From Actinomycetospora straminea (lineage in GTDB: Bacteria; Actinomycetota; Actinomycetes; Mycobacteriales; Pseudonocardiaceae): a DNA stretch of 64,000 nucleotides. The translations under genes were made by a program, and so were the position numbers. Of the stretch, positions 1 to 64,000 are shown one piece after another. Within the stretch, counting starts at the first letter, position 1; each line of letters begins with the position of its first letter. The stretch is from NCBI RefSeq assembly GCF_028737255.1, contig NZ_JAQZAN010000013.1, forward strand, positions 62,001-126,000, given 5' to 3'. The notes beneath the pieces were generated by a model, which ran no database searches, had not been told where the DNA came from, and was given only the letters and a program-made list of their open reading frames with translations.

Positions 1-49
1 GCCGGCCACTCGGCATGCGTCGAGAGTGCCGTAGGCGCGGCCGAGCAGG

Positions 50-412
50 TCAGGCCCCCGCCGCGTCGAGTCGGGCGCGCACCGCCGCCATGCGGGCGGC
101 CAGTTCGTCCTCGTCGACGACGTTCCGGGTCACCAGCGAGTGCGCCAGGGCGACGAGCTGGTTCTCGGGGTAGGGCAGCGACGCGTACACCTCCCGGGAC
201 ATCCGGTCCTCGTCGTCGCGACGGGTGAGCAGGGGCAGGGCCGCGCCCTCGTCGTCGAGCGCGTCGCAGGTGGCGTCGAGACGCGATTTCCAGGGCGGCA
301 GCGGGTGGGTGACGTGGTACCGCGCCGCCATCCGGTCCCACGTCTGTCCGCGCTCGACGATCTGCTCCAGCGCCCGCACGCGGACGGAGGAGATGTCGTG
401 GTCGGTCGTCAT
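50..412 (-). CDS. Small activator/accessory protein of thiocyanate hydrolase/nitrile hydratase family
   Basis: A 120-residue protein that follows the metal-binding subunit gene by 16 bp in the same direction. It resembles the N-terminal helical domain of nitrile hydratase beta, as do the P14K/P15K-type activators that load metal and help oxidise the active-site cysteines. The PPW motif near residue 39 and the helical stretch around residues 80-118 fit that family. The ATG at 412 has a strong GAGGAGAGGAC ribosome site. It is the last complete gene of the run; bases 1-49 beyond it hold nothing I can assign. Family placement rests on size, sequence character and position; a chaperone role is inferred. 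Confidence 0.7.
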   Translation of the reverse strand: MTTDHDISSVRVRALEQIVERGQTWDRMAARYHVTHPLPPWKSRLDATCDALDDEGAALPLLTRRDDEDRMSREVYASLPYPENQLVALAHSLVTRNVVDEDELAARMAAVRARLDAAGA

Positions 413-428
413 GTCCTCTCCTCGTGGA

Positions 429-1157
429 CTAGTCGCCGGTGACCGGACGGATCGCGGGATGCCGCGGCCGGATCGCGTTCGACGTGACCCCGGGCCTGGG
501 CAGGGCGACCCCGATCAGGCAGTCGCGAGTGACGATCTCCGCGAGCTGCTCCTCGGTCCAGCCCTCCGTGCCGTCCGGCCGCACCGGGAGCACCATGAAC
601 CGGTGCTTCGAGTTCGAGTCCTCCACGCGGACCTCGACGTCCTCGGACAGGTAGAGACCGAACTCCGCCAGCACCTGACGCGGCCAGCGCACGATGCGAC
701 GACGGTAGTTCGGCGTCCGGTACCACTCCGGTGACATGCCGAGGATCGGGCGCGGATAGCAGGAGCACAGGGTGCAGACGATCACGTGGTGGAGGGTCGG
801 GGTGTCCTCGAGCACCTCGAACGCGGTGAAGTCGCTCGGGGTGCCGAACCCGGTCGGGTGCAGCCAGTCGATCCCCATCTCCCGCGAGGCGGCGATGGCG
901 TCGGAGAGCGCCAGCCGCCGGAAGTCCGGGTCGAGCCAGGCCTTCGCGACGAACCGGGACCCGGCGGCCGGCTCGAGCTGCTCCACGTGCTCGGTGTAGC
1001 GCCGGTGGTCCTCGGCCGTGAACAGGCCCTTCTCGATGGCGAGCTCCCGCAGCGCGATCTCCAGCACCTCGAAGTCGGTGACCTCCTCGACCATCGGTGC
1101 CGTGCCGGCGTGCTGGTGCGTGTCGTGCCCCGACCCGTCCCGGTGCGTCTCCGCCAT
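429..1157 (-). CDS. Metal-binding catalytic subunit, thiocyanate hydrolase gamma-type (nitrile hydratase alpha family)
   Basis: A 242-residue protein carrying the metal site VCTLCSC (Cys128, Cys131, Cys133), the Cys-x-x-Cys-Ser-Cys claw in which two cysteines are post-translationally oxidised. The Thr in CTLCSC is typical of cobalt enzymes rather than iron ones. The next residues are YPRP; true nitrile hydratases usually have YPWP, while thiocyanate hydrolase gamma has Arg at this place, and the residue numbers here match what I recall for that subunit (Arg136). VTRDCLIGV near the C-terminus also fits. The likely reaction is SCN- plus water to COS and ammonia, in the cytoplasm. The ATG at 1157 is chosen for its GAGGGGAGACGG ribosome site. 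A nitrile hydratase with unusual specificity is the alternative. Confidence 0.8.
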   Translation of the reverse strand: MAETHRDGSGHDTHQHAGTAPMVEEVTDFEVLEIALRELAIEKGLFTAEDHRRYTEHVEQLEPAAGSRFVAKAWLDPDFRRLALSDAIAASREMGIDWLHPTGFGTPSDFTAFEVLEDTPTLHHVIVCTLCSCYPRPILGMSPEWYRTPNYRRRIVRWPRQVLAEFGLYLSEDVEVRVEDSNSKHRFMVLPVRPDGTEGWTEEQLAEIVTRDCLIGVALPRPGVTSNAIRPRHPAIRPVTGD

Positions 1158-1195
1158 TCCCGTCTCCCCTCGTCCCACGGTCGGTGTGCGGCCGG

Positions 1196-2020
1196 TCAGG
1201 CCGCCGCTCGGAGCCACCGCTCCGAGATCTCGGCCTGGAGCGTGTCGTTCGCGGGCCCCGTGTAGGCCTCCCAGAGGTCGGCCATGCGAAAGCGCACGAT
1301 GTAGAACCACTCGGAGCCCTGGTCCTCCCGGTCGAACGCCTCGTCCTCCGGCGCCAGGCTCTCGTAGGAGACCTTGGCCACCGTCCCGCTCGCGCCCCTC
1401 AGGTACTCCTGGGTGCGCGTGTAGAAGATCGTCGGCAGGTCACGGACGGACACCGTGTCGCCGACCGCGAAGCCGGGCGTGCCCGCCGTCCCGGCGAAGC
1501 ACTGCGGATCACCCTTGCCGGCCGCCTCGAGGTGGTGACGGTTCCGGGCCACCGCCTCGGTGTCCCCGGTCGCGCGGGGCGCGGCATCGATGGCCCGGCC
1601 GGGGTCGTCGGCCCAGCGTTCCCGGACCTCGTCCACCCGCTCGATCAGCTCGCCGAGGGTGATGTGCCTCTTCTCCACCAGGACGCGGGCGATCGCCCAC
1701 AGCCAGCGCCCGTAGTAGGGCAGGCCGAGGTAGTTCGTCCGCCCGAGGTCGACGTTCCCGATCCTGCGGCGTTCCTCGGACGTCCAGATGCCGCGCCATC
1801 CCAGGACCTCACACGTGACGAAGGTGTTGAGCTCCCACTGCTCCTCCTCCTTGTCCTCGAACAGGGCGGGGGCGTCCGGCTCACCACCGACGTCGTGCGG
1901 GGTCTTCATGTAGGCCCGGTACATCTCGTGATCGATCTGGTCCGGGTAGGCCCAGTCCTGGACGCGGTGCCACGCCACGCGCAGCTGACTCGACAGATCG
2001 CCCATCACCGAGTTGCCCAC
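1196..2020 (-). CDS. Fused beta/alpha-type subunit of thiocyanate hydrolase/nitrile hydratase (NHase beta family)
   Basis: A 274-residue protein, longer than a typical nitrile hydratase beta (about 220). Residues 1-150 form the helical N-terminal domain (HDVGG near residue 42, then the YLGLPYYGRWL segment). Residues about 170-274 form the SH3-like barrel domain beginning at FAVGDTVSVRDL. In Thiobacillus thioparus thiocyanate hydrolase these two halves are separate subunits (beta and alpha); here they are one chain. It is first in a run of three genes, 38 bp before the metal subunit. The GTG at 2020 has an AGGGGGA ribosome site; an ATG six codons... five codons downstream (2005) is possible. 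It forms the heteromer that frames the active site. Confidence 0.8.
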   Translation of the reverse strand: MGNSVMGDLSSQLRVAWHRVQDWAYPDQIDHEMYRAYMKTPHDVGGEPDAPALFEDKEEEQWELNTFVTCEVLGWRGIWTSEERRRIGNVDLGRTNYLGLPYYGRWLWAIARVLVEKRHITLGELIERVDEVRERWADDPGRAIDAAPRATGDTEAVARNRHHLEAAGKGDPQCFAGTAGTPGFAVGDTVSVRDLPTIFYTRTQEYLRGASGTVAKVSYESLAPEDEAFDREDQGSEWFYIVRFRMADLWEAYTGPANDTLQAEISERWLRAAA

Positions 2021-2143
2021 CGTCGTCCCCCTATCGGCTTACCGGCCTGATCCTCACGGCGTAGAGGCTAAGGTGAACCAGCTCACACGGGAAGGGGTCG
2101 ATCGGCGACCGACGACACCAGCGGAAGTTTTTTTCCGGGCGCG

Positions 2144-2170
2144 TGTCGAAAAGCGGCCGGCCCCGCTCGT
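2144..2170 (+). promoter_or_regulatory. Candidate ECF42-type promoter (module 1)
   Basis: TGTCGA at 2144-2149, 18 bp, then CGTC from 2168. This matches the TGTCGA / CG(A/T)C pattern reported for ECF42 sigma factors. It lies about 75 bp before the DUF6069 start, upstream of the DGPF and ECF42 genes. The rest of the 203-bp divergent region (2021-2223) holds a run of seven T at 2138 area, unusual here, and no other clear signal. Confidence 0.5.
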
Positions 2171-2223
2171 CGCGGAGGTGAGGGACCGGCACGGGGCCGG
2201 TCACCGCACCACCGGAGGCCACC

Positions 2224-2655
2224 ATGTCCGTCACCACCGCCGCCCACGCCGCCCCGGCGACCGACACCATCACCGAGAGGACGCCGGTCACGCCGCTCGT
2301 CGTCGACGGCGTCAAGGCCGCCGGCGTCGCCGGCGCGGCGACCACGACCGTCGCGGCCGCGGCCGACGTCCTCGGGATGAGCCCGGTCGTCGGCGGCGCG
2401 CCGATCCCGGCGTTCGGCTTCGCCGTCCTCACGGTCATCTTCTCGGTGGTGGGCCTGGCGCTCGCCGTCGTGCTCGCTGTCGCGGCGCGTCGCCCCCGCA
2501 CGGCGTTCGTCCGGACGACGATCGTGCTCACCGTGCTGTCGCTGGTCCCGGACATCACCGCGGAGGCGACCACGACGACGAAGCTGCTGCTGATGCTGAC
2601 CCACGTCGTCGCGGCCGCCATCGTGATCCCGGCGATCGCCCGCCGCCTGTCCTGA
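2224..2655 (+). CDS. DUF6069 family integral membrane protein
   Basis: A 143-residue protein with about four hydrophobic segments: residues about 28-48, 58-82, 90-108 and 118-138. The LVPDITAEATTTTKLLLML stretch near residue 105 is typical of DUF6069. The function of that family is unknown. The ATG at 2224 follows CCGGAGGCCACC, a good ribosome site. It is 29 bp upstream of the DGPF gene and shares its strand, and the ECF42-type promoter element lies upstream of it, so it is probably the first gene of the ECF42 module 1 operon. Confidence 0.75.
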   Translation: MSVTTAAHAAPATDTITERTPVTPLVVDGVKAAGVAGAATTTVAAAADVLGMSPVVGGAPIPAFGFAVLTVIFSVVGLALAVVLAVAARRPRTAFVRTTIVLTVLSLVPDITAEATTTTKLLLMLTHVVAAAIVIPAIARRLS

Positions 2656-2684
2656 CCGGCACCGACGAGACCGAGGAGCGAGAC

Positions 2685-3032
2685 GTGCACTACCTGATGG
2701 GTGTCCGGATCGACGAGAGCGTGCTCCCGTACCCCGACGACGAGCTCGAGGCGACCTTCGCGCGGGTCGGCGCGGTGAACGACGAGATGAAGGCGGCGGG
2801 GGTGTGGGTGTTCGGCGGCGGGCTCACGCCGTCCGACAGCGCCACGGTGGTGCGCCGGGAGAGCGGCGCCACCACCGTCACCGACGGCCCCTTCGCCGAG
2901 ACGAAGGAGCAGCTCGGCGGGTTCTACGTCATCGAGGTCGACGACCTCGACCAGGCGCTGCACTGGGCCGAGAAGTGCGCCGAGGCCTGCCGGGTCCCGA
3001 TCGAGGTGCGCCCCTTCGAGGGCATCGCCTGA
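2685..3032 (+). CDS. DGPF/YCII-domain protein of ECF42 module 1
   Basis: A 115-residue ferredoxin-fold YCII-related protein. The signature VTDGPFAETKEQLGGFYVIE lies at about residues 64-83, followed by ALHWAEKCAEAC and the C-terminal VEVRPF-type end. GTG at 2685 is chosen for its GAGGAGCGA ribosome site. Proteins of this type are encoded next to ECF42 sigma factors across actinobacteria; their biochemical role is not settled, with enzymatic and sigma-regulating roles both proposed. The sigma factor gene starts 7 bp downstream, so the two are almost surely cotranscribed. Confidence 0.9.
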   Translation: MHYLMGVRIDESVLPYPDDELEATFARVGAVNDEMKAAGVWVFGGGLTPSDSATVVRRESGATTVTDGPFAETKEQLGGFYVIEVDDLDQALHWAEKCAEACRVPIEVRPFEGIA

Positions 3033-3039
3033 GGGCAGC

Positions 3040-4233
3040 ATGACCTGCACCGACCTCACGGAGGTCTACCGGGCCGAGTACGGGCGGTGCGTGGCGACGC
3101 TGACGCGCCTGCTCGGCGACCTCGGGCTCGCCGAGGAGGCCGTCCAGGACGCGTTCGCGACGGCGGTCGACACGTGGGGCGACGACCCGCCGAGGAACCC
3201 GGGCGCGTGGATCGTGACCACCGCGCGGAACCGGGCGATCGACCGCCTGCGCCGCGAGTCGACACGGGAGGCCCGACACGCGCAGTCGCTGCTGCTGCAC
3301 CAGGCCGACGACGAGGAGGTGGGACCGGTGCGCGACGACCAGCTCCGGCTGATCTTCACCTGCTGCCACCCGGCCCTCTCGCCGCTCGCGCAGACCGCGC
3401 TGACCCTGCGGCTGATCGCCGGGCTGGAGGTGCCCGAGATCGCGCGGGCGTACCTGGTGCCCGAGGCGACGATCTCCCAGCGGATCGTGCGCGCCAAGAA
3501 GAAGATCCGCGACGCCGGCATCCCGTACCGCGTACCCGAGGCCCCGGAGCTCCCCGCCCGCCTGGCCCCGGTGCTCGCCGTGCTCTACCTCGTCTTCAAC
3601 GAGGGCTACACGGCGACGTCGGGCGAGCTGGTGCGGACCGACCTCAGCCGCGAGGCGATCCGCCTGGCCCGGGCGCTGGCCGAGCTGATGCCTGACGAGC
3701 CCGAGGTCACCGGCCTCCTGGCCCTGCTGCTGCTCGTCGAGGCGCGGCGGCCGGCCCGGGTGGGGCCGTCGGGCGAGCTGGTGGTGCTCACCGAGCAGGA
3801 CCGGTCGCTGTGGGACCGGGAGCTCATCGCCGAGGGCCACGAGCTCGTGCGCCGGTGCCTGCGTCGTGACCGGCCCGGGCCCTACCAGCTGCAGGCCGCC
3901 ATCAACGCCGTGCACACCGACGGCCCCGCGACGGACTGGACGCAGGTGCTCGCGCTCTACGACCAGCTGTTCGAGCTCCAGCCGACCCCGGTGGTCGCGC
4001 TCAACCGGGCCGTGGCGGTCGCCGAGGTGCACGGGCCGGCGCTGGCGCTGGCGGTCGTCGACGAGCTGGACCTCCCGGACTACCACCTGCTCCCCGCCAC
4101 CCGCGCCGACCTGCTGACTCGCCTCGACCGCCCCGTCGAGGCCGCGGCCGCCTACGACGAGGCGATCGCCCTGGCCACGAACGACACCGAGCGCGCCTTC
4201 CTCGAGGACCGGCGGGCGCGGCTCGAGGTCTAG
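3040..4233 (+). CDS. ECF42-group RNA polymerase sigma factor with C-terminal TPR-like extension
   Basis: A 397-residue protein. Residues about 10-75 are sigma region 2 (AEEAVQDAFATAVDTWG, then NPGAWIVTTARNRAIDRLRR). Residues about 105-165 are region 4 (FTCCHPAL, LTLRLIAGLEVPEIA, RIVRAKKKI). The remaining ~230 residues are the helical ECF42 extension (DUF6596/TPR-like), with NEGYTATSGELVRTDLSREA and GPYQLQAAINAVH. No anti-sigma factor is adjacent, as is usual in this group, where the C-terminal part is thought to control activity. ATG at 3040 follows GAGGGC. Its stop codon overlaps the stop of the opposing symporter pseudogene. Confidence 0.93.
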   Translation: MTCTDLTEVYRAEYGRCVATLTRLLGDLGLAEEAVQDAFATAVDTWGDDPPRNPGAWIVTTARNRAIDRLRRESTREARHAQSLLLHQADDEEVGPVRDDQLRLIFTCCHPALSPLAQTALTLRLIAGLEVPEIARAYLVPEATISQRIVRAKKKIRDAGIPYRVPEAPELPARLAPVLAVLYLVFNEGYTATSGELVRTDLSREAIRLARALAELMPDEPEVTGLLALLLLVEARRPARVGPSGELVVLTEQDRSLWDRELIAEGHELVRRCLRRDRPGPYQLQAAINAVHTDGPATDWTQVLALYDQLFELQPTPVVALNRAVAVAEVHGPALALAVVDELDLPDYHLLPATRADLLTRLDRPVEAAAAYDEAIALATNDTERAFLEDRRARLEV

Positions 4234-4813
4234 GGGGTGGCCACCGGCTCCCGGGTCGGGGCCCGGCGGGCGAGCACCCAGCCGGCCGCGGCGGCGAGCG
4301 GGAACATGATCACGCCGTACACCGCCGCCGGCACCGCGAGCCGCTCGTCGCCGAGCACCGTGAGCGCCACCGTGATCGCCAGCGTGCTGTTGTGGATACC
4401 GACCTCGAACGCCGAGGCCACCGCCTGCCGGTACCCGACGCCGAACAGCCGCGGCACCGCGAACCCCGCGGCCAGTGGGTCACGCCGGCGAGCACCGAGT
4501 TCACCGCGGTGAGGGTGATGTTGAGGGCGACGTCGCCGCGGAAGAGGTGGCTGAAGAGGTTCGCCGTCGTGCCGCCGGGCGACGCGGCGAGCAGCAGCAT
4601 GCCGACGGCCAGCACCGGCGCGAGCCCGAGGGCGAGCACCAGCGCGACGGCCACCGCGGGCAGCAGCACGATCTGGGTGACGAGCGCGACCGCCACGGCG
4701 CGGGGCTCGCGGCCGATGCGGGCGAAGTCGCCGACGGTCAGCGAGAGGCCGAGCCCGAACATGACGACCGCGAGCGCGAGGGGCAGGCCCACGGTGACCA
4801 GCGCGGTGTCCAT
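4230..4813 (-). pseudogene. Bile acid:sodium symporter (BASS) family gene with internal deletion and frameshift
   Basis: The 5' part (ATG at 4813, ribosome site GGGAGGCCCG) encodes the first ~110 residues of a BASS-family transporter, ending in the conserved NITLTAVNSVLAGVT. The 3' part, in another frame, encodes the conserved end: VPRLFGVGYRQAVASAFEVG and IHNSTLAITVALTVL, then the last membrane helices to a TAG at 4230. The two parts meet near 4470-4482. Family members have about 300 residues; roughly 100 from the middle are missing, and the join is out of frame. The product cannot be a working transporter. A misassembly at this spot is the other explanation. Confidence 0.8.
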
Positions 4814-4945
4814 CGGGCCTCCCGGGCGCAGCGACGGCGGTGTCGTCGGGGGAGATGCTCGGGCCATCCGGACGAGGCGGACAAGGGCCGGGGCGGTAAA
4901 GGCGTCGCGGGCCGACCGTCGTCGGCCGACGATGGGCCCGTGCCG

Positions 4946-5869
4946 ATGGACGACCTCGACCAGCAGCTCGCGCGCCGCGACGCGCTGAGCGTGGCCCGCC
5001 TGCTCGGGCGCGAGGCCCCGCACGCGGGCGACCCGGTGGGCTTCACCGCGACGCGGGTACGGATCGCCGCCCTGCTGCTCGCCGTCTGGGCCACCGACCC
5101 CGAGATCCGGGAGGCGCTGCGTCTCGTGTTCGAGGCCGCGGCGCCCGACCAGCGCGCCCTGCTCGCGCTCGGCGACATCGACACCTGGGACCGCGACGGC
5201 CGCCCCGCGCGGCGCTGGTGGGCGCAGGCCGCCGCCGGCCCGGACCCCGACCTCGCCGCCCTCGGCGCCTGGCGCGCCGCCCGCGCCGACGTGCGGGGCG
5301 GACGGCGTGGCGACGCGCTCCCGCTGCTCGAGCAGGCGAGCCTCGCCGGCATCGCCGAGGCGTCGGTGCTGCTCGGACGCCTCCTCGAGCGGGACGGCGA
5401 CCACGAGGGCGCGGCCGCGGCCTTCCGGCGCTCGCGGACCGGGGAGGGTCTGCTGCGCCTCGCCGAGGAACGCCTGCGCGCCGACGACCTCGACGGCGCC
5501 GAGCGCGAGCTCGCCGGCTTCCGCGCGGCGCCGCACCGCCCCGGCGCCGCCGACCAGCGCGCCTGGGAGCAGGCGATCCGCGGCGAGATCGCGTTCGGCC
5601 GCGGTGACCTCGACCGGGCGCGCGGGCACTTCGAGGCGGCCGGGCGCGCGCCGGGCACGTGGGACCGGCGCATCGGGCTGCGGCTCGCGCAGATCGCTGT
5701 GGCGGACGCGGACCCGGTGTTCGCCCACCACTGGATCAGCCGGCTCGCCGAGGGCGACGACGCCGAGGCCGAGCAGGCCCGGCTGCTCCGGGATCTCCAC
5801 CGCGACCTGGTGGACGAGGGCGCGCGCCGCCTCGAGCAGGGCTGCGACGAGGAGGAGGACGACTGGTAA
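4946..5869 (+). CDS. TPR/Sel1-like helical repeat protein, function unknown
   Basis: A 307-residue acidic, Ala/Leu/Arg-rich soluble protein. From about residue 80 it shows repeated helix pairs of TPR or Sel1 type (for example EASVLLGRLLERDGDHEGAA and AIRGEIAFGRGDLDRARGHF). No catalytic motif, signal peptide or membrane segment is seen. It ends in an acidic CDEEEDDW tail. The start is uncertain: ATG 4946 or in-frame GTG 4940, neither with a strong ribosome site. It lies divergent from the symporter pseudogene and 59 bp before the nuclease gene. A scaffold role is a guess. Confidence 0.7.
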   Translation: MDDLDQQLARRDALSVARLLGREAPHAGDPVGFTATRVRIAALLLAVWATDPEIREALRLVFEAAAPDQRALLALGDIDTWDRDGRPARRWWAQAAAGPDPDLAALGAWRAARADVRGGRRGDALPLLEQASLAGIAEASVLLGRLLERDGDHEGAAAAFRRSRTGEGLLRLAEERLRADDLDGAERELAGFRAAPHRPGAADQRAWEQAIRGEIAFGRGDLDRARGHFEAAGRAPGTWDRRIGLRLAQIAVADADPVFAHHWISRLAEGDDAEAEQARLLRDLHRDLVDEGARRLEQGCDEEEDDW

Positions 5870-5928
5870 CGCGCCGGTCGCGGGCGGCGATCCGTCAGCA
5901 CACGATCGACGCGGACTCGGGGGGCACG

Positions 5929-6621
5929 GTGCGGCAGGCGCACGTCTGGCTGGGGATCGCCGCGGGGGTGGTCGTCCTGGTCGCGGCCGTGGACCTCGCC
6001 TCCGGGACGTCGACGCCCACCCCGGCCTCGTCGAGCTCGGTCACGGCGACGACCACCACCACCACCACCACGACGACCACCCAGCCGCCGACGTCCACGG
6101 CCGCTCCCATCACGTCGAGCACGCCGGCGGGCGACACCGCCACGGTCATCGACGTCGTCGACGGCGACACGATCGAGGTCGCGGGTGGCGAGCGGGTCCG
6201 GCTGCTCGGGATCGACGCCTGCGAGATGGGCACCCGCGGCGGGCGCGAGGCCAAGGACCTGCTCGAGGGCTTCGTCAGCAGCGGGCAGGTGCGGCTGATC
6301 GCCGACGGCGCCCGCGACCGCGACGGCAACGGGCGCCTGCTGCGGCGCGTCGAGACCTCACCGGGCGGCTCGGACCTGGGCGAGCTGCTGATCATCTACC
6401 CGACGGTCGGGGTCTACGAGGGCCGCAACGACGCCACCCCGGAGTACCTGGCCGGGCTCCGCGCCTCCGACCAGGGCGAGCGGCGCTGCGCCGGCACGCC
6501 GACGACGACCAGCAGCAGCAGCGGCAGCGACGACGAGGTGGAGATCGAGGACGACGACGACCGCGGCCTGCCCGACGGCGCGCTCACCGGCGGCTACTGC
6601 GCACGCAAGTGGTGGTGCTGA
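5929..6621 (+). CDS. Membrane-anchored or secreted thermonuclease (SNc)-family protein with poly-Thr linker
   Basis: A 230-residue protein. A hydrophobic segment at about residues 8-24 is a signal peptide or anchor, followed by a low-complexity Ser/Thr linker with an unbroken run of eleven Thr. From about residue 66 the staphylococcal nuclease fold begins: VIDVVDGDTIEV, VRLLGIDACE, then DRDGNGRLLRRV, which supply the Asp, Arg and Glu residues expected for Ca-dependent phosphodiester cleavage. Two C-terminal Cys follow an acidic stretch EVEIEDDDD. GTG at 5929 is preceded by GGGGGG. The domain is followed by a tail different from textbook nucleases, so activity is likely but not certain. Confidence 0.75.
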   Translation: MRQAHVWLGIAAGVVVLVAAVDLASGTSTPTPASSSSVTATTTTTTTTTTTQPPTSTAAPITSSTPAGDTATVIDVVDGDTIEVAGGERVRLLGIDACEMGTRGGREAKDLLEGFVSSGQVRLIADGARDRDGNGRLLRRVETSPGGSDLGELLIIYPTVGVYEGRNDATPEYLAGLRASDQGERRCAGTPTTTSSSSGSDDEVEIEDDDDRGLPDGALTGGYCARKWWC

Positions 6622-6706
6622 CCGACCCGGCCTGGCCCGCGGTCGTCGGCGGATCCGGGTAGGAGTACGGACGCCGCGCGCCCACGAGCCTGTGACGGTC
6701 GTGCCC

Positions 6707-7081
6707 ATGAGCACCGGGGCGGAACGTCACCTGATCAGCCGGAACATCTCCGGGCCCGCGGACCGTCAGAGGCACATGCAGCACCGGACCCCGCCGGCCC
6801 CGGCCGGCCTGGCCGACATCGGCGAGCTCGGCGAGCCGTGGGCCTCCGCCGCCCGGCAGCACGCCGTCGCGATCGCGGCCGGCTGGCGGGGCGAGGCCCC
6901 GACCTGGACGCCGTGGGGCTACCCGCCGCCCGCACCCGTCGCGCCGCCCGTCGCCTGGCCGGCGCCCGTCCCGCAGCACCCGGTGGTGCCGGCGCCGCGC
7001 CGCCGGGAGTCGGCGCACCGCGCGGCCGCGGCGCGGCCGGGGTGGACGCCGCCGCTCGGGGTGCTCCCGGCCCGGACGTGA
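6707..7081 (+). CDS. Hypothetical proline-rich protein
   Basis: A possible 124-residue protein. Residues 1-75 look soluble and mixed in composition; residues about 76-105 are Pro/Ala/Val-rich with repeated PAPV-type units. No domain is recognised. The ATG at 6707 lacks a clear ribosome site. An opposing frame is also open here, so coding status is uncertain. Confidence 0.35.
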   Translation: MSTGAERHLISRNISGPADRQRHMQHRTPPAPAGLADIGELGEPWASAARQHAVAIAAGWRGEAPTWTPWGYPPPAPVAPPVAWPAPVPQHPVVPAPRRRESAHRAAAARPGWTPPLGVLPART

Positions 7082-7130
7082 CGACGCCGGCGCCCCCGCG
7101 GAGGGGACGCCGGCGTCGGTACGGCGAGCG

Positions 7131-7286
7131 TCAGAAGTACGTCTTGCGACCACCCACGCCGCGACCGGCGGCCCCCAGGAGGGTGAGCACGAGGCCGACG
7201 ACGAGCAGGATCGCGCCGATCGTGTAGAGGATGGAGATCCCGAGCACGTAGCCCAGGATGATGAGGATGACGCCGAGGATGATCAC
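7131..7286 (-). CDS. DUF6131 family small membrane protein
   Basis: A 51-residue protein with two membrane helices (residues about 2-17 and 20-38) and a basic tail ending GGRKTYF. This is the pattern of DUF6131, a short actinobacterial family of unknown function. GTG at 7286 has an excellent AAGGAGACCG ribosome site. The reading frame is open further upstream, but the ribosome site and family length fix this start. It stands alone between a hypothetical gene and the partner-switching operon. Confidence 0.8.
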   Translation of the reverse strand: MIILGVILIILGYVLGISILYTIGAILLVVGLVLTLLGAAGRGVGGRKTYF

Positions 7287-7416
7287 TTCGGTCTCCTTGC
7301 TGGCGCGGGGCGTGTAGCCCGGCACCGGCCGGGGCGGGGGCGCGCTCGCCGTGAACTCGACGACCGCCCGCAGAGGAGACCGCACGACGGGCGTCGTGGG
7401 TGGGAGGTTCTCGGAA

Positions 7417-8364
7417 CTAATTCCCCAGTTCCACCCGGACGTGGGTCCCGTCCGCCCCGGTCCACAGGTGCAACACGTCCGAGAGCTGCCGGGCGAGCCA
7501 GACCCCCCGGCCGCGCACCGAGCGCACCTCCGGGCGGCGCAGCCCGGGCGTCGTCGTGCTCATGTGCCCGATGTCGTCGATCTGCGCGACGACCCGGCCC
7601 GGCCGCGTCCACCACGACACCGTCCCCGACCCGGGGCCGTGCTCGATGCTGTTGCTCGCGAGCTCGCCGACGGCCATGACGCAGCCCTCGACCTGCTCCT
7701 CGTCCAGTCCGGCCTCGCGGGCCTGCGCCTTCGCCGCGCGGCGGACCTCCCGCAGCGCGGCGACACCCGCGAACGTCGTGGCGAGGTCGGCGGGTCCGAG
7801 GGCGGGCGCGGGCGGCGCGGGTACCGAGGCGAGCACGTCCTGCGGGGTCCGGTACCGCGTGTTGGGGGTGGTGGCGGCGCCGGTGAACACCTCGGCGTGG
7901 TTCCAGGCGAGGTAGCGGTCGGCGTCGTCCGAGGTCGTGGCGGCGTCGCTGAGGCAGACGACGGTCGCGGGCAGGCCGGCCATGGCGATGTTGGTGCTGG
8001 CGTCGACGACGCTCCAGGCGTCCGCGGATCCCGCCGTGGTGCGGTCGCCGACGAGGAGCGCGCCGCGGTCGTCCTCGGCCAGCGCCCGCAGCCCCTCGGC
8101 CCGGCGCGAGGCCGTCGTCTGCCCGCTCCAGCTGTAGGGCCGGGCGGGGTCGTCGGCGACGACGCCGTCGTCCGCCCCGAGGTAGTCCTGGACGAGGGTG
8201 CGGACGCGGTCGTCGGCGACCCACACCGCGTCGCCCCGGACCCGCGCGGCGTCGAGCAGCGGCGCGAGCGTGGCGATGAGCTCCTCGTCGTCGCGGTACA
8301 CGACGCCGACGTGGCGGAAGGGGTCGGGCGCCTCCGTCGGCGGGGCGGAGCGCTTCGGGGTCAT
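7417..8364 (-). CDS. MEDS-domain sensor fused to RsbW-type ATP-binding (anti-sigma kinase) domain
   Basis: A 315-residue protein. Residues about 12-165 are a MEDS/DcmR-type sensory domain (FRHVGVVYRDDEELIATLAP, with DRYLAWNHAEVF near its end). Residues about 195-315 are an HATPase_c_2 domain with the N-box-like GELASNSIEHG and the glycine box VRGRGVWLARQLSDVL. Such ATPases phosphorylate STAS antagonists or bind sigma factors. It is the last gene of a phosphatase-STAS-kinase run. The ATG at 8364 lies 2 bp after the STAS stop; an in-frame GTG at 8370 overlaps that stop. The partner-switching role is inferred from domain content and order. Confidence 0.85.
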   Translation of the reverse strand: MTPKRSAPPTEAPDPFRHVGVVYRDDEELIATLAPLLDAARVRGDAVWVADDRVRTLVQDYLGADDGVVADDPARPYSWSGQTTASRRAEGLRALAEDDRGALLVGDRTTAGSADAWSVVDASTNIAMAGLPATVVCLSDAATTSDDADRYLAWNHAEVFTGAATTPNTRYRTPQDVLASVPAPPAPALGPADLATTFAGVAALREVRRAAKAQAREAGLDEEQVEGCVMAVGELASNSIEHGPGSGTVSWWTRPGRVVAQIDDIGHMSTTTPGLRRPEVRSVRGRGVWLARQLSDVLHLWTGADGTHVRVELGN

Positions 8365-8366
8365 GG

Positions 8367-8708
8367 TCACGGTGCCTCGTCGGCGTCGAGGACCTCGAGG
8401 CGGCCCGTGATCCCGAGGACGTCGAACATCCGCCGCGTCCGCCCGTGCCCGAGCCGCACGGCGAGCCGCCGGCCCGCCTCCCCGGCGCCGTGTTGGGCGA
8501 GCAGCACGAGGCGCACCCCGCAGGAGTCGACGTACTCGAGCCGTGTCAGGTCCAGGACGAGGCACGGCGGATCGTCCGCCTCGGCCGCGGCCACCTGGTC
8601 CTGCGCGATCGGCAGCGTGTCGTTGTCGAGCTCGCCGTGCAGCGCGAGCTCGGTGCGGTCCGGGTGGGACGTGCGGTCGACGCGCAGCAGCGCCCCGGAG
8701 TCGGTCAT
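8367..8708 (-). CDS. STAS-domain anti-sigma factor antagonist
   Basis: A 113-residue single STAS domain. The core LVLDLTRLEYVDSCGVRLVL contains the serine of the D-S-(C/S)-G motif that is phosphorylated in SpoIIAA/RsbV proteins. Its ATG overlaps the TGA of the upstream PP2C gene (TGATG), and the ATPase gene follows at once, so the three are translationally coupled. It is expected to be phosphorylated by the downstream ATPase and dephosphorylated by the upstream phosphatase. Confidence 0.9.
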   Translation of the reverse strand: MTDSGALLRVDRTSHPDRTELALHGELDNDTLPIAQDQVAAAEADDPPCLVLDLTRLEYVDSCGVRLVLLAQHGAGEAGRRLAVRLGHGRTRRMFDVLGITGRLEVLDADEAP

Positions 8709-10585
8709 CACTGCGCCGTCACCGCGAGCAACGCCACGTCGTCGCGCAGACGACCGTCCTGGAAGTCGGAGACGGCCGCGAGGACGCCGTCGACGACCTC
8801 GTCGGCCGACGCGCCGGCGAACGACGCGACGAGGTCGGCCAGCCGCTCGGGACCGAAGAAGCCGTCGCGACCGCGGGCCTCGGTGACGCCGTCGGTGTAG
8901 AGCAGCAGGAGGTCGCCGGGCGCGAGCCGCACCTCGGTCTCGGTGAGGTCGATGTCGGGGTAGACGCCGACCAGCGTGCCGGGCACGTCGACCCACGCCA
9001 CCCGGTCGCCGCGCAGCACGAGCCCCGGCGGGTGCCCGCCGTTGACCAGCGTGATCGTCACGCCGTCGGGGTCGACCGTCAGCGCACCGTGGGCGACGGT
9101 GGCGAAGCGGGCGCGCGTGTCGCCCTGCTGGCGGCGCATCGCGGCGTTGAGCCGCTGCAGCACCGCCGCCGGCCCCAGGCCGTGGCGCACCTCCGCGGCG
9201 ATCGTGTGCCGGACGAGCGCGGTCAGCGCGGCCGCCTCCGGACCCTTGCCGCAGACGTCGGCGACGGTCAGCGCCCAGCGGCCGCGCTCGGGGTCCTCGT
9301 GGACGTCGTAGAGGTCGCCGCCCACGAAGACCTCGGTGAGGTCCGGGCTCGGCGGGCGGTAGCGCCCGGCGCACGACACCCCGGGCACGGTCGGCAGCTC
9401 GCCCGGCAGCAGCGCGCTCTGCAGGGTGCGCGCGACGAGGCGCTGCTGCTCGTAGAGCGCGGCGTTGTCGAGGGCGACCGCGGCGGTGGCGGCGAGCTGG
9501 CCGACGAACGTCAGGTCCTCGACGCCGAACCGCTCGCCGGACTCCGCGTGCACCAGGGTCAGCGCGCCGAGGCTGCGCCCGCGCACCACCAGCGGCACGA
9601 CGATCACCGAGCGCATCCCGAGGCCCCGGATCAGCTCGAGGTGGGTCGCGTCGACCGCGGCGGCGGTGAGCAGCTCGTCGGGGACCTCCGGCAGCACGAC
9701 CGGCACGCCGGAGCGGGCGACGTCGACGGCGCTGTCGTGCTCGTCGGCGGTGCGCGGGTAGCGGCGCTCGAGCTCCTCGACGAGCTCGAGCTTCGCGGGG
9801 TCGGGGTGCGCCACGGCGACCTTCTCGACCCGCGACCCGCGCACGAGGTGCACGGCCGACCAGTCGGCGATCGCGGGCACGGCGAGGTCCGCGAACTGGC
9901 GCAGGCGCTCCTCCACCGACAGCGGGGCCTCCATCAGCCGGCTCGCCCGCGCCAGGAACGCCATGCGGTCGCGCTCGCGCTCGGCGGCGGCGCGGGCCTC
10001 GTGCTCGGCGGCGTAGAGGTGCGCGCGGTCGAGGGCCTGGGCGCACAGCGCGGCGACGGCGAGGAGGAACTCGCGCTCGTCGTGGTCGAACGGCCGGGGC
10101 CGGTAGAAGCTGAAGACGACGGCGCCGAGGTCGCGGTCCTCGACGCGCAGCGGCAGGCAGGCGGTGGCCTCGTGGCCCTCGGACACCCCGTACGGCGCCA
10201 TCTCCGGGTACCGCGCGTGCCACTGCCCGGCGTCCTCGAGCCAGACCGGCTCGCCGGAGAGCACCGCGTCCGACATCGGCCGGCCGCGGTGCAGGGAGAC
10301 CCGGGCGAAGCGCCGCGGCAGGTCGCCGGGGAACCCGCTGACGTGCAGCGCCTCCAGCACGTCCTCGCCGTCGCGGCGGGCGTAGGCGGCGCACCCGTCC
10401 GCGCCGATGAACGCGGCGGCCGTCGTCGCGGTGAGCCGGCCGATGTCGGCGGGGGTGAGGGCGCGGGAGAGCTGCTCGGTCAGCTGCTGGAAGCCGGCCG
10501 CCCGGGAGCGGGCGAGGGCCTCGGCGGTCTCGGCCGCGCCGGCACGGCGTCGCGGCCGGGGCGTGCGGACCGGCGCGTCACCCAC
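8708..10585 (-). CDS. GAF-GAF-PP2C (SpoIIE/RsbU-type) serine phosphatase
   Basis: A 625-residue cytoplasmic protein. GAF domain 1 covers about residues 35-180 and GAF domain 2 about 200-375, joined by a helical linker. The PP2C/SpoIIE phosphatase spans about 395-625, with VGGDLYDV, VADVCGKG, NGGHPP, LLLYTDGVTEAR and DDVALLAV, which supply the metal-binding aspartates. It should dephosphorylate the STAS protein encoded by the overlapping next gene. GTG at 10585 is preceded by GGGGCCCGCG. The 257-bp divergent region upstream also carries the ECF42 module 2 promoter on the other strand. Ligands of the GAF domains cannot be predicted. Confidence 0.92.
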   Translation of the reverse strand: MGDAPVRTPRPRRRAGAAETAEALARSRAAGFQQLTEQLSRALTPADIGRLTATTAAAFIGADGCAAYARRDGEDVLEALHVSGFPGDLPRRFARVSLHRGRPMSDAVLSGEPVWLEDAGQWHARYPEMAPYGVSEGHEATACLPLRVEDRDLGAVVFSFYRPRPFDHDEREFLLAVAALCAQALDRAHLYAAEHEARAAAERERDRMAFLARASRLMEAPLSVEERLRQFADLAVPAIADWSAVHLVRGSRVEKVAVAHPDPAKLELVEELERRYPRTADEHDSAVDVARSGVPVVLPEVPDELLTAAAVDATHLELIRGLGMRSVIVVPLVVRGRSLGALTLVHAESGERFGVEDLTFVGQLAATAAVALDNAALYEQQRLVARTLQSALLPGELPTVPGVSCAGRYRPPSPDLTEVFVGGDLYDVHEDPERGRWALTVADVCGKGPEAAALTALVRHTIAAEVRHGLGPAAVLQRLNAAMRRQQGDTRARFATVAHGALTVDPDGVTITLVNGGHPPGLVLRGDRVAWVDVPGTLVGVYPDIDLTETEVRLAPGDLLLLYTDGVTEARGRDGFFGPERLADLVASFAGASADEVVDGVLAAVSDFQDGRLRDDVALLAVTAQ

Positions 10586-10764
10586 CGCGGGCCCCGCGCG
10601 GGAGCCGGGTCGCGACGCGGAGCACGCGGCCCCCGGCTACTCGCCGTGGGTCCTGCGTGGTCCCCGTCACCTCGGTGACCCTAGCGGCCGAGCTGATCCC
10701 CGACGCAAGGGGCGAAGCGGTGACGGAAGGTGAAGTGGGAGTCGTCGAGAATTTCCCGGCGTCG

Positions 10765-10791
10765 TGTCGATCCGGCGGACCGCGGCTCGAC
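10765..10791 (+). promoter_or_regulatory. Candidate ECF42-type promoter (module 2)
   Basis: TGTCGA at 10765-10770, 17 bp, then CGAC from 10788, matching the reported ECF42 pattern TGTCGA / CG(A/T)C. It lies 78 bp before the DGPF start at 10843. No other signal is clear in this divergent region. Confidence 0.5.
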
Positions 10792-10842
10792 CTGTGGCTG
10801 CCAGGGTCCGCTGCGGGACCCGAGAACCCAGGGGAGACGACC

Positions 10843-11262
10843 GTGAAGTACATGCTGATCATGCGGGCGACCGACGAGGCCTACGCCGCGATGGCGGACG
10901 TGAGCATGGACGAGATGATCGAGCTCATGGGCCGGTTCCAGGAGGAGATGCTCCGGGCCGGCGTCCTGCTCGCCGCGGAGGGCCTCGAGGACCCGGCCGA
11001 GACGGTCGTCGTCGACCACGGCTCGGAGCCGCCGGTGGTCACCGACGGCCCCTACGGCGAGACCAAGGAGCTCTTCGGCGGCTTCTACCTGCTCGACGTG
11101 GCCTCGCGCGAGGAGGCCGTCGAGTGGGCCAAGCGCGCGCCCGGGACGGGTCCCGGGTTCAAGACCGAGATCCGCCGCGTCTCGTCGATCGACGAGTTCC
11201 CGCAGGACAACCCGTGGATCCAGAAGGAGCGCGCGTGGCGCGAGGCGACGGGGCAGCTGTGA
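10843..11262 (+). CDS. DGPF/YCII-domain protein of ECF42 module 2
   Basis: A 139-residue YCII-related protein, longer than the module 1 copy by a C-terminal extension ending in KERAWREATGQL. The signature VVTDGPYGETKELFGGFYLL lies at about residues 65-85, with Tyr in place of Phe in the DGPF motif. GTG at 10843 follows GGGGAGACGACC. The sigma factor gene begins 30 bp downstream. It is as close to stand-alone PhnB/YCII relatives as to the module 1 protein. Confidence 0.9.
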   Translation: MKYMLIMRATDEAYAAMADVSMDEMIELMGRFQEEMLRAGVLLAAEGLEDPAETVVVDHGSEPPVVTDGPYGETKELFGGFYLLDVASREEAVEWAKRAPGTGPGFKTEIRRVSSIDEFPQDNPWIQKERAWREATGQL

Positions 11263-11292
11263 GCGGGGACGGCGGGAACCTCGGAGATCACG

Positions 11293-12588
11293 GTGACCAC
11301 GGTGATCACGGTGGCCGACCCGACCGGCCGTGACGCCGTCGCCGCGGTCTGGCGCATCGAGTCGGCGCGGATCGTCGGTGCGCTCGCCCGCTACACCGGC
11401 GACTTCGCCCTCGCCGAGGACCTCGCCCAGGAGGCGCTCGCGGAGGCCCTCGTGAGCTGGCCGCGCGACGGGGTGCCGCGCGAGCCCGCGGGGTGGCTGC
11501 TCACGGTCGGCCGGCGGCGCGCCATCGACGCGTTCCGCCGGCGCTCGGCGCGCGACGAGCGCTACGCCGCCCTCGCCCACCAGTTGGGCGAGGGCGGCGC
11601 GGTCACCGGGGCCGGCCCCGCCGACGACCCGGACGACGTCCTGTGGGACCCGGACCGGATCGACGACGACGTGCTCGCGCTGATCTTCACCTCGTGCCAC
11701 CCGGTGCTCTCCCGCGAGGCGCGGGTGGCGCTGACGCTGCGGGTGGTCGGCGGGCTGACCAGCGACGAGATCGCGCGGGCGTTCCTCGTCCCCACCGCGA
11801 CGGTCCAGGCGCGGATCACCCGGGCCAAGAAGACCCTCGGTGCGGCCCGCGTGCCGTTCGCGGTGCCGCCGGCCGAGGAGCGCGCCGAGCGCCTGGGGTC
11901 GGTGCTCAACGTCATCTACCTGGTCTTCACGGAGGGGTCGACGGCGAGCTCCGGCGACGACCTCCTCCGCCTCGACCTCGCCGCCGAGGCGCAGCGCCTG
12001 GCGCGGGTGCTGGCCCGGCTCGTCGACGACGAGCCCGACGTGCACGGCCTGGTCGCCCTGCTCGAGCTGACCGCGGCCCGGTTCCCGGCGCGCACCGGGC
12101 CGGACGGCGCGCCGGTGCTGCTCGAGCACCAGGACCGCCGGCGGTGGGACGTCACCGCGATCCGTCGCGGCCGGGCCGCGCTCGCCCGCGCCGAGGGGCT
12201 CGGGCGGGGTCTCGGCGCCTACGGTCTGCAGGCCGCGATCGCCGAGTGCCACGCGGTCGCGCCGTCGGTGCGCGAGACCGACTGGGAGCGCATCGTCCTG
12301 CTCTACGAGGCCCTCGGGCGGCTCGCGCCGTCGCCGGTGGTCGACCTCAACCGGGCGGTGGCGGTGTCGATGACCCGCGGGCCCGCCGCGGCGATCGCGA
12401 TCGTCGACGAGCTCGAGGGCTCGCCGACGCTCGCGTCGTCGCACCTGCTGCCGAGCGTGCGCGGCGAGCTGCTCACCCGGCTCGGGCGTCCGGACGAGGC
12501 GCGCCGGGCGCTGGAGCTGGCCGTCGAGCGCTGCGGCAACGAGCGCGAGCGGGACCTGCTGCGACGCAAGATCGCCGACCTCGCCTGA
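11293..12588 (+). CDS. ECF42-group RNA polymerase sigma factor (second copy)
   Basis: A 431-residue sigma factor. Region 2 is at about residues 20-85 (AEDLAQEALAEALVSWP, then AGWLLTVGRRRAIDAFRRR) and region 4 at about 135-195 (FTSCHPVLSREARVALTLR, ARITRAKKTL). The C-terminal helical extension keeps the family pattern (FTEGSTASSGDDLLRLDLAAEA, AYGLQAAIAECHA) but is the most divergent of the three copies. GTG at 11293 follows CGGAGATCACG, inside a short GTGATCACGGTGA-like repetitive leader. It converges on the MpaB gene with a 3-bp gap. Confidence 0.92.
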   Translation: MTTVITVADPTGRDAVAAVWRIESARIVGALARYTGDFALAEDLAQEALAEALVSWPRDGVPREPAGWLLTVGRRRAIDAFRRRSARDERYAALAHQLGEGGAVTGAGPADDPDDVLWDPDRIDDDVLALIFTSCHPVLSREARVALTLRVVGGLTSDEIARAFLVPTATVQARITRAKKTLGAARVPFAVPPAEERAERLGSVLNVIYLVFTEGSTASSGDDLLRLDLAAEAQRLARVLARLVDDEPDVHGLVALLELTAARFPARTGPDGAPVLLEHQDRRRWDVTAIRRGRAALARAEGLGRGLGAYGLQAAIAECHAVAPSVRETDWERIVLLYEALGRLAPSPVVDLNRAVAVSMTRGPAAAIAIVDELEGSPTLASSHLLPSVRGELLTRLGRPDEARRALELAVERCGNERERDLLRRKIADLA

Positions 12589-12591
12589 GGA

Positions 12592-13632
12592 CTACGCGAA
12601 GTCGAGCAGCGGTTCGCGGTGGCGCGCCGGGTAGGGCTCCGGGCCCTGCCGGCGGGCGCGGGCCTCGAGCAGCGCGGTGTACTGCTCGCGGGGCGTCGGG
12701 CCGTGCGCGGCGTAGGCCTCGGCCGGGGTCGACACGACGGGCCGGCGCGCGGGCGTGCCGCGCAGCACCGGCTCGAGCACCGGCACCGTGCGGGGCGAGG
12801 CCGCACGCAGCACGGCGAGCTGCAGCGCGGTGCTGCACGCGACGAGGCGGATGACCGGCCGCGTCACGGCGATCGCGAGGGCGTCGACGACCCGCGGCTG
12901 CGGCGTGCCGCCGAGGCGGCGCATCCACCGGGGCAGCGTGGCCACGACGGCCCGGCGGGTCACCGCGGTGAACAGCCGCCGCAGCGGCGCCGGGAGCTCG
13001 GGTGGCAGCACGATCGCGTCGGCGTCGAGCAGGAAGTCCATCATCCGCTGGGCGTTCTCGGACGCGATGAGACGCGGGCGGTAGGACGCGAAGTACGCGC
13101 GGATGCCGTCGCGGGTGCGCGGGACGTCGGCCGGGTCGATCGTCTGGAACTCCGCGGCCCGCGCGCACTCCTCCCAGTACTGCGCCTCCTCGGCGGCGGG
13201 GAGCTTGCCCGGTCCGAACACCTCGTAGGTGTAGAGGATCGAGTGCCACGCCGTGAGGTGGATCCACAGCTGGGAGTCGGGGTCGTTGGCGTCGTACTGC
13301 CGTCCGGTGACCGGGTCGGTGCCGACGGCCCGCGCGTGGATCTTCATCAGCGTGTCCGCGGCCGCCAGCACGGACGCGGTGTCGCCGAACTTGATCGTCG
13401 CGAAGTACTGCATCGTCCGGTCGTAGCGCAGCCGCGGACGGGCGACGACCTGCCCGGACTGCTCCACCGAGGCCAGCAGGAACGGGTCGAGCTCCTCGAC
13501 GACCACGGCGCGCAGGAAGCCCAGCGCGAGCGAGGTTGGGTACGACCACACCTTCCACGTCACCGACCCGGGTCCGAAGAACCCGTGGTCGGCGTGCTGC
13601 GCCTCCGTGCGCCGTGGCCGCACGACACCCAT
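12592..13632 (-). CDS. MpaB/DUF2236-family oxygenase (latex-clearing-protein fold)
   Basis: A 346-residue cytoplasmic protein of the oxygenase MpaB family (DUF2236), heme-binding oxygenases that include latex-clearing protein and mycophenolic acid B enzymes. Recognisable segments are FFGPGSVTWKVWSYPTSLAL at about residues 18-37, the RYDRTMQYFATIKFGDT segment near 69-85, and WIHLTAWHSILYTYEVF near 123-140, whose histidine is the expected heme ligand region. The ATG at 13632 has a CGGAGGGAGTCC ribosome site. The substrate is unknown. A perfect 13-bp palindrome sits 32 bp upstream. Confidence 0.85.
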   Translation of the reverse strand: MGVVRPRRTEAQHADHGFFGPGSVTWKVWSYPTSLALGFLRAVVVEELDPFLLASVEQSGQVVARPRLRYDRTMQYFATIKFGDTASVLAAADTLMKIHARAVGTDPVTGRQYDANDPDSQLWIHLTAWHSILYTYEVFGPGKLPAAEEAQYWEECARAAEFQTIDPADVPRTRDGIRAYFASYRPRLIASENAQRMMDFLLDADAIVLPPELPAPLRRLFTAVTRRAVVATLPRWMRRLGGTPQPRVVDALAIAVTRPVIRLVACSTALQLAVLRAASPRTVPVLEPVLRGTPARRPVVSTPAEAYAAHGPTPREQYTALLEARARRQGPEPYPARHREPLLDFA

Positions 13633-13663
13633 CGCGGACTCCCTCCGTCAACCTGCGACGGAA

Positions 13664-13676
13664 GGTAACAGTTACC
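13664..13676. promoter_or_regulatory. Palindromic operator candidate upstream of mpaB-like gene
   Basis: Perfect inverted repeat GGTAAC-A-GTTACC, AT-richer than its surroundings and 32 bp before the start codon. The form suits a TetR-family repressor, though none is encoded next to it. Confidence 0.45.
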
Positions 13677-13733
13677 AGAGGTAGGGGATACGTCGTGTCC
13701 GCGAAAGATGCGTGCGGCCACCGCGTCGGGTGA

Positions 13734-14075
13734 TCAGGCCGGGCGGGACGGTGTCCGCTCGTCGCGCTCGCGCAGGGCGATCGGCACGCCGGCCAGGTCC
13801 TCCTCGTTGCAGAGGATCTTCAGGTCGTAGTACGGCGAGCCCTTGGCGTCGTCGTAGTCGAGGTGCACGGCGATGACGTCGAGGGGCTCGCCGAGCCACT
13901 GCTCGACCTCGCGCAGCCATCTCGCGGAGCGCTCGAGGGCGCTCGGCAGGTCGTCGTCGAGGAACTGGACGGGGCGGTAGGGGACGCCCTGGATCTGGTC
14001 CCCGCCCGACGGCCGCGGGAGGGCGGCGGCCACGCCGAGGTCGTCGAGCTCCAGGTGGGTCGCGTTCTCGCTCAC
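13734..14075 (-). CDS. Conserved-looking hypothetical protein
   Basis: A 113-residue soluble protein from GTG 14075 (an in-frame ATG at 14120 would give 128). It has a mixed alpha/beta composition, with GVPYRPVQFLDDDLPSALER in the first half and DVIAVHLDYDDAKGSPYYDL followed by KILCNEEDLAGVPIALRER in the second. No signal peptide, membrane helix or catalytic motif stands out. I do not recognise the family. It is a lone minus-strand gene between the MpaB gene and the acyl-CoA synthetase gene. Confidence 0.55.
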   Translation of the reverse strand: MSENATHLELDDLGVAAALPRPSGGDQIQGVPYRPVQFLDDDLPSALERSARWLREVEQWLGEPLDVIAVHLDYDDAKGSPYYDLKILCNEEDLAGVPIALRERDERTPSRPA

Positions 14076-14182
14076 GGCGTCGAGCCTGGTGGGACGGCCC
14101 GGTGGTCGCAAGCGCGCCACCCCGGCGGCGCGGCGGCCGGGCGTCCGGACCTCCTCGGCGGACGGTGCGGCAGGTCACGGGG

Positions 14183-14251
14183 CGGAGATCAGCAGGACCC
14201 GAGGCCCCGCACGGAGCCGCGCGAGGTGCGTGGCGTCCTCCTGATCTCCCG
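14183..14251. terminator. Imperfect long-range hairpin downstream of acyl-CoA synthetase gene
   Basis: CGGAGATCAGCAGGAC at 14183-14198 pairs with GTCCTCCTGATCTCCCG at 14235-14251, with one mismatch and one bulge. It lies just past the stop of the synthetase gene. The 36-nt loop is GC-rich. A transcription-stop role is plausible only. Confidence 0.35.
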
Positions 14252-14262
14252 CACCGGGGCCC

Positions 14263-15810
14263 TCAGGAGACCCCGCGGTCGCTCACGGACCAGTGCTCGG
14301 CGCGCAGGTCGCGCTTGAGGATCTTCCCGGCACCGGAGATGGGCAGGGCGTCGCGGAACTCCACCGAGCGCGGGGCCTTGTAGCCCGCGATGAGGCCCTT
14401 GACGTGCTCGCGCAGCGCGTCGACCGACGGGGTGGCGCCGGCCGCCGGCACGACCACCGCGTGCACGCGCTCGCCCCACTCGTCGTCGGGCACCCCGATC
14501 ACCGCGCAGGACGCGACGTCGGGGTGCTTGGCCAGGGCGTTCTCGACCTCGACCGAGTACACGTTCTCGCCGCCCGAGACGATCATGTCCTTGATCCGGT
14601 CGACGACGTAGACGTAGCCCTGCTCGTCCATGCGCCCGCCGTCGCCGGTGTGCATCCAGCCGCCGCGCAGGGCGGTCGCGGTCTCCTCGGGGCGGTTCCA
14701 GTAGCCGAGCATGACGTGCGGGCCGCGCGAGACGATCTCGCCGACCGTGCCGCGCAGAACCTCGCGGTCCTCCTCGTCGACGATCCGCACCTCCGCGTGC
14801 GGCGCCGCGCGCCCGGCCGAGCGCCGGAGGTGGTCGACGGCGTGGTCGGCGGGCTGGAGCAGGGTCGCGACCGGCGACAGCTCGGTCATCCCGTAGGCCT
14901 GCGTGAACTCGGCGGCCGGCAGGCGCTTCGCGGCGCGCTCGAGCACGGCCTCGGAGATCGGCGAGGCGCCGTAGAGCAGGTGGCGCAGGCTCGTGAGGTC
15001 GGCGTCGGCGGCCTCCGGGGCGTCGACCAGCATCTGGATCATGGTCGGCACGAGCAGGACGTCGGTGACCTCGTGCTCCGCGATGGCCGCCGCGACGCCG
15101 GCCGGGGTGAACATCGGAACGATCACGTGGGTGCCGCCGACGACGTTGCGCGCGCCCCACGCCGCGCCGTCCGCCAGGTGGAACATCGGCGCCGCGTGCA
15201 GGTAGCGCCCGCCCGGCGTCATGAACGACCCCGCCGCGGTGCTCCCGAGCGCCGACGCGAGGAGGTTCGCGTGGCTCAGGACGACGCCCTTGGGCGTGCC
15301 CGTCGTGCCGCCGGTGTAGTAGATGCCGTAGGGCTCGGCGCCGCCGCGGCGGGCGTCCTCGACCGGCTCGTGGCCGGCGACCAGGTCCTCGAAGCCCAGC
15401 ATCCCGTCGGGCACCGCGCCGTCGCCGGCGTAGACCACCGTCCGCACCACCGGCGCCGCCTCGCGGATCGCGGGCACCGCCGGCACGAACGCGTCGTCGA
15501 CGACCAGGACCGCCGCGCCCGCGTCCTCCAGCGAGAACGCGATCTCCGCCGGGCTCCAGCGGATGTTCACCGGGGTGACGACGCCCCCGGCCCACGGCAC
15601 GGCGAACAGGTACTCGTGGAAGCGGTCGGAGTTCAGCGAGAGCATGGCCACCCGGTCGCCGGCCCCGACGCCGAGCTCCTGCAGCGCGGCCGCCAGCCGG
15701 GCCACGCGGTCGCGGCACTCGGTCCAGGTCCGCACGCGCTCGCCGGCGATCGTCGCGGGCAGGTCGGGCGTCTGCTGCGCCGCGCGGTGCAGCGCCTGGG
15801 TGATCTCCAC
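14263..15810 (-). CDS. Fatty-acyl-CoA synthetase (FadD-like, AMP-binding)
   Basis: A 515-residue class I adenylate-forming enzyme that converts a carboxylic acid, ATP and CoA to acyl-CoA. The P-loop-like IYYTGGTTGTPKGVVLSH is at about residues 168-185, AYGMTELSP at about 315-323, the HTGDGGRMDEQGYVYVVDR hinge near 400-418, and the catalytic lysine in GAGKILKRDLR near 495. No membrane segment. GTG at 15810 follows GGAGCGAGGCC. It is divergent from an enoyl-CoA hydratase gene, suggesting a shared beta-oxidation-type pathway. Chain length or ring preference cannot be read from the sequence. Confidence 0.9.
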   Translation of the reverse strand: MEITQALHRAAQQTPDLPATIAGERVRTWTECRDRVARLAAALQELGVGAGDRVAMLSLNSDRFHEYLFAVPWAGGVVTPVNIRWSPAEIAFSLEDAGAAVLVVDDAFVPAVPAIREAAPVVRTVVYAGDGAVPDGMLGFEDLVAGHEPVEDARRGGAEPYGIYYTGGTTGTPKGVVLSHANLLASALGSTAAGSFMTPGGRYLHAAPMFHLADGAAWGARNVVGGTHVIVPMFTPAGVAAAIAEHEVTDVLLVPTMIQMLVDAPEAADADLTSLRHLLYGASPISEAVLERAAKRLPAAEFTQAYGMTELSPVATLLQPADHAVDHLRRSAGRAAPHAEVRIVDEEDREVLRGTVGEIVSRGPHVMLGYWNRPEETATALRGGWMHTGDGGRMDEQGYVYVVDRIKDMIVSGGENVYSVEVENALAKHPDVASCAVIGVPDDEWGERVHAVVVPAAGATPSVDALREHVKGLIAGYKAPRSVEFRDALPISGAGKILKRDLRAEHWSVSDRGVS

Positions 15811-15866
15811 GGCCTCGCTCCTGGCTCGGTTGTCGCACGATGTGAACCGTGATTAGCTCGACCGTC

Positions 15867-15882
15867 AGTGAAGCACGTCACT
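15867..15882. promoter_or_regulatory. Inverted repeat in fadD/enoyl-CoA hydratase divergent promoter
   Basis: AGTGA-AGCACG-TCACT, midway between the two divergent genes. It is a candidate site for the double TetR encoded downstream. The repeat is short, so chance is possible. Confidence 0.35.
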
Positions 15883-15946
15883 CCGGGCGACGGAAGTGTC
15901 CGGTTCGCGGTGCTCCAGCGGTACCTCGGCAGGGGAGGTCGGGCCG

Positions 15947-16774
15947 GTGCGAACGGTCGTTCACGACGGGACGGTCCACCGTGAGGTGTCCGACGGTGTC
16001 GCGGTGCTCGTGCTCGACCGGTCGCCCCGCAACGCGCTCACGCCCGGGTTCGCCGACGCCCTCGTCGCCGCGCTGGAGGCGTGCGGCCGGGACCCGGAGG
16101 TGCGGGCGGTCGTGCTCACCGGGGCCGGCGGGGTGTTCAGCGTCGGCGCCGACCTCTCCGACGGGCCGGACGCGCTGGGGCGCCTCGTCGACGCCGACGG
16201 CGGCGACCGGCCCGGCTACCGCGAGCCCGCGGGGCGGGTCACCGCGGCGATGGGGCGGCTCGACGTCCCCGTGGTCGCGGCGCTGACCGGCGACGCCGTC
16301 GGCGGGGGAGCGACCGTCGCGCTCGGCGCCGACCTGCGCCTCGCCGCGACCGGGACGCGCGTCGGGTTCCCGTTCACGCGCCTCGGCGTCTCGCCCGAGG
16401 GCGCCTCCACCCACCACCTCCCGCGCGTCGTGGGCCCGGGCCGAGCGGCCGACTGGCTGCTCTCCGGCCGGCTCGTCGAGGCGCCGGAGGCCCTCGCCGC
16501 GGGGTTCCTCGGCGCCGTCCACCCGCCCGACGACGTGCTGCCCGCGGCGCGGGAGTGGGCCGGCGAGGTCGCGCGGCGCACCTCGCCGGCCGCGGTCGCG
16601 GCGACGCGGGCCCTGCTGCGCGCCGCCCCGGCCGACCCCGAGACCGCGGCGGCGGCCGAGTCCCGCACGCTCGTCGAGCTCGTCCGGGGGCCGGACTGCG
16701 CCGAGGGCATCGCCGCGTTCCTCGAGCGCCGCGCACCCCGCTTCGCGCCGCGGTCCGTGGGCGGCGACCCGTGA
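15947..16774 (+). CDS. Enoyl-CoA hydratase/isomerase family protein
   Basis: A 275-residue crotonase-fold protein. The oxyanion-hole segments are GGVFSVGADLSDG near residues 63-75 and GDAVGGGATVALGADLRLA near 112-130. At the usual catalytic places it has GVSPEGASTHHLPRVVG; the glutamates are only partly conserved, so it may be an isomerase or another crotonase type rather than a true hydratase. GTG at 15947 has a GGGGAGG ribosome site. Its stop overlaps the start of the double TetR gene (GTGA), so regulator and enzyme are translationally coupled. Confidence 0.85.
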   Translation: MRTVVHDGTVHREVSDGVAVLVLDRSPRNALTPGFADALVAALEACGRDPEVRAVVLTGAGGVFSVGADLSDGPDALGRLVDADGGDRPGYREPAGRVTAAMGRLDVPVVAALTGDAVGGGATVALGADLRLAATGTRVGFPFTRLGVSPEGASTHHLPRVVGPGRAADWLLSGRLVEAPEALAAGFLGAVHPPDDVLPAAREWAGEVARRTSPAAVAATRALLRAAPADPETAAAAESRTLVELVRGPDCAEGIAAFLERRAPRFAPRSVGGDP

Positions 16775-17925
16775 CCGCGCCGGTGCGCCGGCGGCCGCGG
16801 GACCGGCGCGCGCAGATCCTCGCCGCCGCCGCGGCCCGGTTCTGGTCGGAGGGCTATCACCGGGTCGGGATGGCGGACGTGGCGACGGCGGTCGGCATCG
16901 CCCCGAGCGCGCTCTACCGGCACGTGCGCGGCAAGCAGGAGCTGCTGCTCGCGATCCTCGACGAGCACCTCACGCGGATCGAGGGCCTGGTCGCCGAGTC
17001 CGCCACGGCTCCCGACGGCGACCTCGTCGACGGCCTCGCGGCGCTGGCCCTGGAGCGCCGCGAGTTCGGCCTGCTGTGGGAGCGCGAGTCCGGGCACCTG
17101 CCCGCCGAGGCGAGCCGCGCGATCCGCCACCGCCTGCGAGGGGTGGCCGGGGTGCTGGCGGTCGCCGCGCCCGCCCCCACCGACGCGGCGGACCTGCGGT
17201 CGTGGGCGGCGCTCGCGGTGCTGGACAGCCCGTCGCACCACCGCTGGGTCCTCGACGGCGACCGCTTCGGCGCGCTCCTGGCGGGCGCCGCCCGCGCGGT
17301 GCTGACGACGTCCCTGCCGCCGACGATCGGCGCGCCCGCGGCGCCGGTGCGCCCCGCCGGCCTCGTGCCCGCGTCCCGCCGCGAGGCGCTGCTCGCCGCG
17401 GCCACGCGGCTGTTCGGGGAGCAGGGCTACCCGGCGGTGGGGCTCGGCGACATCGGCGCGGCGGCCGGGATCGCCGGCCCGAGCGTCTACCGGTACTTCG
17501 CCACCAAGACCGACCTGCTGCTCGCCGCCCTGCACCGCGGCAACGAGGTGCTGTGGCTCGGCCTGCACCACGCCCTCGCGGGGGCCGACGACGCCGGCCA
17601 CGCCCTCGCGCGCCTCGCCACCGACTACACGTCCTTCGTCGCCGAGAACCCCGAGCTGATCAGCGTGCTCGTCTCGCAGACCATCCACCTGCCCGCGCCC
17701 CACCGTGACGACCTCCGCCGCTCGCAGCGCGCCTACCTCGCCGAGTGGGTCGCGCTGCTGGTCGCCGCGCGCCCGGACCTGCCGGCGGACGAGGCGCGGG
17801 TGCTCGTCCACGCCGCGCTCGCGCTGGTCAACGGCCTGGGACGCGTGCACCACCTCGCGGTCGTGCCCGGCGCCCGGGCGCGGACGGCGGCGCTGGCGGG
17901 GGCGGTGCTGGGGGCGGCGGGGTGA
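16771..17925 (+). CDS. Tandem (double-domain) TetR-family transcriptional regulator
   Basis: A 384-residue protein made of two TetR repressors in one chain. HTH 1 is at about residues 12-58 (ILAAAAARFWSEGYHRVGMA, GIAPSALYRHVRGKQELL). HTH 2 is at about 203-250 (LLAAATRLFGEQGYPAVGLG, GIAGPSVYRYFATKTDLLLA). Each is followed by its own ligand-binding-type helical domain. TetR proteins normally dimerise to bind palindromes; here one chain could supply both halves. It is coupled to the enoyl-CoA hydratase gene by GTGA and probably regulates this lipid or acid degradation locus. Confidence 0.9.
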   Translation: MTAPVRRRPRDRRAQILAAAAARFWSEGYHRVGMADVATAVGIAPSALYRHVRGKQELLLAILDEHLTRIEGLVAESATAPDGDLVDGLAALALERREFGLLWERESGHLPAEASRAIRHRLRGVAGVLAVAAPAPTDAADLRSWAALAVLDSPSHHRWVLDGDRFGALLAGAARAVLTTSLPPTIGAPAAPVRPAGLVPASRREALLAAATRLFGEQGYPAVGLGDIGAAAGIAGPSVYRYFATKTDLLLAALHRGNEVLWLGLHHALAGADDAGHALARLATDYTSFVAENPELISVLVSQTIHLPAPHRDDLRRSQRAYLAEWVALLVAARPDLPADEARVLVHAALALVNGLGRVHHLAVVPGARARTAALAGAVLGAAG

Positions 17926-18019
17926 GCCCGTGTCCGCCCCGCGCAGAAAGGGCGTGTGGTCCGGCCCGCGGGGTGCTGTGATGGTCGTCGCAACGGTGTC
18001 ATCACAGGCAGGGGGAGCC

Positions 18020-18775
18020 GTGACCACACCCGACCTCGACGACGAGCCCACCCTCTACGACTGGGCCGGCGGCTACCCGGCGCTGCTGCGGATGACCACG
18101 CAGTTCTACGAGCGCCACGTCCCGGCGGACCCGCTGCTCGGGCCGCTGTTCGCCGGCATGGAGGCCGACCACCCCGAGCGGGTCGCGGCCTGGCTCTCCG
18201 AGGTCTTCGGCGGCCCGGAGCTCTACTCGCAGCGCTACGGCGGCTACGCCCGGATGATCTCCCAGCACCTCGCCAAGCACCTGACGATGGAGCAGCGCGC
18301 CCGGTGGGTGGCGCTGCTCGCGCGCAGCGCCGACGACGCCGACCTGCCGCAGGACCCCGAGTTCCGTGCGGCGTTCGTGGCCTACCTGGAGTGGGGCTCA
18401 CGGATCGCGGTGGAGAACTCGGGCGAGGGCGCCGTCCCGCCCGAGGGCATGCCCGTGCCCCGGTGGTGGTGGGTCTGCAACGCCACCCCGGCGGCCCGGC
18501 CGTCGTCGCGCCCGAGCGCCGTGCCCGACCCCGAGCCCGCGGCGGAGGAGCCGGTCCCGGGGGAGGCCCTGGAGTTCGACCGGCACGTCAAGGGCCTGTT
18601 CCGCCGGCGCGACCGGGCGTCGATGCGCTCGGCCTTCGACCTCTGGGACGCCGGCGACGTCCGCCGCCACGGCACCGCCATCCTCGCGCGGCTGCGCGAC
18701 GGCTCGATGCCGTGCGACGGGGCCTGGGCGGCCGAGCGCGTCGACGTCCTCGCGCGGTGGCTGGACCAGGCCTGA
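18020..18775 (+). CDS. Group II truncated hemoglobin with C-terminal extra domain
   Basis: A 251-residue protein. Residues about 10-150 are a truncated globin of group II (TrHbO): Tyr in the B helix (TTQFYERHV, near residue 30), then YGGYARMISQHLAKHLTME holding the heme-ligand His, and the tryptophan-bearing RWVALL. After a Pro-rich linker (about 160-180) comes a ~65-residue domain (FDRHVKGLFRRRDRASMRSA, then GTAILARLRDGSMPCDGAWA) seen elsewhere as a separate actinobacterial unit of unknown function. GTG at 18020 has a GGGGGAG ribosome site. Roles in oxygen or NO chemistry are likely. It converges on the LysE gene, 3 bp apart. Confidence 0.88.
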   Translation: MTTPDLDDEPTLYDWAGGYPALLRMTTQFYERHVPADPLLGPLFAGMEADHPERVAAWLSEVFGGPELYSQRYGGYARMISQHLAKHLTMEQRARWVALLARSADDADLPQDPEFRAAFVAYLEWGSRIAVENSGEGAVPPEGMPVPRWWWVCNATPAARPSSRPSAVPDPEPAAEEPVPGEALEFDRHVKGLFRRRDRASMRSAFDLWDAGDVRRHGTAILARLRDGSMPCDGAWAAERVDVLARWLDQA

Positions 18776-18778
18776 TCC

Positions 18779-19417
18779 TCAGGCCGCCCGCGACGTCGTC
18801 GCGAGGCCGGCGCCGAGCCCGATCATCGCGACGCCGCCCGCCCCGCCGAGCACCGAGAGCCGCCGCGGCGACCGGGCGAACCACGCGCGGGCCGTGCCGG
18901 CGCCGAGCGCCCAGGCGCTGTCGAACGTCAGCCCGATCGAGGTCATGACCACGCCGAGCACGACGATCTGCGGGAGCGCCGGCTGCGCCGGGTCGACGAA
19001 CTGCGGCAGGAACGCGACGAGGAAGAGCGCGCTCTTGGGGTTGAGCAGCCCGACGACGAGGCCGTCGAGGGTCGAGCGCCACCAGCCGGGCAGGGCCCGG
19101 ACCGCGCCGGGCGTCGCGAGGGCGGCCGCGGTGCCGTGCCGGTGGCGGATCGCGCCGACCCCGAGGACGACGAGGTAGGCCGCGCCGGCGAACTTGACGA
19201 CGGTGAACGCGAGGGCCGAGCGCTCGATCACCGCCCCGAGCCCGACGCCGACGGCGAGCACCTGGAGCCCGATGCCCAGCGCGTTGCCGAGCACCGAGCA
19301 CAGGGCGCGCCGCCGGCCGGCCGCGAGCGCGCGGCCCACCGCGAACACCACGCTCGGGCCCGGGATGACGATGACGATCACGCAGGCGACGACGAAGGCG
19401 AGCAGGCGATCGGGCAC
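18779..19417 (-). CDS. LysE/RhtB-family amino-acid or metabolite exporter
   Basis: A 212-residue inner-membrane protein with about six hydrophobic segments. The family start FVVACVIVIVIPGPSVVFAV and the GLLNPKSALFLVAFLPQFVD motif near residues 118-138 are typical of LysE translocators. GTG at 19417 follows GGCGAGGCTGCC. Substrate unknown. A long palindromic repeat unit lies about 55 bp upstream. Confidence 0.87.
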   Translation of the reverse strand: MPDRLLAFVVACVIVIVIPGPSVVFAVGRALAAGRRRALCSVLGNALGIGLQVLAVGVGLGAVIERSALAFTVVKFAGAAYLVVLGVGAIRHRHGTAAALATPGAVRALPGWWRSTLDGLVVGLLNPKSALFLVAFLPQFVDPAQPALPQIVVLGVVMTSIGLTFDSAWALGAGTARAWFARSPRRLSVLGGAGGVAMIGLGAGLATTSRAA

Positions 19418-19471
19418 GGCGGCAGCCTCGCCGCCCCGGGCCGCCCGGTCCAGCCGGTTTCCGGAGCCGGT

Positions 19472-19540
19472 GCCCTCCGGGCTCGTGAGCAGAAACGAGT
19501 GCTCCAGCACTCGTTTCTGCTCACCTGCGCGCAGCGCACC
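19472..19540. repeat. Dispersed palindromic repeat unit, copy 1
   Basis: A perfect hairpin with 19-bp arms: GTGAGCAGAAACGAGTGCT at 19485-19503, loop CC, and its complement at 19506-19524. Flanks (GCCCTCCGGGCTC before, CTGCGCGCAGCGCACC after) are almost the same as those of copy 2 at 25028-25096. It lies between divergent genes, so it is not simply a terminator here. No transposase or adjacent coding sequence is linked to it. Confidence 0.85.
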
Positions 19541-19687
19541 CCGTGATCGGGGCCACCGGCCGCGGAGGGGGTCGACCGGATGTGCGTGGGGACCCGCGGT
19601 GTTGAACGAGATGCCGGTCCGAGACCGCGCCGAGATCGACGCGAGCGGGACCGCGTTCCGGACATCGGGGTCCGGGGAGGAGGCGTC

Positions 19688-20038
19688 GTGCGACGTCACG
19701 CGAGCAGTCCAGTCCTGATCACCGGTGCGGCCGTCTCCCCCGCGGAGGAGTTCGCGGCCCGCAAGCGCCGCTACTCCACGATCATGTCTCTGCGCATCCC
19801 CTGCCTCGTCGTCGCCGGGGTGCTCGCCATCGGGTTCGGGTGGACGATCGCCGCCGCGGTGCTCGTCGCCCTGTCGGTGCCGCTGCCCTGGGTGGCCGTG
19901 CTCATCGCCAACGACGGCCCGCCGCGCAAGGCCGAGAAGGTCGCGCGCTACCGCAGCGACCGCGTCCTCGAGACCCGCGAGACCCGGGCACTCGAGGCCG
20001 GGCAGGTCATCGACATGCCCTCCGACCGGGCGGCCTGA
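19688..20038 (+). CDS. DUF3099 family membrane protein
   Basis: A 116-residue protein with two adjacent membrane helices (residues about 35-55 and 58-75). The segments RKRRYSTIMSLRIPCLVVAG and VPLPWVAVLIANDGPPRK are typical of DUF3099, an actinobacterial family of unknown function. GTG at 19688 has a GGGGAGGAGG ribosome site. The MFS gene starts 8 bp after its stop, so the two are likely cotranscribed. Confidence 0.85.
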   Translation: MRRHASSPVLITGAAVSPAEEFAARKRRYSTIMSLRIPCLVVAGVLAIGFGWTIAAAVLVALSVPLPWVAVLIANDGPPRKAEKVARYRSDRVLETRETRALEAGQVIDMPSDRAA

Positions 20039-20045
20039 CCCGATC

Positions 20046-21440
20046 GTGGGCGAGGCGGGCTCCTGGGCGCAGCTGCTCGCGCGCGAGCACCGCGGCGCGG
20101 TCGCGGTGCTCGCGGGCGGCACGCTCATGTTCGCGATCGACACCTACGTGACCGCGAGCCTGCTGCCCTCCGCTGTCGCCGAGATCGGCGGCCAGGCCTT
20201 CTACGCCTGGCCGACCACCCTCTTCCTGCTCGCGGCCGTGGTCGCGTCCTCGCTGACCAGCCGCGTGCTCGCCACCGTCTCCCCGGGCCGCGCGTACCTC
20301 GTCGCGCTCGCGGTGTTCGCGGTCGGGGCGCTCGTCGACGCCGTCGCCCCGTCGATGGCGGTCCTCCTGCTCGGCCGCGTCGTCCAGGGCGCGGGCGGCG
20401 GCCTGCTCGCGGGCATGGGTTACGCGCTCATCCGGATCGCCCTGCCCCGCACGCTGTGGACGCGCGGCAGCGCGGTGATCGCGGCGATGTGGGGTGTCGC
20501 GCTGATCGTCGGACCCGGGCTCGGTGGCCTGCTCGCCGAGGTCGGGCTGTGGCGCTGGGCGTTCGGCGCGCTCGTCGTCGGCAGCCTGGCCATCGGCGCC
20601 CTCGTGCCCGCGGCCCTGCACCGCGCGCGGGCGAGGACCGCGCCGGGGCCGTTCCCGGTCGGCTCGGTGCTGCTGGTCGGCGCGGCCGCGGCGGTGCTGT
20701 CCGTCGCGGGCCTCGCCGCCGACGTGCTGGCCGCGGGCCTCGGGCTGCTCGTCGCCGCCGTGCTGCTGGTGGGGTTCGTCCTCCACGAGCGGCGGGCGAG
20801 CGCGGCGGTCCTCCCGCGCGCCACCTTCCGGCCCGGCTCGCCGCTGCGCTGGATCTACGGGCTGAGCGCGGTGCTCGTCGGCGTCTCCGGGCTCGAGGCG
20901 TTCGTGCCGCTGGTCGGGCAGCAGGTCGCGGGCCTCGCGCCGGTCGCCGCCGGCTTCCTCGGCGTCGCGCTGGGCGCGGGCTGGGTGCTCGGCGAGATGG
21001 TCAGCGCGTCCGCGCGCCGCCCGCGTCCCCGGGTCCTCGTCGGGCCCGCGCTGCTGGCCGGCGGCACCGTGCTGGTCGCGGTCACGCTGCTCACCGTCGA
21101 CGGCCCGGTCGCGGTGGTGCTGTGGGCCGTCGGGCTCGTCGTGGGCGGCCTCGGCATCGGCATCGCGTGGCCGCACCTCGCGGCCGCCGCGATCGGGGGC
21201 GCCGAGCCCGAGGCGGACCCCGGCGACCGGGACGAGGGCGAGGCCGACAAGGCCTCGGCCGCGGTCACCACCGTCCAGATGCTCGCCGTCTCCGTGGGCA
21301 CCGCGCTCGGCGGCGCGGGGCTCGCCCTGGGCGGCGCCGACCCCCTCGCCTCCGGGCGCTGGCTCTTCGCCACGTTCGCGGTCGTGGCCGTCCTGGGCGC
21401 GCTCACCGCGCGCCCCGCCTCCCGCGGCGTGGGGCGCTAG
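20046..21440 (+). CDS. Major facilitator superfamily (DHA2-like) efflux transporter
   Basis: A 464-residue inner-membrane protein with about 12-14 hydrophobic segments. The start AVAVLAGGTLMFAIDTYVTA, the RVVQGAGGGLLAGMGYALI segment (motif C region) near residues 110-128, and the RGSAVIAAMWGVALIVGPGL segment near 140-160 fit the drug:proton antiporter branch. GTG at 20046 follows the DUF3099 stop by 8 bp. The substrate is unknown. Its stop overlaps that of the opposing membrane protein gene by a few bases. Confidence 0.88.
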   Translation: MGEAGSWAQLLAREHRGAVAVLAGGTLMFAIDTYVTASLLPSAVAEIGGQAFYAWPTTLFLLAAVVASSLTSRVLATVSPGRAYLVALAVFAVGALVDAVAPSMAVLLLGRVVQGAGGGLLAGMGYALIRIALPRTLWTRGSAVIAAMWGVALIVGPGLGGLLAEVGLWRWAFGALVVGSLAIGALVPAALHRARARTAPGPFPVGSVLLVGAAAAVLSVAGLAADVLAAGLGLLVAAVLLVGFVLHERRASAAVLPRATFRPGSPLRWIYGLSAVLVGVSGLEAFVPLVGQQVAGLAPVAAGFLGVALGAGWVLGEMVSASARRPRPRVLVGPALLAGGTVLVAVTLLTVDGPVAVVLWAVGLVVGGLGIGIAWPHLAAAAIGGAEPEADPGDRDEGEADKASAAVTTVQMLAVSVGTALGGAGLALGGADPLASGRWLFATFAVVAVLGALTARPASRGVGR

Positions 21441-21970
21441 CGCAGGATCTCCACGAGCAGCACCCAGGCGTTGACCAGGCCGCCGAGCAGGGCGAGCGCC
21501 ACGGCGGCCGGGAGCCAGTAGAGCCCCCCGAGCGACCCGGTGAGCAGCCCGACCGCGGCGAGCACCGGCGCGACGACGACCACCACCGACGGGAGCACGG
21601 TCGTCGCGACCCAGGAGGAGGCCGGCTGCTCCGGGGCCCGGGCCCTGGGCCGCGCCTGCCGTGCCAGCCCGGGGGCGACGACCACGGCGATCAGCACCAG
21701 CTCGACCGCCAGCGCGACGTCCGGCTGCCCGGGCACCAGCAGCGCCAGCGAGAAGAACACCGGCAGCGCGAGCAGGACGAGGGCCTGCGCGGCGCGTCCG
21801 GCGATGCCGCCGGCGAGGATCGTCTGGATGTTGATCGACACGGCGACGAACAGCAGGCCCGCGAGCGCGGCGGCCGCCCCGGCCATGCCGGCGGCGAAGT
21901 CGGACCACGGCTCGGCGTCGTACGCGGCGTCCACGGCGCGCAGTCTGCTCGGCGCGGCCGGGCCGGTCAC
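21437..21970 (-). CDS. Four-helix integral membrane protein, function unknown
   Basis: A 177-residue protein from GTG 21970, which overlaps the TGA of the upstream gene (GTGA); an in-frame GTG at 21934 would give 165. Hydrophobic segments lie at about residues 26-45, 55-75, 80-97, 120-142 and 150-172. The conserved-looking start YDAEPWSDFAAGMAGAAAAL is shared with other actinobacterial membrane proteins of no assigned role. No catalytic motif. Confidence 0.65.
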   Translation of the reverse strand: MTGPAAPSRLRAVDAAYDAEPWSDFAAGMAGAAAALAGLLFVAVSINIQTILAGGIAGRAAQALVLLALPVFFSLALLVPGQPDVALAVELVLIAVVVAPGLARQARPRARAPEQPASSWVATTVLPSVVVVVAPVLAAVGLLTGSLGGLYWLPAAVALALLGGLVNAWVLLVEILR

Positions 21971-22332
21971 GACCCGGTGAGCTGCTCCCGCATGGCCGCC
22001 GCCACCGCCTGGAGCGCCGACAGCGGCCGGATCATCACGGTCAGCCGGTCGATCGCCCCGCTCGCGTCGTGGTGGATCAGGTCGATGCCCTCGAGCTCGC
22101 GGTCGCCGACGTGCGCGCGGAAGACGAGCAGGTGGTCGTCGCCGTCGTCCATCTCCGCGACGTAGCGGAAGTCCTCGAACACCGTCGCGACCGCGTGCAG
22201 GATCGGCGCCACGGCGTCGCGGCCCCGGTAGGGGCTGTGCACGACGGGGCTGTGGAACTCCACGTCGTCGGCGAGGAGCGCGACGGCGGCGGCCATGTCG
22301 CCGCTCTCGACGGCGGTGCGGAAGGTGGTCAC
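21967..22332 (-). CDS. SnoaL/NTF2-like domain protein
   Basis: A 121-residue single-domain protein of the SnoaL/NTF2-like cone fold. It has the helix-first layout TTFRTAVESGDMAAAVALLA, then DDVEFHSPVVHSPYRGRDAV and a C-terminal beta sheet (DHLLVFRAHVGDRELEGIDL, IDRLTVMIRPLSAL). These proteins bind small hydrophobic ligands or act as isomerases or cyclases; the substrate is unknown. GTG at 22332. The downstream membrane protein gene overlaps by GTGA. Confidence 0.8.
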   Translation of the reverse strand: MTTFRTAVESGDMAAAVALLADDVEFHSPVVHSPYRGRDAVAPILHAVATVFEDFRYVAEMDDGDDHLLVFRAHVGDRELEGIDLIHHDASGAIDRLTVMIRPLSALQAVAAAMREQLTGS

Positions 22333-22428
22333 GTGGTCCCCAGGATCGTGTAGAACATCGACGACGGCGTGCTGCGGGTCTCCCGGGGGCACACCCTAGG
22401 GGCCGGGAGCGTCGGGGGGAGGGGCGTC

Positions 22429-22895
22429 GTGAGCGAGCCCGTGGCCGGGGTCCAGGCCGGCGTCCAGGGCGGCGTCCAGGCCGAGGTCGACGACCCGTTG
22501 CGGCTCGAGGCGCCCGCCGCCCCGGAGCACGTCGGACGCCTGCGCCGCGCGGCGCGTCGCTGGCTTCGCGGGGTGTGCTCGGCGACGACGACGACACCGT
22601 CGACAACCTCACCCTGGCCGTCAGCGAGGCGCTCGAGAACGCCGTCGAGCACGCCTACGCCGACCGCGACGAGCCCGGCACCATGTCCCTCGTGGCCGGC
22701 CGTGACCCCGCCGATGCCCACGTCCTCGTCGTCACCGTGTCCGACTCCGGGCGCTGGCGCCCGCCGGTCGAGCGGCCGAGCTACCGGGGCCGGGGTCTGG
22801 CGATGATCGAGGAGCTCGTCGACGGGTACACCGTCGACCCCGGGCCGGGCGGCACCACGGTGACGCTGCGGCACGCGGAGCCGCGGGCCTCCTAG
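22429..22895 (+). pseudogene. RsbW-like ATP-binding anti-sigma kinase, frameshifted
   Basis: From GTG 22429 (GGGGGGAGGGG ribosome site) the frame encodes the usual start of an RsbW-type ATPase (LRLEAPAAPEHVGRLRRAAR RWL). At 22573-22577 the bases GTGTG appear where a single GTG would keep the frame. After this a second frame, open from 22575, gives the rest: VDNLTLAVSEALENAVEHAY (N box), VVTVSDSGRW and YRGRGLAMIEELVDGYTVD (G box), ending at 22895. A 2-bp TG duplication explains the break. It may be a true inactivation or a sequencing error; the second frame alone lacks the first helix and strand. Confidence 0.75.
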
Positions 22896-23065
22896 CGTCC
22901 CGCGCGTACGCCGCGCGACGTCGAACGGTGGTCCGTCGGCCGTGGCGTGTGCGTGCCGCGCGACGGTGTCGACCGCGGGGCGGGCGGCGTGGGGGAGGCC
23001 GCCGGCGGCTCGACGAGCCCCAGGGCCGAGTCCGGGATGAGGGCCAGCTCCCGATTCTTGATCAT
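22892..23065 (-). CDS. Small 57-residue hypothetical protein
   Basis: ATG at 23065 has a strong GGAAAGGGGG ribosome site at good spacing. The peptide begins MIKNRELALIPDSALGLVEP and goes on with a Pro/Thr/Ser/Arg-rich tail to TAG at 22892, overlapping the stop of the opposing anti-sigma gene. Codons at the start (ATC AAG AAT) are AT-richer than the neighbours. No known family, signal peptide or Cys. The rest of the stretch up to 23226 shows no feature. Confidence 0.4.
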   Translation of the reverse strand: MIKNRELALIPDSALGLVEPPAASPTPPAPRSTPSRGTHTPRPTDHRSTSRGVRAGR

Positions 23066-23226
23066 GTCTGCCCCCTTTCCTGTGCGGCCCGGACGCTCTG
23101 GCGGCCCGGGCGCCTACCTCCAGTGAACGCGGTCACGGGCTGTGTGACTCGGTGGCGGGCGACCGGATCGATCAGGCGGCGACATCTCGGCGGCAGATGG
23201 TCGAGCTGCGCCGACGAACGGCGGCG

Positions 23227-24093
23227 TCAGACGAGCGGCCGCAGGTGCGCGTGGGCCCAGCCGGCGAGGGTGCCCGGCGTGGTCGTCAGCGCGGTGCGGG
23301 GCTGCTCGGGGACGAAGTCCTCGCGCGTGCCCGCGGCCATCCCGACGATCGCCTCGACCTGGACCTCCGCCAGGCCGACCGCGCGCAGTCCGGCGCGCAC
23401 CTCGTCGTCGGTCTGCTGCTCGGCGCGCACCGGCTGGCCGAGCACCGCGGTGAGGACCTCCGCGACCTGGCGGAACGAGAGGTCGTGCGGGCCGTGGACG
23501 GCCTGCACCCCGCCCGTCGTCCACGGCGCGAGCAGGCGGGCGGCGGCGACCTCGGCGATGTCGCGCGGGTCGACCCACGGCTGGGGCAGGTCGAGCGGCA
23601 GCGTCGTCCGCAGGACGCCCGCGCGCAGCCCGTCGACGTCGAGCTCGAGGTTGGAGAAGAAGTAGCCGGGGCGCAGGTGCAGCACCGGGGCGCCGGTGGC
23701 GTCGAGGGCCTCCTCGACGCGGGCGAGGCCGTCGATCTCGCCGACGCCGTGGCGCTTCTCCGCCCCGATGCTCGACTGGAACACGGTGCGCGCGATGCCG
23801 TTCTCCACGTCGGCGCGCGCCACGTGGGCGCCGCGCCGGGCATGGGCGGCGACGGGATCGCCGTCGTGGGCCGTCGGGCTGATCCACAGCAGCGCCTCGA
23901 CCCCGCGGGTCGCCGCGACCACGGCCTCGCCGTCGTCCTGGTCGCAGCGCACGGCGACGACGTGCCCGGACCACGCGGGGTCGAGCACCGCCGGGTCGCG
24001 CAGGAGCACCCGCGGCCGGACCCCGGCCGCCACGAGCGTCCGCAGCACGTGGGACCCGACGTGCCCCCGCGGGGTGGTGATCGCGATGGTCAT
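23227..24093 (-). CDS. NmrA-like NAD(P)-binding protein
   Basis: A 288-residue atypical short-chain dehydrogenase-fold protein. The Rossmann start ITTPRGHVGSHVLRTLVAAG departs from the usual GxxGxxG (here T-P-R-G-H-V-G). Then come LLRDPAVLD, the segment VFQSSIGAEKRHGVGEIDGL at about 110-130, and LHLRPGYFFSNLELDV. This matches NmrA/quinone-oxidoreductase-2-like proteins, which sense redox cofactor or reduce quinones. ATG at 24093. It is divergent from the alpha/beta hydrolase gene across a 98-bp promoter region. Confidence 0.82.
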   Translation of the reverse strand: MTIAITTPRGHVGSHVLRTLVAAGVRPRVLLRDPAVLDPAWSGHVVAVRCDQDDGEAVVAATRGVEALLWISPTAHDGDPVAAHARRGAHVARADVENGIARTVFQSSIGAEKRHGVGEIDGLARVEEALDATGAPVLHLRPGYFFSNLELDVDGLRAGVLRTTLPLDLPQPWVDPRDIAEVAAARLLAPWTTGGVQAVHGPHDLSFRQVAEVLTAVLGQPVRAEQQTDDEVRAGLRAVGLAEVQVEAIVGMAAGTREDFVPEQPRTALTTTPGTLAGWAHAHLRPLV

Positions 24094-24140
24094 GGCGCCA
24101 CCCTGGCGCAGGGGACCGACAGCGCCGGGAATGCACTCGC

Positions 24141-24160
24141 CGGTCGGTCAGTTGCGACCG
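24141..24160. promoter_or_regulatory. Inverted repeat in divergent promoter (NmrA/hydrolase)
   Basis: CGGTCG-N8-CGACCG with perfect 6-bp arms, centred 40 bp before the hydrolase start. A possible operator; no regulator gene is adjacent. Confidence 0.35.
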
Positions 24161-24191
24161 ATTGCATCGCCCACGATGGAAGGACTGCGAG

Positions 24192-25025
24192 ATGCCCACG
24201 CTCACCGTCGCGAACGAGAACGGCAGCCCGGTCGACCTCTACTACGAGGACCACGGCGCGGGGCGCCCGATCGTGCTGATCCACGGCTGGCCGCTGTCCG
24301 GTCGCTCGTGGGAGAAGCAGGTGCCGGCCCTCGTCGACGCCGGTCACCGCGTCGTGACCTACGACCGCCGGGGCTTCGGCTCGTCGTCGCAGCCGTGGAC
24401 CGGCTACGACTACGACACCTTCGCCGCCGACCTCGACGCCCTGCTGCGTCACCTCGACCTGCGCGACGTCACGCTGGTCGGCTTCTCCATGGGTGGCGGC
24501 GAGGTCGCGCGCTACCTCGGCCGCTACGGCAGCGAGCGGGTCGCGCAGGCCGTGTTCGCCGCCGCCGTGCCGCCCTACCTGTACAAGACCGACGACAACC
24601 CCGACGGCGGCCTCGACGACGCCACGATCCAGGGCTTCCTCGACGGCGTCACCGGCGACCGCGTCGCGTTCCTCGACGGCTTCGTCACGAACTTCTTCGC
24701 CGCCGGCGACCGCACCGACCTCATCAGCGAGCCGTCGCGCCTCTACCACCGCGCGATCGCCGAGTTCGCGTCGCCGCAGGGCACGCTGGAGTGCATCAAG
24801 GCCTTCAGCTACACCGACTTCCGTGACGACCTCGCGACGATCGACGTCCCGACGCTGGTGATCCACGGTGACTCGGACGCGATCGTGCCGTTCGAGGTGT
24901 CGGGCCGGCGCACCGCCGAGGCCGTGAAGGACGCGCGCACCGTCGTCGTCGAGGGCGGCCCGCACGGCCTCAACGCCACCCACGCCGAGGAGTTCAACCG
25001 CGCCCTGCTGGAGTTCGTGGGCTAG
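24192..25025 (+). CDS. Alpha/beta hydrolase, non-heme chloroperoxidase-like
   Basis: A 277-residue alpha/beta hydrolase. The oxyanion segment IVLIHGWPLSGRSWEKQ is near residues 32-48. The nucleophile elbow GFSMGGGEVARY is near 97-108, Asp is in VIHGDSDAIVPFE near 225, and the catalytic His is in GGPHGLNATH near 257. This pattern is that of cofactor-free haloperoxidases/perhydrolases and related esterases. ATG at 24192 has a GAAGGACTGCGAG ribosome site. The natural reaction may be ester hydrolysis; peroxidase activity would be a side reaction. A palindromic repeat unit follows at once. Confidence 0.88.
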   Translation: MPTLTVANENGSPVDLYYEDHGAGRPIVLIHGWPLSGRSWEKQVPALVDAGHRVVTYDRRGFGSSSQPWTGYDYDTFAADLDALLRHLDLRDVTLVGFSMGGGEVARYLGRYGSERVAQAVFAAAVPPYLYKTDDNPDGGLDDATIQGFLDGVTGDRVAFLDGFVTNFFAAGDRTDLISEPSRLYHRAIAEFASPQGTLECIKAFSYTDFRDDLATIDVPTLVIHGDSDAIVPFEVSGRRTAEAVKDARTVVVEGGPHGLNATHAEEFNRALLEFVG

Positions 25026-25027
25026 GT

Positions 25028-25096
25028 GCCCTGCGGGCTCGTGAGCAGAAAGAAGTGCTCCAGCACTTCTTTCTGCTCACCTGCGCGGAGCGCACC
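25028..25096. repeat. Dispersed palindromic repeat unit, copy 2
   Basis: Perfect hairpin with 19-bp arms: GTGAGCAGAAAGAAGTGCT at 25041-25059, loop CC, complement at 25062-25080. Arms differ from copy 1 (19485-19524) by paired changes that keep the stem perfect. Flanks are nearly identical to copy 1. It fills the gap between the convergent hydrolase and RidA genes, where it may stop transcription in both directions. Confidence 0.85.
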
Positions 25097-25501
25097 TCAC
25101 GGGAGGACGGCCGTCGCCTCGACCTCGACGAGGAGGTCGGGCTCGCCGAGCGCGGTGACCCCGATCAGCGTGATGGCCGGCGTCGCCTGGCCGAGGTCGG
25201 CGGCCGCGCGCATCGCGCCCTCGCCGAACGCGCCCATCTTCTCCGGCGTCAGGTCGACGACGTAGACGGTCATCTTCGCGACGTCGGCGAACGTGGCCCC
25301 GACGGCGGCGAGGCCGGTGGCGACGTTGCGGTACGCCTGCTCGGTCTGGGCGGCGAGGTCGCCGGGGCCGACCGGCGTGCCGTCGGCGGTGCGCGCGACC
25401 TGGCCGGACAGGTAGACGGTGCGCGAGCCGGTGGCGACGGCGACCTGGCGGTAGACCTCGGGCGCGGGCAGGCCGGGCGGGTTGAGCAGCTCGACGGTCA
25501 C
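25097..25501 (-). CDS. RidA (YjgF/YER057c/UK114) family protein
   Basis: A 134-residue protein of the Rid family, trimeric enzymes that hydrolyse reactive enamine/imine intermediates. Typical segments are VAVATGSRTVYLSGQVARTA at about residues 20-39, TEQAYRNVATGLAAVGATFA at about 72-90, and AITLIGVTALGEPDLLVEVE near the end. The arginine expected in RidA itself near the C-terminus (R-x-A) is not clear, so it may belong to another Rid subgroup. GTG at 25501 follows GGAGGACACC. It is divergent from a TetR gene, with two matching palindromes between. Confidence 0.88.
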   Translation of the reverse strand: MTVELLNPPGLPAPEVYRQVAVATGSRTVYLSGQVARTADGTPVGPGDLAAQTEQAYRNVATGLAAVGATFADVAKMTVYVVDLTPEKMGAFGEGAMRAAADLGQATPAITLIGVTALGEPDLLVEVEATAVLP

Positions 25502-25518
25502 GGTGTCCTCCGGGCGCG

Positions 25519-25556
25519 ATAACGCTGTTATGACTCGCTAGGTATAACAGGGTTAT
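25519..25556. promoter_or_regulatory. Twin TetR-type operators between ridA-like and tetR genes
   Basis: Two palindromes of the same form, ATAAC-N3-GTTAT, at 25519-25531 (spacer GCT) and 25544-25556 (spacer AGG), centres 25 bp apart. The block is strikingly AT-rich for this genome. It is very likely the operator pair of the adjacent TetR. Confidence 0.75.
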
Positions 25557-25570
25557 GGGACACTCGGCAA

Positions 25571-26173
25571 GTGCCCCGCCCGCCCGATCCCGCCGTGCGC
25601 ACCGCCCTGGTCGAGCAGGCGGCCGCTATGCTCGTCGCCCGCGAGCCGGTGACCCTGCGCGCGCTCGCCACCCGGGCCGGGACGTCGACGATGGCGGTGT
25701 ACACCCACTTCGACGGCATCGCGGGGCTCTGGGCGGCGGTCCGCCAGGAGGGGTTCGGGCGCCTCGCCGCCCGGCTGGCCGACGTCGCGCCGACCGACGA
25801 CCCGGTGCGTGACCTCGCCGCCCTCGGCGCCGCGTACGCCGCCCACGCCCTCACCCACCCGGCGCTCTACCGCGCCATGTTCGACGCGGCCGCCGACCTG
25901 CCCGACCCGGAGGCGGCCGGGGCGGCGTTCACGGTGCTCGTCGACACCGCGGCCCGGGCCCGCGACGCCGGGCGGATCGACGCCGACCCGCTCGCCGTCG
26001 CCACCCGCCAGTGGGCCGCGGGGCACGGGCTGATCCTGCTCGTGATCTCCGACGTCCTGCCCCGCGCGGCCCTCGCCGAGCACGCCCCGCCGATCATCAC
26101 CGCGATCGTCGCGGCCGCCGGCGACGACCCCGCACGCTGCGCGGCGTCGGTGCGGGCGGGCTGGTCGGGCTAG
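25571..26173 (+). CDS. TetR-family transcriptional regulator
   Basis: A 200-residue TetR repressor. The HTH lies at about residues 8-52 (LVEQAAAMLVAREPVTLRAL, AGTSTMAVYTHFDGIAGLWA), followed by an all-helical ligand domain of the TetR_C-type (WHG) class. GTG at 25571 lies 15 bp after the second ATAAC-N3-GTTAT palindrome, so self-repression together with control of the divergent ridA-like gene is likely. The amidase gene begins 12 bp past its stop and may be cotranscribed. Confidence 0.88.
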   Translation: MPRPPDPAVRTALVEQAAAMLVAREPVTLRALATRAGTSTMAVYTHFDGIAGLWAAVRQEGFGRLAARLADVAPTDDPVRDLAALGAAYAAHALTHPALYRAMFDAAADLPDPEAAGAAFTVLVDTAARARDAGRIDADPLAVATRQWAAGHGLILLVISDVLPRAALAEHAPPIITAIVAAAGDDPARCAASVRAGWSG

Positions 26174-26184
26174 GTTCCCGAGCC

Positions 26185-27582
26185 GTGGACGCCGCCGCCC
26201 TCGTCGCGCAGACCCCGCTCGCCCAGGCCGCCGCGCTGCGCGCCGGGTCGGTGAGCGCCGTGGCGCTCGCGGAGGCGGCGCTGCGGGCCGCGCGGGCCCT
26301 CGACGCACGCGTCAACGCCTTCGCCGAGCTCGACGAGGACGCCGCCCACACCGCGGCGGTCGAGGCCGACCGGCGCCGCGCCGCCGGCGAGGACGGCCCG
26401 CTGCTCGGGGTGCCGATCGCGCTCAAGGACGACCTCGACGCCGCCGGCCACGTGACGTCCTGGGGCACGCGGGCGCGCACCACCCCGGCCGCCGCCGACG
26501 GCACCGTGGTGACGACGCTGCACGCGGCGGGCCTGGTGCCGATCGGGCGCACGACGCTGCCCGAGCTCGCGCTCTACGGGTTCACCGAGTCCGAGCGCTT
26601 CGGCGTCACCCGCAACCCGGTCGACCCGACCCGCACCTCCGGCGGCTCGTCGGGCGGGTCGGCCGCGGCGGTCGCGGGCGGCGCGGTCGGGATCGCGACC
26701 GCCAGCGACGGAGCCGGCTCGATCCGCATCCCGGCGGCCTGCTGCGGGCTCGTCGGGATCAAGCCGGGCGCGGGACGCACCCTCGGCGGCGGGTGGAACG
26801 GCCTGTCGGTCCAGGGCTGCCTGACGCGCCGCGTCGTCGACTCCGCGACCTACCTCGACCTGCTCGGCGACTTCCCCACCCCGCTCGCGGCCGCCGCCGA
26901 CCAGGAGCCGCCGGTGCTGCGCATCGGCGTCGACCTCGCCTCGCCCGTGGCCCCCGCGCTGCCCCTCGACCCCGAGCTCGCCGCCGCCGTGCGCCGCACC
27001 GCCGACGCGCTCGCCGACCTCGGCCACGACGTCCGCGACGTGCGCGTGCGCTACGGCGCCGCGCCCGCCGGGTTCGTCGCGCGCATGCTGCACGGCCTGG
27101 CGACGGCCGCCGGCGAGGTCGACGACCCGGCGCTGCTCGAGGCCCGCACCCGCGAGGTCGCGGCCATCGGGCGCCGCATCCCGGACGCCGCGATCGACCG
27201 GGCGCGCCGCCAGGGCGAGGCACTCGGACGGCGGGTCCACGCCGACCTCGGCGTCGACGTCCTGCTCACCCCGCCGGCGCGCGGCCCGGCCGCGCCCGTC
27301 GGGCGGTGGGCGGGCCGGCGCGGGCTGCCGACGATGCTCGCGCTCGCCCGGCACTACGCGCACACGCCAGCGGCGAACCACCTCGGGCTCCCGGCCGCCG
27401 TGGTGCCGGTCGGGCACACCCGCGCGGGGCTCCCGCTCGCCGTCCAGTGCCTCGTCCCGCCCGGGCAGGACGCGCGGCTGGTGTCGCTCGCGGCGCAGGT
27501 GGAGCGCGTGGTGGAGGACGGGACGGCGCCCACCGCGGACCTCCCGGCGGGTCCGGACGGGCAGGGCGCGGATCACGGGTGA
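26185..27582 (+). CDS. Amidase-signature-family hydrolase
   Basis: A 465-residue amidase of the Ser-cisSer-Lys type. Catalytic Lys is in [12 protein letters not shown] near residue 75; the signature [20 protein letters not shown] is at about 150-170, giving the cis-Ser, and [18 protein letters not shown] near 176-193 gives the nucleophile Ser. The family hydrolyses amides of many kinds, including those made by nitrile hydratases, but this gene is 24 kb from that locus. GTG at 26185. Downstream (27583-27770) there is only a short tandem repeat. Confidence 0.9.
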
Positions 27583-27710
27583 GTCCGTCGGACGCCGGGT
27601 AGTCCCGGCCCGGTCCGTCGAGCCGCGGGCGCCGCCCGAGCGCGGGGCCCGCCCTCCGCCCCGGGGTCCAGCCCCGCGCTCCGGGACGTCGCCATACGGC
27701 GGCCAGGTCC

Positions 27711-27740
27711 GACCGTGCCCGACCGTGCCCGACCGTGCCC
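27711..27740. repeat. Short tandem repeat, 3 x 10 bp
   Basis: Three exact copies of GACCGTGCCC in the 188-bp gap before the acyl-CoA dehydrogenase-like gene. It ends 31 bp before the GTG start, within the likely promoter or leader. Function unknown. Confidence 0.8.
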
Positions 27741-27770
27741 GCCGCTGCCGCCGGCCCCCGAGGAGAGTCC

Positions 27771-28733
27771 GTGACGCCACCCGACGCGGTCCGGCCCGTC
27801 CTCGCCCGGTTCACGACGTCGCCCTCGCCGCGCGGTGACGGGCGCACCCGGCACAACCTCGGCGTGCTCGCCGCCGCGGCCGCCGACGACCTCGACGTCG
27901 CGCGCCTCGCCGAGGCCCACCTGGACGCGCTGACGATCCTCGCCGAGCTCGGCGGCCGGGCCGCGCCGCCGGACGCGTGCTGGGGCGTCTGGGCCGCCGA
28001 GCCGCCGGGCGTCGAGGTCCGCGCCCGCCGCGAGGGTGACACCTGGTGCCTGACCGGGCATAAGCCCTTCTGCTCGGGCGCGGCCGGACCGTGCACGCAC
28101 GCGCTGGTCACCGGGCACGCCGACGACGGCCGGCGGCTCTTCGCGATCGACCTCGCCGCGCCCGGGATCGAGGTCCGCGCGGGCGAGTGGCAGGCGCTGG
28201 GCATGCGCGGCAGCGCCGCGGCCACGGTCGACCTCACCGACGTCCCGGCCGTCGCGGTCGGCGGGGCGGGCGCCTACCTGGAGCGCCCCGGGTTCTGGCA
28301 CGGCGCGATCGCCGTCGCCGCGGCCTGGTACGGCGGCGCGGTGGGCGTGTCCGCGCCGCTGCGCCGCGCCGGGCGCGAGGGGCGGCTCGACGACCACGGC
28401 CGCGCGCACCTCGGTGCCGTCGACGCCGACTTCGCCGCCGCCCGGGCGCTGCTGCGTGCCGCCGCCGCGGTCCTCGACGACGAGCCGCCCGGGTCGTGGC
28501 GCGAGGAGCGGCGCCGGGCGCTGCGGGTCCGCGCGGTCGTCGAGACGGCCGTCGAGAGCGCGCTGCGCCGCACCGGGCGTGCCCTCGGTCCCGGCCCGCA
28601 GGTCCGCGACGCCGACCATGCCCGCCGCGTCGCCGACCTCGAGATCTACGTCCGGCAGAGCCACGCCGAGCGCGACCTCGCGACCCTGGGCGAGCTGGCC
28701 GGCGACGCCGACGAGCAGGACCTCCTCCCGTGA
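27771..28733 (+). CDS. Acyl-CoA dehydrogenase-like protein of the PIG-L/NodS/GT operon
   Basis: A 320-residue flavoprotein-like enzyme, shorter than standard acyl-CoA dehydrogenases (about 380). The beta-domain elements are seen (GDTWCLTGHKPFCSGAAG at about residues 87-104, LGMRGSAAATVDLTDV near 143-158). The C-terminal helices end with YVRQSHAERDLATLGEL. The usual FEGTNQI catalytic-Glu segment is absent. GTG at 27771 has a GAGGAGAGTCC ribosome site. Its TGA overlaps the next start (GTGA). It may oxidise an acyl chain or another CH-CH bond of the product made by the operon; this is inference. Confidence 0.82.
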   Translation: MTPPDAVRPVLARFTTSPSPRGDGRTRHNLGVLAAAAADDLDVARLAEAHLDALTILAELGGRAAPPDACWGVWAAEPPGVEVRARREGDTWCLTGHKPFCSGAAGPCTHALVTGHADDGRRLFAIDLAAPGIEVRAGEWQALGMRGSAAATVDLTDVPAVAVGGAGAYLERPGFWHGAIAVAAAWYGGAVGVSAPLRRAGREGRLDDHGRAHLGAVDADFAAARALLRAAAAVLDDEPPGSWREERRRALRVRAVVETAVESALRRTGRALGPGPQVRDADHARRVADLEIYVRQSHAERDLATLGELAGDADEQDLLP

Positions 28734-29473
28734 CCGGCCCGTCACTGAAGGGCCGGGGGACGCCCGAGGACGTGTGGTGGGGCCCGGGCGGGCTGGGCAC
28801 GGTGCCCGTCCGCGACCCGCTCGCCGTGCGCCCGCCGGGCCGGGTCGTCGTGGTCGCCCCGCACCCCGACGACGAGGTGCTCGGCGTCGGCGGCTCGCTC
28901 GCGGTGTGGGCGGCGCACGGCACGCCGGTGCTGGTCGTCGCGGTCACCGACGGGGAGGGCTCGCACCCCGACAGTCCGACGCTCGCGCCCGCCGAGCTCG
29001 CCGAGCGGCGCGCCGAGGAGCGGCGCGCCGCGCTGGAGGTGCTCGGGATCGAGGCCGTGGTCGACCGGCTCCGGCTCCGCGACGCCGCGGTCGCCGCCGA
29101 CGACGTCGCCGAGCGCCTCCTCGCCGTCCTCGACCCCGGCGACACCGTGCTCGTGCCCGTCGCCGGCGACGGCCACCCCGACCACGACGCCACCGCCGAC
29201 GGCGGCGCCGCCGCGGCCGCGCGGGTCGGGGCCGCGTGCTGGCGCTACCCGGTGTGGCTGTGGCACTGGGCGCGCCCGGGCGAGGTCGCGCTCGAGGGCG
29301 CGCGGCGCCTGCCGCTGCCCGGCACCGCGGTCGGCGCGAAGGGCGCGGCGATCGACCGCTTCACCACGCAGGTCGCGCCGCTGTCCGACGACCCGCGCGA
29401 CGCCGTCGTCCTGTCGCCCGAGGTGCTGGCGCGCTTCCGGCGCGACGTCGAGATCGTCTGGGGGCCCGCGTGA
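28730..29473 (+). CDS. PIG-L family zinc-dependent N-deacetylase
   Basis: A 247-residue LmbE/PIG-L deacetylase. VVVAPHPDDEVLGVGGSLA at about residues 40-58 holds the His/Asp metal ligands and the catalytic Asp; GDGHPDHDATADG near 145-157 gives the third His. Family members remove acetyl from GlcNAc-type sugars (PIG-L, MshB) or related N-acyl groups. Start GTG at 28730 overlaps the previous stop, and its own stop overlaps the methyltransferase start, both as GTGA. No signal peptide, so it acts in the cytoplasm, probably on a nucleotide- or lipid-linked sugar. Confidence 0.92.
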   Translation: MTGPSLKGRGTPEDVWWGPGGLGTVPVRDPLAVRPPGRVVVVAPHPDDEVLGVGGSLAVWAAHGTPVLVVAVTDGEGSHPDSPTLAPAELAERRAEERRAALEVLGIEAVVDRLRLRDAAVAADDVAERLLAVLDPGDTVLVPVAGDGHPDHDATADGGAAAAARVGAACWRYPVWLWHWARPGEVALEGARRLPLPGTAVGAKGAAIDRFTTQVAPLSDDPRDAVVLSPEVLARFRRDVEIVWGPA

Positions 29474-30078
29474 GCCTGTCGTCCGAGTACTTCGACGAGC
29501 TCTACGCCGCCGACGCCGACCCGTGGGGGATCGAGCGCGGCTGGTACGAGGAGCGCAAGCGCGCGGTCGTGCTCGCCGCGCTGCCCCGGCCCCGCTACGC
29601 GCGGGCGTTCGAGCCCGGCTGCGCGGGCGGGTCCCTGTCGGTGCCGCTGGCCGCGCGCTGCGACGAGCTCGTCTGCTGGGACCCCGCGCAGCGCGCCGTC
29701 GATGCGACCCGGGCCCGGCTCGCCGACCGGCCGCACGTGCGCGTCGAGCAGGGCGCGCTGCCGCCGCGGACGCCGGACGGGACGTTCGACCTGGTCGTGG
29801 CCTCGGAGGTCGTCTACTACCTCGACGACGCCGACCGCGCCGCGTTCTGGGACGCCGTCACCGAGCGGCTGCGCCCCGGCGGGCACCTGCTCGCCGTGCA
29901 CTGGCTGCGTGAGGCGCCCGAGTACCCCGTCGAGGGCGGTGCGGTGCACGACGAGCTCGCCGACCGGCCCGGGCTCGCGCGCGTCGTGCGCCACGACGAG
30001 GCCGACTTCCGCCTCGAGGTCTACGCGCGGACGCCCCCGGAGCCGCGGTCGGTGGCCCAGGAGACGGGCCTGCGGTGA
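29470..30078 (+). CDS. NodS-type class I SAM-dependent methyltransferase
   Basis: A 202-residue Rossmann-fold methyltransferase. The N-terminal YFDELYAADADPWGIERGWY and motif I AFEPGCAGGSLSVPLAARCD are typical of the NodS family, whose founder N-methylates the deacetylated end of Nod factor. Later motifs are FDLVVASEVVYYLDDADRA and LRPGGHLLAVHWLR. It is coupled on both sides by GTGA overlaps. In some actinobacteria the deacetylase and this methyltransferase form one fused protein, which supports action on the same substrate. The acceptor (amine or hydroxyl) is unknown. Confidence 0.88.
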   Translation: MSLSSEYFDELYAADADPWGIERGWYEERKRAVVLAALPRPRYARAFEPGCAGGSLSVPLAARCDELVCWDPAQRAVDATRARLADRPHVRVEQGALPPRTPDGTFDLVVASEVVYYLDDADRAAFWDAVTERLRPGGHLLAVHWLREAPEYPVEGGAVHDELADRPGLARVVRHDEADFRLEVYARTPPEPRSVAQETGLR

Positions 30079-30860
30079 GCCTGCCCCTGATCGGCGCCGT
30101 GGTGCCCGCCCACGACGAGGAGGCGCTGCTCGCCGAATGCCTCGACGGCCTGCGCGTGGCGGCCGGCGCGGTGGCCGACCGCGCCCGGGTGCGCGTGCTC
30201 GTCGTCGCCGACGCCTGCACCGACGGCACCGCCGAGGTCGCCCGGGCGGGCGGGGCGGACGTGCTGCTGCTCGGCGCCCGCAACGTCGGGTGCGCGCGGG
30301 CGGCGGGGGCGGCCGCGCTGCTCTCGGCGTACGAGCCCGCCGGGTGGCTGGCGACGACCGACGCCGACTCCGTGGTGCCGCCGGACTGGCTCGCCGCCCA
30401 GCTCGGGGCGTGGGAGGCGGGCGCCGCGGCGTGGGTGGGCACCGTCGAGGTCCTGGACTGGGCGGGCCTGCCGCGGGCGGTCCACGCGCGCTACCGCGCG
30501 CAGTACGACGACCACGGCGAGGCGGGCGGGCCGGGTGATGCGCACCGGCACGTCCACGGCGCCAGCCTCGGCGTCGCCGCGGCCGCCTACCGCGCCGTCG
30601 GTGGCTTCCCCCCGCTCGCCACCGGGGAGGACGTGGCCCTCGTGGCGCGCCTCGACCGGGCGGGGCTGCCCGTCGTCCGCGACGGGGCGCACCCCGTCGC
30701 GACGAGCGCCCGCACCGACGGCCGGGCCCCGGACGGGTTCGCCGGTCACCTGCGCGGGATCGTCCGGAGTGTGTTCACCGCGCCATCGGGTAGTCCCCTC
30801 GGGACCCCGTGCCCGGAGGCACGGCGCGGGGACAGCGGCCCGGCGGCGCGCATCTCCTGA
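30075..30860 (+). CDS. Family 2 (GT-A) glycosyltransferase
   Basis: A 261-residue GT2 enzyme. The nucleotide-sugar fold starts with IGAVVPAHDEEALLAECLDG; the metal-binding DAD is in ATTDADSVVPPDW near residues 94-106; HVHGASLGVAAAAYRAVGGF near 155-175 and the GEDVALVARL motif near 180 complete the acceptor side. No clear membrane helix, so it likely works on the inner face or in the cytosol. It is the last gene of the four-gene run, starting with a GTGA overlap. A hairpin (30910-30947) follows 50 bp after its stop. Confidence 0.9.
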   Translation: MSLPLIGAVVPAHDEEALLAECLDGLRVAAGAVADRARVRVLVVADACTDGTAEVARAGGADVLLLGARNVGCARAAGAAALLSAYEPAGWLATTDADSVVPPDWLAAQLGAWEAGAAAWVGTVEVLDWAGLPRAVHARYRAQYDDHGEAGGPGDAHRHVHGASLGVAAAAYRAVGGFPPLATGEDVALVARLDRAGLPVVRDGAHPVATSARTDGRAPDGFAGHLRGIVRSVFTAPSGSPLGTPCPEARRGDSGPAARIS

Positions 30861-30909
30861 CGCGGCGCCGACGCCCTGACCCGACGACCCGACCGCTCGA
30901 GCCCGGGGC

Positions 30910-30947
30910 GGTGCGCACCTCCACCGTGCGCGCCGGTGGCGCGCACC
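30910..30947 (+). terminator. Hairpin after the glycosyltransferase gene
   Basis: GGTGCGC (30910-30916) and CCACCG (30921-30926) pair with CGGTGG (30934-30939) and GCGCACC (30941-30947) around a 7-nt loop, with a small internal loop. There is no T run, as is common in actinobacteria. It lies 18 bp before the next ATG, so it could instead affect that gene. Confidence 0.5.
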
Positions 30948-30964
30948 GTCCCCGGAGCCGCCCG

Positions 30965-31198
30965 ATGACCGAGCGATCCCGTCCCTCCGACTCCGCCGCG
31001 TGGCGCGCGCACGTCGACGCGGCCGTCGACCCGCGCTTCGAGCGGGCCTTCGCCATCCTCGACGCCCTGCAGGCCGAACGGCAGCGTCCGGCCGGTCACG
31101 GCGGCACCCGGATCGTGGCGCTGCGCCGGGAGCTCGCGCGCCTGCTCGCCCTCATCGACGGCCTGCGTGACCAGCACGGACCGGGCGCGGAACGGTGA
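30965..31198 (+). CDS. Small hypothetical protein
   Basis: A 77-residue soluble, Arg/Ala/Leu-rich protein with two likely helices (residues about 11-40 and 47-72). No known domain. ATG at 30965 follows CCGGAGCCGCCC. It stands alone between the glycosyltransferase operon and the STAS gene. Confidence 0.5.
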   Translation: MTERSRPSDSAAWRAHVDAAVDPRFERAFAILDALQAERQRPAGHGGTRIVALRRELARLLALIDGLRDQHGPGAER

Positions 31199-31343
31199 AC
31201 GCCGTGCATACGGCTCGTGCTCACCGCGTCGCCGTGGGTAAACTCCTGACGACCGAGTCGGCGGTTGAGACCTCCACGCCGCGACGCACGACGCACGCCG
31301 TTCCCCCGGAACGGTGTCTCCGCGGTCGTCCGAGGGAGGCCCG

Positions 31344-31787
31344 ATGACCATCGACACCGAGGCGCCGGCCCGCACCACGAGCAGCCCCGCCGTCCACGAC
31401 GTCGACCTCGACGTCGACGTCCCCGCCGACCTCGCCGAACGGCGACGGCGGGCGGTGGCCGAGGCCGTCGCCCACGCCGAGCCCGCCGCCACCGGCAACC
31501 GGCGGGCCGCGGTCGGCATCCGCCGCTACGGCCCGGGCTGCGTGGCCCTGGCCCTGCGCGGTCGCTTCGACCGCACCGGTCGCGAGCGCCTGCGCGCCCT
31601 GGCCGCCGAGCTCGAGCGCCAGGCCGGCACCGAGCTCGTCATCGACCTGTCGGGGCTCGACGGGTGCGACGCCGGCCTGGCCCGTGTGCTCGGGCGGCTG
31701 CGCATCCGCTGCCTGGCCCGGGAGGCCCGCGTCGAGCTGCACGACCCGCCCGAGGCGCTCGCCGCCGAGCTCGGCCACCGCCCCTGA
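31344..31787 (+). CDS. STAS-like domain protein
   Basis: A 147-residue protein. Residues about 1-50 are an acidic, low-complexity lead; residues about 58-147 form a STAS-like domain (VALALRGRFDRTGRERLRAL, LVIDLSGLDGCDAGLARVLG). The usual phosphorylatable Ser of the D-S-(S/C)-G motif is replaced: the matching place reads D-G-C-D-A-G, so classic phosphoregulation is doubtful. ATG at 31344 has a GAGGGAGGCCC ribosome site. GGGTAA at 31236-31241 resembles a SigB/SigF-type -10 box, but the -35 side is unclear. No kinase is adjacent. Confidence 0.7.
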   Translation: MTIDTEAPARTTSSPAVHDVDLDVDVPADLAERRRRAVAEAVAHAEPAATGNRRAAVGIRRYGPGCVALALRGRFDRTGRERLRALAAELERQAGTELVIDLSGLDGCDAGLARVLGRLRIRCLAREARVELHDPPEALAAELGHRP

Positions 31788-31812
31788 CCGGACGCGTGGC
31801 ACGGTGCCCGGT

Positions 31813-32304
31813 GTGCCACCCACGTTGAGCGACGACGACCTCGCCCACCTGCGCCGCTGCGTCGACCTCGCGCGCGAGGCGCTCGAGGCCGGCGACGAGC
31901 CGTTCGGCTCGGTGCTGGTCGGGCCGGGCGGGGACGTCCGCTACGCCGACCGCAACCGCGTCGCGGGCGGGGACGCGACGCAGCACCCCGAGTTCGCGAT
32001 CGCTCGCTGGTCGGCCGGGGCGATGACGCCGGAGGAGCGGGCGGCGAGCACGGTCTACACCTCCGGCGAGCACTGCCCGATGTGCGCGGCGGCCCACGCC
32101 TGGGTGGGGCTCGGGCCGATCGTCTACGCGAGCTCGTCCGAGCAGCTCACGGCCTGGCGCGCCGAGCTCGGCGCCCCGCCCTCGCCGGTGCGCCCGCTCG
32201 CGATCACCGAGGTCGCGCCGGCCCTGCGCGTCGCCGGCCCGGTGCCCCCGCTCGACGAGGAGGTCCGCGCGCTCCAGCGCCGTCACCACGACACACGTGC
32301 GTGA
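31813..32304 (+). CDS. Nucleoside/cytidine deaminase-family zinc enzyme
   Basis: A 163-residue CMP/dCMP deaminase-fold protein. The zinc-binding motifs are HPEFAI near residue 60 (His plus catalytic Glu) and SGEHCPMCAAAHAW near 90-100 (the two Cys). Family members deaminate guanine, cytosine or tRNA adenosine; the short form with a PFGSVLVGPGG start looks like a free nucleobase or nucleoside deaminase. GTG at 31813 is chosen; GTG 31804 is also in frame. No ribosome site is evident. The stop lies inside the left arm of a strong terminator hairpin. Confidence 0.82.
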   Translation: MPPTLSDDDLAHLRRCVDLAREALEAGDEPFGSVLVGPGGDVRYADRNRVAGGDATQHPEFAIARWSAGAMTPEERAASTVYTSGEHCPMCAAAHAWVGLGPIVYASSSEQLTAWRAELGAPPSPVRPLAITEVAPALRVAGPVPPLDEEVRALQRRHHDTRA

Positions 32305-32337
32305 TCTTCTGAGCGATGGCTCAGAAGATCACGCACG
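32296..32337. terminator. Strong bidirectional hairpin terminator
   Basis: Perfect 19-bp arms: CGTGCGTGATCTTCTGAGC at 32296-32314, loop GATG, complement at 32319-32337. It separates the convergent deaminase and acidic-repeat genes and contains the deaminase stop codon in its left arm. Confidence 0.8.
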
Positions 32338-32346
32338 GAGGGTCGG

Positions 32347-32685
32347 TCAGAAGCCGGCGGGGTCGCTGACGGTCGTCTCGTAGGTGCCGTCGGCGTCGGT
32401 GTCGACCGCGCCGCTGTCGAAGTCGCCGTCGCCGTCGGTGTCGACCACGACGGTCTCGCCGTAGCCGTCGCCGTCGGTGTCCACGACGCCGGTCTCGAAG
32501 GTGCCGTTGTGGTCGGTGTCGGCGATGACGGTGTCGACCGCGCCGTTGCCGTCCTCGTCGGTGGCCACGGCGTCGACGTTGCCCTGGGCGTCGACGTGGT
32601 AGGTGCCGGCCACGGAGCCGTCGGCGTTGTAGACGGTGCCGTCGGCGGCGAAGTAGCGGTCCCCGGCGGTGGTGTCGGCGCTCAT
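32347..32685 (-). CDS. Acidic protein with DxDxDG (calcium-binding-type) repeats
   Basis: A 112-residue, very acidic protein with about seven repeats of a D-x-D-x-(D/N)-G-x-x-E unit at a period near 10-12 residues (for example DTDGDGYGETVVVDTDGDGD). This is the calcium-loop pattern of thrombospondin type 3, dockerin or EF-hand repeats. There is no signal peptide, so it appears cytoplasmic, which is odd for such repeats. The lead residues YFAADGTVYNADGSVAGTYH suggest a related but degenerate unit. ATG at 32685 has a weak ribosome site. Function unknown. Confidence 0.75.
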   Translation of the reverse strand: MSADTTAGDRYFAADGTVYNADGSVAGTYHVDAQGNVDAVATDEDGNGAVDTVIADTDHNGTFETGVVDTDGDGYGETVVVDTDGDGDFDSGAVDTDADGTYETTVSDPAGF

Positions 32686-32819
32686 GATGTGCTCGCTCTC
32701 GGTGAGGATCGGTGCCCGGTGTGGTGGGCGTTCGAACCTCTGACGGTGCGGGCGGGCCCGGATGTTCCGCGTCGAGCAGGAAATTCTCTGTGCTCGCCGG
32801 CGGTGACCGACCGTGAGCA

Positions 32820-33461
32820 TCAGTCGTCGTCGTCATCGTCCCGGTCGCGCAGGCCGCCCTGGGCCGCCTCGGCCGGCGTCACGACCTCCACCGAGCCGAA
32901 CGCGCCGTCGGCGACGACGAGGACCTCGGGCAGCGTCATCCCGTTCGGCGGCGTCTGGCAGGCCGCCGCGCAGCGGGTGCTCCCGAAGATCATCGCCCCG
33001 CTGGTGCGCGCGACGGTGCCCGGCGGCACGACGACCTCGGTCCGCCCGAACAGGGTCGCGACCTCCACCTCCCCCTGGCCCTGCGCGACCGACACGGTGC
33101 GGTTGCCGAAGACCGCGGCGCCGTCGTCGGCGGTGACGAGGTTGCCGCCGACGAACAGCGCGACGCCGGCCAGCACGATCGGCACGATCGCCCTGCCCAC
33201 GCGCTGGTGGACGGGCGTGTGCGCCACCGGGGCCGGGCGGTCCTCCGTCGTCGCCGGCGTCCCCGCCGACCCCGTGCCCGGCGGCAGGTCGGCGACCAGG
33301 ACGTCGAGCTCGCGCTGCGTGCGCGCCGCCCAGCACTGCCGGGTGCGCTCGTCGTACTCCACGAGCGTGAGCACCCCGTCGTCGAGGGCGATCCGCAGCC
33401 GGTCGTCGGTGGCGCGTCGCTCGCGGTCGCCGATCCGCATCTCCGGGGGCTCGGCGCTCAT
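32820..33461 (-). CDS. DUF1707 domain membrane protein with LiaF-like C-terminal half
   Basis: A 213-residue protein. Residues about 8-55 are a DUF1707 domain (MRIGDRERRATDDRLRIALD, EYDERTRQCWAARTQRELDV). One membrane helix lies at about 100-118, and the rest resembles the cell-wall-active antibiotic response (LiaF/DUF4097-type) beta repeats (VFGNRTVSVAQGQGEVEVAT, LFGRTEVVVPPGTVA). It ends in a run of acidic residues DRDDDDDD. ATG at 33461. Likely envelope-associated; function unknown. Confidence 0.83.
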   Translation of the reverse strand: MSAEPPEMRIGDRERRATDDRLRIALDDGVLTLVEYDERTRQCWAARTQRELDVLVADLPPGTGSAGTPATTEDRPAPVAHTPVHQRVGRAIVPIVLAGVALFVGGNLVTADDGAAVFGNRTVSVAQGQGEVEVATLFGRTEVVVPPGTVARTSGAMIFGSTRCAAACQTPPNGMTLPEVLVVADGAFGSVEVVTPAEAAQGGLRDRDDDDDD

Positions 33462-33498
33462 GGCCCCATCCTGCCCCCGCCGACGGTGCGGCGAGGGT

Positions 33499-34734
33499 TC
33501 ACCCACCGTGCCGTCGTGCGGTGAGCAGCGCCCGGTCGTCGGGGTCGTCGGTGCGGGCGAGCGCCGCGTCGAGGGCGGCGCGTGCCTCGTCGTCGCGGCC
33601 CAGGCGGCGCAGCAGGTCGGCGCGCACGGCGTGCAGCAGGTGGTAGCGGTCGAGGCGTTCGGCGAGCTGGTCGACGATCGCCAGCGCCGCGCCCGGCCCC
33701 GCGGTCTCGGCGACGGCGACGGCGCGGTTGAGGGCGACGGTCGGGCTCGGTGCGAGGGCGAGCAGCTGGTCGTGGAGCGCGACGATCTGGGTCCAGTCGG
33801 TCGCGGCGGTGTCGGGCGCCGAGGCGTGCACGGCGTTGATCGCGGCCTGGAGCTGGTAGGGCCCGGGCCGGTTCCGGCGCAGGCACCGGCGGACCAGGTC
33901 GAGCCCCTCGGCGACGAGGTCGGCGTCCCAGCGCGTCCGGTCCTGGTCGGCGAGCAGCACCCGCGACCCGTCCGCGGCCCGGCGCGCGGGGCGGCGCGCC
34001 TCGGTGAGCAGCATGAGCGCGAGCAGGCCCAGCACCTCGGGCTCGTCGGGCATCAAGTCGGCGAGCAGCCGTCCCAGCCGGATCGCCTCGGCGGCGAGGT
34101 CCTCGCGCGTCGCGGTGGCGTGCCCCTCGGTGAAGACGAGGTAGACGACGGCGAGGACGCCCGGCAGGCGGTCGGGCAGGTCGGCGTCGTGCGGCACCCG
34201 GTAGGGGATCCGCGCGGCCCGGATCTTGTTCTTCGCGCGCACGATGCGCTGGGCCATCGTGGACTCGGGGACGAGGAACGCGCGGGCGATCTCCGGGGTC
34301 TCCAGGCCGCCGAGCAGCCGCAGCGTCAGCGCGACCCGCGCCGGCAGGGCCAGCGCGGGGTGGCAGCAGGTGAAGACGAGGCGGAGGCGGTCGTCGTGCA
34401 CCGGTCCCTCCTCCTCGCGGTCACGGGTGTCGTCGGGGTCGTCCTCGTCCGGCGGGGGCTCCTCACGGGCCGCCCGGGCCTCCTTGTCGCGGCCGACCGC
34501 GTCGCGGCGCAGGCGGTCGAGCGCGCGGCGCCGTGCGGTGGTGACGAGCCAGCCGCCGGGGTTGGGCGGGATGCCGTCGGCCGGCCAGCGGGTCAGCGCC
34601 ACGGTGAGCGCGTCCTGCACCGCGTCCTCGGCGAGGTCGATGTCGCCGAGGACGCGGGTCAGCGTCGCCACGCAGCGCCCGTACTCCTCGGCGACGATGC
34701 GGGTGATCGCCGCCGAGGAGGGGCCGTCGGTCAC
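33499..34734 (-). CDS. ECF42-group RNA polymerase sigma factor (third copy)
   Basis: A 411-residue sigma factor. Region 2 lies at about residues 10-75 (AEDAVQDALTVALTRWPADG, then GGWLVTTARRRALDRLRR). An acidic linker (PPPDEDDPDDTRDREEEG) precedes region 4 at about 115-175 (FTCCHPAL, RIVRAKNKI). The ECF42 C-terminal extension follows (FTEGHATATREDLAAEAIRL, GPYQLQAAINAVH). It is most like the module 1 copy. GTG at 34734 overlaps the DGPF stop (GTGA), so translation is coupled. Confidence 0.93.
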   Translation of the reverse strand: MTDGPSSAAITRIVAEEYGRCVATLTRVLGDIDLAEDAVQDALTVALTRWPADGIPPNPGGWLVTTARRRALDRLRRDAVGRDKEARAAREEPPPDEDDPDDTRDREEEGPVHDDRLRLVFTCCHPALALPARVALTLRLLGGLETPEIARAFLVPESTMAQRIVRAKNKIRAARIPYRVPHDADLPDRLPGVLAVVYLVFTEGHATATREDLAAEAIRLGRLLADLMPDEPEVLGLLALMLLTEARRPARRAADGSRVLLADQDRTRWDADLVAEGLDLVRRCLRRNRPGPYQLQAAINAVHASAPDTAATDWTQIVALHDQLLALAPSPTVALNRAVAVAETAGPGAALAIVDQLAERLDRYHLLHAVRADLLRRLGRDDEARAALDAALARTDDPDDRALLTARRHGG

Positions 34735-35081
34735 GGTGCCCAGTGGAAGGGCCGCACCTCGATGGCCAGGCCGACCGCCTCGGTGGAGCGCCGGCCCCAG
34801 TGCAGGGCGGCGTCGAGGTCCGGGGCGTCGATGATCGTCAGGCCGCCGACGTACTCCTTGAGCTCGACGAACGGGCCGTCGGTGACGAGCACGTCGTCGC
34901 CGCTGCGGGACAGGACCGTCGCGGTGTCGGGCGCCTCGAGGCCACCGGAGAAGACCCAGACGCCGGCCTCCTGCATGTCCTGCTGGAGCTGGGCGACGCG
35001 GCCCATGATCTCCTGCATCTCGGTGTCCGACGGCGGCTCGCCCTCGGCGGGCGTGATGACGCTGAGCAGGTAGTGGGCCAC
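34731..35081 (-). CDS. DGPF/YCII-domain protein of ECF42 module 3
   Basis: A 116-residue YCII-related protein with VLVTDGPFVELKEYVGGLTI at about residues 64-83 and a C-terminal EVRPFHW. GTG at 35081 follows GGAGGACCC. Its last bases overlap the sigma factor start. The leader upstream holds a strong hairpin (35101-35121) and a TGTCGA element about 70 bp from the start. Confidence 0.9.
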   Translation of the reverse strand: MAHYLLSVITPAEGEPPSDTEMQEIMGRVAQLQQDMQEAGVWVFSGGLEAPDTATVLSRSGDDVLVTDGPFVELKEYVGGLTIIDAPDLDAALHWGRRSTEAVGLAIEVRPFHWAP

Positions 35082-35100
35082 GGGTCCTCCTCGGTTCGCT

Positions 35101-35121
35101 GCGCGGGCACCGTGCCCGCGC
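35101..35121 (-). promoter_or_regulatory. Leader hairpin upstream of DGPF gene 3
   Basis: Perfect inverted repeat GCGCGGGCAC-C-GTGCCCGCGC, 20 bp before the GTG start, between the putative promoter and the ribosome site. The one-base loop suggests a DNA site or a cruciform as much as an RNA hairpin. Confidence 0.5.
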
Positions 35122-35128
35122 ACCCCTC

Positions 35129-35155
35129 CACGAACGGCCGCGGACCCGATCGACA
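35129..35155 (-). promoter_or_regulatory. Candidate ECF42-type promoter (module 3)
   Basis: On the minus strand TGTCGA (35155-35150), 17 bp, then CGTG from 35132. The last base departs from CG(A/T)C. It sits about 70 bp before the DGPF start, the same distance as in modules 1 and 2. Confidence 0.45.
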
Positions 35156-35298
35156 GGTCCGGCCGGAGATTCTTCCCGCGCCGCCGTCGCGGTGCGGTGA
35201 CGGCGTCAGGTCGATCGTGCGCAATTCCTTGCGGCGGGCGTCGAGGGTGCGGAACCGTGTGTGACCTGCCCGACACCCCGGCAAGGAGGCCGTTCACC

Positions 35299-36294
35299 AT
35301 GAAGCTCGCTCTCTACCTGCCGAACTTCCGCACCGAGGTCACGATCAAGGAGCTCGAGGACCTCACGGACCTCGCCGAGGAGCTCGACTTCGACTCGGTG
35401 TGGACGCTCGACCGGATCGTGGTCCCGGAGGCGTCGGACCGTGAGGAGCTCCAGTACACGTTCGGCATGATGGACGGGCTGCCGCACGCCCTGCCCGTGC
35501 AGGCGCGCGGCCAGTGGTTCCAGGGCTACCCGCTGCTCCCGTGGCTCGCCGCGCGCACGTCGAAGGTCCGCATCGGCCAGAGCATCATCGACACGCCGTT
35601 CCGCGCGCCCGGCGTGCTCGCCGCGGAGCTCGCCACCATCGACCACCTCTCCGGCGGCCGCCTCAACGTCGGCCTCGGCGCGGGGTGGATGCCCGAGGAG
35701 TTCGCCGCCGCGAGCGCCGCGCACATCTTCCCGAAGCGGCACAAGCACGTCCGCGAGACGATCGAGGTCCTCCAGGGCGTCTGGGGCAACGACCTGTTCG
35801 AGTACCACGGCGAGTTCGCCGACTTCGAGCGCTGCGGCTTCGGCGCCAAGCCGCTCCAGCAGCCGCGGCCGCCGATCTTCATGAGCGGCCTCAAGGACCC
35901 GCTGCGCTCGGCGAAGCGCATCACCAAGTACGACCTCGACGGCTGGATCGGCATCCAGGACTCGCCGGAGGGCCTCGCGAAGTGGCTCACCGCGATCGAC
36001 CAGCAGTTCGAGGAGATCGGCAGCCCGAAGCGGTCGAAGGACCTCGAGATCTGCAGCATGATCTGGACGGTCATCACCGAGGAGGAGACCGACCAGAGCA
36101 CCGCCGGCGGTGTCGCGTCGAACCTCCTGGTCGGCACCGAGAAGCAGCTCACCGACCGGCTCAAGGCCTACAAGGACGCCGGGCTGACGATGCCGCTCAT
36201 CTGGCCGCCGTTCACCGACGTGCCCGTGTCGAAGACGCTCGACGACCTCAAGCGGATCAAGAACGACATCCTGCCGAAGGTCGAGCCGGCGTAG
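35299..36294 (+). CDS. LLM-class F420-dependent oxidoreductase
   Basis: A 331-residue luciferase-like TIM-barrel protein. Segments MKLALYLPNFRTEVTIKELE, FDSVWTLDRIVVPE, VRIGQSIIDTPFRAPGVLAA and GGRLNVGLGAGWMPEEFAAA (about residues 120-140) fit the F420-using branch. It should carry out hydride transfer from F420H2 (or FMNH2) in the cytoplasm; the substrate is unknown. ATG at 35299 has an AAGGAGGCCG ribosome site. Its 3' end overlaps the opposing TetR gene by 38 bp. Confidence 0.88.
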   Translation: MKLALYLPNFRTEVTIKELEDLTDLAEELDFDSVWTLDRIVVPEASDREELQYTFGMMDGLPHALPVQARGQWFQGYPLLPWLAARTSKVRIGQSIIDTPFRAPGVLAAELATIDHLSGGRLNVGLGAGWMPEEFAAASAAHIFPKRHKHVRETIEVLQGVWGNDLFEYHGEFADFERCGFGAKPLQQPRPPIFMSGLKDPLRSAKRITKYDLDGWIGIQDSPEGLAKWLTAIDQQFEEIGSPKRSKDLEICSMIWTVITEEETDQSTAGGVASNLLVGTEKQLTDRLKAYKDAGLTMPLIWPPFTDVPVSKTLDDLKRIKNDILPKVEPA

Positions 36295-36883
36295 CGGGGT
36301 CGCGCGCCAGGCCGTGCAGCAGCAGCGTCGCCAGGGCCTCGTAGGCCTCGGCGTCGGCGAGCCCGGTGGCGCCGGCGATGCGGCGCTGCTGGATCGCCAC
36401 CATCGTCGCGGTCACCATCTCGGCGGCGAAGGACACCGGCACGTCGCGGAAGTCGCCGGCCGCGACGCCCTCGCCGATGAGCTCGCCGACCCGACGGGCG
36501 GCCGCCGCGGTGTTGCGCGCGTAGACCTCGGCGGCGGGCGGGAAGGCGGCCATGTCGTCGACGAAGCGCGCCGAGGCGGGCGCGAGCTCGGCGGCGACGG
36601 CGCGCAGGTAGGCCGCCACGCGGTCGGCGGGCGTGGCGCAGGCGGCGACGGCGGCCTCGACGCGCTCGGTGGCGCGCGCGAAGAAGCGCACGACGGCCGC
36701 GCGCACGAGCTGCTCCTTCGATCCGGCGAGGGTGTACAGCGTGCGCTTCGAGCAGCGCAGGCGGGCGGCGACGTCGTCGAGCGTGAGGTGCGCGAAGCCC
36801 TCGGTGAGCAGCAGTTCGACCAGCGCGTCGAAGAGCTCCGAGTGGCGCGCGGCACCGCGGCGCACGGGGGTCGGAGCGGCCAT
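36257..36883 (-). CDS. TetR-family transcriptional regulator
   Basis: A 208-residue TetR protein. The HTH is at about residues 15-60 (LFDALVELLLTEGFAHLTLD, RCSKRTLYTLAGSKEQLVRA). The C-terminal domain is all helical. It is divergent from an acyl-CoA dehydrogenase gene, with paired inverted repeats between them, so it likely controls that gene and itself. ATG at 36883. Confidence 0.87.
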   Translation of the reverse strand: MAAPTPVRRGAARHSELFDALVELLLTEGFAHLTLDDVAARLRCSKRTLYTLAGSKEQLVRAAVVRFFARATERVEAAVAACATPADRVAAYLRAVAAELAPASARFVDDMAAFPPAAEVYARNTAAAARRVGELIGEGVAAGDFRDVPVSFAAEMVTATMVAIQQRRIAGATGLADAEAYEALATLLLHGLARDPATPARPSAGCRS

Positions 36884-36886
36884 GGC

Positions 36887-36941
36887 CCTATCCTAGCGCT
36901 CCTCTCAGCGGTACTCTAGGACCGTCGTCAGTACCGATAGG
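36887..36941. promoter_or_regulatory. Nested inverted repeats in tetR/acyl-CoA dehydrogenase promoter
   Basis: CCTATC (36887-36892) faces GATAGG (36936-36941), and inside this GGTACT (36910-36915) faces AGTACC (36930-36935). All lie in the 70-bp divergent gap. The inner pair is the better operator candidate. Confidence 0.45.
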
Positions 36942-36953
36942 AGCGTGTGACCG

Positions 36954-38099
36954 ATGGCCGTCGACCGGTTGCTGCCAACCCAGGAGGCCGAGGACCTGCT
37001 GGAGCTGACCCGGGACATCGCCGACAAGGAGCTCGCGACCCGGGTCGAGGAGCACGAGCGGGCGGAGACCTATCCCGAGGGCCTGTTCGCGACCCTCGGC
37101 GAGGCCGGGCTGCTCGGCCTGCCCTACCCCGAGGAGGTCGGCGGGGGCGGGCAGCCGTACGAGGTCTACCTGCAGGTGCTCGAGGAGCTCGCGGCCCGGT
37201 GGGCGGCGGTCGCCGTCGCGACGAGCGTGCACTCGCTGTCGTGCTTCCCGCTGTTCACGTTCGGCACCGACGAGCAGAAGCAGTGGCTGCCCGCGATGCT
37301 CGGCGGCGCGCAGATCGGCGGCTACTCGCTCTCGGAGCCGCAGGCCGGGTCCGACGCCGCGGCGTTGCGGTGCAGGGCGGAGAAGGTCGACGGTGAGCCC
37401 GGTGGCTACCGCATCACCGGCACCAAGGCGTGGATCACCCACGGCGGCCGGGCCGACTTCTACGCCCTGTTCGCCCGCACCGGCGAGGGCAGCCGCGGGG
37501 TGTCGTGCTTCCTCGCGCCCGGGCAGGCCGAGGGCCTGACCTGGGGGAGGCCCGAGGAGAAGATGGGGCTGCACGCGGTCCCGACGACGACGGCGAACTG
37601 GGACGGCGCGGTCCTCGACGCCGACCGCCTGATCGGCCGGGAGGGCCAGGGCCTCGAGATCGCGTTCTCCGCGCTCGACTCCGGGCGCCTCGGGATCGCG
37701 GCCTGCGCGGTCGGGCTGGCGCAGGGCGCGCTGGACGCCGCGGTCGCCTACGCGAACGAGCGGACGACGTTCGGCAAGAAGATCGTCGACCACCAGGGCC
37801 TGGGCTTCGTGCTCGCCGACATGGCCGCCGCCGTCGACTCCGCGCGCGCCACCTACCTCGACGCCGCGCGCCGGCGCGACCTCGGTCGGCCCTACTCGCG
37901 GCAGGCGAGCGCGGCCAAGCTCGTCGCCACCGACAACGCCATGCGCGTCACCACCGACGCCGTGCAGGTGTTCGGCGGCTACGGCTACACCCGCGACTTC
38001 CCGGTGGAGCGCTACATGCGCGAGGCCAAGATCATGCAGATCTTCGAGGGCACCAACCAGATCCAGCGCCTGGTCATCAGCCGCGGCTTCGCCCGGTAG
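36954..38099 (+). CDS. Acyl-CoA dehydrogenase
   Basis: A 381-residue FAD-dependent acyl-CoA dehydrogenase of standard length. Signature elements: SLSEPQAGSDAAALRCRAEK near residues 122-141 (FAD and substrate contact), TKAWITHGGRADFY near 155-168, and the catalytic base region IFEGTNQIQRLVISR at the C-terminus, with Glu in FEGTNQ. It introduces an alpha-beta double bond into acyl-CoA and passes electrons to ETF. ATG at 36954. An imperfect hairpin follows the stop. Confidence 0.94.
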   Translation: MAVDRLLPTQEAEDLLELTRDIADKELATRVEEHERAETYPEGLFATLGEAGLLGLPYPEEVGGGGQPYEVYLQVLEELAARWAAVAVATSVHSLSCFPLFTFGTDEQKQWLPAMLGGAQIGGYSLSEPQAGSDAAALRCRAEKVDGEPGGYRITGTKAWITHGGRADFYALFARTGEGSRGVSCFLAPGQAEGLTWGRPEEKMGLHAVPTTTANWDGAVLDADRLIGREGQGLEIAFSALDSGRLGIAACAVGLAQGALDAAVAYANERTTFGKKIVDHQGLGFVLADMAAAVDSARATYLDAARRRDLGRPYSRQASAAKLVATDNAMRVTTDAVQVFGGYGYTRDFPVERYMREAKIMQIFEGTNQIQRLVISRGFAR

Positions 38100-38118
38100 G
38101 GCGAACCCGACCACAGGA

Positions 38119-38181
38119 GCGCGCCGGAGATCGGTAGGCAGCGCGACGAAGGAGCGCTGGCTGCCGCATCTCCTTGGCGCG
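38119..38181. terminator. Imperfect bidirectional hairpin between convergent genes
   Basis: Left arm 38119-38144 (GCGCGCCGGAGAT, then GGCAGCGC) pairs with right arm 38154-38181 (GCGCTGGCTGCC, then ATCTCCTTGGCGCG), with three small bulges. It lies between the convergent acyl-CoA dehydrogenase gene and the next minus-strand gene. Confidence 0.55.
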
Positions 38182-38186
38182 AGCAG

Positions 38187-38501
38187 CTAGCCACCCCAGG
38201 TGACCTGGCGCAGGCCGTGGCGGTCGGGCGGGCCGGGCTGGGCGGCGCCGTCGGGGGAGACCGGCGAGCCGTGGGACGTGCCGGCCTCGCGCGCCGCCGA
38301 CTGGTCGCCGCTGGACGGCTCGGCGCCGGCGTCGAGCTCGGCGAGGCGGGTGCGCAGCACCTCGATCACCGGCATGCGCGACGAGTGCTCGCGCTCGTGG
38401 TCGAGCAGTCCCGCCACCTCGTCGCGCTCGAGCGAGCGGATGCGGTGCTTGACCGTCTCGACCGTGGCGTGGTCGAAGTCGGGGAACGGGGTGTCGGCCA
38501 C
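38187..38501 (-). CDS. Hypothetical protein with conserved actinobacterial N-terminal helix pair
   Basis: A 104-residue soluble protein. Residues 1-58 (FPDFDHATVETVKHRIRSLE, LLDHEREHSSRMPVIEVLRT) follow the pattern P-x-x-DYD-x-L/V-T...R-L-x-x-L...YE-x-x-H-x-x-R seen in many actinobacterial proteins of unknown role (DUF8129-like). The tail is a disordered Ser/Gly/Pro-rich stretch. ATG at 38501 follows GAGGTCCCC. Function unknown. Confidence 0.7.
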   Translation of the reverse strand: MADTPFPDFDHATVETVKHRIRSLERDEVAGLLDHEREHSSRMPVIEVLRTRLAELDAGAEPSSGDQSAAREAGTSHGSPVSPDGAAQPGPPDRHGLRQVTWGG

Positions 38502-38540
38502 GGGGACCTCCTCGGGGCGGGTGGGCCGGAGGCCTACCCG

Positions 38541-39179
38541 TCAGGAGCGGGTCGCACCCTCCTCCGGTGCGGTGAGCAGCCCGATCACCCGCTTCTTGAC
38601 GAGGAACCCGACGACCAGGCCCACGACCAGCGCGACCGCCAGCCCCGCCCAGGAGAAGCGCCTGAGCCAGGTCTCGGCCGCGACGCCGAGCGCGTAGACC
38701 AGGGCCGTGGTGCCGAACGTCCAGAGCACCCCGCCGATCACGTTGGCCGGCATGAACTTCCGGTAGGGCATCCGCAGCGCGCCGGCCAGCGGGCCGGCGA
38801 GGATGCGGAGGATCGCGACGAAGCGCCCGACGATCACCGTCAGCACGCCCCAGCGGTCGAACGCCCGCTCGGCGAGCGCCACGTGCGCCGGGCCGAAGTG
38901 CTTCGGGAACCGCCGTCCCGCCGCCTCGAGCAGCCCGATCCCGTAGCGCCGGCCCACGGCGAAGCCGATCGAGTCGCCGACGACCGCGCCGATCAGCGCG
39001 CACACCGCCACCCACACCGCCGACACCGCGAGCTCCGGGCGCGTCGCCATCAGCGTCGCGCTCACGAGCACGATCTCGCCGGGCAGGGGGATGCCGAAGC
39101 TCTCGATCCCGACCACGCCGAGGACGGTGAGGTACACCGCCAGCGGCGGGATCGTCGTCAACCAGTGCCCGATGCCCAC
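38541..39179 (-). CDS. DedA/SNARE-associated family membrane protein
   Basis: A 212-residue DedA family protein with about five hydrophobic segments. Conserved parts are LGVVGIESFGIPLPGEIVLV near residues 20-40, GDSIGFAVGRRYG near 70-82 and FDRWGVLTVIVGRFVAILRI near 107-127, whose Glu/Arg residues are needed in DedA proteins for undecaprenyl-phosphate or lipid flipping. ATG at 39179. It stands alone between a hypothetical gene and the paa genes. Confidence 0.9.
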   Translation of the reverse strand: MGIGHWLTTIPPLAVYLTVLGVVGIESFGIPLPGEIVLVSATLMATRPELAVSAVWVAVCALIGAVVGDSIGFAVGRRYGIGLLEAAGRRFPKHFGPAHVALAERAFDRWGVLTVIVGRFVAILRILAGPLAGALRMPYRKFMPANVIGGVLWTFGTTALVYALGVAAETWLRRFSWAGLAVALVVGLVVGFLVKKRVIGLLTAPEEGATRS

Positions 39180-39278
39180 ACGCCCGATGATGACCCACCG
39201 TGGCGCCTGAGCACACCACTGCGTCAGAAGGACGACCAGAAATCGGGCCCCTGGTGACAGGTGGTGACGACTCGGGCG

Positions 39279-39686
39279 CTAGCTGCGCCGCAACGTCCGG
39301 CTCCGGCCGCGGAACTCGGCGATGACCTGCCCGTCGCGGGGACGCGTGACCGTCACGTCGTAGACGCCGCTGCGCCCGAACGCGACCCGCTCGGTCGCCA
39401 CGGCCTCGAGGACGTCGCCGGTCATCGCCGACGCCACGAAGACGATGTCGGCGGCGGCCGCGACCGTCACCGGACCCGGTGAGTTGCAGGCGCACGCGAA
39501 CGCGGAGTCGGCGAGCAGGAACAGGTAGCCGCCGTGGCACATGCCGTGGCCGTTGACCATCTCGTCGGTCACCGGCATCGACAGGCGCGCCCGCCCGTCG
39601 GCCGCCTCGTGCAGCTCCATCCCGAGCTTGCGCGAGGCGCCGTCGTCGTCCCACATGCGCCGCACGGACGCCGCGATCTCAGGCAT
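39279..39686 (-). CDS. paaI: PaaI hotdog-fold thioesterase
   Basis: A 135-residue hotdog thioesterase that removes CoA from dead-end phenylacetyl or hydroxyphenylacetyl-CoA and ring-opened by-products. The active-site loop MVNGHGMCHGGYLFLLADSA lies at about residues 43-62, followed by FACACNSPG. It is the last gene of the paa run, and its ATG overlaps the 3' end of paaZ by 8 bp. Confidence 0.92.
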   Translation of the reverse strand: MPEIAASVRRMWDDDGASRKLGMELHEAADGRARLSMPVTDEMVNGHGMCHGGYLFLLADSAFACACNSPGPVTVAAAADIVFVASAMTGDVLEAVATERVAFGRSGVYDVTVTRPRDGQVIAEFRGRSRTLRRS

Positions 39687-41724
39687 CGGAGCCCGCGGAG
39701 CGCTTCGCCACCAGCGTCAGCACGTCGTACTTGGCCACGGGCTCGCCGTTCGCGTTGACCACCTCGGCATCCCACCGCACCTCGCCGTAGGCCGCGGAGG
39801 CGCGGGGGGAGATCTGCTTGGCGGTGAGCGTGATCGTCAGCTCGTCGTCGAACTTCACCGGCGTCAGGAAGCGCAGATCATCGACGCCGAAGTTCGCGAG
39901 CACCGGGCCCGGCGCCGGGTCGACGAACAGGCCCGCGGCGAACGACACCACGAGGTAGCCGTGGGCGACGCGCTCACCGAAGAACGGGTTCGCGGCGGCG
40001 GCCTCGGCGTCGAGGTGGGCGTAGAACGTGTCGCCGGTGAACTCCGCGAAGTGCGCGACATCGGCCTCGGTGACCCGCCGGGGGCCGCCGACGACGGTGT
40101 CGCCGGGGCGCAGGTCCTCGAGGTACTTGCGGAACGGGTGCTCGTCGGTGACGGTGCGCGCGCTGCCCGGGACCCAGCGCCCGGTGATCGCGGAGAGCAT
40201 GTCCGGGCTGCCCTGCACCGCGGTGCGCTGCATGTGGTGGGCGACGCCGCGCAGCCCGCCCATCTCCTCGCCGCCGCCGGCGCGCCCCGGCCCCCCGTGC
40301 ACGAGCTGCGGCATCGGCGAGCCGTGGCCGGTCGACTCCTTCGCGTCGGCGCGGTCGAGGACGAGCAGCCGCCCGTGCCACGGCGCCGCGCCGAGCACGA
40401 CGTCGCGCGCGAACTCCGGGTCGGCGGTGACCACCGAGCCCGCCAGCGAGCCCTGCCCGCGGGCGGCGAGCTCGACGACCTCGGCGGTCGACGAGTACGG
40501 CAGCACCGTCGCGACCGGCCCGAACGCCTCCACCTCGTGCACCGCCGCGCTGTCCGCCGACCCGCGCAGCAGCACCGGCGACATGAACGCGCCGCGCTCG
40601 GCGTCGGCGCCGCGGACCTCGACGTGCTCCGGGTCGCCGAACACCACCTCGGCGGCGTCGGTCAGCGACTTCAGCGAGCGGCGCACCTCCTCGCGCTGCT
40701 CCAGCCCGGCGAGCGCGCCCATGGTCACGCCCTCGGCCGACGGGTCGCCGACGACCACCTGCGCGAGCTTCTCCCGCACCGCCTCGACCACCGCGTCGAC
40801 CTGCGCCGCCGGCACGAACGCGCGCCGGATCGCCGTGCACTTCTGCCCCGCCTTGACCGTCATCTCGGTGACGAGCTGGCCGACGTAGAGGTCGAACTCC
40901 GGCGTCCCGGGCGTCGCGTCGGGGCCGAGGATCGAGCAGTTCAGCGAATCGGCCTCGGCGGTGAACCGCACCGCGCGCGCCGCCAGCACCGGGTGGGTGC
41001 GCAGCCGGCGTGCCGTGGACGCCGAGCCGGTGAACGAGACGAGGTCCTGCTCGCCGAGGTGGTCGAACAGGTCGCCGGTCGAGCCCGCGAGGAACTGCAC
41101 CGCGCCCTCGGGCAGCAGCCCCGACTCCACGATCAGCCGCACCAGCTCAGCGGTGAGGAACGCGGTGGGCGTCGCCGGCTTGATGATCGTCGGGACGCCG
41201 GCCAGGAACGCGGGCGCGAGCTTCTCGAGCGGGCCCCAGCAGGGGAAGTTGTAGGCGTTGACCTGCACGGCGACCCCGTGCAGCGGTGTGTACACGTGCT
41301 GGCCGGCGAACGTGCCGCCCTTGCTCAGCGGGGCGAGGTCGCCGTCGAGCCACGGGCCCGACGCCGGGAGCTCGCGCTTGCCGAGCGACGCGTACACCTG
41401 CAGCACGCCGATGCCGCCGTCGACGTCGAACTTCGCGTCACCGCGCGTCGCGCCCGTGCGCGCCGAGACGGCGTAGAGCTCGTCGCGGTGCTCGCGCAGG
41501 TAGCCGGCGAGGGCCTTGAGCAGCGACGCGCGCTGGTGGAACGACAGCTCCCGCAACGCCGGGCCGCCGGTGCGGCGCGCGTAGTCGGCGACGGCGGCCA
41601 TGTCGATGCCGTCGGTGGACAGGCGGCCGATCTCCTCGCCCGTGACGGCGTCGGTCATCGGGCGGCCCTCGACGCCCTCGGGCGTCACCCACCCGCCGCG
41701 GACGTGGCTGGCAACGATGCTCAT
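39679..41724 (-). CDS. paaZ: PaaZ bifunctional oxepin-CoA hydrolase/3-oxo-5,6-dehydrosuberyl-CoA semialdehyde dehydrogenase
   Basis: A 681-residue two-domain enzyme. Residues about 1-520 are an aldehyde dehydrogenase with KAGQKCTAIRRAFVPAAQVD holding the catalytic Cys and FTGSASTARRL in the cofactor fold. Residues about 540-681 are a MaoC/(R)-hydratase-type hotdog domain (ADVAHFAEFTGDTFYAHLDA, VAHGYLVVSFAAGLFVDP), which opens the oxepin ring. It catalyses ring cleavage and aldehyde oxidation in the phenylacetyl-CoA pathway. ATG at 41724 follows TAGGAGCTCACGG. It starts 10 bp after paaE. Confidence 0.94.
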   Translation of the reverse strand: MSIVASHVRGGWVTPEGVEGRPMTDAVTGEEIGRLSTDGIDMAAVADYARRTGGPALRELSFHQRASLLKALAGYLREHRDELYAVSARTGATRGDAKFDVDGGIGVLQVYASLGKRELPASGPWLDGDLAPLSKGGTFAGQHVYTPLHGVAVQVNAYNFPCWGPLEKLAPAFLAGVPTIIKPATPTAFLTAELVRLIVESGLLPEGAVQFLAGSTGDLFDHLGEQDLVSFTGSASTARRLRTHPVLAARAVRFTAEADSLNCSILGPDATPGTPEFDLYVGQLVTEMTVKAGQKCTAIRRAFVPAAQVDAVVEAVREKLAQVVVGDPSAEGVTMGALAGLEQREEVRRSLKSLTDAAEVVFGDPEHVEVRGADAERGAFMSPVLLRGSADSAAVHEVEAFGPVATVLPYSSTAEVVELAARGQGSLAGSVVTADPEFARDVVLGAAPWHGRLLVLDRADAKESTGHGSPMPQLVHGGPGRAGGGEEMGGLRGVAHHMQRTAVQGSPDMLSAITGRWVPGSARTVTDEHPFRKYLEDLRPGDTVVGGPRRVTEADVAHFAEFTGDTFYAHLDAEAAAANPFFGERVAHGYLVVSFAAGLFVDPAPGPVLANFGVDDLRFLTPVKFDDELTITLTAKQISPRASAAYGEVRWDAEVVNANGEPVAKYDVLTLVAKRSAGSDA

Positions 41725-41734
41725 CCGTGAGCTC

Positions 41735-42850
41735 CTACACGTCGTAGTCGACCGTGACCTCGTCGGACACGGGCAGGGCCTGGCAGGTCAGCACGAACCC
41801 TGCCTCGACCTCCTCGGGCTCGAGGGCGAAGTTGCGCCGCATGCGGACCTCGCCGACCGTCACCCGCGCGCGGCACGTGCCGCAGACCCCGCCCTTGCAG
41901 GCGAAGGGCAGGTCGGAGCGGGTGCGCTGGGCGGCGTCGAGCACCGGCTCGGTGCGCGGCAGGGTCAGCACGCTCTCGCGGCCGTTGAGCACGACGGTCA
42001 CCGCGGCCCCCGTGCCGTCGTCGACGACGTCGTCCTCGGCGCGGTGCACCTCGGGCGGTGGCTCGTCGACGTAGAACAGCTCGCGGTGGATCGTCCCGCG
42101 GGGCACGTCGAAGGTGCCGATGACCTCCGTCGCCGCCTCGACCATGCCGAGCGGGCCGCACAGCCACCAGTGCGCGACCTCGCCGACCGGCACGAGCGCG
42201 CCGATCAGGGTCCGCAGCCGGTCGGCGTCGAGGCGGCCGTTGAACAGGTCCGACGCGGTGGGCTCGCGCGAGAGCACGTGCACCAGCGACAGGCGCGGAC
42301 CGTAGCGGTCCTTGAGGTCGGCGAGGTCCTCGCCGAACATCACCGTGTCGCTGCGGCGGTTGCCGTAGAGCAGCGTGACCTCGGTGTCGGGGTACGCGGC
42401 GAGCACGGTCGCGGCGATCGAGAGCACCGGCGTGATGCCCGAGCCCGCGGCCACGAGGACGTGGTGCTCGCCGGGGGCGACCTCGGGGGTGAACCGGCCC
42501 TGCGGCGGCCCGACCTCGAGCTCGTCGCCGGCCGCGAGCCCGTCCACCAGCTTCGTCGAGAACAGCCCGTCGGCGACCCGGCGGACCCCGATCCGCGGCG
42601 CGGCGCCCTCCGGCGCGCAGATCGAGTACGACCGGCGCTCCTCGCCGGCCGGCGTCTCCTGGCGCAGCGTCAGGTACTGGCCGGCGCGGAAGGCGTAGTC
42701 GTCGCGGAGGTGGTCGGGGACGTCGAACGTGACCGCGACGGCGTCCTCGCAGAGCCGCTCGACGTCGGCGACGCGCAGGCGGTGGAAGCCGGGGACGGCG
42801 TCGCTGGTGGGGATCTCGGTGTCCGTGTCCTCGGTGGCAGCGGCCGTCAT
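41735..42850 (-). CDS. paaE: PaaE phenylacetyl-CoA 1,2-epoxidase reductase subunit
   Basis: A 371-residue ferredoxin-NADP reductase-type protein. The FAD part has YSICAPEG (near residue 74), the NADPH part VLVAAGSGITPVLSIAATVL near 130-150, and the C-terminal [2Fe-2S] ferredoxin domain has CKGGVCGTCRARVTVGE with a last Cys near VLTCQALP. It supplies electrons from NADPH to the PaaA di-iron site. Its ATG overlaps the paaD stop (TGATG). Confidence 0.94.
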   Translation of the reverse strand: MTAAATEDTDTEIPTSDAVPGFHRLRVADVERLCEDAVAVTFDVPDHLRDDYAFRAGQYLTLRQETPAGEERRSYSICAPEGAAPRIGVRRVADGLFSTKLVDGLAAGDELEVGPPQGRFTPEVAPGEHHVLVAAGSGITPVLSIAATVLAAYPDTEVTLLYGNRRSDTVMFGEDLADLKDRYGPRLSLVHVLSREPTASDLFNGRLDADRLRTLIGALVPVGEVAHWWLCGPLGMVEAATEVIGTFDVPRGTIHRELFYVDEPPPEVHRAEDDVVDDGTGAAVTVVLNGRESVLTLPRTEPVLDAAQRTRSDLPFACKGGVCGTCRARVTVGEVRMRRNFALEPEEVEAGFVLTCQALPVSDEVTVDYDV

Positions 42851-43359
42851 CAGATCTCCTTGACGTGCTCGAACGGCTCCCCGCACGACCGGCAGCGACG
42901 CAGCGCGGTGCAGGCGGTCGGGCCGAAGCGCGAGGTCTCCTCGGTGTCCACGGCGCCGCACTGCGGGCAGGCGACGACGCGCGACGGCGCGTGCAGCGTC
43001 AGCGGCACCGGCCCACTCGCCGGTCGCGGTCCGAGGCGGTCGGGCGGGGCGACGCCGGCCTCGGCGAGCTTGCGGCGGCCGTCGTCGGAGATCCAGTCGG
43101 TGGACCAGGGCGGGCTGAAGGTGGTGCGGACGTCGACCTTGTCGTAGCCCGCGTCCGTGAGCGCGCACCGCAGGTCGTGGCGCATCTCGTCGAGGGCCGG
43201 GCAGCCCGAGTAGGTCGGGGTGAGGGTGACGACAACCGTGCCGTCCGCGCCGGTCTCGACGCCGCGCAGCACGCCGAGGTCGGCGAGCGTGAGCATCGGC
43301 ATCTCGGGGTCGACGACGGACTCGGCGGCCGTCCGGGCGTCCGTGAGCGCTGAGGTCAC
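42850..43359 (-). CDS. paaD: PaaD iron-sulfur-type maturation factor of the epoxidase
   Basis: A 169-residue protein. Residues about 5-95 are a MIP18/DUF59-like domain (ESVVDPEMPMLTLADLGVLR, TPTYSGCPALDEMRHDL). The C-terminal part carries a zinc-ribbon-like set of four Cys (CPQCG and CRSCG). PaaD is needed for epoxidase activity and is believed to help assemble a metal centre. GTG at 43359 overlaps the paaC stop (GTGA); GTG 43362 is also in frame. Confidence 0.92.
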   Translation of the reverse strand: MTSALTDARTAAESVVDPEMPMLTLADLGVLRGVETGADGTVVVTLTPTYSGCPALDEMRHDLRCALTDAGYDKVDVRTTFSPPWSTDWISDDGRRKLAEAGVAPPDRLGPRPASGPVPLTLHAPSRVVACPQCGAVDTEETSRFGPTACTALRRCRSCGEPFEHVKEI

Positions 43360-44279
43360 CACGTCGCCTCCGGGTGGGCGCGGGCCAGGGACTGCATCAC
43401 CGCGAGCACGGGGCCCAGCGCCTCGGTGTGCACGCCGTCGCGGCCGCCGCGCCCGCCGACGAGACCCACCGCGGCGCGGTCGGGACGGGTCAGCGTCGCG
43501 GCCGGGAGGACCTGGTCGAGCACGGCCTCGACCTCCCCGCGCAGCTCGGTCGGGTCGACGGCGACGCCGGCGTCGACGAGGCGGCGCTCCACGGCGTGCG
43601 CGGTGAAGAGCTCCTCGACGAACGGCCACACGGCCTCGAGGCCCGCCTGCATCCGCGCGTGCGAGAGCGGGGTGCCGTCACCGAGGCGCAGCACCCACTG
43701 GGCCGCGTAGTCGCGGTGGTAGGTGAGTTCTTTGACGGCCTTGCCCGCGACGGCCGCGAGCACCGGGTCGCGCGAGCCGGTCAGGCGCTGCAGGAGGGCG
43801 AGCCGCCAGGAGGCGAGGACGAGGATCCAGGCGACGGTCTGCGCGAAGTCGCCGAGGTCGATCTCGACCAGGGTGACGTTGCGGAACGCGCGGTCGTCGC
43901 GGAAGTACGCGAGCACGTCCTCGTCGTCCTGCGGGCCGACGCGGAAGGGTTCGGCGGCGCCGAGGTGCCCCGCCCGGGCGAGCAGCACGCGGGCCTGGCC
44001 GAGCAGGTCGAGCGCGATGTTCGCGAGCGCGACCTCCTCCTCGAGCTCCGGGGCCTTCGTCGTCCAGCCCGCCAGGCGCTGCGACGCGACGAGCGCGTCG
44101 TCGGCGAGCATCAGGCAGTAGGTGGCCAGGTCGTCGCGGTCGACGCCCTCGGGCACCGGCGCGTCGATCTCGGCGGTGCCGGCGTCGAACCCGGTGCCGA
44201 AGGCCCAGCGGCCGTCGTCGTCGGCGCTGGCCAGGGCGTCGTAGACGTTCTCGTCGTCGGTCTCGTCGTGGCTGTGCAT
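43356..44279 (-). CDS. paaC: PaaC structural subunit of phenylacetyl-CoA epoxidase
   Basis: A 307-residue ferritin-like helical protein lacking the metal ligands of PaaA. Family segments are YCLMLADDALVASQRLAGWT near residues 53-72, EEVALANIALDLLGQARVLL near 80-98 and YHRDYAAQWVLRLGDGT near 188-204. An N-terminal acidic lead of about 25 residues is longer than usual. It packs with PaaA to form the core of the complex. ATG at 44279 overlaps the paaB stop (TGATG). Confidence 0.93.
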   Translation of the reverse strand: MHSHDETDDENVYDALASADDDGRWAFGTGFDAGTAEIDAPVPEGVDRDDLATYCLMLADDALVASQRLAGWTTKAPELEEEVALANIALDLLGQARVLLARAGHLGAAEPFRVGPQDDEDVLAYFRDDRAFRNVTLVEIDLGDFAQTVAWILVLASWRLALLQRLTGSRDPVLAAVAGKAVKELTYHRDYAAQWVLRLGDGTPLSHARMQAGLEAVWPFVEELFTAHAVERRLVDAGVAVDPTELRGEVEAVLDQVLPAATLTRPDRAAVGLVGGRGGRDGVHTEALGPVLAVMQSLARAHPEATW

Positions 44280-44629
44280 CAGAGGTGGGGGACGTCGTCG
44301 GGGATCTCGTAGAACGTGGGGTGGCGGTAGACCTTGTCGCCGGACGGCGCGAAGAACGGGTCCTTCTCATCGGGGCTGGACGCGGTGATCGCGTCGCCGC
44401 GCACGACCCAGATGCTCACGCCCTCGTTGCGCCGCGTGTAGAGGTTGCGCGCGTTGTGCAGCGCCATCGTGTCGTCGGGGGCGTGCAGCGACCCGACGTG
44501 CACGTGGTTGAGGCCCCGCTTGCCGCGCACGAAGACCTCGTAGAGCGGCCAGTGCGCTCGCGGCGGCGTCGAGCCGTCGAACGTCGGTTCGCCCTCGACG
44601 TGCGCGGTGGTGTCGTCGGCCATGCTCAT
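44279..44629 (-). CDS. paaB: PaaB small subunit of phenylacetyl-CoA epoxidase
   Basis: A 116-residue protein. [20 protein letters not shown] near residues 27-46, then [20 protein letters not shown] near 58-78 are the conserved PaaB core. PaaB bridges PaaA-PaaC dimers and is required for activity. ATG at 44629 overlaps the paaA stop (ATGA); a second ATG two codons on is possible. Confidence 0.94.
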
Positions 44630-45585
44630 GCCGCCGGCACCTCCTGGTGTGCCCGCTTGGCGGCGTACGCCGCGGCCGCATCGCGGACCCACTGGCCGTC
44701 CTCGTGGGCGGCGCGCCGGTTGGCCAGGCGCTGGGCGTTGCAGGGACCTGCACCCTTGACGACCTGCGCGAACTCGTCCCAGTCGATCGCCCCGAAGTCG
44801 TGCGCCTGGAGCTCGTCGTTCCACCGCAGCTCCGGGTCGGGCAACGTGACGCCCAGGGCCGCGGCCTGCGGGACGGTCATGTCGACGTAGCGCTGGCGCA
44901 GCTCGTCGTTGGTGTGGCGCTTGATCCGCCAGGCCATCGACTGCTGGGTGTTCGGGGAGTCGCCGTCGGCGGGGCCGAACATCATCAGCGACGGCCACCA
45001 CCAGCGGTCCACGGCGTCCTGGACCATCGCGCGCTGCGCGTCGGTGCCGGCCATCAGCGTGCGCAGGAGCTCGAAGCCCTGGCGCTGGTGGAACGACTCC
45101 TCCTTGCAGATGCGCACCATCGCCCGGGCGTAGGGCCCGTAGCTCGAGCGGCACAGCGGGACCTGGTTGCAGATGGCGGCGCCGTCGACGAGCCAGCCGA
45201 TGACGCCGATGTCGGCGAACGTCAGCGTCGGGTAGTTGAAGATCGACGAGTACTTCTGCTTGGCGTCGATGAGCTTCTCGGTGAGCTCGGCCCGGTCGAC
45301 CCCGAGGGTCTCGGTGGCCGAGTAGAGGTAGAGCCCGTGGCCGGCCTCGTCCTGCACCTTCGCCAGGAGGATGGCCTTCCGGCGCAGGCTCGGGGCGCGG
45401 AGGATCCAGTTGCCCTCGGGTTGCATCCCGATGATCTCGGAGTGCGCGTGCTGGGCGATCTGCCGGATGAGCGTCTTCCGGTAGCCCTCGGGCATCCAGT
45501 CGCGCGGCTCGATCCGGCCCTCGGCGGCGACGGTGCGCTCGAAGTCCGCCTCGAGGTCGCGGGTCTCGTCCTCGGTCACCGTCAT
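44626..45585 (-). CDS. paaA: PaaA catalytic subunit of phenylacetyl-CoA 1,2-epoxidase
   Basis: A 319-residue di-iron oxygenase subunit. It has the ferritin-like metal-binding glutamates and histidines in [20 protein letters not shown] near residues 75-95 and [16 protein letters not shown] near 160-175. It epoxidises phenylacetyl-CoA at C1-C2. ATG at 45585 has a GGAGGTGGGCGCCG ribosome site. First gene of the paaABCDEZI run; a PaaR-like operator begins 17 bp upstream. No PaaK-type ligase, PaaF, PaaH or PaaJ is in this run. Confidence 0.95.
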
Positions 45586-45601
45586 CGGCGCCCACCTCCG
45601 T

Positions 45602-45619
45602 ACCGAATGTTCGTTCGGT
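45602..45619. promoter_or_regulatory. PaaR-type operator at the paaA promoter
   Basis: ACCGAA-TGTTCG-TTCGGT, an inverted repeat just before the paaA ribosome site. The core (45604-45617) matches the reported PaaR consensus CNAACGNNCGTTNG at all but one fixed position. A perfect match is found at 48265-48278. Confidence 0.65.
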
Positions 45620-45693
45620 TGTGATGGTGACGCATCCGGGCGGGGGTCCGCAACCGTCTCGCCCGGCTCCGGTGGGATGGGTGTCGGCGGGAC

Positions 45694-46676
45694 CTATGCC
45701 CATGATCGCGTCGAGACCGACGGATCAGGGCGACCGGTCGGTCGGCAGCGGGGGTGGTCGACGGGGTCGAGCGGACCGAGGCTGACGGTTCGGCCCGAGC
45801 CGGGACCGGGCCCGCAGGCGAGTCGTCGGAGGGCGGGCCGGCCGACGGTGTTCGCGACCTCTGGCGTTGATCGCGTCGAGATCGACGGGTCGGGTGACTG
45901 CTGTCGGACGCGACAGGTGGGCCGGGGAAGAGACGGCGGCGACCTACGGCGTTGATCGCGTCGGGAACGACGCCTGCGGCACGCCGTGCTGGGCGTGTCC
46001 CCGCCGCGCCGCATCAGGGCGCCCGGCACCCACGATGGAGCGAGGGCGTCGTTCGCTGCTCCTGAGGGAGCGAAGGCGTCCTTCGCTGCAACGATGGAGC
46101 GAGGGCGTCGTTCGCTGCTCCTGAGGGAGCGAAGGCGTCCTTCGCTGCAACGGGGGAGGCGAGGGCTCCTGCTGCTCGGGGAGGGCGAGGGCGTCGTTCG
46201 CTGCTTCCGAGGCAGCGAAGGCGACGTTCGCTGCGGGGGAGGCGAGGGCTCCTGCTGCTCGGGGAGGCGAGGGTGTCGTTCGCTGCTTCTGAGGCAGCGA
46301 AGGTGACGTTCGCTGCAACGGGGGAGGCGAAGGGCTCCTGCTGCTCGGGGAGGCGAGGGTGTCGTTCGCTGCTTCTGAGGCAGCGAAGGTGACGTTCGCT
46401 GCAACGGGGGAGGCGAGGGCGCCTGCTGCTCGGGGAGGCGAGGGCGTCGTTCGCTGCGAGGCGGCGGGCCCAGGCTCGCGGCCGGTGTCGTTCTCGACGC
46501 GATCTTGGGCATAGCTCGTCAGGGGTGGCCAGCCCGACGAGGAACGCCGCGCCGGCCCGTGCTGCCGCGCCGGCCCGCGCCGTCCCCCGCGCCGTCCGCC
46601 GAGCCAACCTGGCGCGCCGGGTCCACGGGCGTCTGAGCCGCGGCGGCGGACGAGCCACGCAGTCTCGACGCGATCA
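45694..46676. repeat. Mosaic intergenic repeat region; five copies of a ~28-bp motif
   Basis: The 1.1-kb stretch between paaA and the GNAT gene has no convincing gene. A motif with core TGATCGCGTCGAGA occurs in direct orientation at 45703, 45868 and 45953 (last with one change) and inverted at 46493-46506 (one change) and 46663-46676. The outer pair 45694-45721 and 46487-46514 matches over 28 bp with two differences, so it bounds an 820-bp segment as terminal inverted repeats. No transposase is present. Minus-strand frames stay open here only because the DNA is repetitive and GC-rich. Confidence 0.8.
46035..46465. repeat. Tandem array of palindromic units
   Basis: Two ~59-bp units, then about three ~80-86-bp units (key segment GAGGCGAGGGCTCCTGCTGC starting near 46155, 46235, 46321 and 46406, with changes), made of short hairpins such as GCGAAGG-CGT-CCTTCGC and GCAGCGAAGGTGACGTTCGC. 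Lies inside the inverted-repeat segment. Units vary in length and sequence and are not separated by unique spacers, so it is not a CRISPR array. Confidence 0.8.
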
Positions 46677-46720
46677 CGTGCACAGGTCGCCCGACGACGT
46701 CCTCGACGAGGATGCGCCGC

Positions 46721-47227
46721 ATGGACGTGCTGGCGACGCTGCGGGACGGGGAGCTGACGGTGCGGCGGGCGCGGGCCGAGGACCTGCCTGCGGTGGTCGC
46801 GCTGCTCGCCGCCGACCCGGTCAGCGCCGGGCGGGGCGACGCCGTCGATGACCTCGCGCCCTACGAGACCGCGTTCGCCGAGATCGACGCCGACCCTGCC
46901 CACCTGCTCGTCTGCCTCGAGGACATCGGGGGCCGGATCGTCGGCACCCTGCAGCTCACGGTGCTGCCGAACCTCGGGCGGCGGGGGACGCGGCGGGCCC
47001 AGTTGGAGTCGGTGCACGTGGCCGTCGAGTGCCGGGGCCGGGGGTACGGCGCCGCGCTCGTCGGGTGGGCGGTGGCGGAGGCGCGGCGGCGGGGGTGCGG
47101 GCTGGTGCAGCTCACCAGCGACGTCTCACGCGGTGACGCGCACCGGTTCTACGAGCGGCTCGGCTTCACCGCGACCCACCGGGGCTACAAGATCGGGGTC
47201 AAGCAGGACCTGACGTCCCGTCGATGA
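46721..47227 (+). CDS. GNAT-family N-acetyltransferase
   Basis: A 168-residue GNAT protein. LTVRRARAEDLPAVVALLAA starts the fold; acetyl-CoA-binding motif A is in VHVAVECRGRGYGAALVGWA near residues 98-117 (Q/R-x-x-G-x-G/A form R-G-R-G-Y-G-A). The end HRFYERLGFTATHRGYKIGV is typical. Substrate unknown. ATG at 46721 suits the GACGAGG ribosome site better than ATG 46712. Its 3' end overlaps the next, opposing gene by 29 bp. Confidence 0.87.
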   Translation: MDVLATLRDGELTVRRARAEDLPAVVALLAADPVSAGRGDAVDDLAPYETAFAEIDADPAHLLVCLEDIGGRIVGTLQLTVLPNLGRRGTRRAQLESVHVAVECRGRGYGAALVGWAVAEARRRGCGLVQLTSDVSRGDAHRFYERLGFTATHRGYKIGVKQDLTSRR

Positions 47228-47420
47228 GCTCGTCGAGCGTGACGTAGAGGCCCGACCCGCCGGTGCGCTCGCTGCGCTCGACCGCGGCGCGGGCGCGGGC
47301 GGCAATGCGCGAGATCTCGTCCGCCGCGACCACGCGGGTCTGCAGGACGGTGCCGTCGCCGTCGGTCAGCGTCACGGCGACGAGGCCGGTGTCGGGCTGC
47401 TCGGAGAACTCCAGCGGCAC
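47199..47420 (-). CDS. Small hypothetical protein
   Basis: A possible 73-residue protein, GTG start at 47420. It has two beta-like strands (GLVAVTLTDGDGTVLQTRVV) and a helix (AARARAAVERSERTGG), then LYVTLDELIDG. No recognised domain and no clear ribosome site. It lies 10 bp after the TetR... upstream of the GNAT gene end and overlaps it. Confidence 0.45.
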   Translation of the reverse strand: MPLEFSEQPDTGLVAVTLTDGDGTVLQTRVVAADEISRIAARARAAVERSERTGGSGLYVTLDELIDGTSGPA

Positions 47421-47429
47421 GTGACCAGC

Positions 47430-48083
47430 CTAGGCCCGTCGTCCGTCGCCGGCAGGCCCCTGCGCGAGCAGGCCCTCGAAGGCCATGCGGTCGACCTCGG
47501 CGACGAGCTCGTCCACCGGCACGCGCCCGGGGCGGTACCACTCGACGAGCGAGTTCACGAGCCCCGAGAGCAGGCGGGCGTCGACGGCCGGGTCGAGGCC
47601 CGCGCGCAGCTCCCCGGCGGCCGAGGCCTCGCGTACCAGCGACGCGATCGCGGCGTCGAACTCGCGGCGGCGTCCCAGGGCCCATCGCTCGGTCTCGGTG
47701 TTACCGCGCAGGCGCAGCAGCAGCGTGACGTGCGGGAGCTCGCCGACCAGCACCTCGACCTGGCGCCGCACGATGTGGCGCAGGCGGGTCAGCGGGGTGC
47801 CGGCGGTCGCGGCCGGCTCGTCGAGGATGCCGAAGAGCCCGTCGAGGGCGCGCTCCAGCGCCGCGCGCAGCAGGGCCTCCTTGCCGCGCACGTGGTGGTA
47901 GAAGGACGACTTGGTGATGCCGGCGGCGGCGGAGAGGTCCTCCATGCTCGTGGCGTCGTAGCCGCGCTCGTTGAACACCCGCGCGGCGACCTCGACGAGG
48001 CTCGAGTGGTCGTAGGCCGGCCGGGCCCGACGGGTCCCCGCGGGACGCTCGCCCTCGGGAGCGGGGGGACGGGTGCCGGTCAC
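47430..48083 (-). CDS. TetR-family regulator, PaaR-like
   Basis: A 217-residue TetR protein. The HTH is at about residues 28-73 (AARVFNERGYDATSMEDLSA, GITKSSFYHHVRGKEALLRA). The sequence type and the site suggest the phenylacetyl-CoA-responsive repressor PaaR. Two PaaR-like palindromes support this: one 17 bp upstream of paaA and one in the promoter region shared with the divergent acyl-CoA synthetase gene. GTG at 48083. Effector specificity is inferred. Confidence 0.8.
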   Translation of the reverse strand: MTGTRPPAPEGERPAGTRRARPAYDHSSLVEVAARVFNERGYDATSMEDLSAAAGITKSSFYHHVRGKEALLRAALERALDGLFGILDEPAATAGTPLTRLRHIVRRQVEVLVGELPHVTLLLRLRGNTETERWALGRRREFDAAIASLVREASAAGELRAGLDPAVDARLLSGLVNSLVEWYRPGRVPVDELVAEVDRMAFEGLLAQGPAGDGRRA

Positions 48084-48264
48084 GCCGCGCAATCTACGTC
48101 CCGATCGCCGGCCGGCGGCGCGTCCGGCCCGGATCTCGGCGCGGCGACACGGGCGACACGGGTGACGCGGCGGCCGGCGTCGACGAGGCTGGCGTCGGAC
48201 GCCGAGGACGCAGCATCCTCGTCCTGGCCGCTGGGGGCGGGTCACTGCTACCTTCGCGGCCGAC

Positions 48265-48278
48265 CGAACGATCGTTCG
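48265..48278. promoter_or_regulatory. PaaR-type operator between tetR and acyl-CoA synthetase genes
   Basis: Perfect palindrome CGAACG-AT-CGTTCG, fitting CNAACGNNCGTTNG at every fixed position. It lies 37 bp before the synthetase ATG, in the 231-bp divergent gap. No other clear signal is seen there. Confidence 0.7.
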
Positions 48279-48314
48279 CCTGCGGTGCCCGCAGCGTGTC
48301 CCCCGAGGTGGTCG

Positions 48315-49892
48315 ATGACGACGCTCGAGACCCTCCACGACCTCGCGCCGGCGTCCGACGCGAGCAACGCGACGCGCACGATGGGCGCGCCCCTGCGTCG
48401 CGCGCTCGCGACGGCGCGGGACCGCACGGCCGTGGTGTGCGGCGAGCAGACCGTCACCTACGCCGAGCTCGCCGACCGCGTCGCGCGCCTCGGCGCCGTC
48501 CTCACCCGGCTCGGCCTGCGTCCGGGCGACCGCGTCGGCGTCCTCGGGGCGAACTGCCACCGCTACCTCGAGCTCTACCTGGGCCTGCCCAGCCACGGGC
48601 TCGTCATCGTCCCGCTCAACGTCCGGCACACCGCTGCCGAGCGGACGTACGCGCTGCGCGACGCGGGAGCGCGCGTGCTCTTCGCCGACCGTGCGCTCGA
48701 CGGCCTCGACCCCGACCTGCGCGTCGTCGACACCACGACCGAGTACGAGACCCTGCTCGCCGACGCCGAGCCCGGCGCGCCGCTGCGCGAGCCCGCCGAG
48801 CACGACCTCGCCGGCATCTTCTACACCGGTGGCACCACCGGCGCGGCCAAGGGCGTCATGCTCACCCACGGCAACCTCGTCGCCAACGCGTTCCACTTCA
48901 TGGCCTGCTGGCCGTTCACGCCCGACACCTCGTGGCTCGTGGTGGCGCCGATGTTCCACGCGGCCGGGACGATCGGCGCGCTGTCGACGATCTGGGCCGG
49001 CGGCACGCAGGTGATGTGCCCGGCGTTCACCCCCGACGGCGTGCTCGACCTCGTCGAGCGCCACGGCATCACGGCGACGCTCGTGGTGCCGACGATGATG
49101 GACGCGCTCGCGGTCGAGCAGACCGCGCGCCCGCGGGAGGTGTCGTCGCTGCGCTGGCTCTCGCACGGGTCGTCGCCCGCGGCGGTCGAGCTGCTGCGCC
49201 GTACCCACACCGCGTTCCCGGACGCCGAGATGCTGCACATCTACGGGCTCACCGAGACCTCGCCGATCGTCACGCTGCTGCCCGGCGAGCAGCACCTGCT
49301 CGACACCCCGCAGGCGCGCTCGTGCGGCCGGGCGGCGGTCGGGGTCGAGGTGATCGTCGTCGACCCGGCCGACCGGACGCCGCTGCCGCCGGGGCTGGTC
49401 GGCGAGGTGCTGATCCGCGGCGCCAACGTCACCGCCGGCTACTGGAACAAGCCCGACGAGACCGCTGCCGCGCTGCGCGACGGCTGGTTCGCGTCGGGTG
49501 ACCTGGGGCTGCTCGACGACGGCGGGCACCTGTTCCTCGTCGACCGCGCCAAGGACATGATCGTCTCGGGCGGCGAGAACGTGTACAGCGCCGAGGTCGA
49601 GAACGCGCTGTTCGCGCACCCGTCGGTGGTCGAGGTGGCGGTGTTCGGGGTGCCGCACGAGCGCTACGGCGAGTCGGTGCACGCCGTCGTCGTCCTGCGC
49701 AGCCAGCCCGACGACCCGGACGCCTTCGTCGAGGAGCTCGTCGCCCACTGCCGGGAGACGATCGCCGGCTACAAGGTGCCGCGCAGCATCGAGACGAGGA
49801 CCGAGCCGCTGCCCAAGTCGGGCGCGGGGAAGATCCTCAAGCGCGAGCTGCGGGCGGTGTTCTGGAGCGAGCGCGAGTCGCAGCTGACGTAG
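48315..49892 (+). CDS. Acyl-CoA synthetase (AMP-binding, long-chain/aryl type)
   Basis: A 525-residue class I adenylate-forming enzyme. FYTGGTTGAAKGVMLTHGN near residues 172-190 is the P-loop, IYGLTETSPIVTLL near 310-323, FASGDLGLLDDGGHLFLVDR near 393-412, and catalytic Lys in GAGKILKRELR near 503. It is not a PaaK: those are shorter and carry SSGTTGKPT. It could activate a related aryl or fatty acid under the PaaR-like control. ATG at 48315 follows GAGGTGGTCG. Confidence 0.9.
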   Translation: MTTLETLHDLAPASDASNATRTMGAPLRRALATARDRTAVVCGEQTVTYAELADRVARLGAVLTRLGLRPGDRVGVLGANCHRYLELYLGLPSHGLVIVPLNVRHTAAERTYALRDAGARVLFADRALDGLDPDLRVVDTTTEYETLLADAEPGAPLREPAEHDLAGIFYTGGTTGAAKGVMLTHGNLVANAFHFMACWPFTPDTSWLVVAPMFHAAGTIGALSTIWAGGTQVMCPAFTPDGVLDLVERHGITATLVVPTMMDALAVEQTARPREVSSLRWLSHGSSPAAVELLRRTHTAFPDAEMLHIYGLTETSPIVTLLPGEQHLLDTPQARSCGRAAVGVEVIVVDPADRTPLPPGLVGEVLIRGANVTAGYWNKPDETAAALRDGWFASGDLGLLDDGGHLFLVDRAKDMIVSGGENVYSAEVENALFAHPSVVEVAVFGVPHERYGESVHAVVVLRSQPDDPDAFVEELVAHCRETIAGYKVPRSIETRTEPLPKSGAGKILKRELRAVFWSERESQLT

Positions 49893-49898
49893 GACGCA

Positions 49899-49946
49899 GC
49901 GAACGTGCTGTTCGCGGCGTCTACGCGCGCGAACTCCCCGTTCGCG
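49899..49946. terminator. Two hairpins between convergent synthetase and enoyl-CoA hydratase genes
   Basis: GCGAAC-GTGCT-GTTCGC (49899-49915) and CGCGAAC-TCCCC-GTTCGCG (49928-49946) are perfect. They resemble the short hairpins of the 46-kb array. They fill the 59-bp gap and likely end transcription from both sides. Confidence 0.6.
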
Positions 49947-49951
49947 GCCCG

Positions 49952-50749
49952 TCAGTGCCCCGTGAACGTCGGCTTCTCCTTGGCGAGGAAGGCTTCGACG
50001 GCGTTGCGGTGGTCCTGGGTCGCGGCGAGGCGGGACTGGGCGGCGCCCTCGTGCTCGAGCACCGTCGGCAGGGACGAGACGGTGCCGAGCGCGATGGCGG
50101 CCTTGATCTCCGCGTAGGCGGCGGTCGGGCCGGTGGCGAGGCGGCGGGCCAGGGCGAGGGCCTTGTCGTCGAGCTCCTCGGCGGCGACGACCTCGCGCAC
50201 GAGGCCCCAGTCGCGGGCCTGCTCGGCGGTGAAGGCGTCGCCGAGCATGAGCAGGTCGGTGGCCCGGGAGGCGCCGACGGCGTGGGCGAGCGTCGCGGAG
50301 AGGCCCGAGTCGCCGCCGAACCCGATGCCGGCGAAGGCCGTCGCGAACCGGACCCCGCTCGCGGCCAGGCGCAGGTCGCACGCGAGCGCGAAGCCCAGGC
50401 CGGCGCCGACACAGGTGCCGCCGATCGCGGCGATCGCCGGCTTCGGCATCGTCGCGAGCGCGGAGGTGATGCGGTTGTAGTGCTCGGGCACGGTGCGCAT
50501 GGCGTCCGGGTCGCCCGAGCGCAGCACCTCGGCGTGCTCACCGAGGTCCTGCCCGACGCAGAACGCGGGGCCCGCGGCGGCGAGGACGACCGCGCGCACG
50601 CTCGCGTCCTGGCCGACCTCCTCGAGCGCGTCGCGCAGCGCCACCTTGAGCTCGGTGGTGAGCGCGTTGCGGCGGTCCGGGCGGTTCATCCGCACGACCG
50701 CCACCGCGGCCTGGTCGTCCCGGGTCACCTCGACCGCGTCGCTCGTCAT
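49952..50749 (-). CDS. Enoyl-CoA hydratase/isomerase (PaaG/PaaF-like)
   Basis: A 265-residue crotonase. Oxyanion elements: [20 protein letters not shown] near residues 57-76 and [20 protein letters not shown] near 105-124. [20 protein letters not shown] near 138-158 has Asp/Gly-type residues as in the PaaG isomerase/PaaB-type hydratases rather than two Glu. It may do the isomerase or hydratase step of phenylacetate breakdown. The start at ATG 50749 suits GGGAG upstream; ATG 50764 is in frame. Confidence 0.87.
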
Positions 50750-50866
50750 CGACCGCACTCCCATCCTCCGGCGTCAGCTCCGATCATGCTGCCCGTCCGG
50801 CCCCGGTCGTGACAGGGGCAGGTCCGGGCCCTGGGGTCGGAATCCGACATCGCGGACACTGGGCGC

Positions 50867-51271
50867 GTGCTCCGACCCTCCCGCGCCACCGGCGCGCTGC
50901 TGGCGGTCCAGGTCGTCTTCCAGACCGCCCTGGCCGCCGGGGCGCCGTGGGGGCGGTTCGCCTACGGCGGCGCGCACGAGGGCCGGCTGCCCGTCGCGCT
51001 CCGCCGGACCAGCGGGGTGGCGGCGGTCGGCTACGCCGCGGGGACGCTGGCACTGGTCACCGACGCCGGCGCGCCGGCCGCCCGTCGTGCCGCACTGACG
51101 GGACTGGCGGCGTTCATGGCGGCCGGCACCGTCCTCAACGGCGTCTCCCGCTCGTCCGGCGAGCGGCTGCTGTGGGCGCCGTACTGCGCGGCGACCGCGG
51201 TGCTCGCCTGGCGCGCCCGCCCGGAGGCTCAGGGCACGCGGGCGACGAGGGTGATCACCGGCGGGCGGTAG
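50867..51271 (+). CDS. Hypothetical membrane protein
   Basis: A 134-residue protein with three or four hydrophobic stretches (residues about 8-24, 50-66, 75-92 and 100-115). No family is recognised. GTG at 50867, weak ribosome site. The last 43 bp overlap the opposing methyltransferase gene, so the true stop side is certain only if the frame is real. Confidence 0.6.
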
Positions 51272-52041
51272 GGCGCCATCACCGGGCGCACCGCGTCGAC
51301 GGCCGCCGCCCGCAGCGCCGCGCGCTCGGCGTCGGACATCCCCTCCAGCCAGGCGGCGACGTGGGCCTGGCCGAGCCGGTAGTCGACGAGGTCCTCGGCG
51401 CGCTCGACACCGACGTCGGCGACGTGCTCGGTGACCGCGAGGACGTGCAGCCCGGCGTCCCGGGCGGCCCGGCCCGCCGCGGCGACGTCGCCGAGCTGCG
51501 GGGCCTGGACGGTCGTCAGGTGCGCGTGCCAGTCCGGCGGCACCCACCCGGCGTCGACGACGACCGCGTCGATCCGGTTCCGCACCGCGCGGTGGCTGCT
51601 CGTGGCGGCCGGCAGCGACGCCAGTACCGCCCCGCCCGGGCGCGTGACGCGGGCGAGCTCGCGCAGCGCGGCCGTCGGGTCGTCGACGTGGTTGAGCACG
51701 AACGCCGCGACGGTGTCGTCGACGCACCCGTCGCGCAGCGGCACCGCCTCCAGCGCGCCCGCGACGGCCGGCGGGCGCGCCGCGGCGTCCCAGCCGAGCA
51801 TCGCCGGCGAGCGGTCCAGCGCCACCGGGTGCGCGCCCACCGCCCGCAGCGCCGCCGACGCCAGGCCCGTCCCGGCGCCGGCGTCGAGCACCCGCCGGCC
51901 CTCGAGCGGGTGCGGCGCGGCGGCCACGAGCGCCGCGGCCAGCGGCCCGTAGACCCGCGACGCGCCCGTCGCCCAGCCCGTCGCCGCCGCGGCGTACCGA
52001 TCCACGCCGTCCACACCGCCCACGCCGTCCACCTCGTCCAC
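51229..52041 (-). CDS. Class I SAM-dependent methyltransferase
   Basis: A 270-residue protein. Motif I is [20 protein letters not shown] near residues 52-71 and [20 protein letters not shown] follows; [20 protein letters not shown] near 125-144 is motif III. It belongs to the UbiE/Methyltransf_11 group; substrate unknown. GTG at 52041 lies among several in-frame GTG and Val/Gly/Asp-rich codons, so the start is uncertain. Confidence 0.83.
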
Positions 52042-52156
52042 GACCTCACCGTTCCCTCAGAGACGCCACAGAGCTGCGTCACGCCCGCCCACCAGAGTGA
52101 TCACCGTGAGGCGGCCGCCCCCGATCGGCCGCCACGATCCTCGAGGAGATCGATCG

Positions 52157-52516
52157 ATGGACTCCCGCCGCCTGCCGGTGCTCGCCGGACCGGTCCTGGC
52201 CGGACTGCTCGTCCTCGGCGGCTGCGCCGGCGCACCCGACCCGGCGCCGACGACAGCACCCGCCGCTGCACCCGCCCCCGTTGCCGCCGCAGCTCCCGCC
52301 GGCAACGCCCAGGCGCCCTGCACCGCCCGCCTGCGCCCCGGCGCGACCGGCGGGACCCCGCTGACGCTCACGCCCGAGGCGCGCGCCGAGATCGAGCGGC
52401 TGCGCGCGCAGCCGGGACCGCAGACCGGGCAGGCCCCCGACCCGGCGCTCGCGTCCCGCCTCGCCGACATCAGCGAGCGCGTCGAGCGGGCCGCCCGCCC
52501 CTGTGTCGATCGCTGA
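52157..52516 (+). CDS. Putative lipoprotein
   Basis: A 119-residue secreted protein. Residues 1-22 are a signal peptide ending in a lipobox (LVLGGC). An Ala/Pro-rich linker (about 24-50) follows, then a small C-terminal part with two Cys and helices ([32 protein letters not shown]). ATG at 52157 has a GAGGAGATCGATCG ribosome site. Function unknown. It precedes a two-component system by 62 bp, in which the 16-bp unit CTGACGCCGCCGACCG occurs twice. Confidence 0.78.
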
Positions 52517-52578
52517 CGCCGCCGACCGCTGACGCCGCCGACCGCCCCACCACGACCGGAGCGGCAGAATCCGCGACC

Positions 52579-53289
52579 ATGACCGAGCCGTCCCCCGACC
52601 TCCTGGTCGTCGACGACGACGCCGACGTCCGCGCCTCGCTCGAGCGGGGCCTGCGGCTGTCGGGGTTCGCGGTGCGCTCCGCGGAGGACGGGCCAGGCGC
52701 GCTGCGGGCGGTGCACGAGCGGGTCCCCGACGCCGTCGTGCTCGACCTCGGGCTGCCCGGCATGGACGGGGTCGCGGTCGTGTCCGCGCTGCGGGCCATG
52801 GACCACGACGTCCCGGTGTGCGTGCTCTCCGCGCGCGACACCGTCGACGACCGCGTCGTCGGCCTCGAGGCGGGCGCCGACGACTACATGGTCAAGCCGT
52901 TCGCGCTGGCGGAGCTGGTGGCGCGCCTGCGGGCGTTGCTGCGGCGCGGGGCGCGGCCCGGGCCGGCGGCCGAGCCCGCCCTCGGCGAGGTGCTCACCGC
53001 CGGCCCGCTGCGCATCGACCTGGCGCGGCGCACGGTCGGAGTGGGCGAGCGCTCGGTGGACCTGACGAAGCGGGAGTACGAGCTGCTCGTCGTCCTCGCC
53101 CGCAACGCCGAGGTGGTGCTGACCCGCGAGCGGCTGCTCGAGATGGTCTGGGGCTACGACTTCGCGACCGACACCAACGTCGTCGACGTCTTCGTCGGCT
53201 ACCTGCGCCGCAAGCTGGAGGCCGACGGCACGCCGCGGCTCGTGCACACCGTGCGCGGGGTCGGGTTCGTGCTGCGGGAGGGCGGGTGA
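52579..53289 (+). CDS. OmpR/PrrA-type response regulator
   Basis: A 236-residue response regulator. The receiver domain (about 8-120) has [10 protein letters not shown], phospho-acceptor Asp in [12 protein letters not shown] near residue 54 and Lys in [11 protein letters not shown] near 104. The DNA-binding winged helix (about 140-234) has [20 protein letters not shown] and YLRRKLE. It is the partner of the overlapping histidine kinase gene (GTGA). PrrA/MtrA-like. The genes it controls are unknown. Confidence 0.92.
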
Positions 53290-54647
53290 GCGCACCGGCT
53301 CCGAGCACTCCGGCTCCCGCGACGGCCCGGCGGCGCTCGGCCTCCCTGCGCCTGCGGGTGGCGCTGGCCGCCGGGCTCGCGTCGACGGTGGTGGTCGTGC
53401 TCGTCGGCGTGCTGGCCTCGGTGCTCCTGACGCGCGAGCAGACCGAGCGCCTCGACCGCAGCCTCGTGCCCGGCTCGCCGGCGGTGCTGGGGTCGTTCGC
53501 CTCCACGCGCGCCGACCTCGCGGTGACGCTGCGGGCCCCCGACGGCACCGTGCGGCGGGTCAGCGGGCCCGAGCTGCCGCTCACCCCGCTCGGCATCCCG
53601 ATCTCGGTCGACGTCGGCGGTGTCGCCTACCGCGTCCGCACCGCGCCCGGGCCGGCGCCGGGCGCGCTCGTCACCGTCGGCGCGACCGAGGACGACACCC
53701 GCGCGCGGGTGGCGGAGCGGCAGCGGCTGGTCACGGGCCTCGGCGTCGTGGCCGTCGCGCTCGCGGCCGGCCTCGGCTGGGTGTTCGCGGGCCGCGCGGT
53801 GCGGCCGCTGCGTCGCCTCACCGACCGGGCCGCGACGCTCGACGGCGCCGTGGACCCCGACGTGGCGCCGCCGACCGTGCGCGCCGACGGCTCGCGGGAG
53901 TCCGAGGAGCTCGCCGACGCCCTGAGCGCCATGCTCGCCCGGCTGCACGCCGAGCAGCAGCGCAGCACCGCCTCGCTGCACGCCGCCCGCGACTTCGCCG
54001 CGGCCGCGCGCCACGAGCTGCGCACCCCGCTGACCGCGATGCGTACCGACCTCGAGGTCCTGGCGGCCCACCCCGATCTGCCCGAGCGCGACGAGGTGCT
54101 CGCCGATGTCCTGCGCGCCCAGGCCCGCGTGGAGGCGACGCTGACCGCGCTCGGGCAGATCGCCGCCGGCGACCTGCCGGACACCGTCGGTCCGGACGGC
54201 GGCGACGCGGTCGGGGTCGCGGACCTGCTGCGCCTCGCCGCGGAGGACGCCCGGCGCGCGCACCCGGGGTTGGCGGTCGTCGCCGAGGAGCCGGCGGGCG
54301 TCGTCCACGGATCGCTCGAGGGCCTGCGGATGGCGCTGGCGAACGCCGTAGTCAACGCCGTCCGGCACGGGCGCGCGGGGACCGTGCGGCTCGGGGCCCA
54401 CGCCGGGGAGGACGGCGGGGTCGTGCTCACCGTCGACGACGACGGCCGGGGGCTGCCCGCCGCCGAGCAGGAGGCGGTGCTCGGGCGCTTCGTGCGCGGC
54501 AGCACCACGGGGGCGCCCGGGTCGGGGCTGGGCCTGGCGCTCGTCGCGCAGCAGGCCGCGCGCCACGACGGGCAGGTCCGCCTGGAGGACGCGCCGGGCG
54601 GGGGGCTGCGCGTCAGCCTCGCGATCGGTCCGGGTCGAGCTGGGTGA
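53286..54647 (+). CDS. PrrB-type sensor histidine kinase
   Basis: A 453-residue membrane kinase. Two membrane helices, about residues 22-48 and 150-170, flank an extracytoplasmic sensor of about 100 residues; a HAMP region follows. The phospho-acceptor His is in [20 protein letters not shown] near 237-256. The ATP-binding part has [23 protein letters not shown] and [23 protein letters not shown] at 53286 overlaps the response regulator stop. The signal sensed is not known. The 3' end overlaps the opposing small gene by 35 bp. Confidence 0.92.
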
Positions 54648-54894
54648 CCAGCCGCAGGTCCCAGGCCTCCGGCCACGGCACGGAGCGCCGGACCCGCTCG
54701 TAGATCCAGGTGGTGAAGCCCTCGGCCACCAGGGTGCGCGCGAGCTCGACCAGCGGGGCGAGGTCGTCGGACTCGTGCTGCTCGTGGTCGTTGCGGGCCG
54801 GGGCGTGCAGCGGTCCGCGGAAACGGCGGGCGTCGAGCCGGTAGCGCCGTGGCCCGCCCGCCCCCGGTAAGGAGCTGTCGTCGGTGTCGCTCAT
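54613..54894 (-). CDS. Hypothetical small protein
   Basis: A 93-residue soluble protein: an acidic N-terminus, RRYRLDARRFRGPLHAPARN, then LVELARTLVAEGFTTWIYER and [19 protein letters not shown]. No domain is recognised. ATG at 54894. It is divergent from a BldC-like gene; the gap between them holds four copies of a CGGCGACA-type box, one of which covers this start codon. Confidence 0.55.
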   Translation of the reverse strand: MSDTDDSSLPGAGGPRRYRLDARRFRGPLHAPARNDHEQHESDDLAPLVELARTLVAEGFTTWIYERVRRSVPWPEAWDLRLVTQLDPDRSRG

Positions 54895-54996
54895 GTCGCC
54901 GATGGTAGCGCCTTCGACGTCATCGGCGACAAGCACGACATCGGAGAAAAGAGCGTCGACGACGTCAGAGACGTCGTTCGGGCGACAGCGGCGACA
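54894..54996. promoter_or_regulatory. CGGCGACA-type boxes in divergent promoter
   Basis: CGGCGACA at 54924-54931 and 54989-54996, GGGCGACA at 54980-54987, and the inverse TGTCGCCG at 54894-54901. The last two copies lie 9 bp apart as direct repeats. They may be the binding site of the BldC-like protein. Confidence 0.4.
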
Positions 54997-55009
54997 TAGG
55001 GTGACCGAC

Positions 55010-55192
55010 ATGCCGCCGTCCGAACTGGTGTCGACGCCCGAGGCCGCGAAGGCGCTCGGGGTCAGCGCGCGCACGCTCCAGCGCTACGTGAGGAACGGGC
55101 AGGTCACGCCCGAGATCACGCTGCCGTCGGGGCAGTACCGGTGGAACGTCGCCAAGCTGCGCCGTCAGATCGGCATGGCCGACGAGGAGTAG
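55010..55192 (+). CDS. BldC/MerR-type small HTH DNA-binding protein
   Basis: A 60-residue protein that is just a winged-helix MerR-type domain, as in BldC (68 residues). LVSTPEAAKALGVSARTLQR YV holds the HTH; the wing is ITLPSGQYRWNVAKLRRQIG. Family members bind direct repeats and control development. ATG at 55010; the in-frame GTG at 55001 adds three residues and lies close to a TAGGGT -10-like element, so leaderless translation is possible. Confidence 0.8.
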   Translation: MPPSELVSTPEAAKALGVSARTLQRYVRNGQVTPEITLPSGQYRWNVAKLRRQIGMADEE

Positions 55193-55208
55193 GCGTCTTC
55201 ACATCGCT

Positions 55209-55225
55209 CGTGTGAACATCACACG
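55209..55225. terminator. Hairpin between BldC-like and DeoR genes
   Basis: CGTGTGA-ACA-TCACACG, extended outward by CGCTC/GAGCG with a bulge. It covers the stop codon of the DeoR gene and lies in the 26-bp convergent gap. Confidence 0.6.
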
Positions 55226-55983
55226 GGAGCGACGGTCACCGCCGTGTGCTCGCGCAGCTCGAGCAGGACGTCGTCGGCGACGCCGTCGTCGACGACGAGC
55301 GCGTCGAAGTCCGCGACCGGGCACACCTGGTGCAGCGCGCGCCGCGGCACCTTGCCCGAGTCGACGAGCAGGACGCTCGTCGCGGCCGCGTCGAGCATGG
55401 CCCGCTTGACCAGGACGACGTCCTGCTCCTGGTGGTAGGTCATCGCGCCCGTGAGCGCCGAGGTGGAGACGAACGCCGCGTCGACCGAGATCGCGGCCAG
55501 CGACGCCGTGCAGGTGATGCCGCCGAAGGAGTCGTGGGTGCGCGAGTAGTCGCCGCCCAGCGCGATCAGGTGGACCTCGGGCACCTCGCGGAGCCGCTCG
55601 AGCGCCGGCAGGTAGTTGGTGACGACGGTCAGCGGCCCGACCTCGGGCAGGAGCTCGACCAGCGCCAACGTGGTCGAGGAGTCGTCCACCATGATCGACG
55701 AGCCGGGCTCGACCATCGGCAGGGCCGCGCGCGCGATCGCCGCCTTCTCCGCGCGACGCTGGGTGCGCCGGTACTCGGAGTGGGCCTCGAACACCGAGGT
55801 CGGCTGGGCCGAGACCCCGCCGCGGTACTTCCGCACCAGGCCGCGCCGGACCAGCTCGTCGACGTCGCGGTGCACGGTCATCAGGCTCACCCCGGTGAGC
55901 TCCACCAGCTCCGCCGCGCTCGCCGAGCCGGCCGCGAGCACGTGCTCCGCGATCCGTTGCTGGCGGAGGGTTTTCCCGATCAC
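55219..55983 (-). CDS. DeoR-family transcriptional regulator of sugar catabolism
   Basis: A 254-residue DeoR protein. The N-terminal HTH (about 5-57) has ELVELTGVSLMTVHRDVDEL, then the KYRGGVSAQ linker typical of the family. The C-terminal DeoRC domain (about 78-240) has SIMVDDSSTTLALVELL and VTNYLPALERL, which bind a sugar phosphate. GTG at 55983. It is divergent from the class II aldolase gene with a 17-bp inverted repeat between them, so it likely represses the aldolase/dehydrogenase/kinase operon. Confidence 0.9.
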   Translation of the reverse strand: MIGKTLRQQRIAEHVLAAGSASAAELVELTGVSLMTVHRDVDELVRRGLVRKYRGGVSAQPTSVFEAHSEYRRTQRRAEKAAIARAALPMVEPGSSIMVDDSSTTLALVELLPEVGPLTVVTNYLPALERLREVPEVHLIALGGDYSRTHDSFGGITCTASLAAISVDAAFVSTSALTGAMTYHQEQDVVLVKRAMLDAAATSVLLVDSGKVPRRALHQVCPVADFDALVVDDGVADDVLLELREHTAVTVAPV

Positions 55984-55989
55984 ACCACA

Positions 55990-56006
55990 GATGTTAACTT
56001 CACATC
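55990..56006. promoter_or_regulatory. DeoR operator candidate
   Basis: GATGT-TAACTTC-ACATC, with perfect 5-bp arms and an AT-rich middle, in the 47-bp gap between the DeoR gene and the operon it likely controls. It would overlap both promoters. Confidence 0.55.
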
Positions 56007-56030
56007 GCGCCCCGGCGAAGGAGTGATCCC

Positions 56031-56675
56031 GTGCTGCTGGAGCAGGAACGTACCGAGCTGGTGGACTACTGCCGGCGGATGCAGTCCGACGACCTGACCG
56101 TCGGCACGTCCGGCAACATCAGCGTCCGACAGGGTGACCACGTGGCGATCACGCCCAGCGGCGCCCCCTACGAGGACCTGACGCCCGCGTCGATCTCCGT
56201 GATCACGCTCGACGGCGAGCAGGTGGACGGCGACCTCGAGCCGTCGTCCGAGGTCCCGATGCACACCGCGGTGTACCGGCGCACCGACGCCGTCGCCGTG
56301 GTCCACACGCACCCGCTCTACGCCAGCACCCTCTCGGTGCTGCTCGACGAGCTCCCGCCGGTGCACTACATGATCGCGCTGCTCGGCGGGCCGGTGCGCG
56401 TGGCGCCCTACGCCACCTACGGCAGCCCCGAGCTGGCCGAGAACAGCGTGACGGCGATGGAGGGACGCTTCGGCGCCCTGCTGCAGAACCACGGGGCCAC
56501 GACGTACGGCGAGAGCCTGGCCAAGGCCTACACCCGCAGCGTCTACCTGGAGTGGGTCTGCCGGATGTACCACCAGGCCCGCCTGGTCGGCGAGCCGCAC
56601 GTGCTCGCCGAGGACGAGATCGCGCGCGTCGCGACGAAGCTGGACAGCTACGGCCAGTCCGTCACGTCGCGCTGA
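56031..56675 (+). CDS. Class II aldolase/adducin family protein (fuculose-phosphate aldolase-like)
   Basis: A 214-residue zinc aldolase. GTSGNISVRQGDHVAITPSG near residues 25-45 binds phosphate. Catalytic Glu is in EPSSEVPMHTAVYR near 74, zinc ligands are in VVHTHPLYA near 93-98 (His-x-His) and QNHGATTYG near 155. It would cleave a ketose 1-phosphate into DHAP and an aldehyde. GTG at 56031. First gene of the operon; the dehydrogenase starts 41 bp downstream. Confidence 0.88.
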   Translation: MLLEQERTELVDYCRRMQSDDLTVGTSGNISVRQGDHVAITPSGAPYEDLTPASISVITLDGEQVDGDLEPSSEVPMHTAVYRRTDAVAVVHTHPLYASTLSVLLDELPPVHYMIALLGGPVRVAPYATYGSPELAENSVTAMEGRFGALLQNHGATTYGESLAKAYTRSVYLEWVCRMYHQARLVGEPHVLAEDEIARVATKLDSYGQSVTSR

Positions 56676-56716
56676 CGCCGGCCCGCCGTCCGGGGCCCCG
56701 ACCGAGGGAGGTCGAC

Positions 56717-57748
56717 ATGCACGTGCTGTGCGCCGGGGACGACTTCATCACGCCGACGACGTTCGTGGACGCGCTGCGTCCGGTGCTCGATCCGGACACG
56801 GCGTTCACCACGCACGCGAGCCGGTGGCCCACCGAGCCGTGGTACGCCACCTCCGAGATCGCCGAGGCGGCCGGCGACGAGGACGAGATCGCCGAGGCCG
56901 TCCGCGACGCCGACGTGCTCGTCACGCACCTCGCGCCCGTCACCACGCGGGTGCTCAGCGGCGCGGACCGGCTGCGGCTGGTCGCGACGCCGCGCGGCGG
57001 GCCGACGAACGTCGACCTCGAGGCCGCGACCAAGCAGGGCGTGGCCGTCGTCAACCTGCCCGGCCGCAACGCCCGGGCCGTCGCCGAGTTCACCGTCGGC
57101 GTCCTCATCGCGGGCCGCCGCAACATCGCGCGCAGCCACGCGCGGATGCGCGACGGCGACTGGACCGGCGACCTCTACCGCTACGACGAGGCCGGCCCCG
57201 AGCTCGCCGGGAGCACGGTCGGGCTGGTCGGTCTCGGGCAGGTCGGGTCGCGGGTCGCCGACCTGCTGCGCGCCTTCGGCGTGCACCTGCTCGCGTCGGA
57301 CCCCTACGTCGACCCCGACGTCGCCGCCGAGCGGGGCGTCGAGCTGGTCGGGCTCGCCGAGCTCGTGGAGCGCAGCGACGTCGTCAGCCTCCACGCGCGA
57401 CTCTCCGACGAGACGCGCGGGCTGATCGACGCGGACGTGCTCGGCCAGGTCAAGCCGGGCGCCTACCTCGTCAACACCGCCCGCGGGGAGCTGCTCGACG
57501 AGGACGCGCTGGTCGACGCGCTGCGCTCGGGGCGGCTGTCCGGCGCCGCGCTCGACGTCTATGTCACCGAACCGCCGCCTCCGGACCACCCGCTGCTGGG
57601 CCTGCCGCAGGTGCTCACCGTCTCGCACCTCGCGGGCGCGTCCACCGACGTCGCGCACCGCGCGGCCCGGCGGATGGCCGACGAGGTGCGCCGGTTCGTC
57701 GACGGCGAGCCCCTGGCGCACTGCCTGAACCCGGAGGTGCTGCGGTGA
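56717..57748 (+). CDS. D-isomer-specific 2-hydroxyacid dehydrogenase (NAD-dependent)
   Basis: A 343-residue dehydrogenase. The NAD fold is at GSTVGLVGLGQVGSRVADLL near residues 158-178. The catalytic set is Arg in LVNTARGELLDEDALVDAL near 255, Glu in LDVYVTEPPPPDHPLL near 281, and His in LTVSHLAGASTDVAHRA near 300. It reduces or oxidises a 2-keto/2-hydroxy acid; in this operon the substrate may be the aldolase product or the sugar acid. ATG at 56717 has an AGGGAGG ribosome site. Its stop overlaps the kinase start (GTGA). Confidence 0.9.
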   Translation: MHVLCAGDDFITPTTFVDALRPVLDPDTAFTTHASRWPTEPWYATSEIAEAAGDEDEIAEAVRDADVLVTHLAPVTTRVLSGADRLRLVATPRGGPTNVDLEAATKQGVAVVNLPGRNARAVAEFTVGVLIAGRRNIARSHARMRDGDWTGDLYRYDEAGPELAGSTVGLVGLGQVGSRVADLLRAFGVHLLASDPYVDPDVAAERGVELVGLAELVERSDVVSLHARLSDETRGLIDADVLGQVKPGAYLVNTARGELLDEDALVDALRSGRLSGAALDVYVTEPPPPDHPLLGLPQVLTVSHLAGASTDVAHRAARRMADEVRRFVDGEPLAHCLNPEVLR

Positions 57749-59265
57749 TCGTCGGTGTGGACGTCGGGACGTCGATGACGAAGGCCGACGCGTACGACGA
57801 GCAGGGACGCAAGCTGGCCTCCGCCGAGCGGGCCTCCCGGCTGGAGCAGTTCCCGGACGGCCGGGTCGAGCAGGACCTCGAGGACGTGGTCGGCACGGTC
57901 GCGGACGTCGTGCGGCGGGTCGTCGCGGAGGCGGGCGACCGGGAGGTGCGCGCGCTCGCGCTCACCGGCCAGGGCGACGGCATGTGGCTGCGCGACGAGC
58001 AGGGCGCCGCGGTGCGCCCGCCGATCTCGTGGCTCGACGACCGGGGCGCCGACGTCGTGCGGGGCTGGCAGGACGACGGCACGCTCGCCGAGGTCTACCG
58101 GCGCACCGGCGCCGGCCTGTTCCCCGGGTGCCACGCGCCGCTGCTGGTCGCCCTCGAGCGCGACGAGCCGGAGGCGCTCGAGCGCGCGACCGTCGCGGGC
58201 TACTGCGTCGACGCGCTCGTCCAGCGGCTCACCGGCGTCGTCACCGTCGACGCGTCCGACGCCTCGCTGCCGTTCCTCGACGTCGTCTCGCGGCGCTACG
58301 ACGACGCGGCGCTGGAGGCCTGCGGGGTCGCCCAGCACCGTGGCCTGCTGGCCGAGCCCGCGCCGTCGGGCGCGGTGTTCGCGCTCGACGAGCGCGGCGC
58401 CGACATCGTCGGGCTGCCCGTCGGCACCCCCGTCACCGGCGGGCCGTTCGACCTGCCCGCCTGCGCGGTCGGGGCCGGGCTGTCGGCACCGGGCGACGGT
58501 CTGGTGATCATCGGGACGACGCTGGCCTGCGAGGTCTTCACCGACCGCGTCGCCCCGGACGACCCGGACGACGCCGCCGGCCCCGAGCCCGCCGGGATGT
58601 GGCTGTGCACGCCGCAGGACGAGCTGTGGCTGCGGGCGATGCCGGCGATGGTCGGCACGGCCGGCCTGGACTGGCTGCTCGACTTCCTCGGCGTCGGCAT
58701 CGACGCCCTGCCCGAGCTGCTCGAGGGCACCGCGCCGGGCGCCGGGGGCGTCTCGGCGCTGCCGTTCCTCGCGGCGTCGGGGGAGCGCGCCCCGTTCGTC
58801 GACACGCGCGCCCGGGGCCAGATGGAGGGCATCACGCTCTCGACGCGCCGCGGCGACGTCGTCCGCGCGGTGTGCGAGGGCATCGCCTACACCGCGAAGC
58901 ACTGCTTCGAGCGCGCCGCGTCGTCGGTGGACCGGCAGGGGACGCTCGTGGCCTGTGGCGGGGGCTCGCAGTCGGGGCCGTGGGCACAGATCTTCGCCGA
59001 CGTCCTCGAGCGGCCCCTCGTCGTGCCCGACGACCCCGGCCTCGGGACCCGCGGGGCCGCGATCACCGCGGCCCGCGCGCTCGGCGACGACGTCGACCCC
59101 GCGGCGTGGGCGGCGCCGTCGCGCACCGTCGAGCCGTCCGCCGACGCGCACACCTGCTACGCCGACGGCTACCTGCGCTACCGCGCGCACGTCGACACCG
59201 CGCGGAGCTTCTGGGCGCGCCAGGCCCAGGGGTTCCGGCGCGGGCCCGCGCCGGCGCGGCCCTGA
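57745..59265 (+). CDS. FGGY-family carbohydrate kinase
   Basis: A 506-residue kinase. VIVGVDVGTSMTKADAYDEQ at the start is the phosphate-1 motif; ALALTGQGDGMWLRDEQG near residues 72-90 and the SWLDDRGADVV segment near 95 belong to the substrate side; ACGGGSQSGPWAQIFADVLE near 405-425 is the FGGY-C signature region. It phosphorylates a ketose or polyol with ATP to feed the aldolase. Its substrate is not known; fuculose, ribulose, erythritol-type and AI-2 kinases are the nearest kinds. No transporter or isomerase gene is in the operon. Confidence 0.9.
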   Translation: MIVGVDVGTSMTKADAYDEQGRKLASAERASRLEQFPDGRVEQDLEDVVGTVADVVRRVVAEAGDREVRALALTGQGDGMWLRDEQGAAVRPPISWLDDRGADVVRGWQDDGTLAEVYRRTGAGLFPGCHAPLLVALERDEPEALERATVAGYCVDALVQRLTGVVTVDASDASLPFLDVVSRRYDDAALEACGVAQHRGLLAEPAPSGAVFALDERGADIVGLPVGTPVTGGPFDLPACAVGAGLSAPGDGLVIIGTTLACEVFTDRVAPDDPDDAAGPEPAGMWLCTPQDELWLRAMPAMVGTAGLDWLLDFLGVGIDALPELLEGTAPGAGGVSALPFLAASGERAPFVDTRARGQMEGITLSTRRGDVVRAVCEGIAYTAKHCFERAASSVDRQGTLVACGGGSQSGPWAQIFADVLERPLVVPDDPGLGTRGAAITAARALGDDVDPAAWAAPSRTVEPSADAHTCYADGYLRYRAHVDTARSFWARQAQGFRRGPAPARP

Positions 59266-59304
59266 GGTGCTCGGCGGGCCCGACGACCGCGCGGTGTCGG
59301 TGGG

Positions 59305-59338
59305 CCCCTCTAGCGTCGACCCCGTCCACCGAGAGGGG
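59305..59338 (+). promoter_or_regulatory. Ribosome-site-masking hairpin
   Basis: CCCCTCT (59305-59311) pairs with AGAGGGG (59332-59338), and the right arm is the ribosome site of the ATG at 59345. Pairing would hide the site and limit translation. Seven perfect GC-rich pairs with a 20-nt loop. Confidence 0.4.
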
Positions 59339-59344
59339 TTCGCC

Positions 59345-59647
59345 ATGAGCAGTCGTCAGCCGGTGTCGTCGGGGCCGTTCGAGGTCGAGCCGTTCGACCT
59401 CGGGCGGCTGCTCGCCGCGGGAGCCGCCGGGGACGAGGTGGTGCGGCGCAGCGAGCGCTGGCTCGTCGGGGTCCTCGACGACGCCGACGTGGAGCTCGGC
59501 GCGGCCGACCGCGAGGTCGCCGCCCTCGTCGCGGGAGAGGGCTGGTCGGTCGCCCAGGTGGTCGGCGGGTGGGTGCGACGCGCGGCCGGCGCGCCGCCGG
59601 GCGGGGTGCGCGAGCTGGTCGCGCCCGGCGTCACGCGCGTGCGCTGA
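59345..59647 (+). CDS. Small hypothetical protein
   Basis: A 100-residue soluble protein. FDLGRLLAAGAAGDEVVRRS and the SERWLVGVLDDADVELGAAD stretch suggest an all-helical fold. No recognised family. ATG at 59345 has a GAGAGGGG ribosome site, which can be hidden by an upstream hairpin. The last 17 bp overlap the opposing HAD gene. Confidence 0.6.
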   Translation: MSSRQPVSSGPFEVEPFDLGRLLAAGAAGDEVVRRSERWLVGVLDDADVELGAADREVAALVAGEGWSVAQVVGGWVRRAAGAPPGGVRELVAPGVTRVR

Positions 59648-60359
59648 CCAGCGCGAGCACGTCGCCGAGCCCGCGCTCGCGCTCCCGCTGCTCGCCGGCC
59701 AGCACGAACGCGCGCAGCCCGGCGGCGACGGCGCCCCCGTCGCGGCGCGGGTTGTCGCCGACCATGAGCGTGCGGCGCGGCGCGACGCCGAGGCGCTCGC
59801 AGGCGGTGCGGAACAGCTCCGGCGCGGGCTTCTCGCGTCCCTCCTCGCAGGAGAGCACCCAGGTGCCGACGAGGTCCTCGAGCCCCGCGGCACGCGCGTG
59901 CCCGCGGATGTCCCAGCCGATGTCGCTGACCACGCCGACCGGGACGCCGCGGCCGGCCAGGGCGCGGAGGAACGAGCCGGTGTCGGCGTAGGGCACCCAC
60001 GAGTCCTCGGCGACCACCCGCTCCCGCGCCGCCTCCTCGATGCCCGCGAGCCACGGCACGCGCGCGAACCACGCCAGCATCGCCCGGCGGTGGGCCTCGA
60101 CGTCGAGGTCGCGGCCCTCCTGCGCCGCGATCACCTCGGGCTCCGCGGCCGCCGCCTCGAGCTGGGCGAGCACGGCGGCCGGGTCGTCGAGCGCGCGCCC
60201 GGTGTCGGCGGCGATCCGGGCGAGCCACGTGTCGGTCGGGACCATGCGGAACAGCGTGTTGCTGAAGTCGCAGAGCACCGCTTCCAGCGGCGGCACCGGC
60301 GAGGCCCGGTCGTCGTCGCTCGGGCGGTAGGCGGCGGGGAGGTCGAACAGCGCGCGCAC
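59631..60359 (-). CDS. HAD-superfamily hydrolase-like protein
   Basis: A 242-residue HAD protein. Motif I reads LCDFSNTLF near residues 29-37: the first Asp is kept but the second (general acid) is Ser, as DFSNT rather than DxDGT. Motif II (VVSDIG) and motifs III/IV (REKPAPELF, MVGDNPRRDGGAV) are intact. Lack of the second Asp suggests weak or altered phosphatase activity, or another role. GTG at 60359. The cap region (about 45-115) is helical. It follows, in its direction, the TSUP gene by 72 bp. Confidence 0.83.
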   Translation of the reverse strand: MRALFDLPAAYRPSDDDRASPVPPLEAVLCDFSNTLFRMVPTDTWLARIAADTGRALDDPAAVLAQLEAAAAEPEVIAAQEGRDLDVEAHRRAMLAWFARVPWLAGIEEAARERVVAEDSWVPYADTGSFLRALAGRGVPVGVVSDIGWDIRGHARAAGLEDLVGTWVLSCEEGREKPAPELFRTACERLGVAPRRTLMVGDNPRRDGGAVAAGLRAFVLAGEQRERERGLGDVLALVSARA

Positions 60360-60431
60360 GGGGTCATGATCCCGGGTGGGCTCGCGTGGTTCCGACCGAA
60401 GGGGCCCGTCGCTCTCACGGGGCGGCGGGCG

Positions 60432-61346
60432 TCAGGCCTGCGCGGCCGGCGTGCCGTCCTCCTCGACGACGGCGGGCTCGTGGAGCGCGCGCTCGCGGCG
60501 GGCGGTGCGCACCGCGACCACGATCGCCACGACCCACAGCACCGCGAGCACCAGCAGCACGATCGTCACGACGGTGCTCGCGACGTCGATGCCGTTCAGG
60601 AACGTGCGGGCGTTGGTCAGGATGATCAGGCCGCCGGCCGCGGTGCCGAGCACGCGGGCGGGCAGCAGTCGGACGATGTAGGCCGCGAACGGGGCCGCGA
60701 TCACGCCGCCGATCATCAGGGCGAGCACGACCGTGACGTCGATCTCCGCGGACGACAACGCGACGAGGAAGCCGATGCTCGCGGCCAGCGCGACGACGAA
60801 CTCCGAGGTGTCGACCGACCCGACGACCTTGCGCGGCTCCAGTCGCCCGGAGGCCAGGAGGCTCGACGTCGCCACCGGACCCCAGCCGCCGCCACCGGAC
60901 GCGTCGAGGAAGCCCGCGACCAGGCCGAGCGGGCCGAGGAACTTGCCGCCGGGGCGCGGCCCGGACACCACCCGCTCGGCGACCGCCCGCGAGCTGAAGC
61001 GCAGCAACACGTAGACGCCGAGCAGCAGCAGGACGAGCGCCATGTACGGCTCGGCGTTCTCGGTGAGGTTGACGAGCACGTAGGCGCCGACCATGGCACC
61101 GATCGCGCCGGGCAGCGCGAGGATGCCGACGACGCGCCAGTCGACGTTGCCGAAGCGCCAGTGCGACGCCCCGGAGGCGAGGGTGGTGCCGACCTCGGCG
61201 AGGTGCACGGAGGCGGAGGCCACGGCGGGCGCCGTCCCGGCCGCGAGAAGGACCGACGTCGACGTGACGCCGTAGGCCATGCCCAGCGAGCCGTCGACCA
61301 GCTGGGCGATCAGGCCCGCGAGGGCGAAGAGCAGGAACGTGCGCAC
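60432..61346 (-). CDS. TSUP (TauE/SafE) family anion exporter
   Basis: A 304-residue membrane protein with eight or nine hydrophobic segments. AGLIAQLVDGSLGMAYGVTS at the start and GLVAGFLDASGGGGWGPVAT near residues 143-162 are the repeated TSUP motifs. The family moves sulfite, sulfolactate or similar sulfur anions. GTG at 61346 follows GAGGAAGCCCT. A 29-residue leader peptide rich in the features of sulfur-related attenuators lies 100 bp upstream, which suggests a sulfur role and cysteine-linked control. Confidence 0.9.
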   Translation of the reverse strand: MRTFLLFALAGLIAQLVDGSLGMAYGVTSTSVLLAAGTAPAVASASVHLAEVGTTLASGASHWRFGNVDWRVVGILALPGAIGAMVGAYVLVNLTENAEPYMALVLLLLGVYVLLRFSSRAVAERVVSGPRPGGKFLGPLGLVAGFLDASGGGGWGPVATSSLLASGRLEPRKVVGSVDTSEFVVALAASIGFLVALSSAEIDVTVVLALMIGGVIAAPFAAYIVRLLPARVLGTAAGGLIILTNARTFLNGIDVASTVVTIVLLVLAVLWVVAIVVAVRTARRERALHEPAVVEEDGTPAAQA

Positions 61347-61377
61347 AGGGCTTCCTCGGAGGGTGGGGCGAGCCCGA

Positions 61378-61404
61378 GCGCCCGTGACGCGGGCACGTCA
61401 GCGC
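61378..61404 (-). promoter_or_regulatory. Hairpin between leader peptide and TSUP gene
   Basis: GCGC (61378-61381) plus TGACG (61385-61389) pair with CGTCA (61396-61400) plus GCGC (61401-61404). It lies between the leader stop and the TSUP start, where an attenuator stem would be expected. Confidence 0.4.
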
Positions 61405-61448
61405 ACCCGGCCGGGGATCGGACCCGCGACCGGACGAGACGTGGACGG

Positions 61449-61538
61449 TCAGCGGCGGGGCGTGCGACACCCGGCCGAGGAGACGCGGAGGAGATCCACG
61501 TGCGCGCGGCGCACGAGGAGGAGACCCGCGTCGGACAT
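61449..61538 (-). CDS. Putative sulfur-linked leader (attenuator) peptide
   Basis: A 29-residue peptide too short for usual gene finders. Its centre RRAHVDLLRVSSAGCR follows the R-x-H-V-D-L-L-R-V-S-S-A-x-C-R pattern of actinobacterial leader peptides found upstream of sulfur-metabolism operons, where stalling at the Cys codon (TGT here, rare in this genome) is thought to control the operon. ATG at 61538; an in-frame ATG at 61547 adds three residues. It lies 102 bp upstream of the TSUP gene on the same strand, with a hairpin between. Confidence 0.65.
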   Translation of the reverse strand: MSDAGLLLVRRAHVDLLRVSSAGCRTPRR

Positions 61539-61619
61539 GGTCCTCATGCTCACACGTCGGCGTGACGGACGACAGCGCCGAGCACCACAGCTGTGATGGC
61601 CGCCACGCCGACGGGCTGA

Positions 61620-62210
61620 TCAGCCGGGCAGGGGGACCTGGCCGGGCTGGACCGGCTGACCCGGCTGCGCGGGCTGGGTGGGCTGCGCGGGCTGGGTCGG
61701 CTGGGCGGGCTGGCCCGGCTGCGCGGGCTGGGTCGGCTGGGCGGGCTGGGTCGGCTGCGCGGGCTGTCCCGCCGCCCCCGGCACCGTCTGCACCGTCGCC
61801 CCGGGCGCCACCTGCACCGTCGCGCCCGGCTGGACCTGCACCACGATCGGCCCGGACGCGGCGTCGCCCCGGGGTCCCCGGCCGTCACGGCCGTCGCCGC
61901 GGTCGAACCCCCGTTCCTGGGCGCTCGTCCCGGGCCCCATCGGGGGACGGTCGCGCGGCCCGTCGCCGCGGGGGCCGCCCGGCCCGCCCACGGTCGCGGC
62001 CAGCACGGCGCCGGTGAGCAGCACGCCGAGCACGAGCCCGGCGATGCCGGCCACGAGGACCGCGGTCCGCCGGGTCCAGGAGGACGGGCGGGTGGTGCGC
62101 TGCCAGCGCGTCGGGGGACCCGGCTCGCCGGCGTCGGCGGGGTGGCTCGTCGCGGTCGGCCGGGTCGCCGGGTCGTCGCCCGGGGTGCCGGCCTGCGGGG
62201 TGTCGCTCAT
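61620..62210 (-). CDS. Membrane-anchored protein with Pro/Gln/Ala repeat tail
   Basis: A 196-residue protein. A cytoplasmic Pro/Thr-rich lead (1-45) is followed by one membrane helix (about 49-72), then a Gly/Arg/Asp-rich external part. Two [13 protein letters not shown] units sit at about 129-145. The last ~50 residues are repeated [14 protein letters not shown] units. Long Q/P-rich tails of this sort are cell-wall spanning. ATG at 62210 has a GGAGAGCGAACG ribosome site. It is divergent from a two-component system, with TTCAG boxes between. Confidence 0.8.
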
Positions 62211-62259
62211 CGTTCGCTCTCCGATCGTCGGCGGGGAGCACCGACACTGGGCACCGCGG

Positions 62260-62313
62260 CTGAACCGGACCTGAAGCACCCGCCCGCGCGCCGGGTCTTC
62301 AGCGACGGTTCAG
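62260..62313. promoter_or_regulatory. Two inverted pairs of TTCAG-N6-TTCAG boxes
   Basis: On the plus strand TTCAG at 62298-62302 and 62309-62313 (11-bp period), and on the minus strand the same pair, seen as CTGAA at 62260-62264 and 62271-62275. Direct repeats one helical turn apart are typical for OmpR-family response regulators. They face both the Q/P-repeat gene and the response regulator gene. Confidence 0.65.
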
Positions 62314-62337
62314 GAGCGGCAGGCCACCATCGACGCC

Positions 62338-63033
62338 GTGGGGACCCGGGGAACGGCGGCACGCGTGCTCGTCGTCGAGGACGAGGCGGCCATCCGCGAG
62401 TCGGTGGTCGACGCGCTGAGCGACGCCGGTTTCCGTGCGCTCGGGCGCGGCGACGGGACGGGGTTCGAGGACCTGCTCGACGGCTTCCGCCCCGACCTCG
62501 TCGTCCTCGACGTCATGCTGCCCGGCCGCGACGGCTTCGCCCTGCTGCGCGTGGCGCGCGAGCGCAGCGACGCCGGCCTGGTCCTGCTCACCGCACGCGA
62601 CGCGCTCGCCGACCGTCTCCACGGCCTCGACGGCGGCGCCGACGACTACGTCGTCAAGCCGTTCCTGCTGGCCGAGCTCGTGTCCCGGGTGCGCGCGGTG
62701 CTCCGCCGCCGCGGCCGGGTCCCCACGGCGCTCGCCGTCGGCGACCTCGTCGTCGACGAGGAGGCCGGCACCGCCACCCGCGCCGGCACGGTGCTCGACC
62801 TCACCGCCACCGAGCTGCGCCTGCTGCGCTACCTCGTCGAGCAGCGCGGGCGGACCGTCACCAAGAACCAGATCCTCACGCAGGTCTGGGGCTACGACGC
62901 CTACGACCCGAACCTCGTCGAGGTCCACGTGTCGGCGCTGCGGCGCAAGCTGGAGGCGCACGGGCCGCGGATCGTCCACACCGTGCGCGGGCTGGGCTAC
63001 GCGCTGCGGCCCGCGCCGGGGGAGGGGACGTGA
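62338..63033 (+). CDS. OmpR-family response regulator
   Basis: A 231-residue response regulator. The receiver part has VLVVEDEAAIRESVVDALSD, acceptor Asp in LVVLDVMLPGRDG near residue 61, Lys in YVVKPFLLAEL near 108. The winged helix (about 135-226) has LTATELRLLRYLVEQRGRTV, then ALRRKLEAHGPR. It starts with GTG at 62338, 25 bp after the last TTCAG box, and overlaps the kinase gene (GTGA). It likely binds the TTCAG pairs and regulates itself. Confidence 0.92.
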   Translation: MGTRGTAARVLVVEDEAAIRESVVDALSDAGFRALGRGDGTGFEDLLDGFRPDLVVLDVMLPGRDGFALLRVARERSDAGLVLLTARDALADRLHGLDGGADDYVVKPFLLAELVSRVRAVLRRRGRVPTALAVGDLVVDEEAGTATRAGTVLDLTATELRLLRYLVEQRGRTVTKNQILTQVWGYDAYDPNLVEVHVSALRRKLEAHGPRIVHTVRGLGYALRPAPGEGT

Positions 63034-64000
63034 CCGCGGGCCTGCGCGCCCGCTGGACCTCCGGGCGCTCGCTGCGCTTCCGCGTCACCGCGCTGGTACT
63101 GGTCGTCGTGGCGCTGGCGCTGGTGGTCATCGGGGTGGCGGTCGACCTGTCGCTCGACGCCCAGCTGCGCCGCGACCAGCAGAGCCGCCTCGACGACCGC
63201 GCCACCCGCGCCGGGCTGCTCGTCGCGGCCGGGACGACCGGGGCGCCGCTCGTCGAGGCCGTCGACGGGCAGGGCATCCGCGCGGTGCTGCTCGACGCCG
63301 CGGGTCGGCGGGTGGCGGGATCGGTCGACGGCCCGCCCGGACGACCACCGATGCGGCCGGGACGCCCCGACCGCCCGCCCCGCGACGGGGAGCTCGCCCG
63401 CACCGTCGCGGTCCCCGACGGCACCCGCCTCGTGCTCACGGTCGACCCGGCCGAGAACGACGACGTCCTGGCGCGGCTGCGCGCGGTGATGATCGGGGTC
63501 GGGGCGCTCGGGCTCGCGGCCGTGGCCCTGGCCCTGCTCGCGGTGGTGCGGGTGGCGCTGCGCCCGCTGGACGACATGACGGCGCTGGCCCGCGACATCG
63601 CCGGCGGCGAGCGGGGCCGGCGGCTGCGCCCCGAGCGCACGGACACCGAGCTCGGGCGCACCGCGGCGGCCTTCGACGACATGCTCGACGCGCTCGAGGA
63701 CGCCCAGGGCCGCGCCGAGGACGCGGCCGCCGAGGCGCGCCGCTCGGAGGTGCGTACCCGCCGCTTCCTGTCCGACGCCGCCCACGAGCTGCGCACCCCC
63801 GTGACCGGCGTGCAGACCCTCGCCGAGTCGCTCGTGCGCCAGCCCGACGCGGACCTGGCGCGCCGGGAGCGGATCGCCACCACCCTGGTGCGCGAGACCC
63901 GGCGCGCCGGTGCGCTCGTCGCCGACATGCTCGAGCTCGCCCGCATCGAGGACGGCGCCCCCCTCGACCGGCGCGAGGTCGACCTCGCCGAGCTCGCCGC
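63030..64000 (+). CDS. Sensor histidine kinase, cut off by the window end
   Basis: The first 323 residues of a kinase. Membrane helices at about 22-42 and 152-172 flank an external part rich in Pro/Arg (GPPGRPPMRPGRPDRPPR). A HAMP domain follows (RPLDDMTALARDIAGGERGR), then the phospho-acceptor region SDAAHELRTPVTGVQTLAES with His near 254. The ATP-binding half is beyond the window. GTG at 63030 overlaps the response regulator stop. The ligand is unknown; divergent wall-type Q/P-repeat protein suggests envelope sensing. Confidence 0.9.
   Translation, partial: MTAGLRARWTSGRSLRFRVTALVLVVVALALVVIGVAVDLSLDAQLRRDQQSRLDDRATRAGLLVAAGTTGAPLVEAVDGQGIRAVLLDAAGRRVAGSVDGPPGRPPMRPGRPDRPPRDGELARTVAVPDGTRLVLTVDPAENDDVLARLRAVMIGVGALGLAAVALALLAVVRVALRPLDDMTALARDIAGGERGRRLRPERTDTELGRTAAAFDDMLDALEDAQGRAEDAAAEARRSEVRTRRFLSDAAHELRTPVTGVQTLAESLVRQPDADLARRERIATTLVRETRRAGALVADMLELARIEDGAPLDRREVDLAELA

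Follow-up and report, generated by a model that had tools for sequence, protein, structure and literature searches.

A conserved four-gene cassette combining a NodS-like methyltransferase with a deacetylase, a GT2 glycosyltransferase and an ACAD-fold protein in Actinomycetospora straminea and distant bacteria

In Actinomycetospora straminea, four consecutive genes encoding an ACAD-fold protein (gene 1), a PIG-L-type deacetylase (gene 2), a NodS-like methyltransferase (gene 3) and a GT2 glycosyltransferase (gene 4) are best explained as a single translationally coupled biosynthetic cassette that is spread among distant bacteria. The genes lie in a 64,000-nucleotide stretch of DNA, referred to here as the window. 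With a probability that can be put at about one in two, the product of the cassette is a small N-methylated amino-sugar conjugate that serves in protection against stress.

A preliminary description of this DNA had reported the four-gene order and a GTGA overlap at each junction, and this was borne out on the forward strand at positions 27771-30860, where each of the four genes begins with a GTG start codon (Table 1). The closest named species among the matches listed was Actinomycetospora lemnae, in which gene 1 is 92% identical and the cassette of which presents the identical three 4-base overlaps (own gene calls). When junctions were considered in 12 hand-picked loci, the window included, an exact 4-base overlap was seen at 24 of 36, a few of these junctions involving flanking genes. 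As such, the arrangement reflects more than chance. Gene calls in flanking regions were generated by a codon-usage script and are approximate.

Table 1. Positions of the cassette genes and associated sequence elements in the window.
Feature	Position	Strand	Remarks
ACAD-fold flavoprotein-like enzyme (gene 1)	27771..28733	+	320 aa; short at the N-terminus; usual catalytic Glu apparently absent
PIG-L/LmbE-type de-N-acetylase (gene 2)	28730..29473	+	247 aa; both metal motifs (HPDDE, HxDH) intact
NodS-like class I SAM methyltransferase (gene 3)	29470..30078	+	202 aa
GT2 glycosyltransferase, GT-A fold (gene 4)	30075..30860	+	261 aa; intact DAD and ED motifs; no membrane-like stretch by hydropathy
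GTGA start/stop overlap, gene 1/gene 2	28730..28733	+	sequence
GTGA start/stop overlap, gene 2/gene 3	29470..29473	+	sequence
GTGA start/stop overlap, gene 3/gene 4	30075..30078	+	sequence
GAGGAGAG, ribosome-binding-site-like, 5' of gene 1	27760..27767	+	read from sequence

Of 296 Actinomycetota genomes, 31 were found to contain the gene 1 protein, and a separate search with a methyltransferase profile identified the NodS-like enzyme in 33. Both are present in 29, as compared to 3.5 expected (hypergeometric P 1e-33), a value to be read with the fact that many of these genomes belong to one family (f32) and are not independent. In all 29 genomes containing both, the two genes are found no more than 1.5 kb apart and on the same strand; at the thresholds used, two genomes contained gene 1 only and four the methyltransferase only. 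A search of genome contigs relying on gene 1 alone, with partners being sought on the same strand up to 5.5 kb away, yielded at least 49 loci. Among the 49 listed, 35 contained all four families, six lacked only the GT2, four contained gene 1 alone and four presented other subsets. The lone gene 1 loci correspond to two distant Rokubacteria ACADs, a locus at a contig end (L081) and a Janthinobacterium locus devoid of partners (L053). The complete set was also detected in 25 of 29 loci of relatives (the window included, and some loci being cut by contig ends), in 9 of 16 chosen plasmid-collection loci (two of which are the same Deinococcus radiodurans locus), and in 11 of the 30 phylum-survey loci examined, which derive from the 31 genomes that matched strongly among the 296 sampled. 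Weak matches and a second place in genome G025 were left out of the count for relatives, as was G223 from that of the phylum survey.

The order of the genes is not fixed. Actinomycetospora shares ACAD-PIGL-MT-GT2 with many Pseudomonadota, whereas Rhodococcus, Gordonia and Paracoccus present GT2-ACAD-PIGL-MT and Edaphobacter PIGL-MT-GT2-ACAD. The neighborhood search revealed families that travel together, the opposite of scattered homologs. The adjacency counts, the overlaps and the gene orders kept across phyla refute the proposal that the four genes are chance neighbors or an artefact of reading the sequence, an explanation that is hardly credible.

The preliminary description had placed the cassette among gene sets without a described product in actinobacteria. 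The absence of a described product stands, in that a full-text literature search, judged by titles and the beginnings of abstracts, returned no account of what the gene set makes. The actinobacterial label does not, as four-gene loci found with the gene 1 query span several orders and occur in Actinomycetota, Pseudomonadota and Acidobacteriota. The set, or most of it, was moreover found in annotated plasmid records from Kitasatospora, Cupriavidus, Comamonas, Acinetobacter, Novosphingobium, Sulfitobacter, Bradyrhizobium, Pandoraea, Paracoccus and Komagataeibacter. Partial sets exist in Deinococcota and Cyanobacteriota. In D. radiodurans and D. wulumuqiensis, gene 1, PIG-L and the methyltransferase are present with other genes in between, and gene 1 is fused to some 400 residues that Pfam leaves unnamed. 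In Nostoc (L132), the same three genes are consecutive and the GT2 gene is on the opposite strand. In two plasmid loci retrieved by the methyltransferase, from Paraburkholderia (L091) and D. proteolyticus (L133), the methyltransferase and GT2 occur in a stretch containing neither gene 1 nor PIG-L, partial sets that count against a four-gene unit. No relative was detected in the viral contigs scanned.

The protein assigned to the deacetylation step matched Pfam PIG-L with 84.9 bits (cut-off 28.2), and the HPDDE and HxDH motifs are invariant in the PIG-L proteins of 24 of 24 members. Its solved relatives are mostly amino-sugar deacetylases, including diacetylchitobiose deacetylase, teicoplanin pseudoaglycone deacetylase and MshB. 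In the phylum survey, gene 1 and the methyltransferase appear without PIG-L in 17 loci, 16 of which also include GT2. In a separately found locus, that of Rubrobacter indicoceani (L090), an annotated polysaccharide deacetylase is encoded immediately upstream. A profile built on this protein found a same-strand match in 16 of the 17 PIG-L-free loci, the exception being L170, and also picked up rhizobial NodB in L127 and L129. The 95 loci containing both gene 1 and the methyltransferase, a subset of the 104 inspected, comprise 75 with PIG-L only, 16 with a NodB-type deacetylase only, none with both and four with neither. The 16 NodB-type loci are those of R. indicoceani and 15 other genomes, with G115 and the R. 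indicoceani locus being counted once; in the Cupriavidus locus L032, one of the four without either deacetylase, a PIG-L gene is found on the opposite strand some 3 kb away. That two unrelated deacetylases occupy one slot points to de-N-acetylation as the step they would share and is the best argument for that step.

The PIG-L protein also invites comparison with mycothiol and bacillithiol synthesis, where a PIG-L enzyme (MshB or BshB) deacetylates an amino sugar once glycosyl transfer (MshA or BshA, both GT4 enzymes) has taken place, much as proposed for the cassette. Conceivably, then, the glycosyltransferase and PIG-L could make a glucosaminyl core that is subsequently methylated and oxidised, yielding a thiol or redox buffer. 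Such a pathway would fit with the relatedness of the protein to BshB and MshB, the NCBIfam models of which it matched below cut-off, and with the presence of catalase close by in some loci. It is, however, quite improbable, since the four cassette genes include no cysteine ligase (MshC/BshC), the glycosyltransferase is of a different family, and a methyltransferase and a flavoprotein are added.

The gene 1 protein matched Pfam Acyl-CoA_dh_M with 29.8 bits, slightly below the cut-off of 33.3. The preliminary description had deemed this dehydrogenase-like protein short and without the segment containing the catalytic Glu. It is indeed short at its N-terminus, but the C-terminal segment is present in the structural model, which presents the ACAD fold up to the C-terminus, with residues 1-312 aligning to 68-409 of 7xp7. 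We take S297 to be the place of the Glu of ordinary (MCAD-type) ACADs and G178 to be that expected of the IVD-type Glu, both on the basis of motif placement. At these places, so assigned, 41 aligned members present Ser (37), Cys (2) or His (2) at the former and Gly (41 of 41) at the latter. Besides dehydrogenases, the PDB sequence matches include DszC, methanesulfinate monooxygenase and nitrososynthase; several class D flavin monooxygenases (DszC, nitrososynthase type) were matched by the gene 1 sequence profile, and ACADs tie with these in fold. The gene 1 protein would probably perform a flavin oxidation rather than ordinary acyl-CoA dehydrogenation. The alternative, whereby an acyl thioester is the substrate of the ACAD-like enzyme and the remaining proteins join the acyl product to a sugar, is improbable in light of the lack, in every aligned member, of Glu at the place presumed to be catalytic, the monooxygenases among the PDB matches and the lack of an acyltransferase gene among the four.

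For the gene 3 protein, Pfam returned Methyltransf_12 (51.2 bits) and NodS (PF05401; 44.4 bits, above the cut-off of 24), while NodS was the best of the ten NCBIfam models matched (60.5 bits, the next reaching 27.6). The proposal of a NodS-type methyltransferase can be kept at the level of family but not of equivalog, the score being far under the 300-bit cut-off of the NCBI NodS equivalog NF041650. Structure-database matches were led by the unnamed methyltransferase 4isc (E 3.4e-46), followed by solved NodS (E 3.3e-12). A search with the window methyltransferase retrieved rhizobial NodS, with DP and E-x-x-Y as common residues. Apart from the cassettes and partial sets described above, its matches in the plasmid collection were mostly rhizobial nodS genes (60 of 157 records listed), a further point against a four-gene unit. 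In a methyltransferase tree of 107 rows, rhizobial NodS was placed inside the cassette enzymes on a long branch. An alternative in which the other 99 rows form a clade that excludes both NodS and the cyanobacterial fusion was not rejected (p-AU 0.284), and the nesting of NodS within the cassette methyltransferases was not taken as established. As for gene 4, its product matched Pfam Glycos_transf_2 with 50.8 bits (cut-off 23.3), DAD and ED are kept in the GT2 proteins of 19 of 19 members, and the structural model presents a GT-A fold with DXD. Its six NCBIfam matches were to other families, all below cut-off, and did not include NodC.

Like the core of Nod factor synthesis (NodB, NodC, NodS), the cassette combines a GT2, a de-N-acetylase and a NodS-family methyltransferase in one locus, and in 16 loci the deacetylase, too, is of the NodB type. 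Unlike that core, the deacetylase in most loci, the window included, is PIG-L, an ACAD-fold enzyme is added and symbiosis genes are not found alongside. Moreover, the GT2 is short and lacks the membrane part found in NodC, and no NodA-type acyltransferase was detected among the ten window genes profiled. With neither NodA nor a NodC match, the cassette is not a Nod factor system and is Nod-like in logic only. What holds of the earlier proposal of Nod-like chemistry is the joint travel of the families, the ranking of NodS as best NCBIfam model and the NodB-type exchange. A similar combination occurs in cyanobacteria, where a single 1158-aa Gloeothece protein (L088) joins a GT2, a class I methyltransferase (Pfam NodS, 72.5 bits) and a polysaccharide deacetylase. 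In contrast to most cassettes, that deacetylase is NodB-type and the stretch contains no ACAD-like gene.

Where a genomic context of the cassette recurs, it is one of stress defence. By tblastn, 17 of 104 loci, that of the query among them and representing many genera, have KatE close to the cassette, and none of the other 87 do. Among 116 neighboring proteins chosen from 26 of the 49 listed loci, catalase was the commonest family listed, with eight proteins, the next listed family having four. Catalase_C, a mark of KatE-type catalases, gave 19 matches, 10 of them strong, across 41 whole genomes of relatives, and two of the strong ones (G025 and G026) adjoin gene 1. In one Comamonas, the cassette sits between otsA and otsB. 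The presence of catalase and trehalose genes beside the cassette in a share of loci suggests a protective compound, linked to desiccation or oxidative stress. The cassette may serve in stress protection in the A. straminea strain as well; against this, the six window neighbors profiled (RidA, TetR, amidase, STAS, deaminase and one without a match) included no stress-defence gene.

Expression data exist for Acinetobacter baumannii, a record of which contains the cassette (L125). In an expression table, ACICU_02432-02435 are listed as a glycosyltransferase, a SAM-dependent methyltransferase, an LmbE protein and an acyl-CoA dehydrogenase-related protein (PMC5660220), the order expected when read from the other strand, and share the table letter e, taken to mark an operon. 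The four genes are 31- to 62-fold down in colistin-dependent mutants, in which trehalose-6-phosphate synthase, its phosphatase and catalase are likewise down (PMC5660220), a joint change in keeping with the stress context. These mutants probably lack normal LPS, such that the expression setting is confounded. The same decrease would also be consistent with a cassette that adds an amino sugar to a glycan or glycolipid already present at the cell surface and deacetylates and methylates it there, with no free small molecule being made. Such decoration would be in line with the three other glycosyltransferase genes found directly before the Novosphingobium cassette and with the UDP-galactopyranose mutase and glycosyltransferases adjoining the methyltransferase of D. 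proteolyticus, a locus with neither gene 1 nor PIG-L. Against this, hydropathy analysis revealed no membrane-like stretch in any of the four window proteins, and no flippase, polymerase or ligase was seen in the flank scans (best 25 of 98 and of 92 families). Surface decoration is considered a rather unlikely alternative.

Several other candidate links to stress or to the cassette were set aside. No SigF-type promoter pattern was found upstream of the window cassette. Across the ten upstream regions scanned, which included that of the window, such patterns 47 bases (Mycobacterium L076) and 217 bases (L042) before the estimated cassette start were too weak to use. No tie to the cassette was found for Mycobacterium smegmatis MSMEG_1097, a SigF-dependent GT2 gene (PMC4694148) listed also in PMC5445863. 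The A. baumannii genes A1S_1376-1379, considered as the cassette, proved to be unrelated to it, encoding among others a regulator and the isovaleryl-CoA dehydrogenase that acts in leucine catabolism; the set in that species is ACICU_02432-02435. A LigD-type ligase near the cassette in 9 of 104 loci was not used, as these include the locus of the query itself and five Rhodococcus/Rhodococcoides matches with identities of 26-30%.

In the favored reading of a small conjugate made for stress protection, the GT2 would use a nucleotide donor to place an N-acetyl-amino sugar on an acceptor, PIG-L, or the NodB-type deacetylase in Rubrobacter-type loci, would take off the N-acetyl group, and the NodS-like enzyme would use SAM to methylate the freed amine, presumably at nitrogen rather than oxygen. 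The ACAD-fold protein would contribute the flavin oxidation. The enzymes may act on a glycoconjugate, as the preliminary description proposed.

The conservation of this compact cassette across phyla, with one enzyme exchanged for another that is unrelated but expected to have the same activity, strongly argues for a real, undescribed pathway, and what is new here is a conserved cassette for which no described product was found. More tentatively, the product may be a widely shared stress metabolite, an N-methylated and perhaps oxidised amino-sugar conjugate made in at least three phyla, with the logic of glycosyl transfer, deacetylation and N-methylation being the free-living counterpart, and perhaps the source, of the decoration steps of Nod factor. 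Should NodS-type chemistry prove older and more widespread than symbiosis, this would bear on the origin of Nod factor decoration.

Examination of the sequence immediately upstream of the four-gene cassette revealed three tandem copies of the 10-base unit CGACCGTGCC; when the doubled unit was sought allowing up to two mismatches, no second place was found within the window. The gap separating the amidase gene from the cassette also contains an inverted repeat, possibly a terminator. Elsewhere in the window, an acidic Asp/Thr-rich repeat protein is encoded, for which Pfam profiles gave no match. A family search of the one genome to which the window belongs returned 12 PIG-L matches.

Features of the window and of loci with cassette homologues
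Feature	Location	Strand	Basis or position
Three tandem CGACCGTGCC copies	window 27710-27739		immediately 5' of cassette
Inverted repeat (14 bases, spacer 22 bases)	window 27635-27684		amidase-cassette gap
Asp/Thr-rich repeat protein	window 32347-32820	-	
Cassette flanked by otsA and otsB, Comamonas endophytica	L033:3439-8407		
Additional ferredoxin-reductase-like flavoprotein, Rubrobacter cassette	L090:5576-6778	+	
ACAD-like fusion, Deinococcus	L124:1202-3541	-	N-terminal addition
ACAD-like fusion, Deinococcus	L086:448-2820	+	N-terminal addition
GT2, NodS-like and polysaccharide deacetylase domains in a single protein, Gloeothece	L088:2955-6431	+	
Three homologues in series (of gene 1, PIG-L and the methyltransferase), Nostoc plasmid	L132:2895-5567	+	

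In Comamonas endophytica, otsA, the cassette and otsB are packed as one tight run. In a Mycobacterium cassette (L076), a SigF-like promoter pattern lies some 47 bases 5' of the GT2 start, itself an estimated position. The Rubrobacter flavoprotein gene sits between those encoding the methyltransferase and GT2, and its product perhaps serves as electron donor to the ACAD-like enzyme.

Both Deinococcus ACAD-like proteins carry an additional N-terminal part of approximately 400 residues to which Pfam assigned no match; NEI and ETG stretches there give the impression, and only that, of a retaining glycosidase. As for cyanobacteria, the Nostoc plasmid row of three homologues is a case of the cassette genes in this group.
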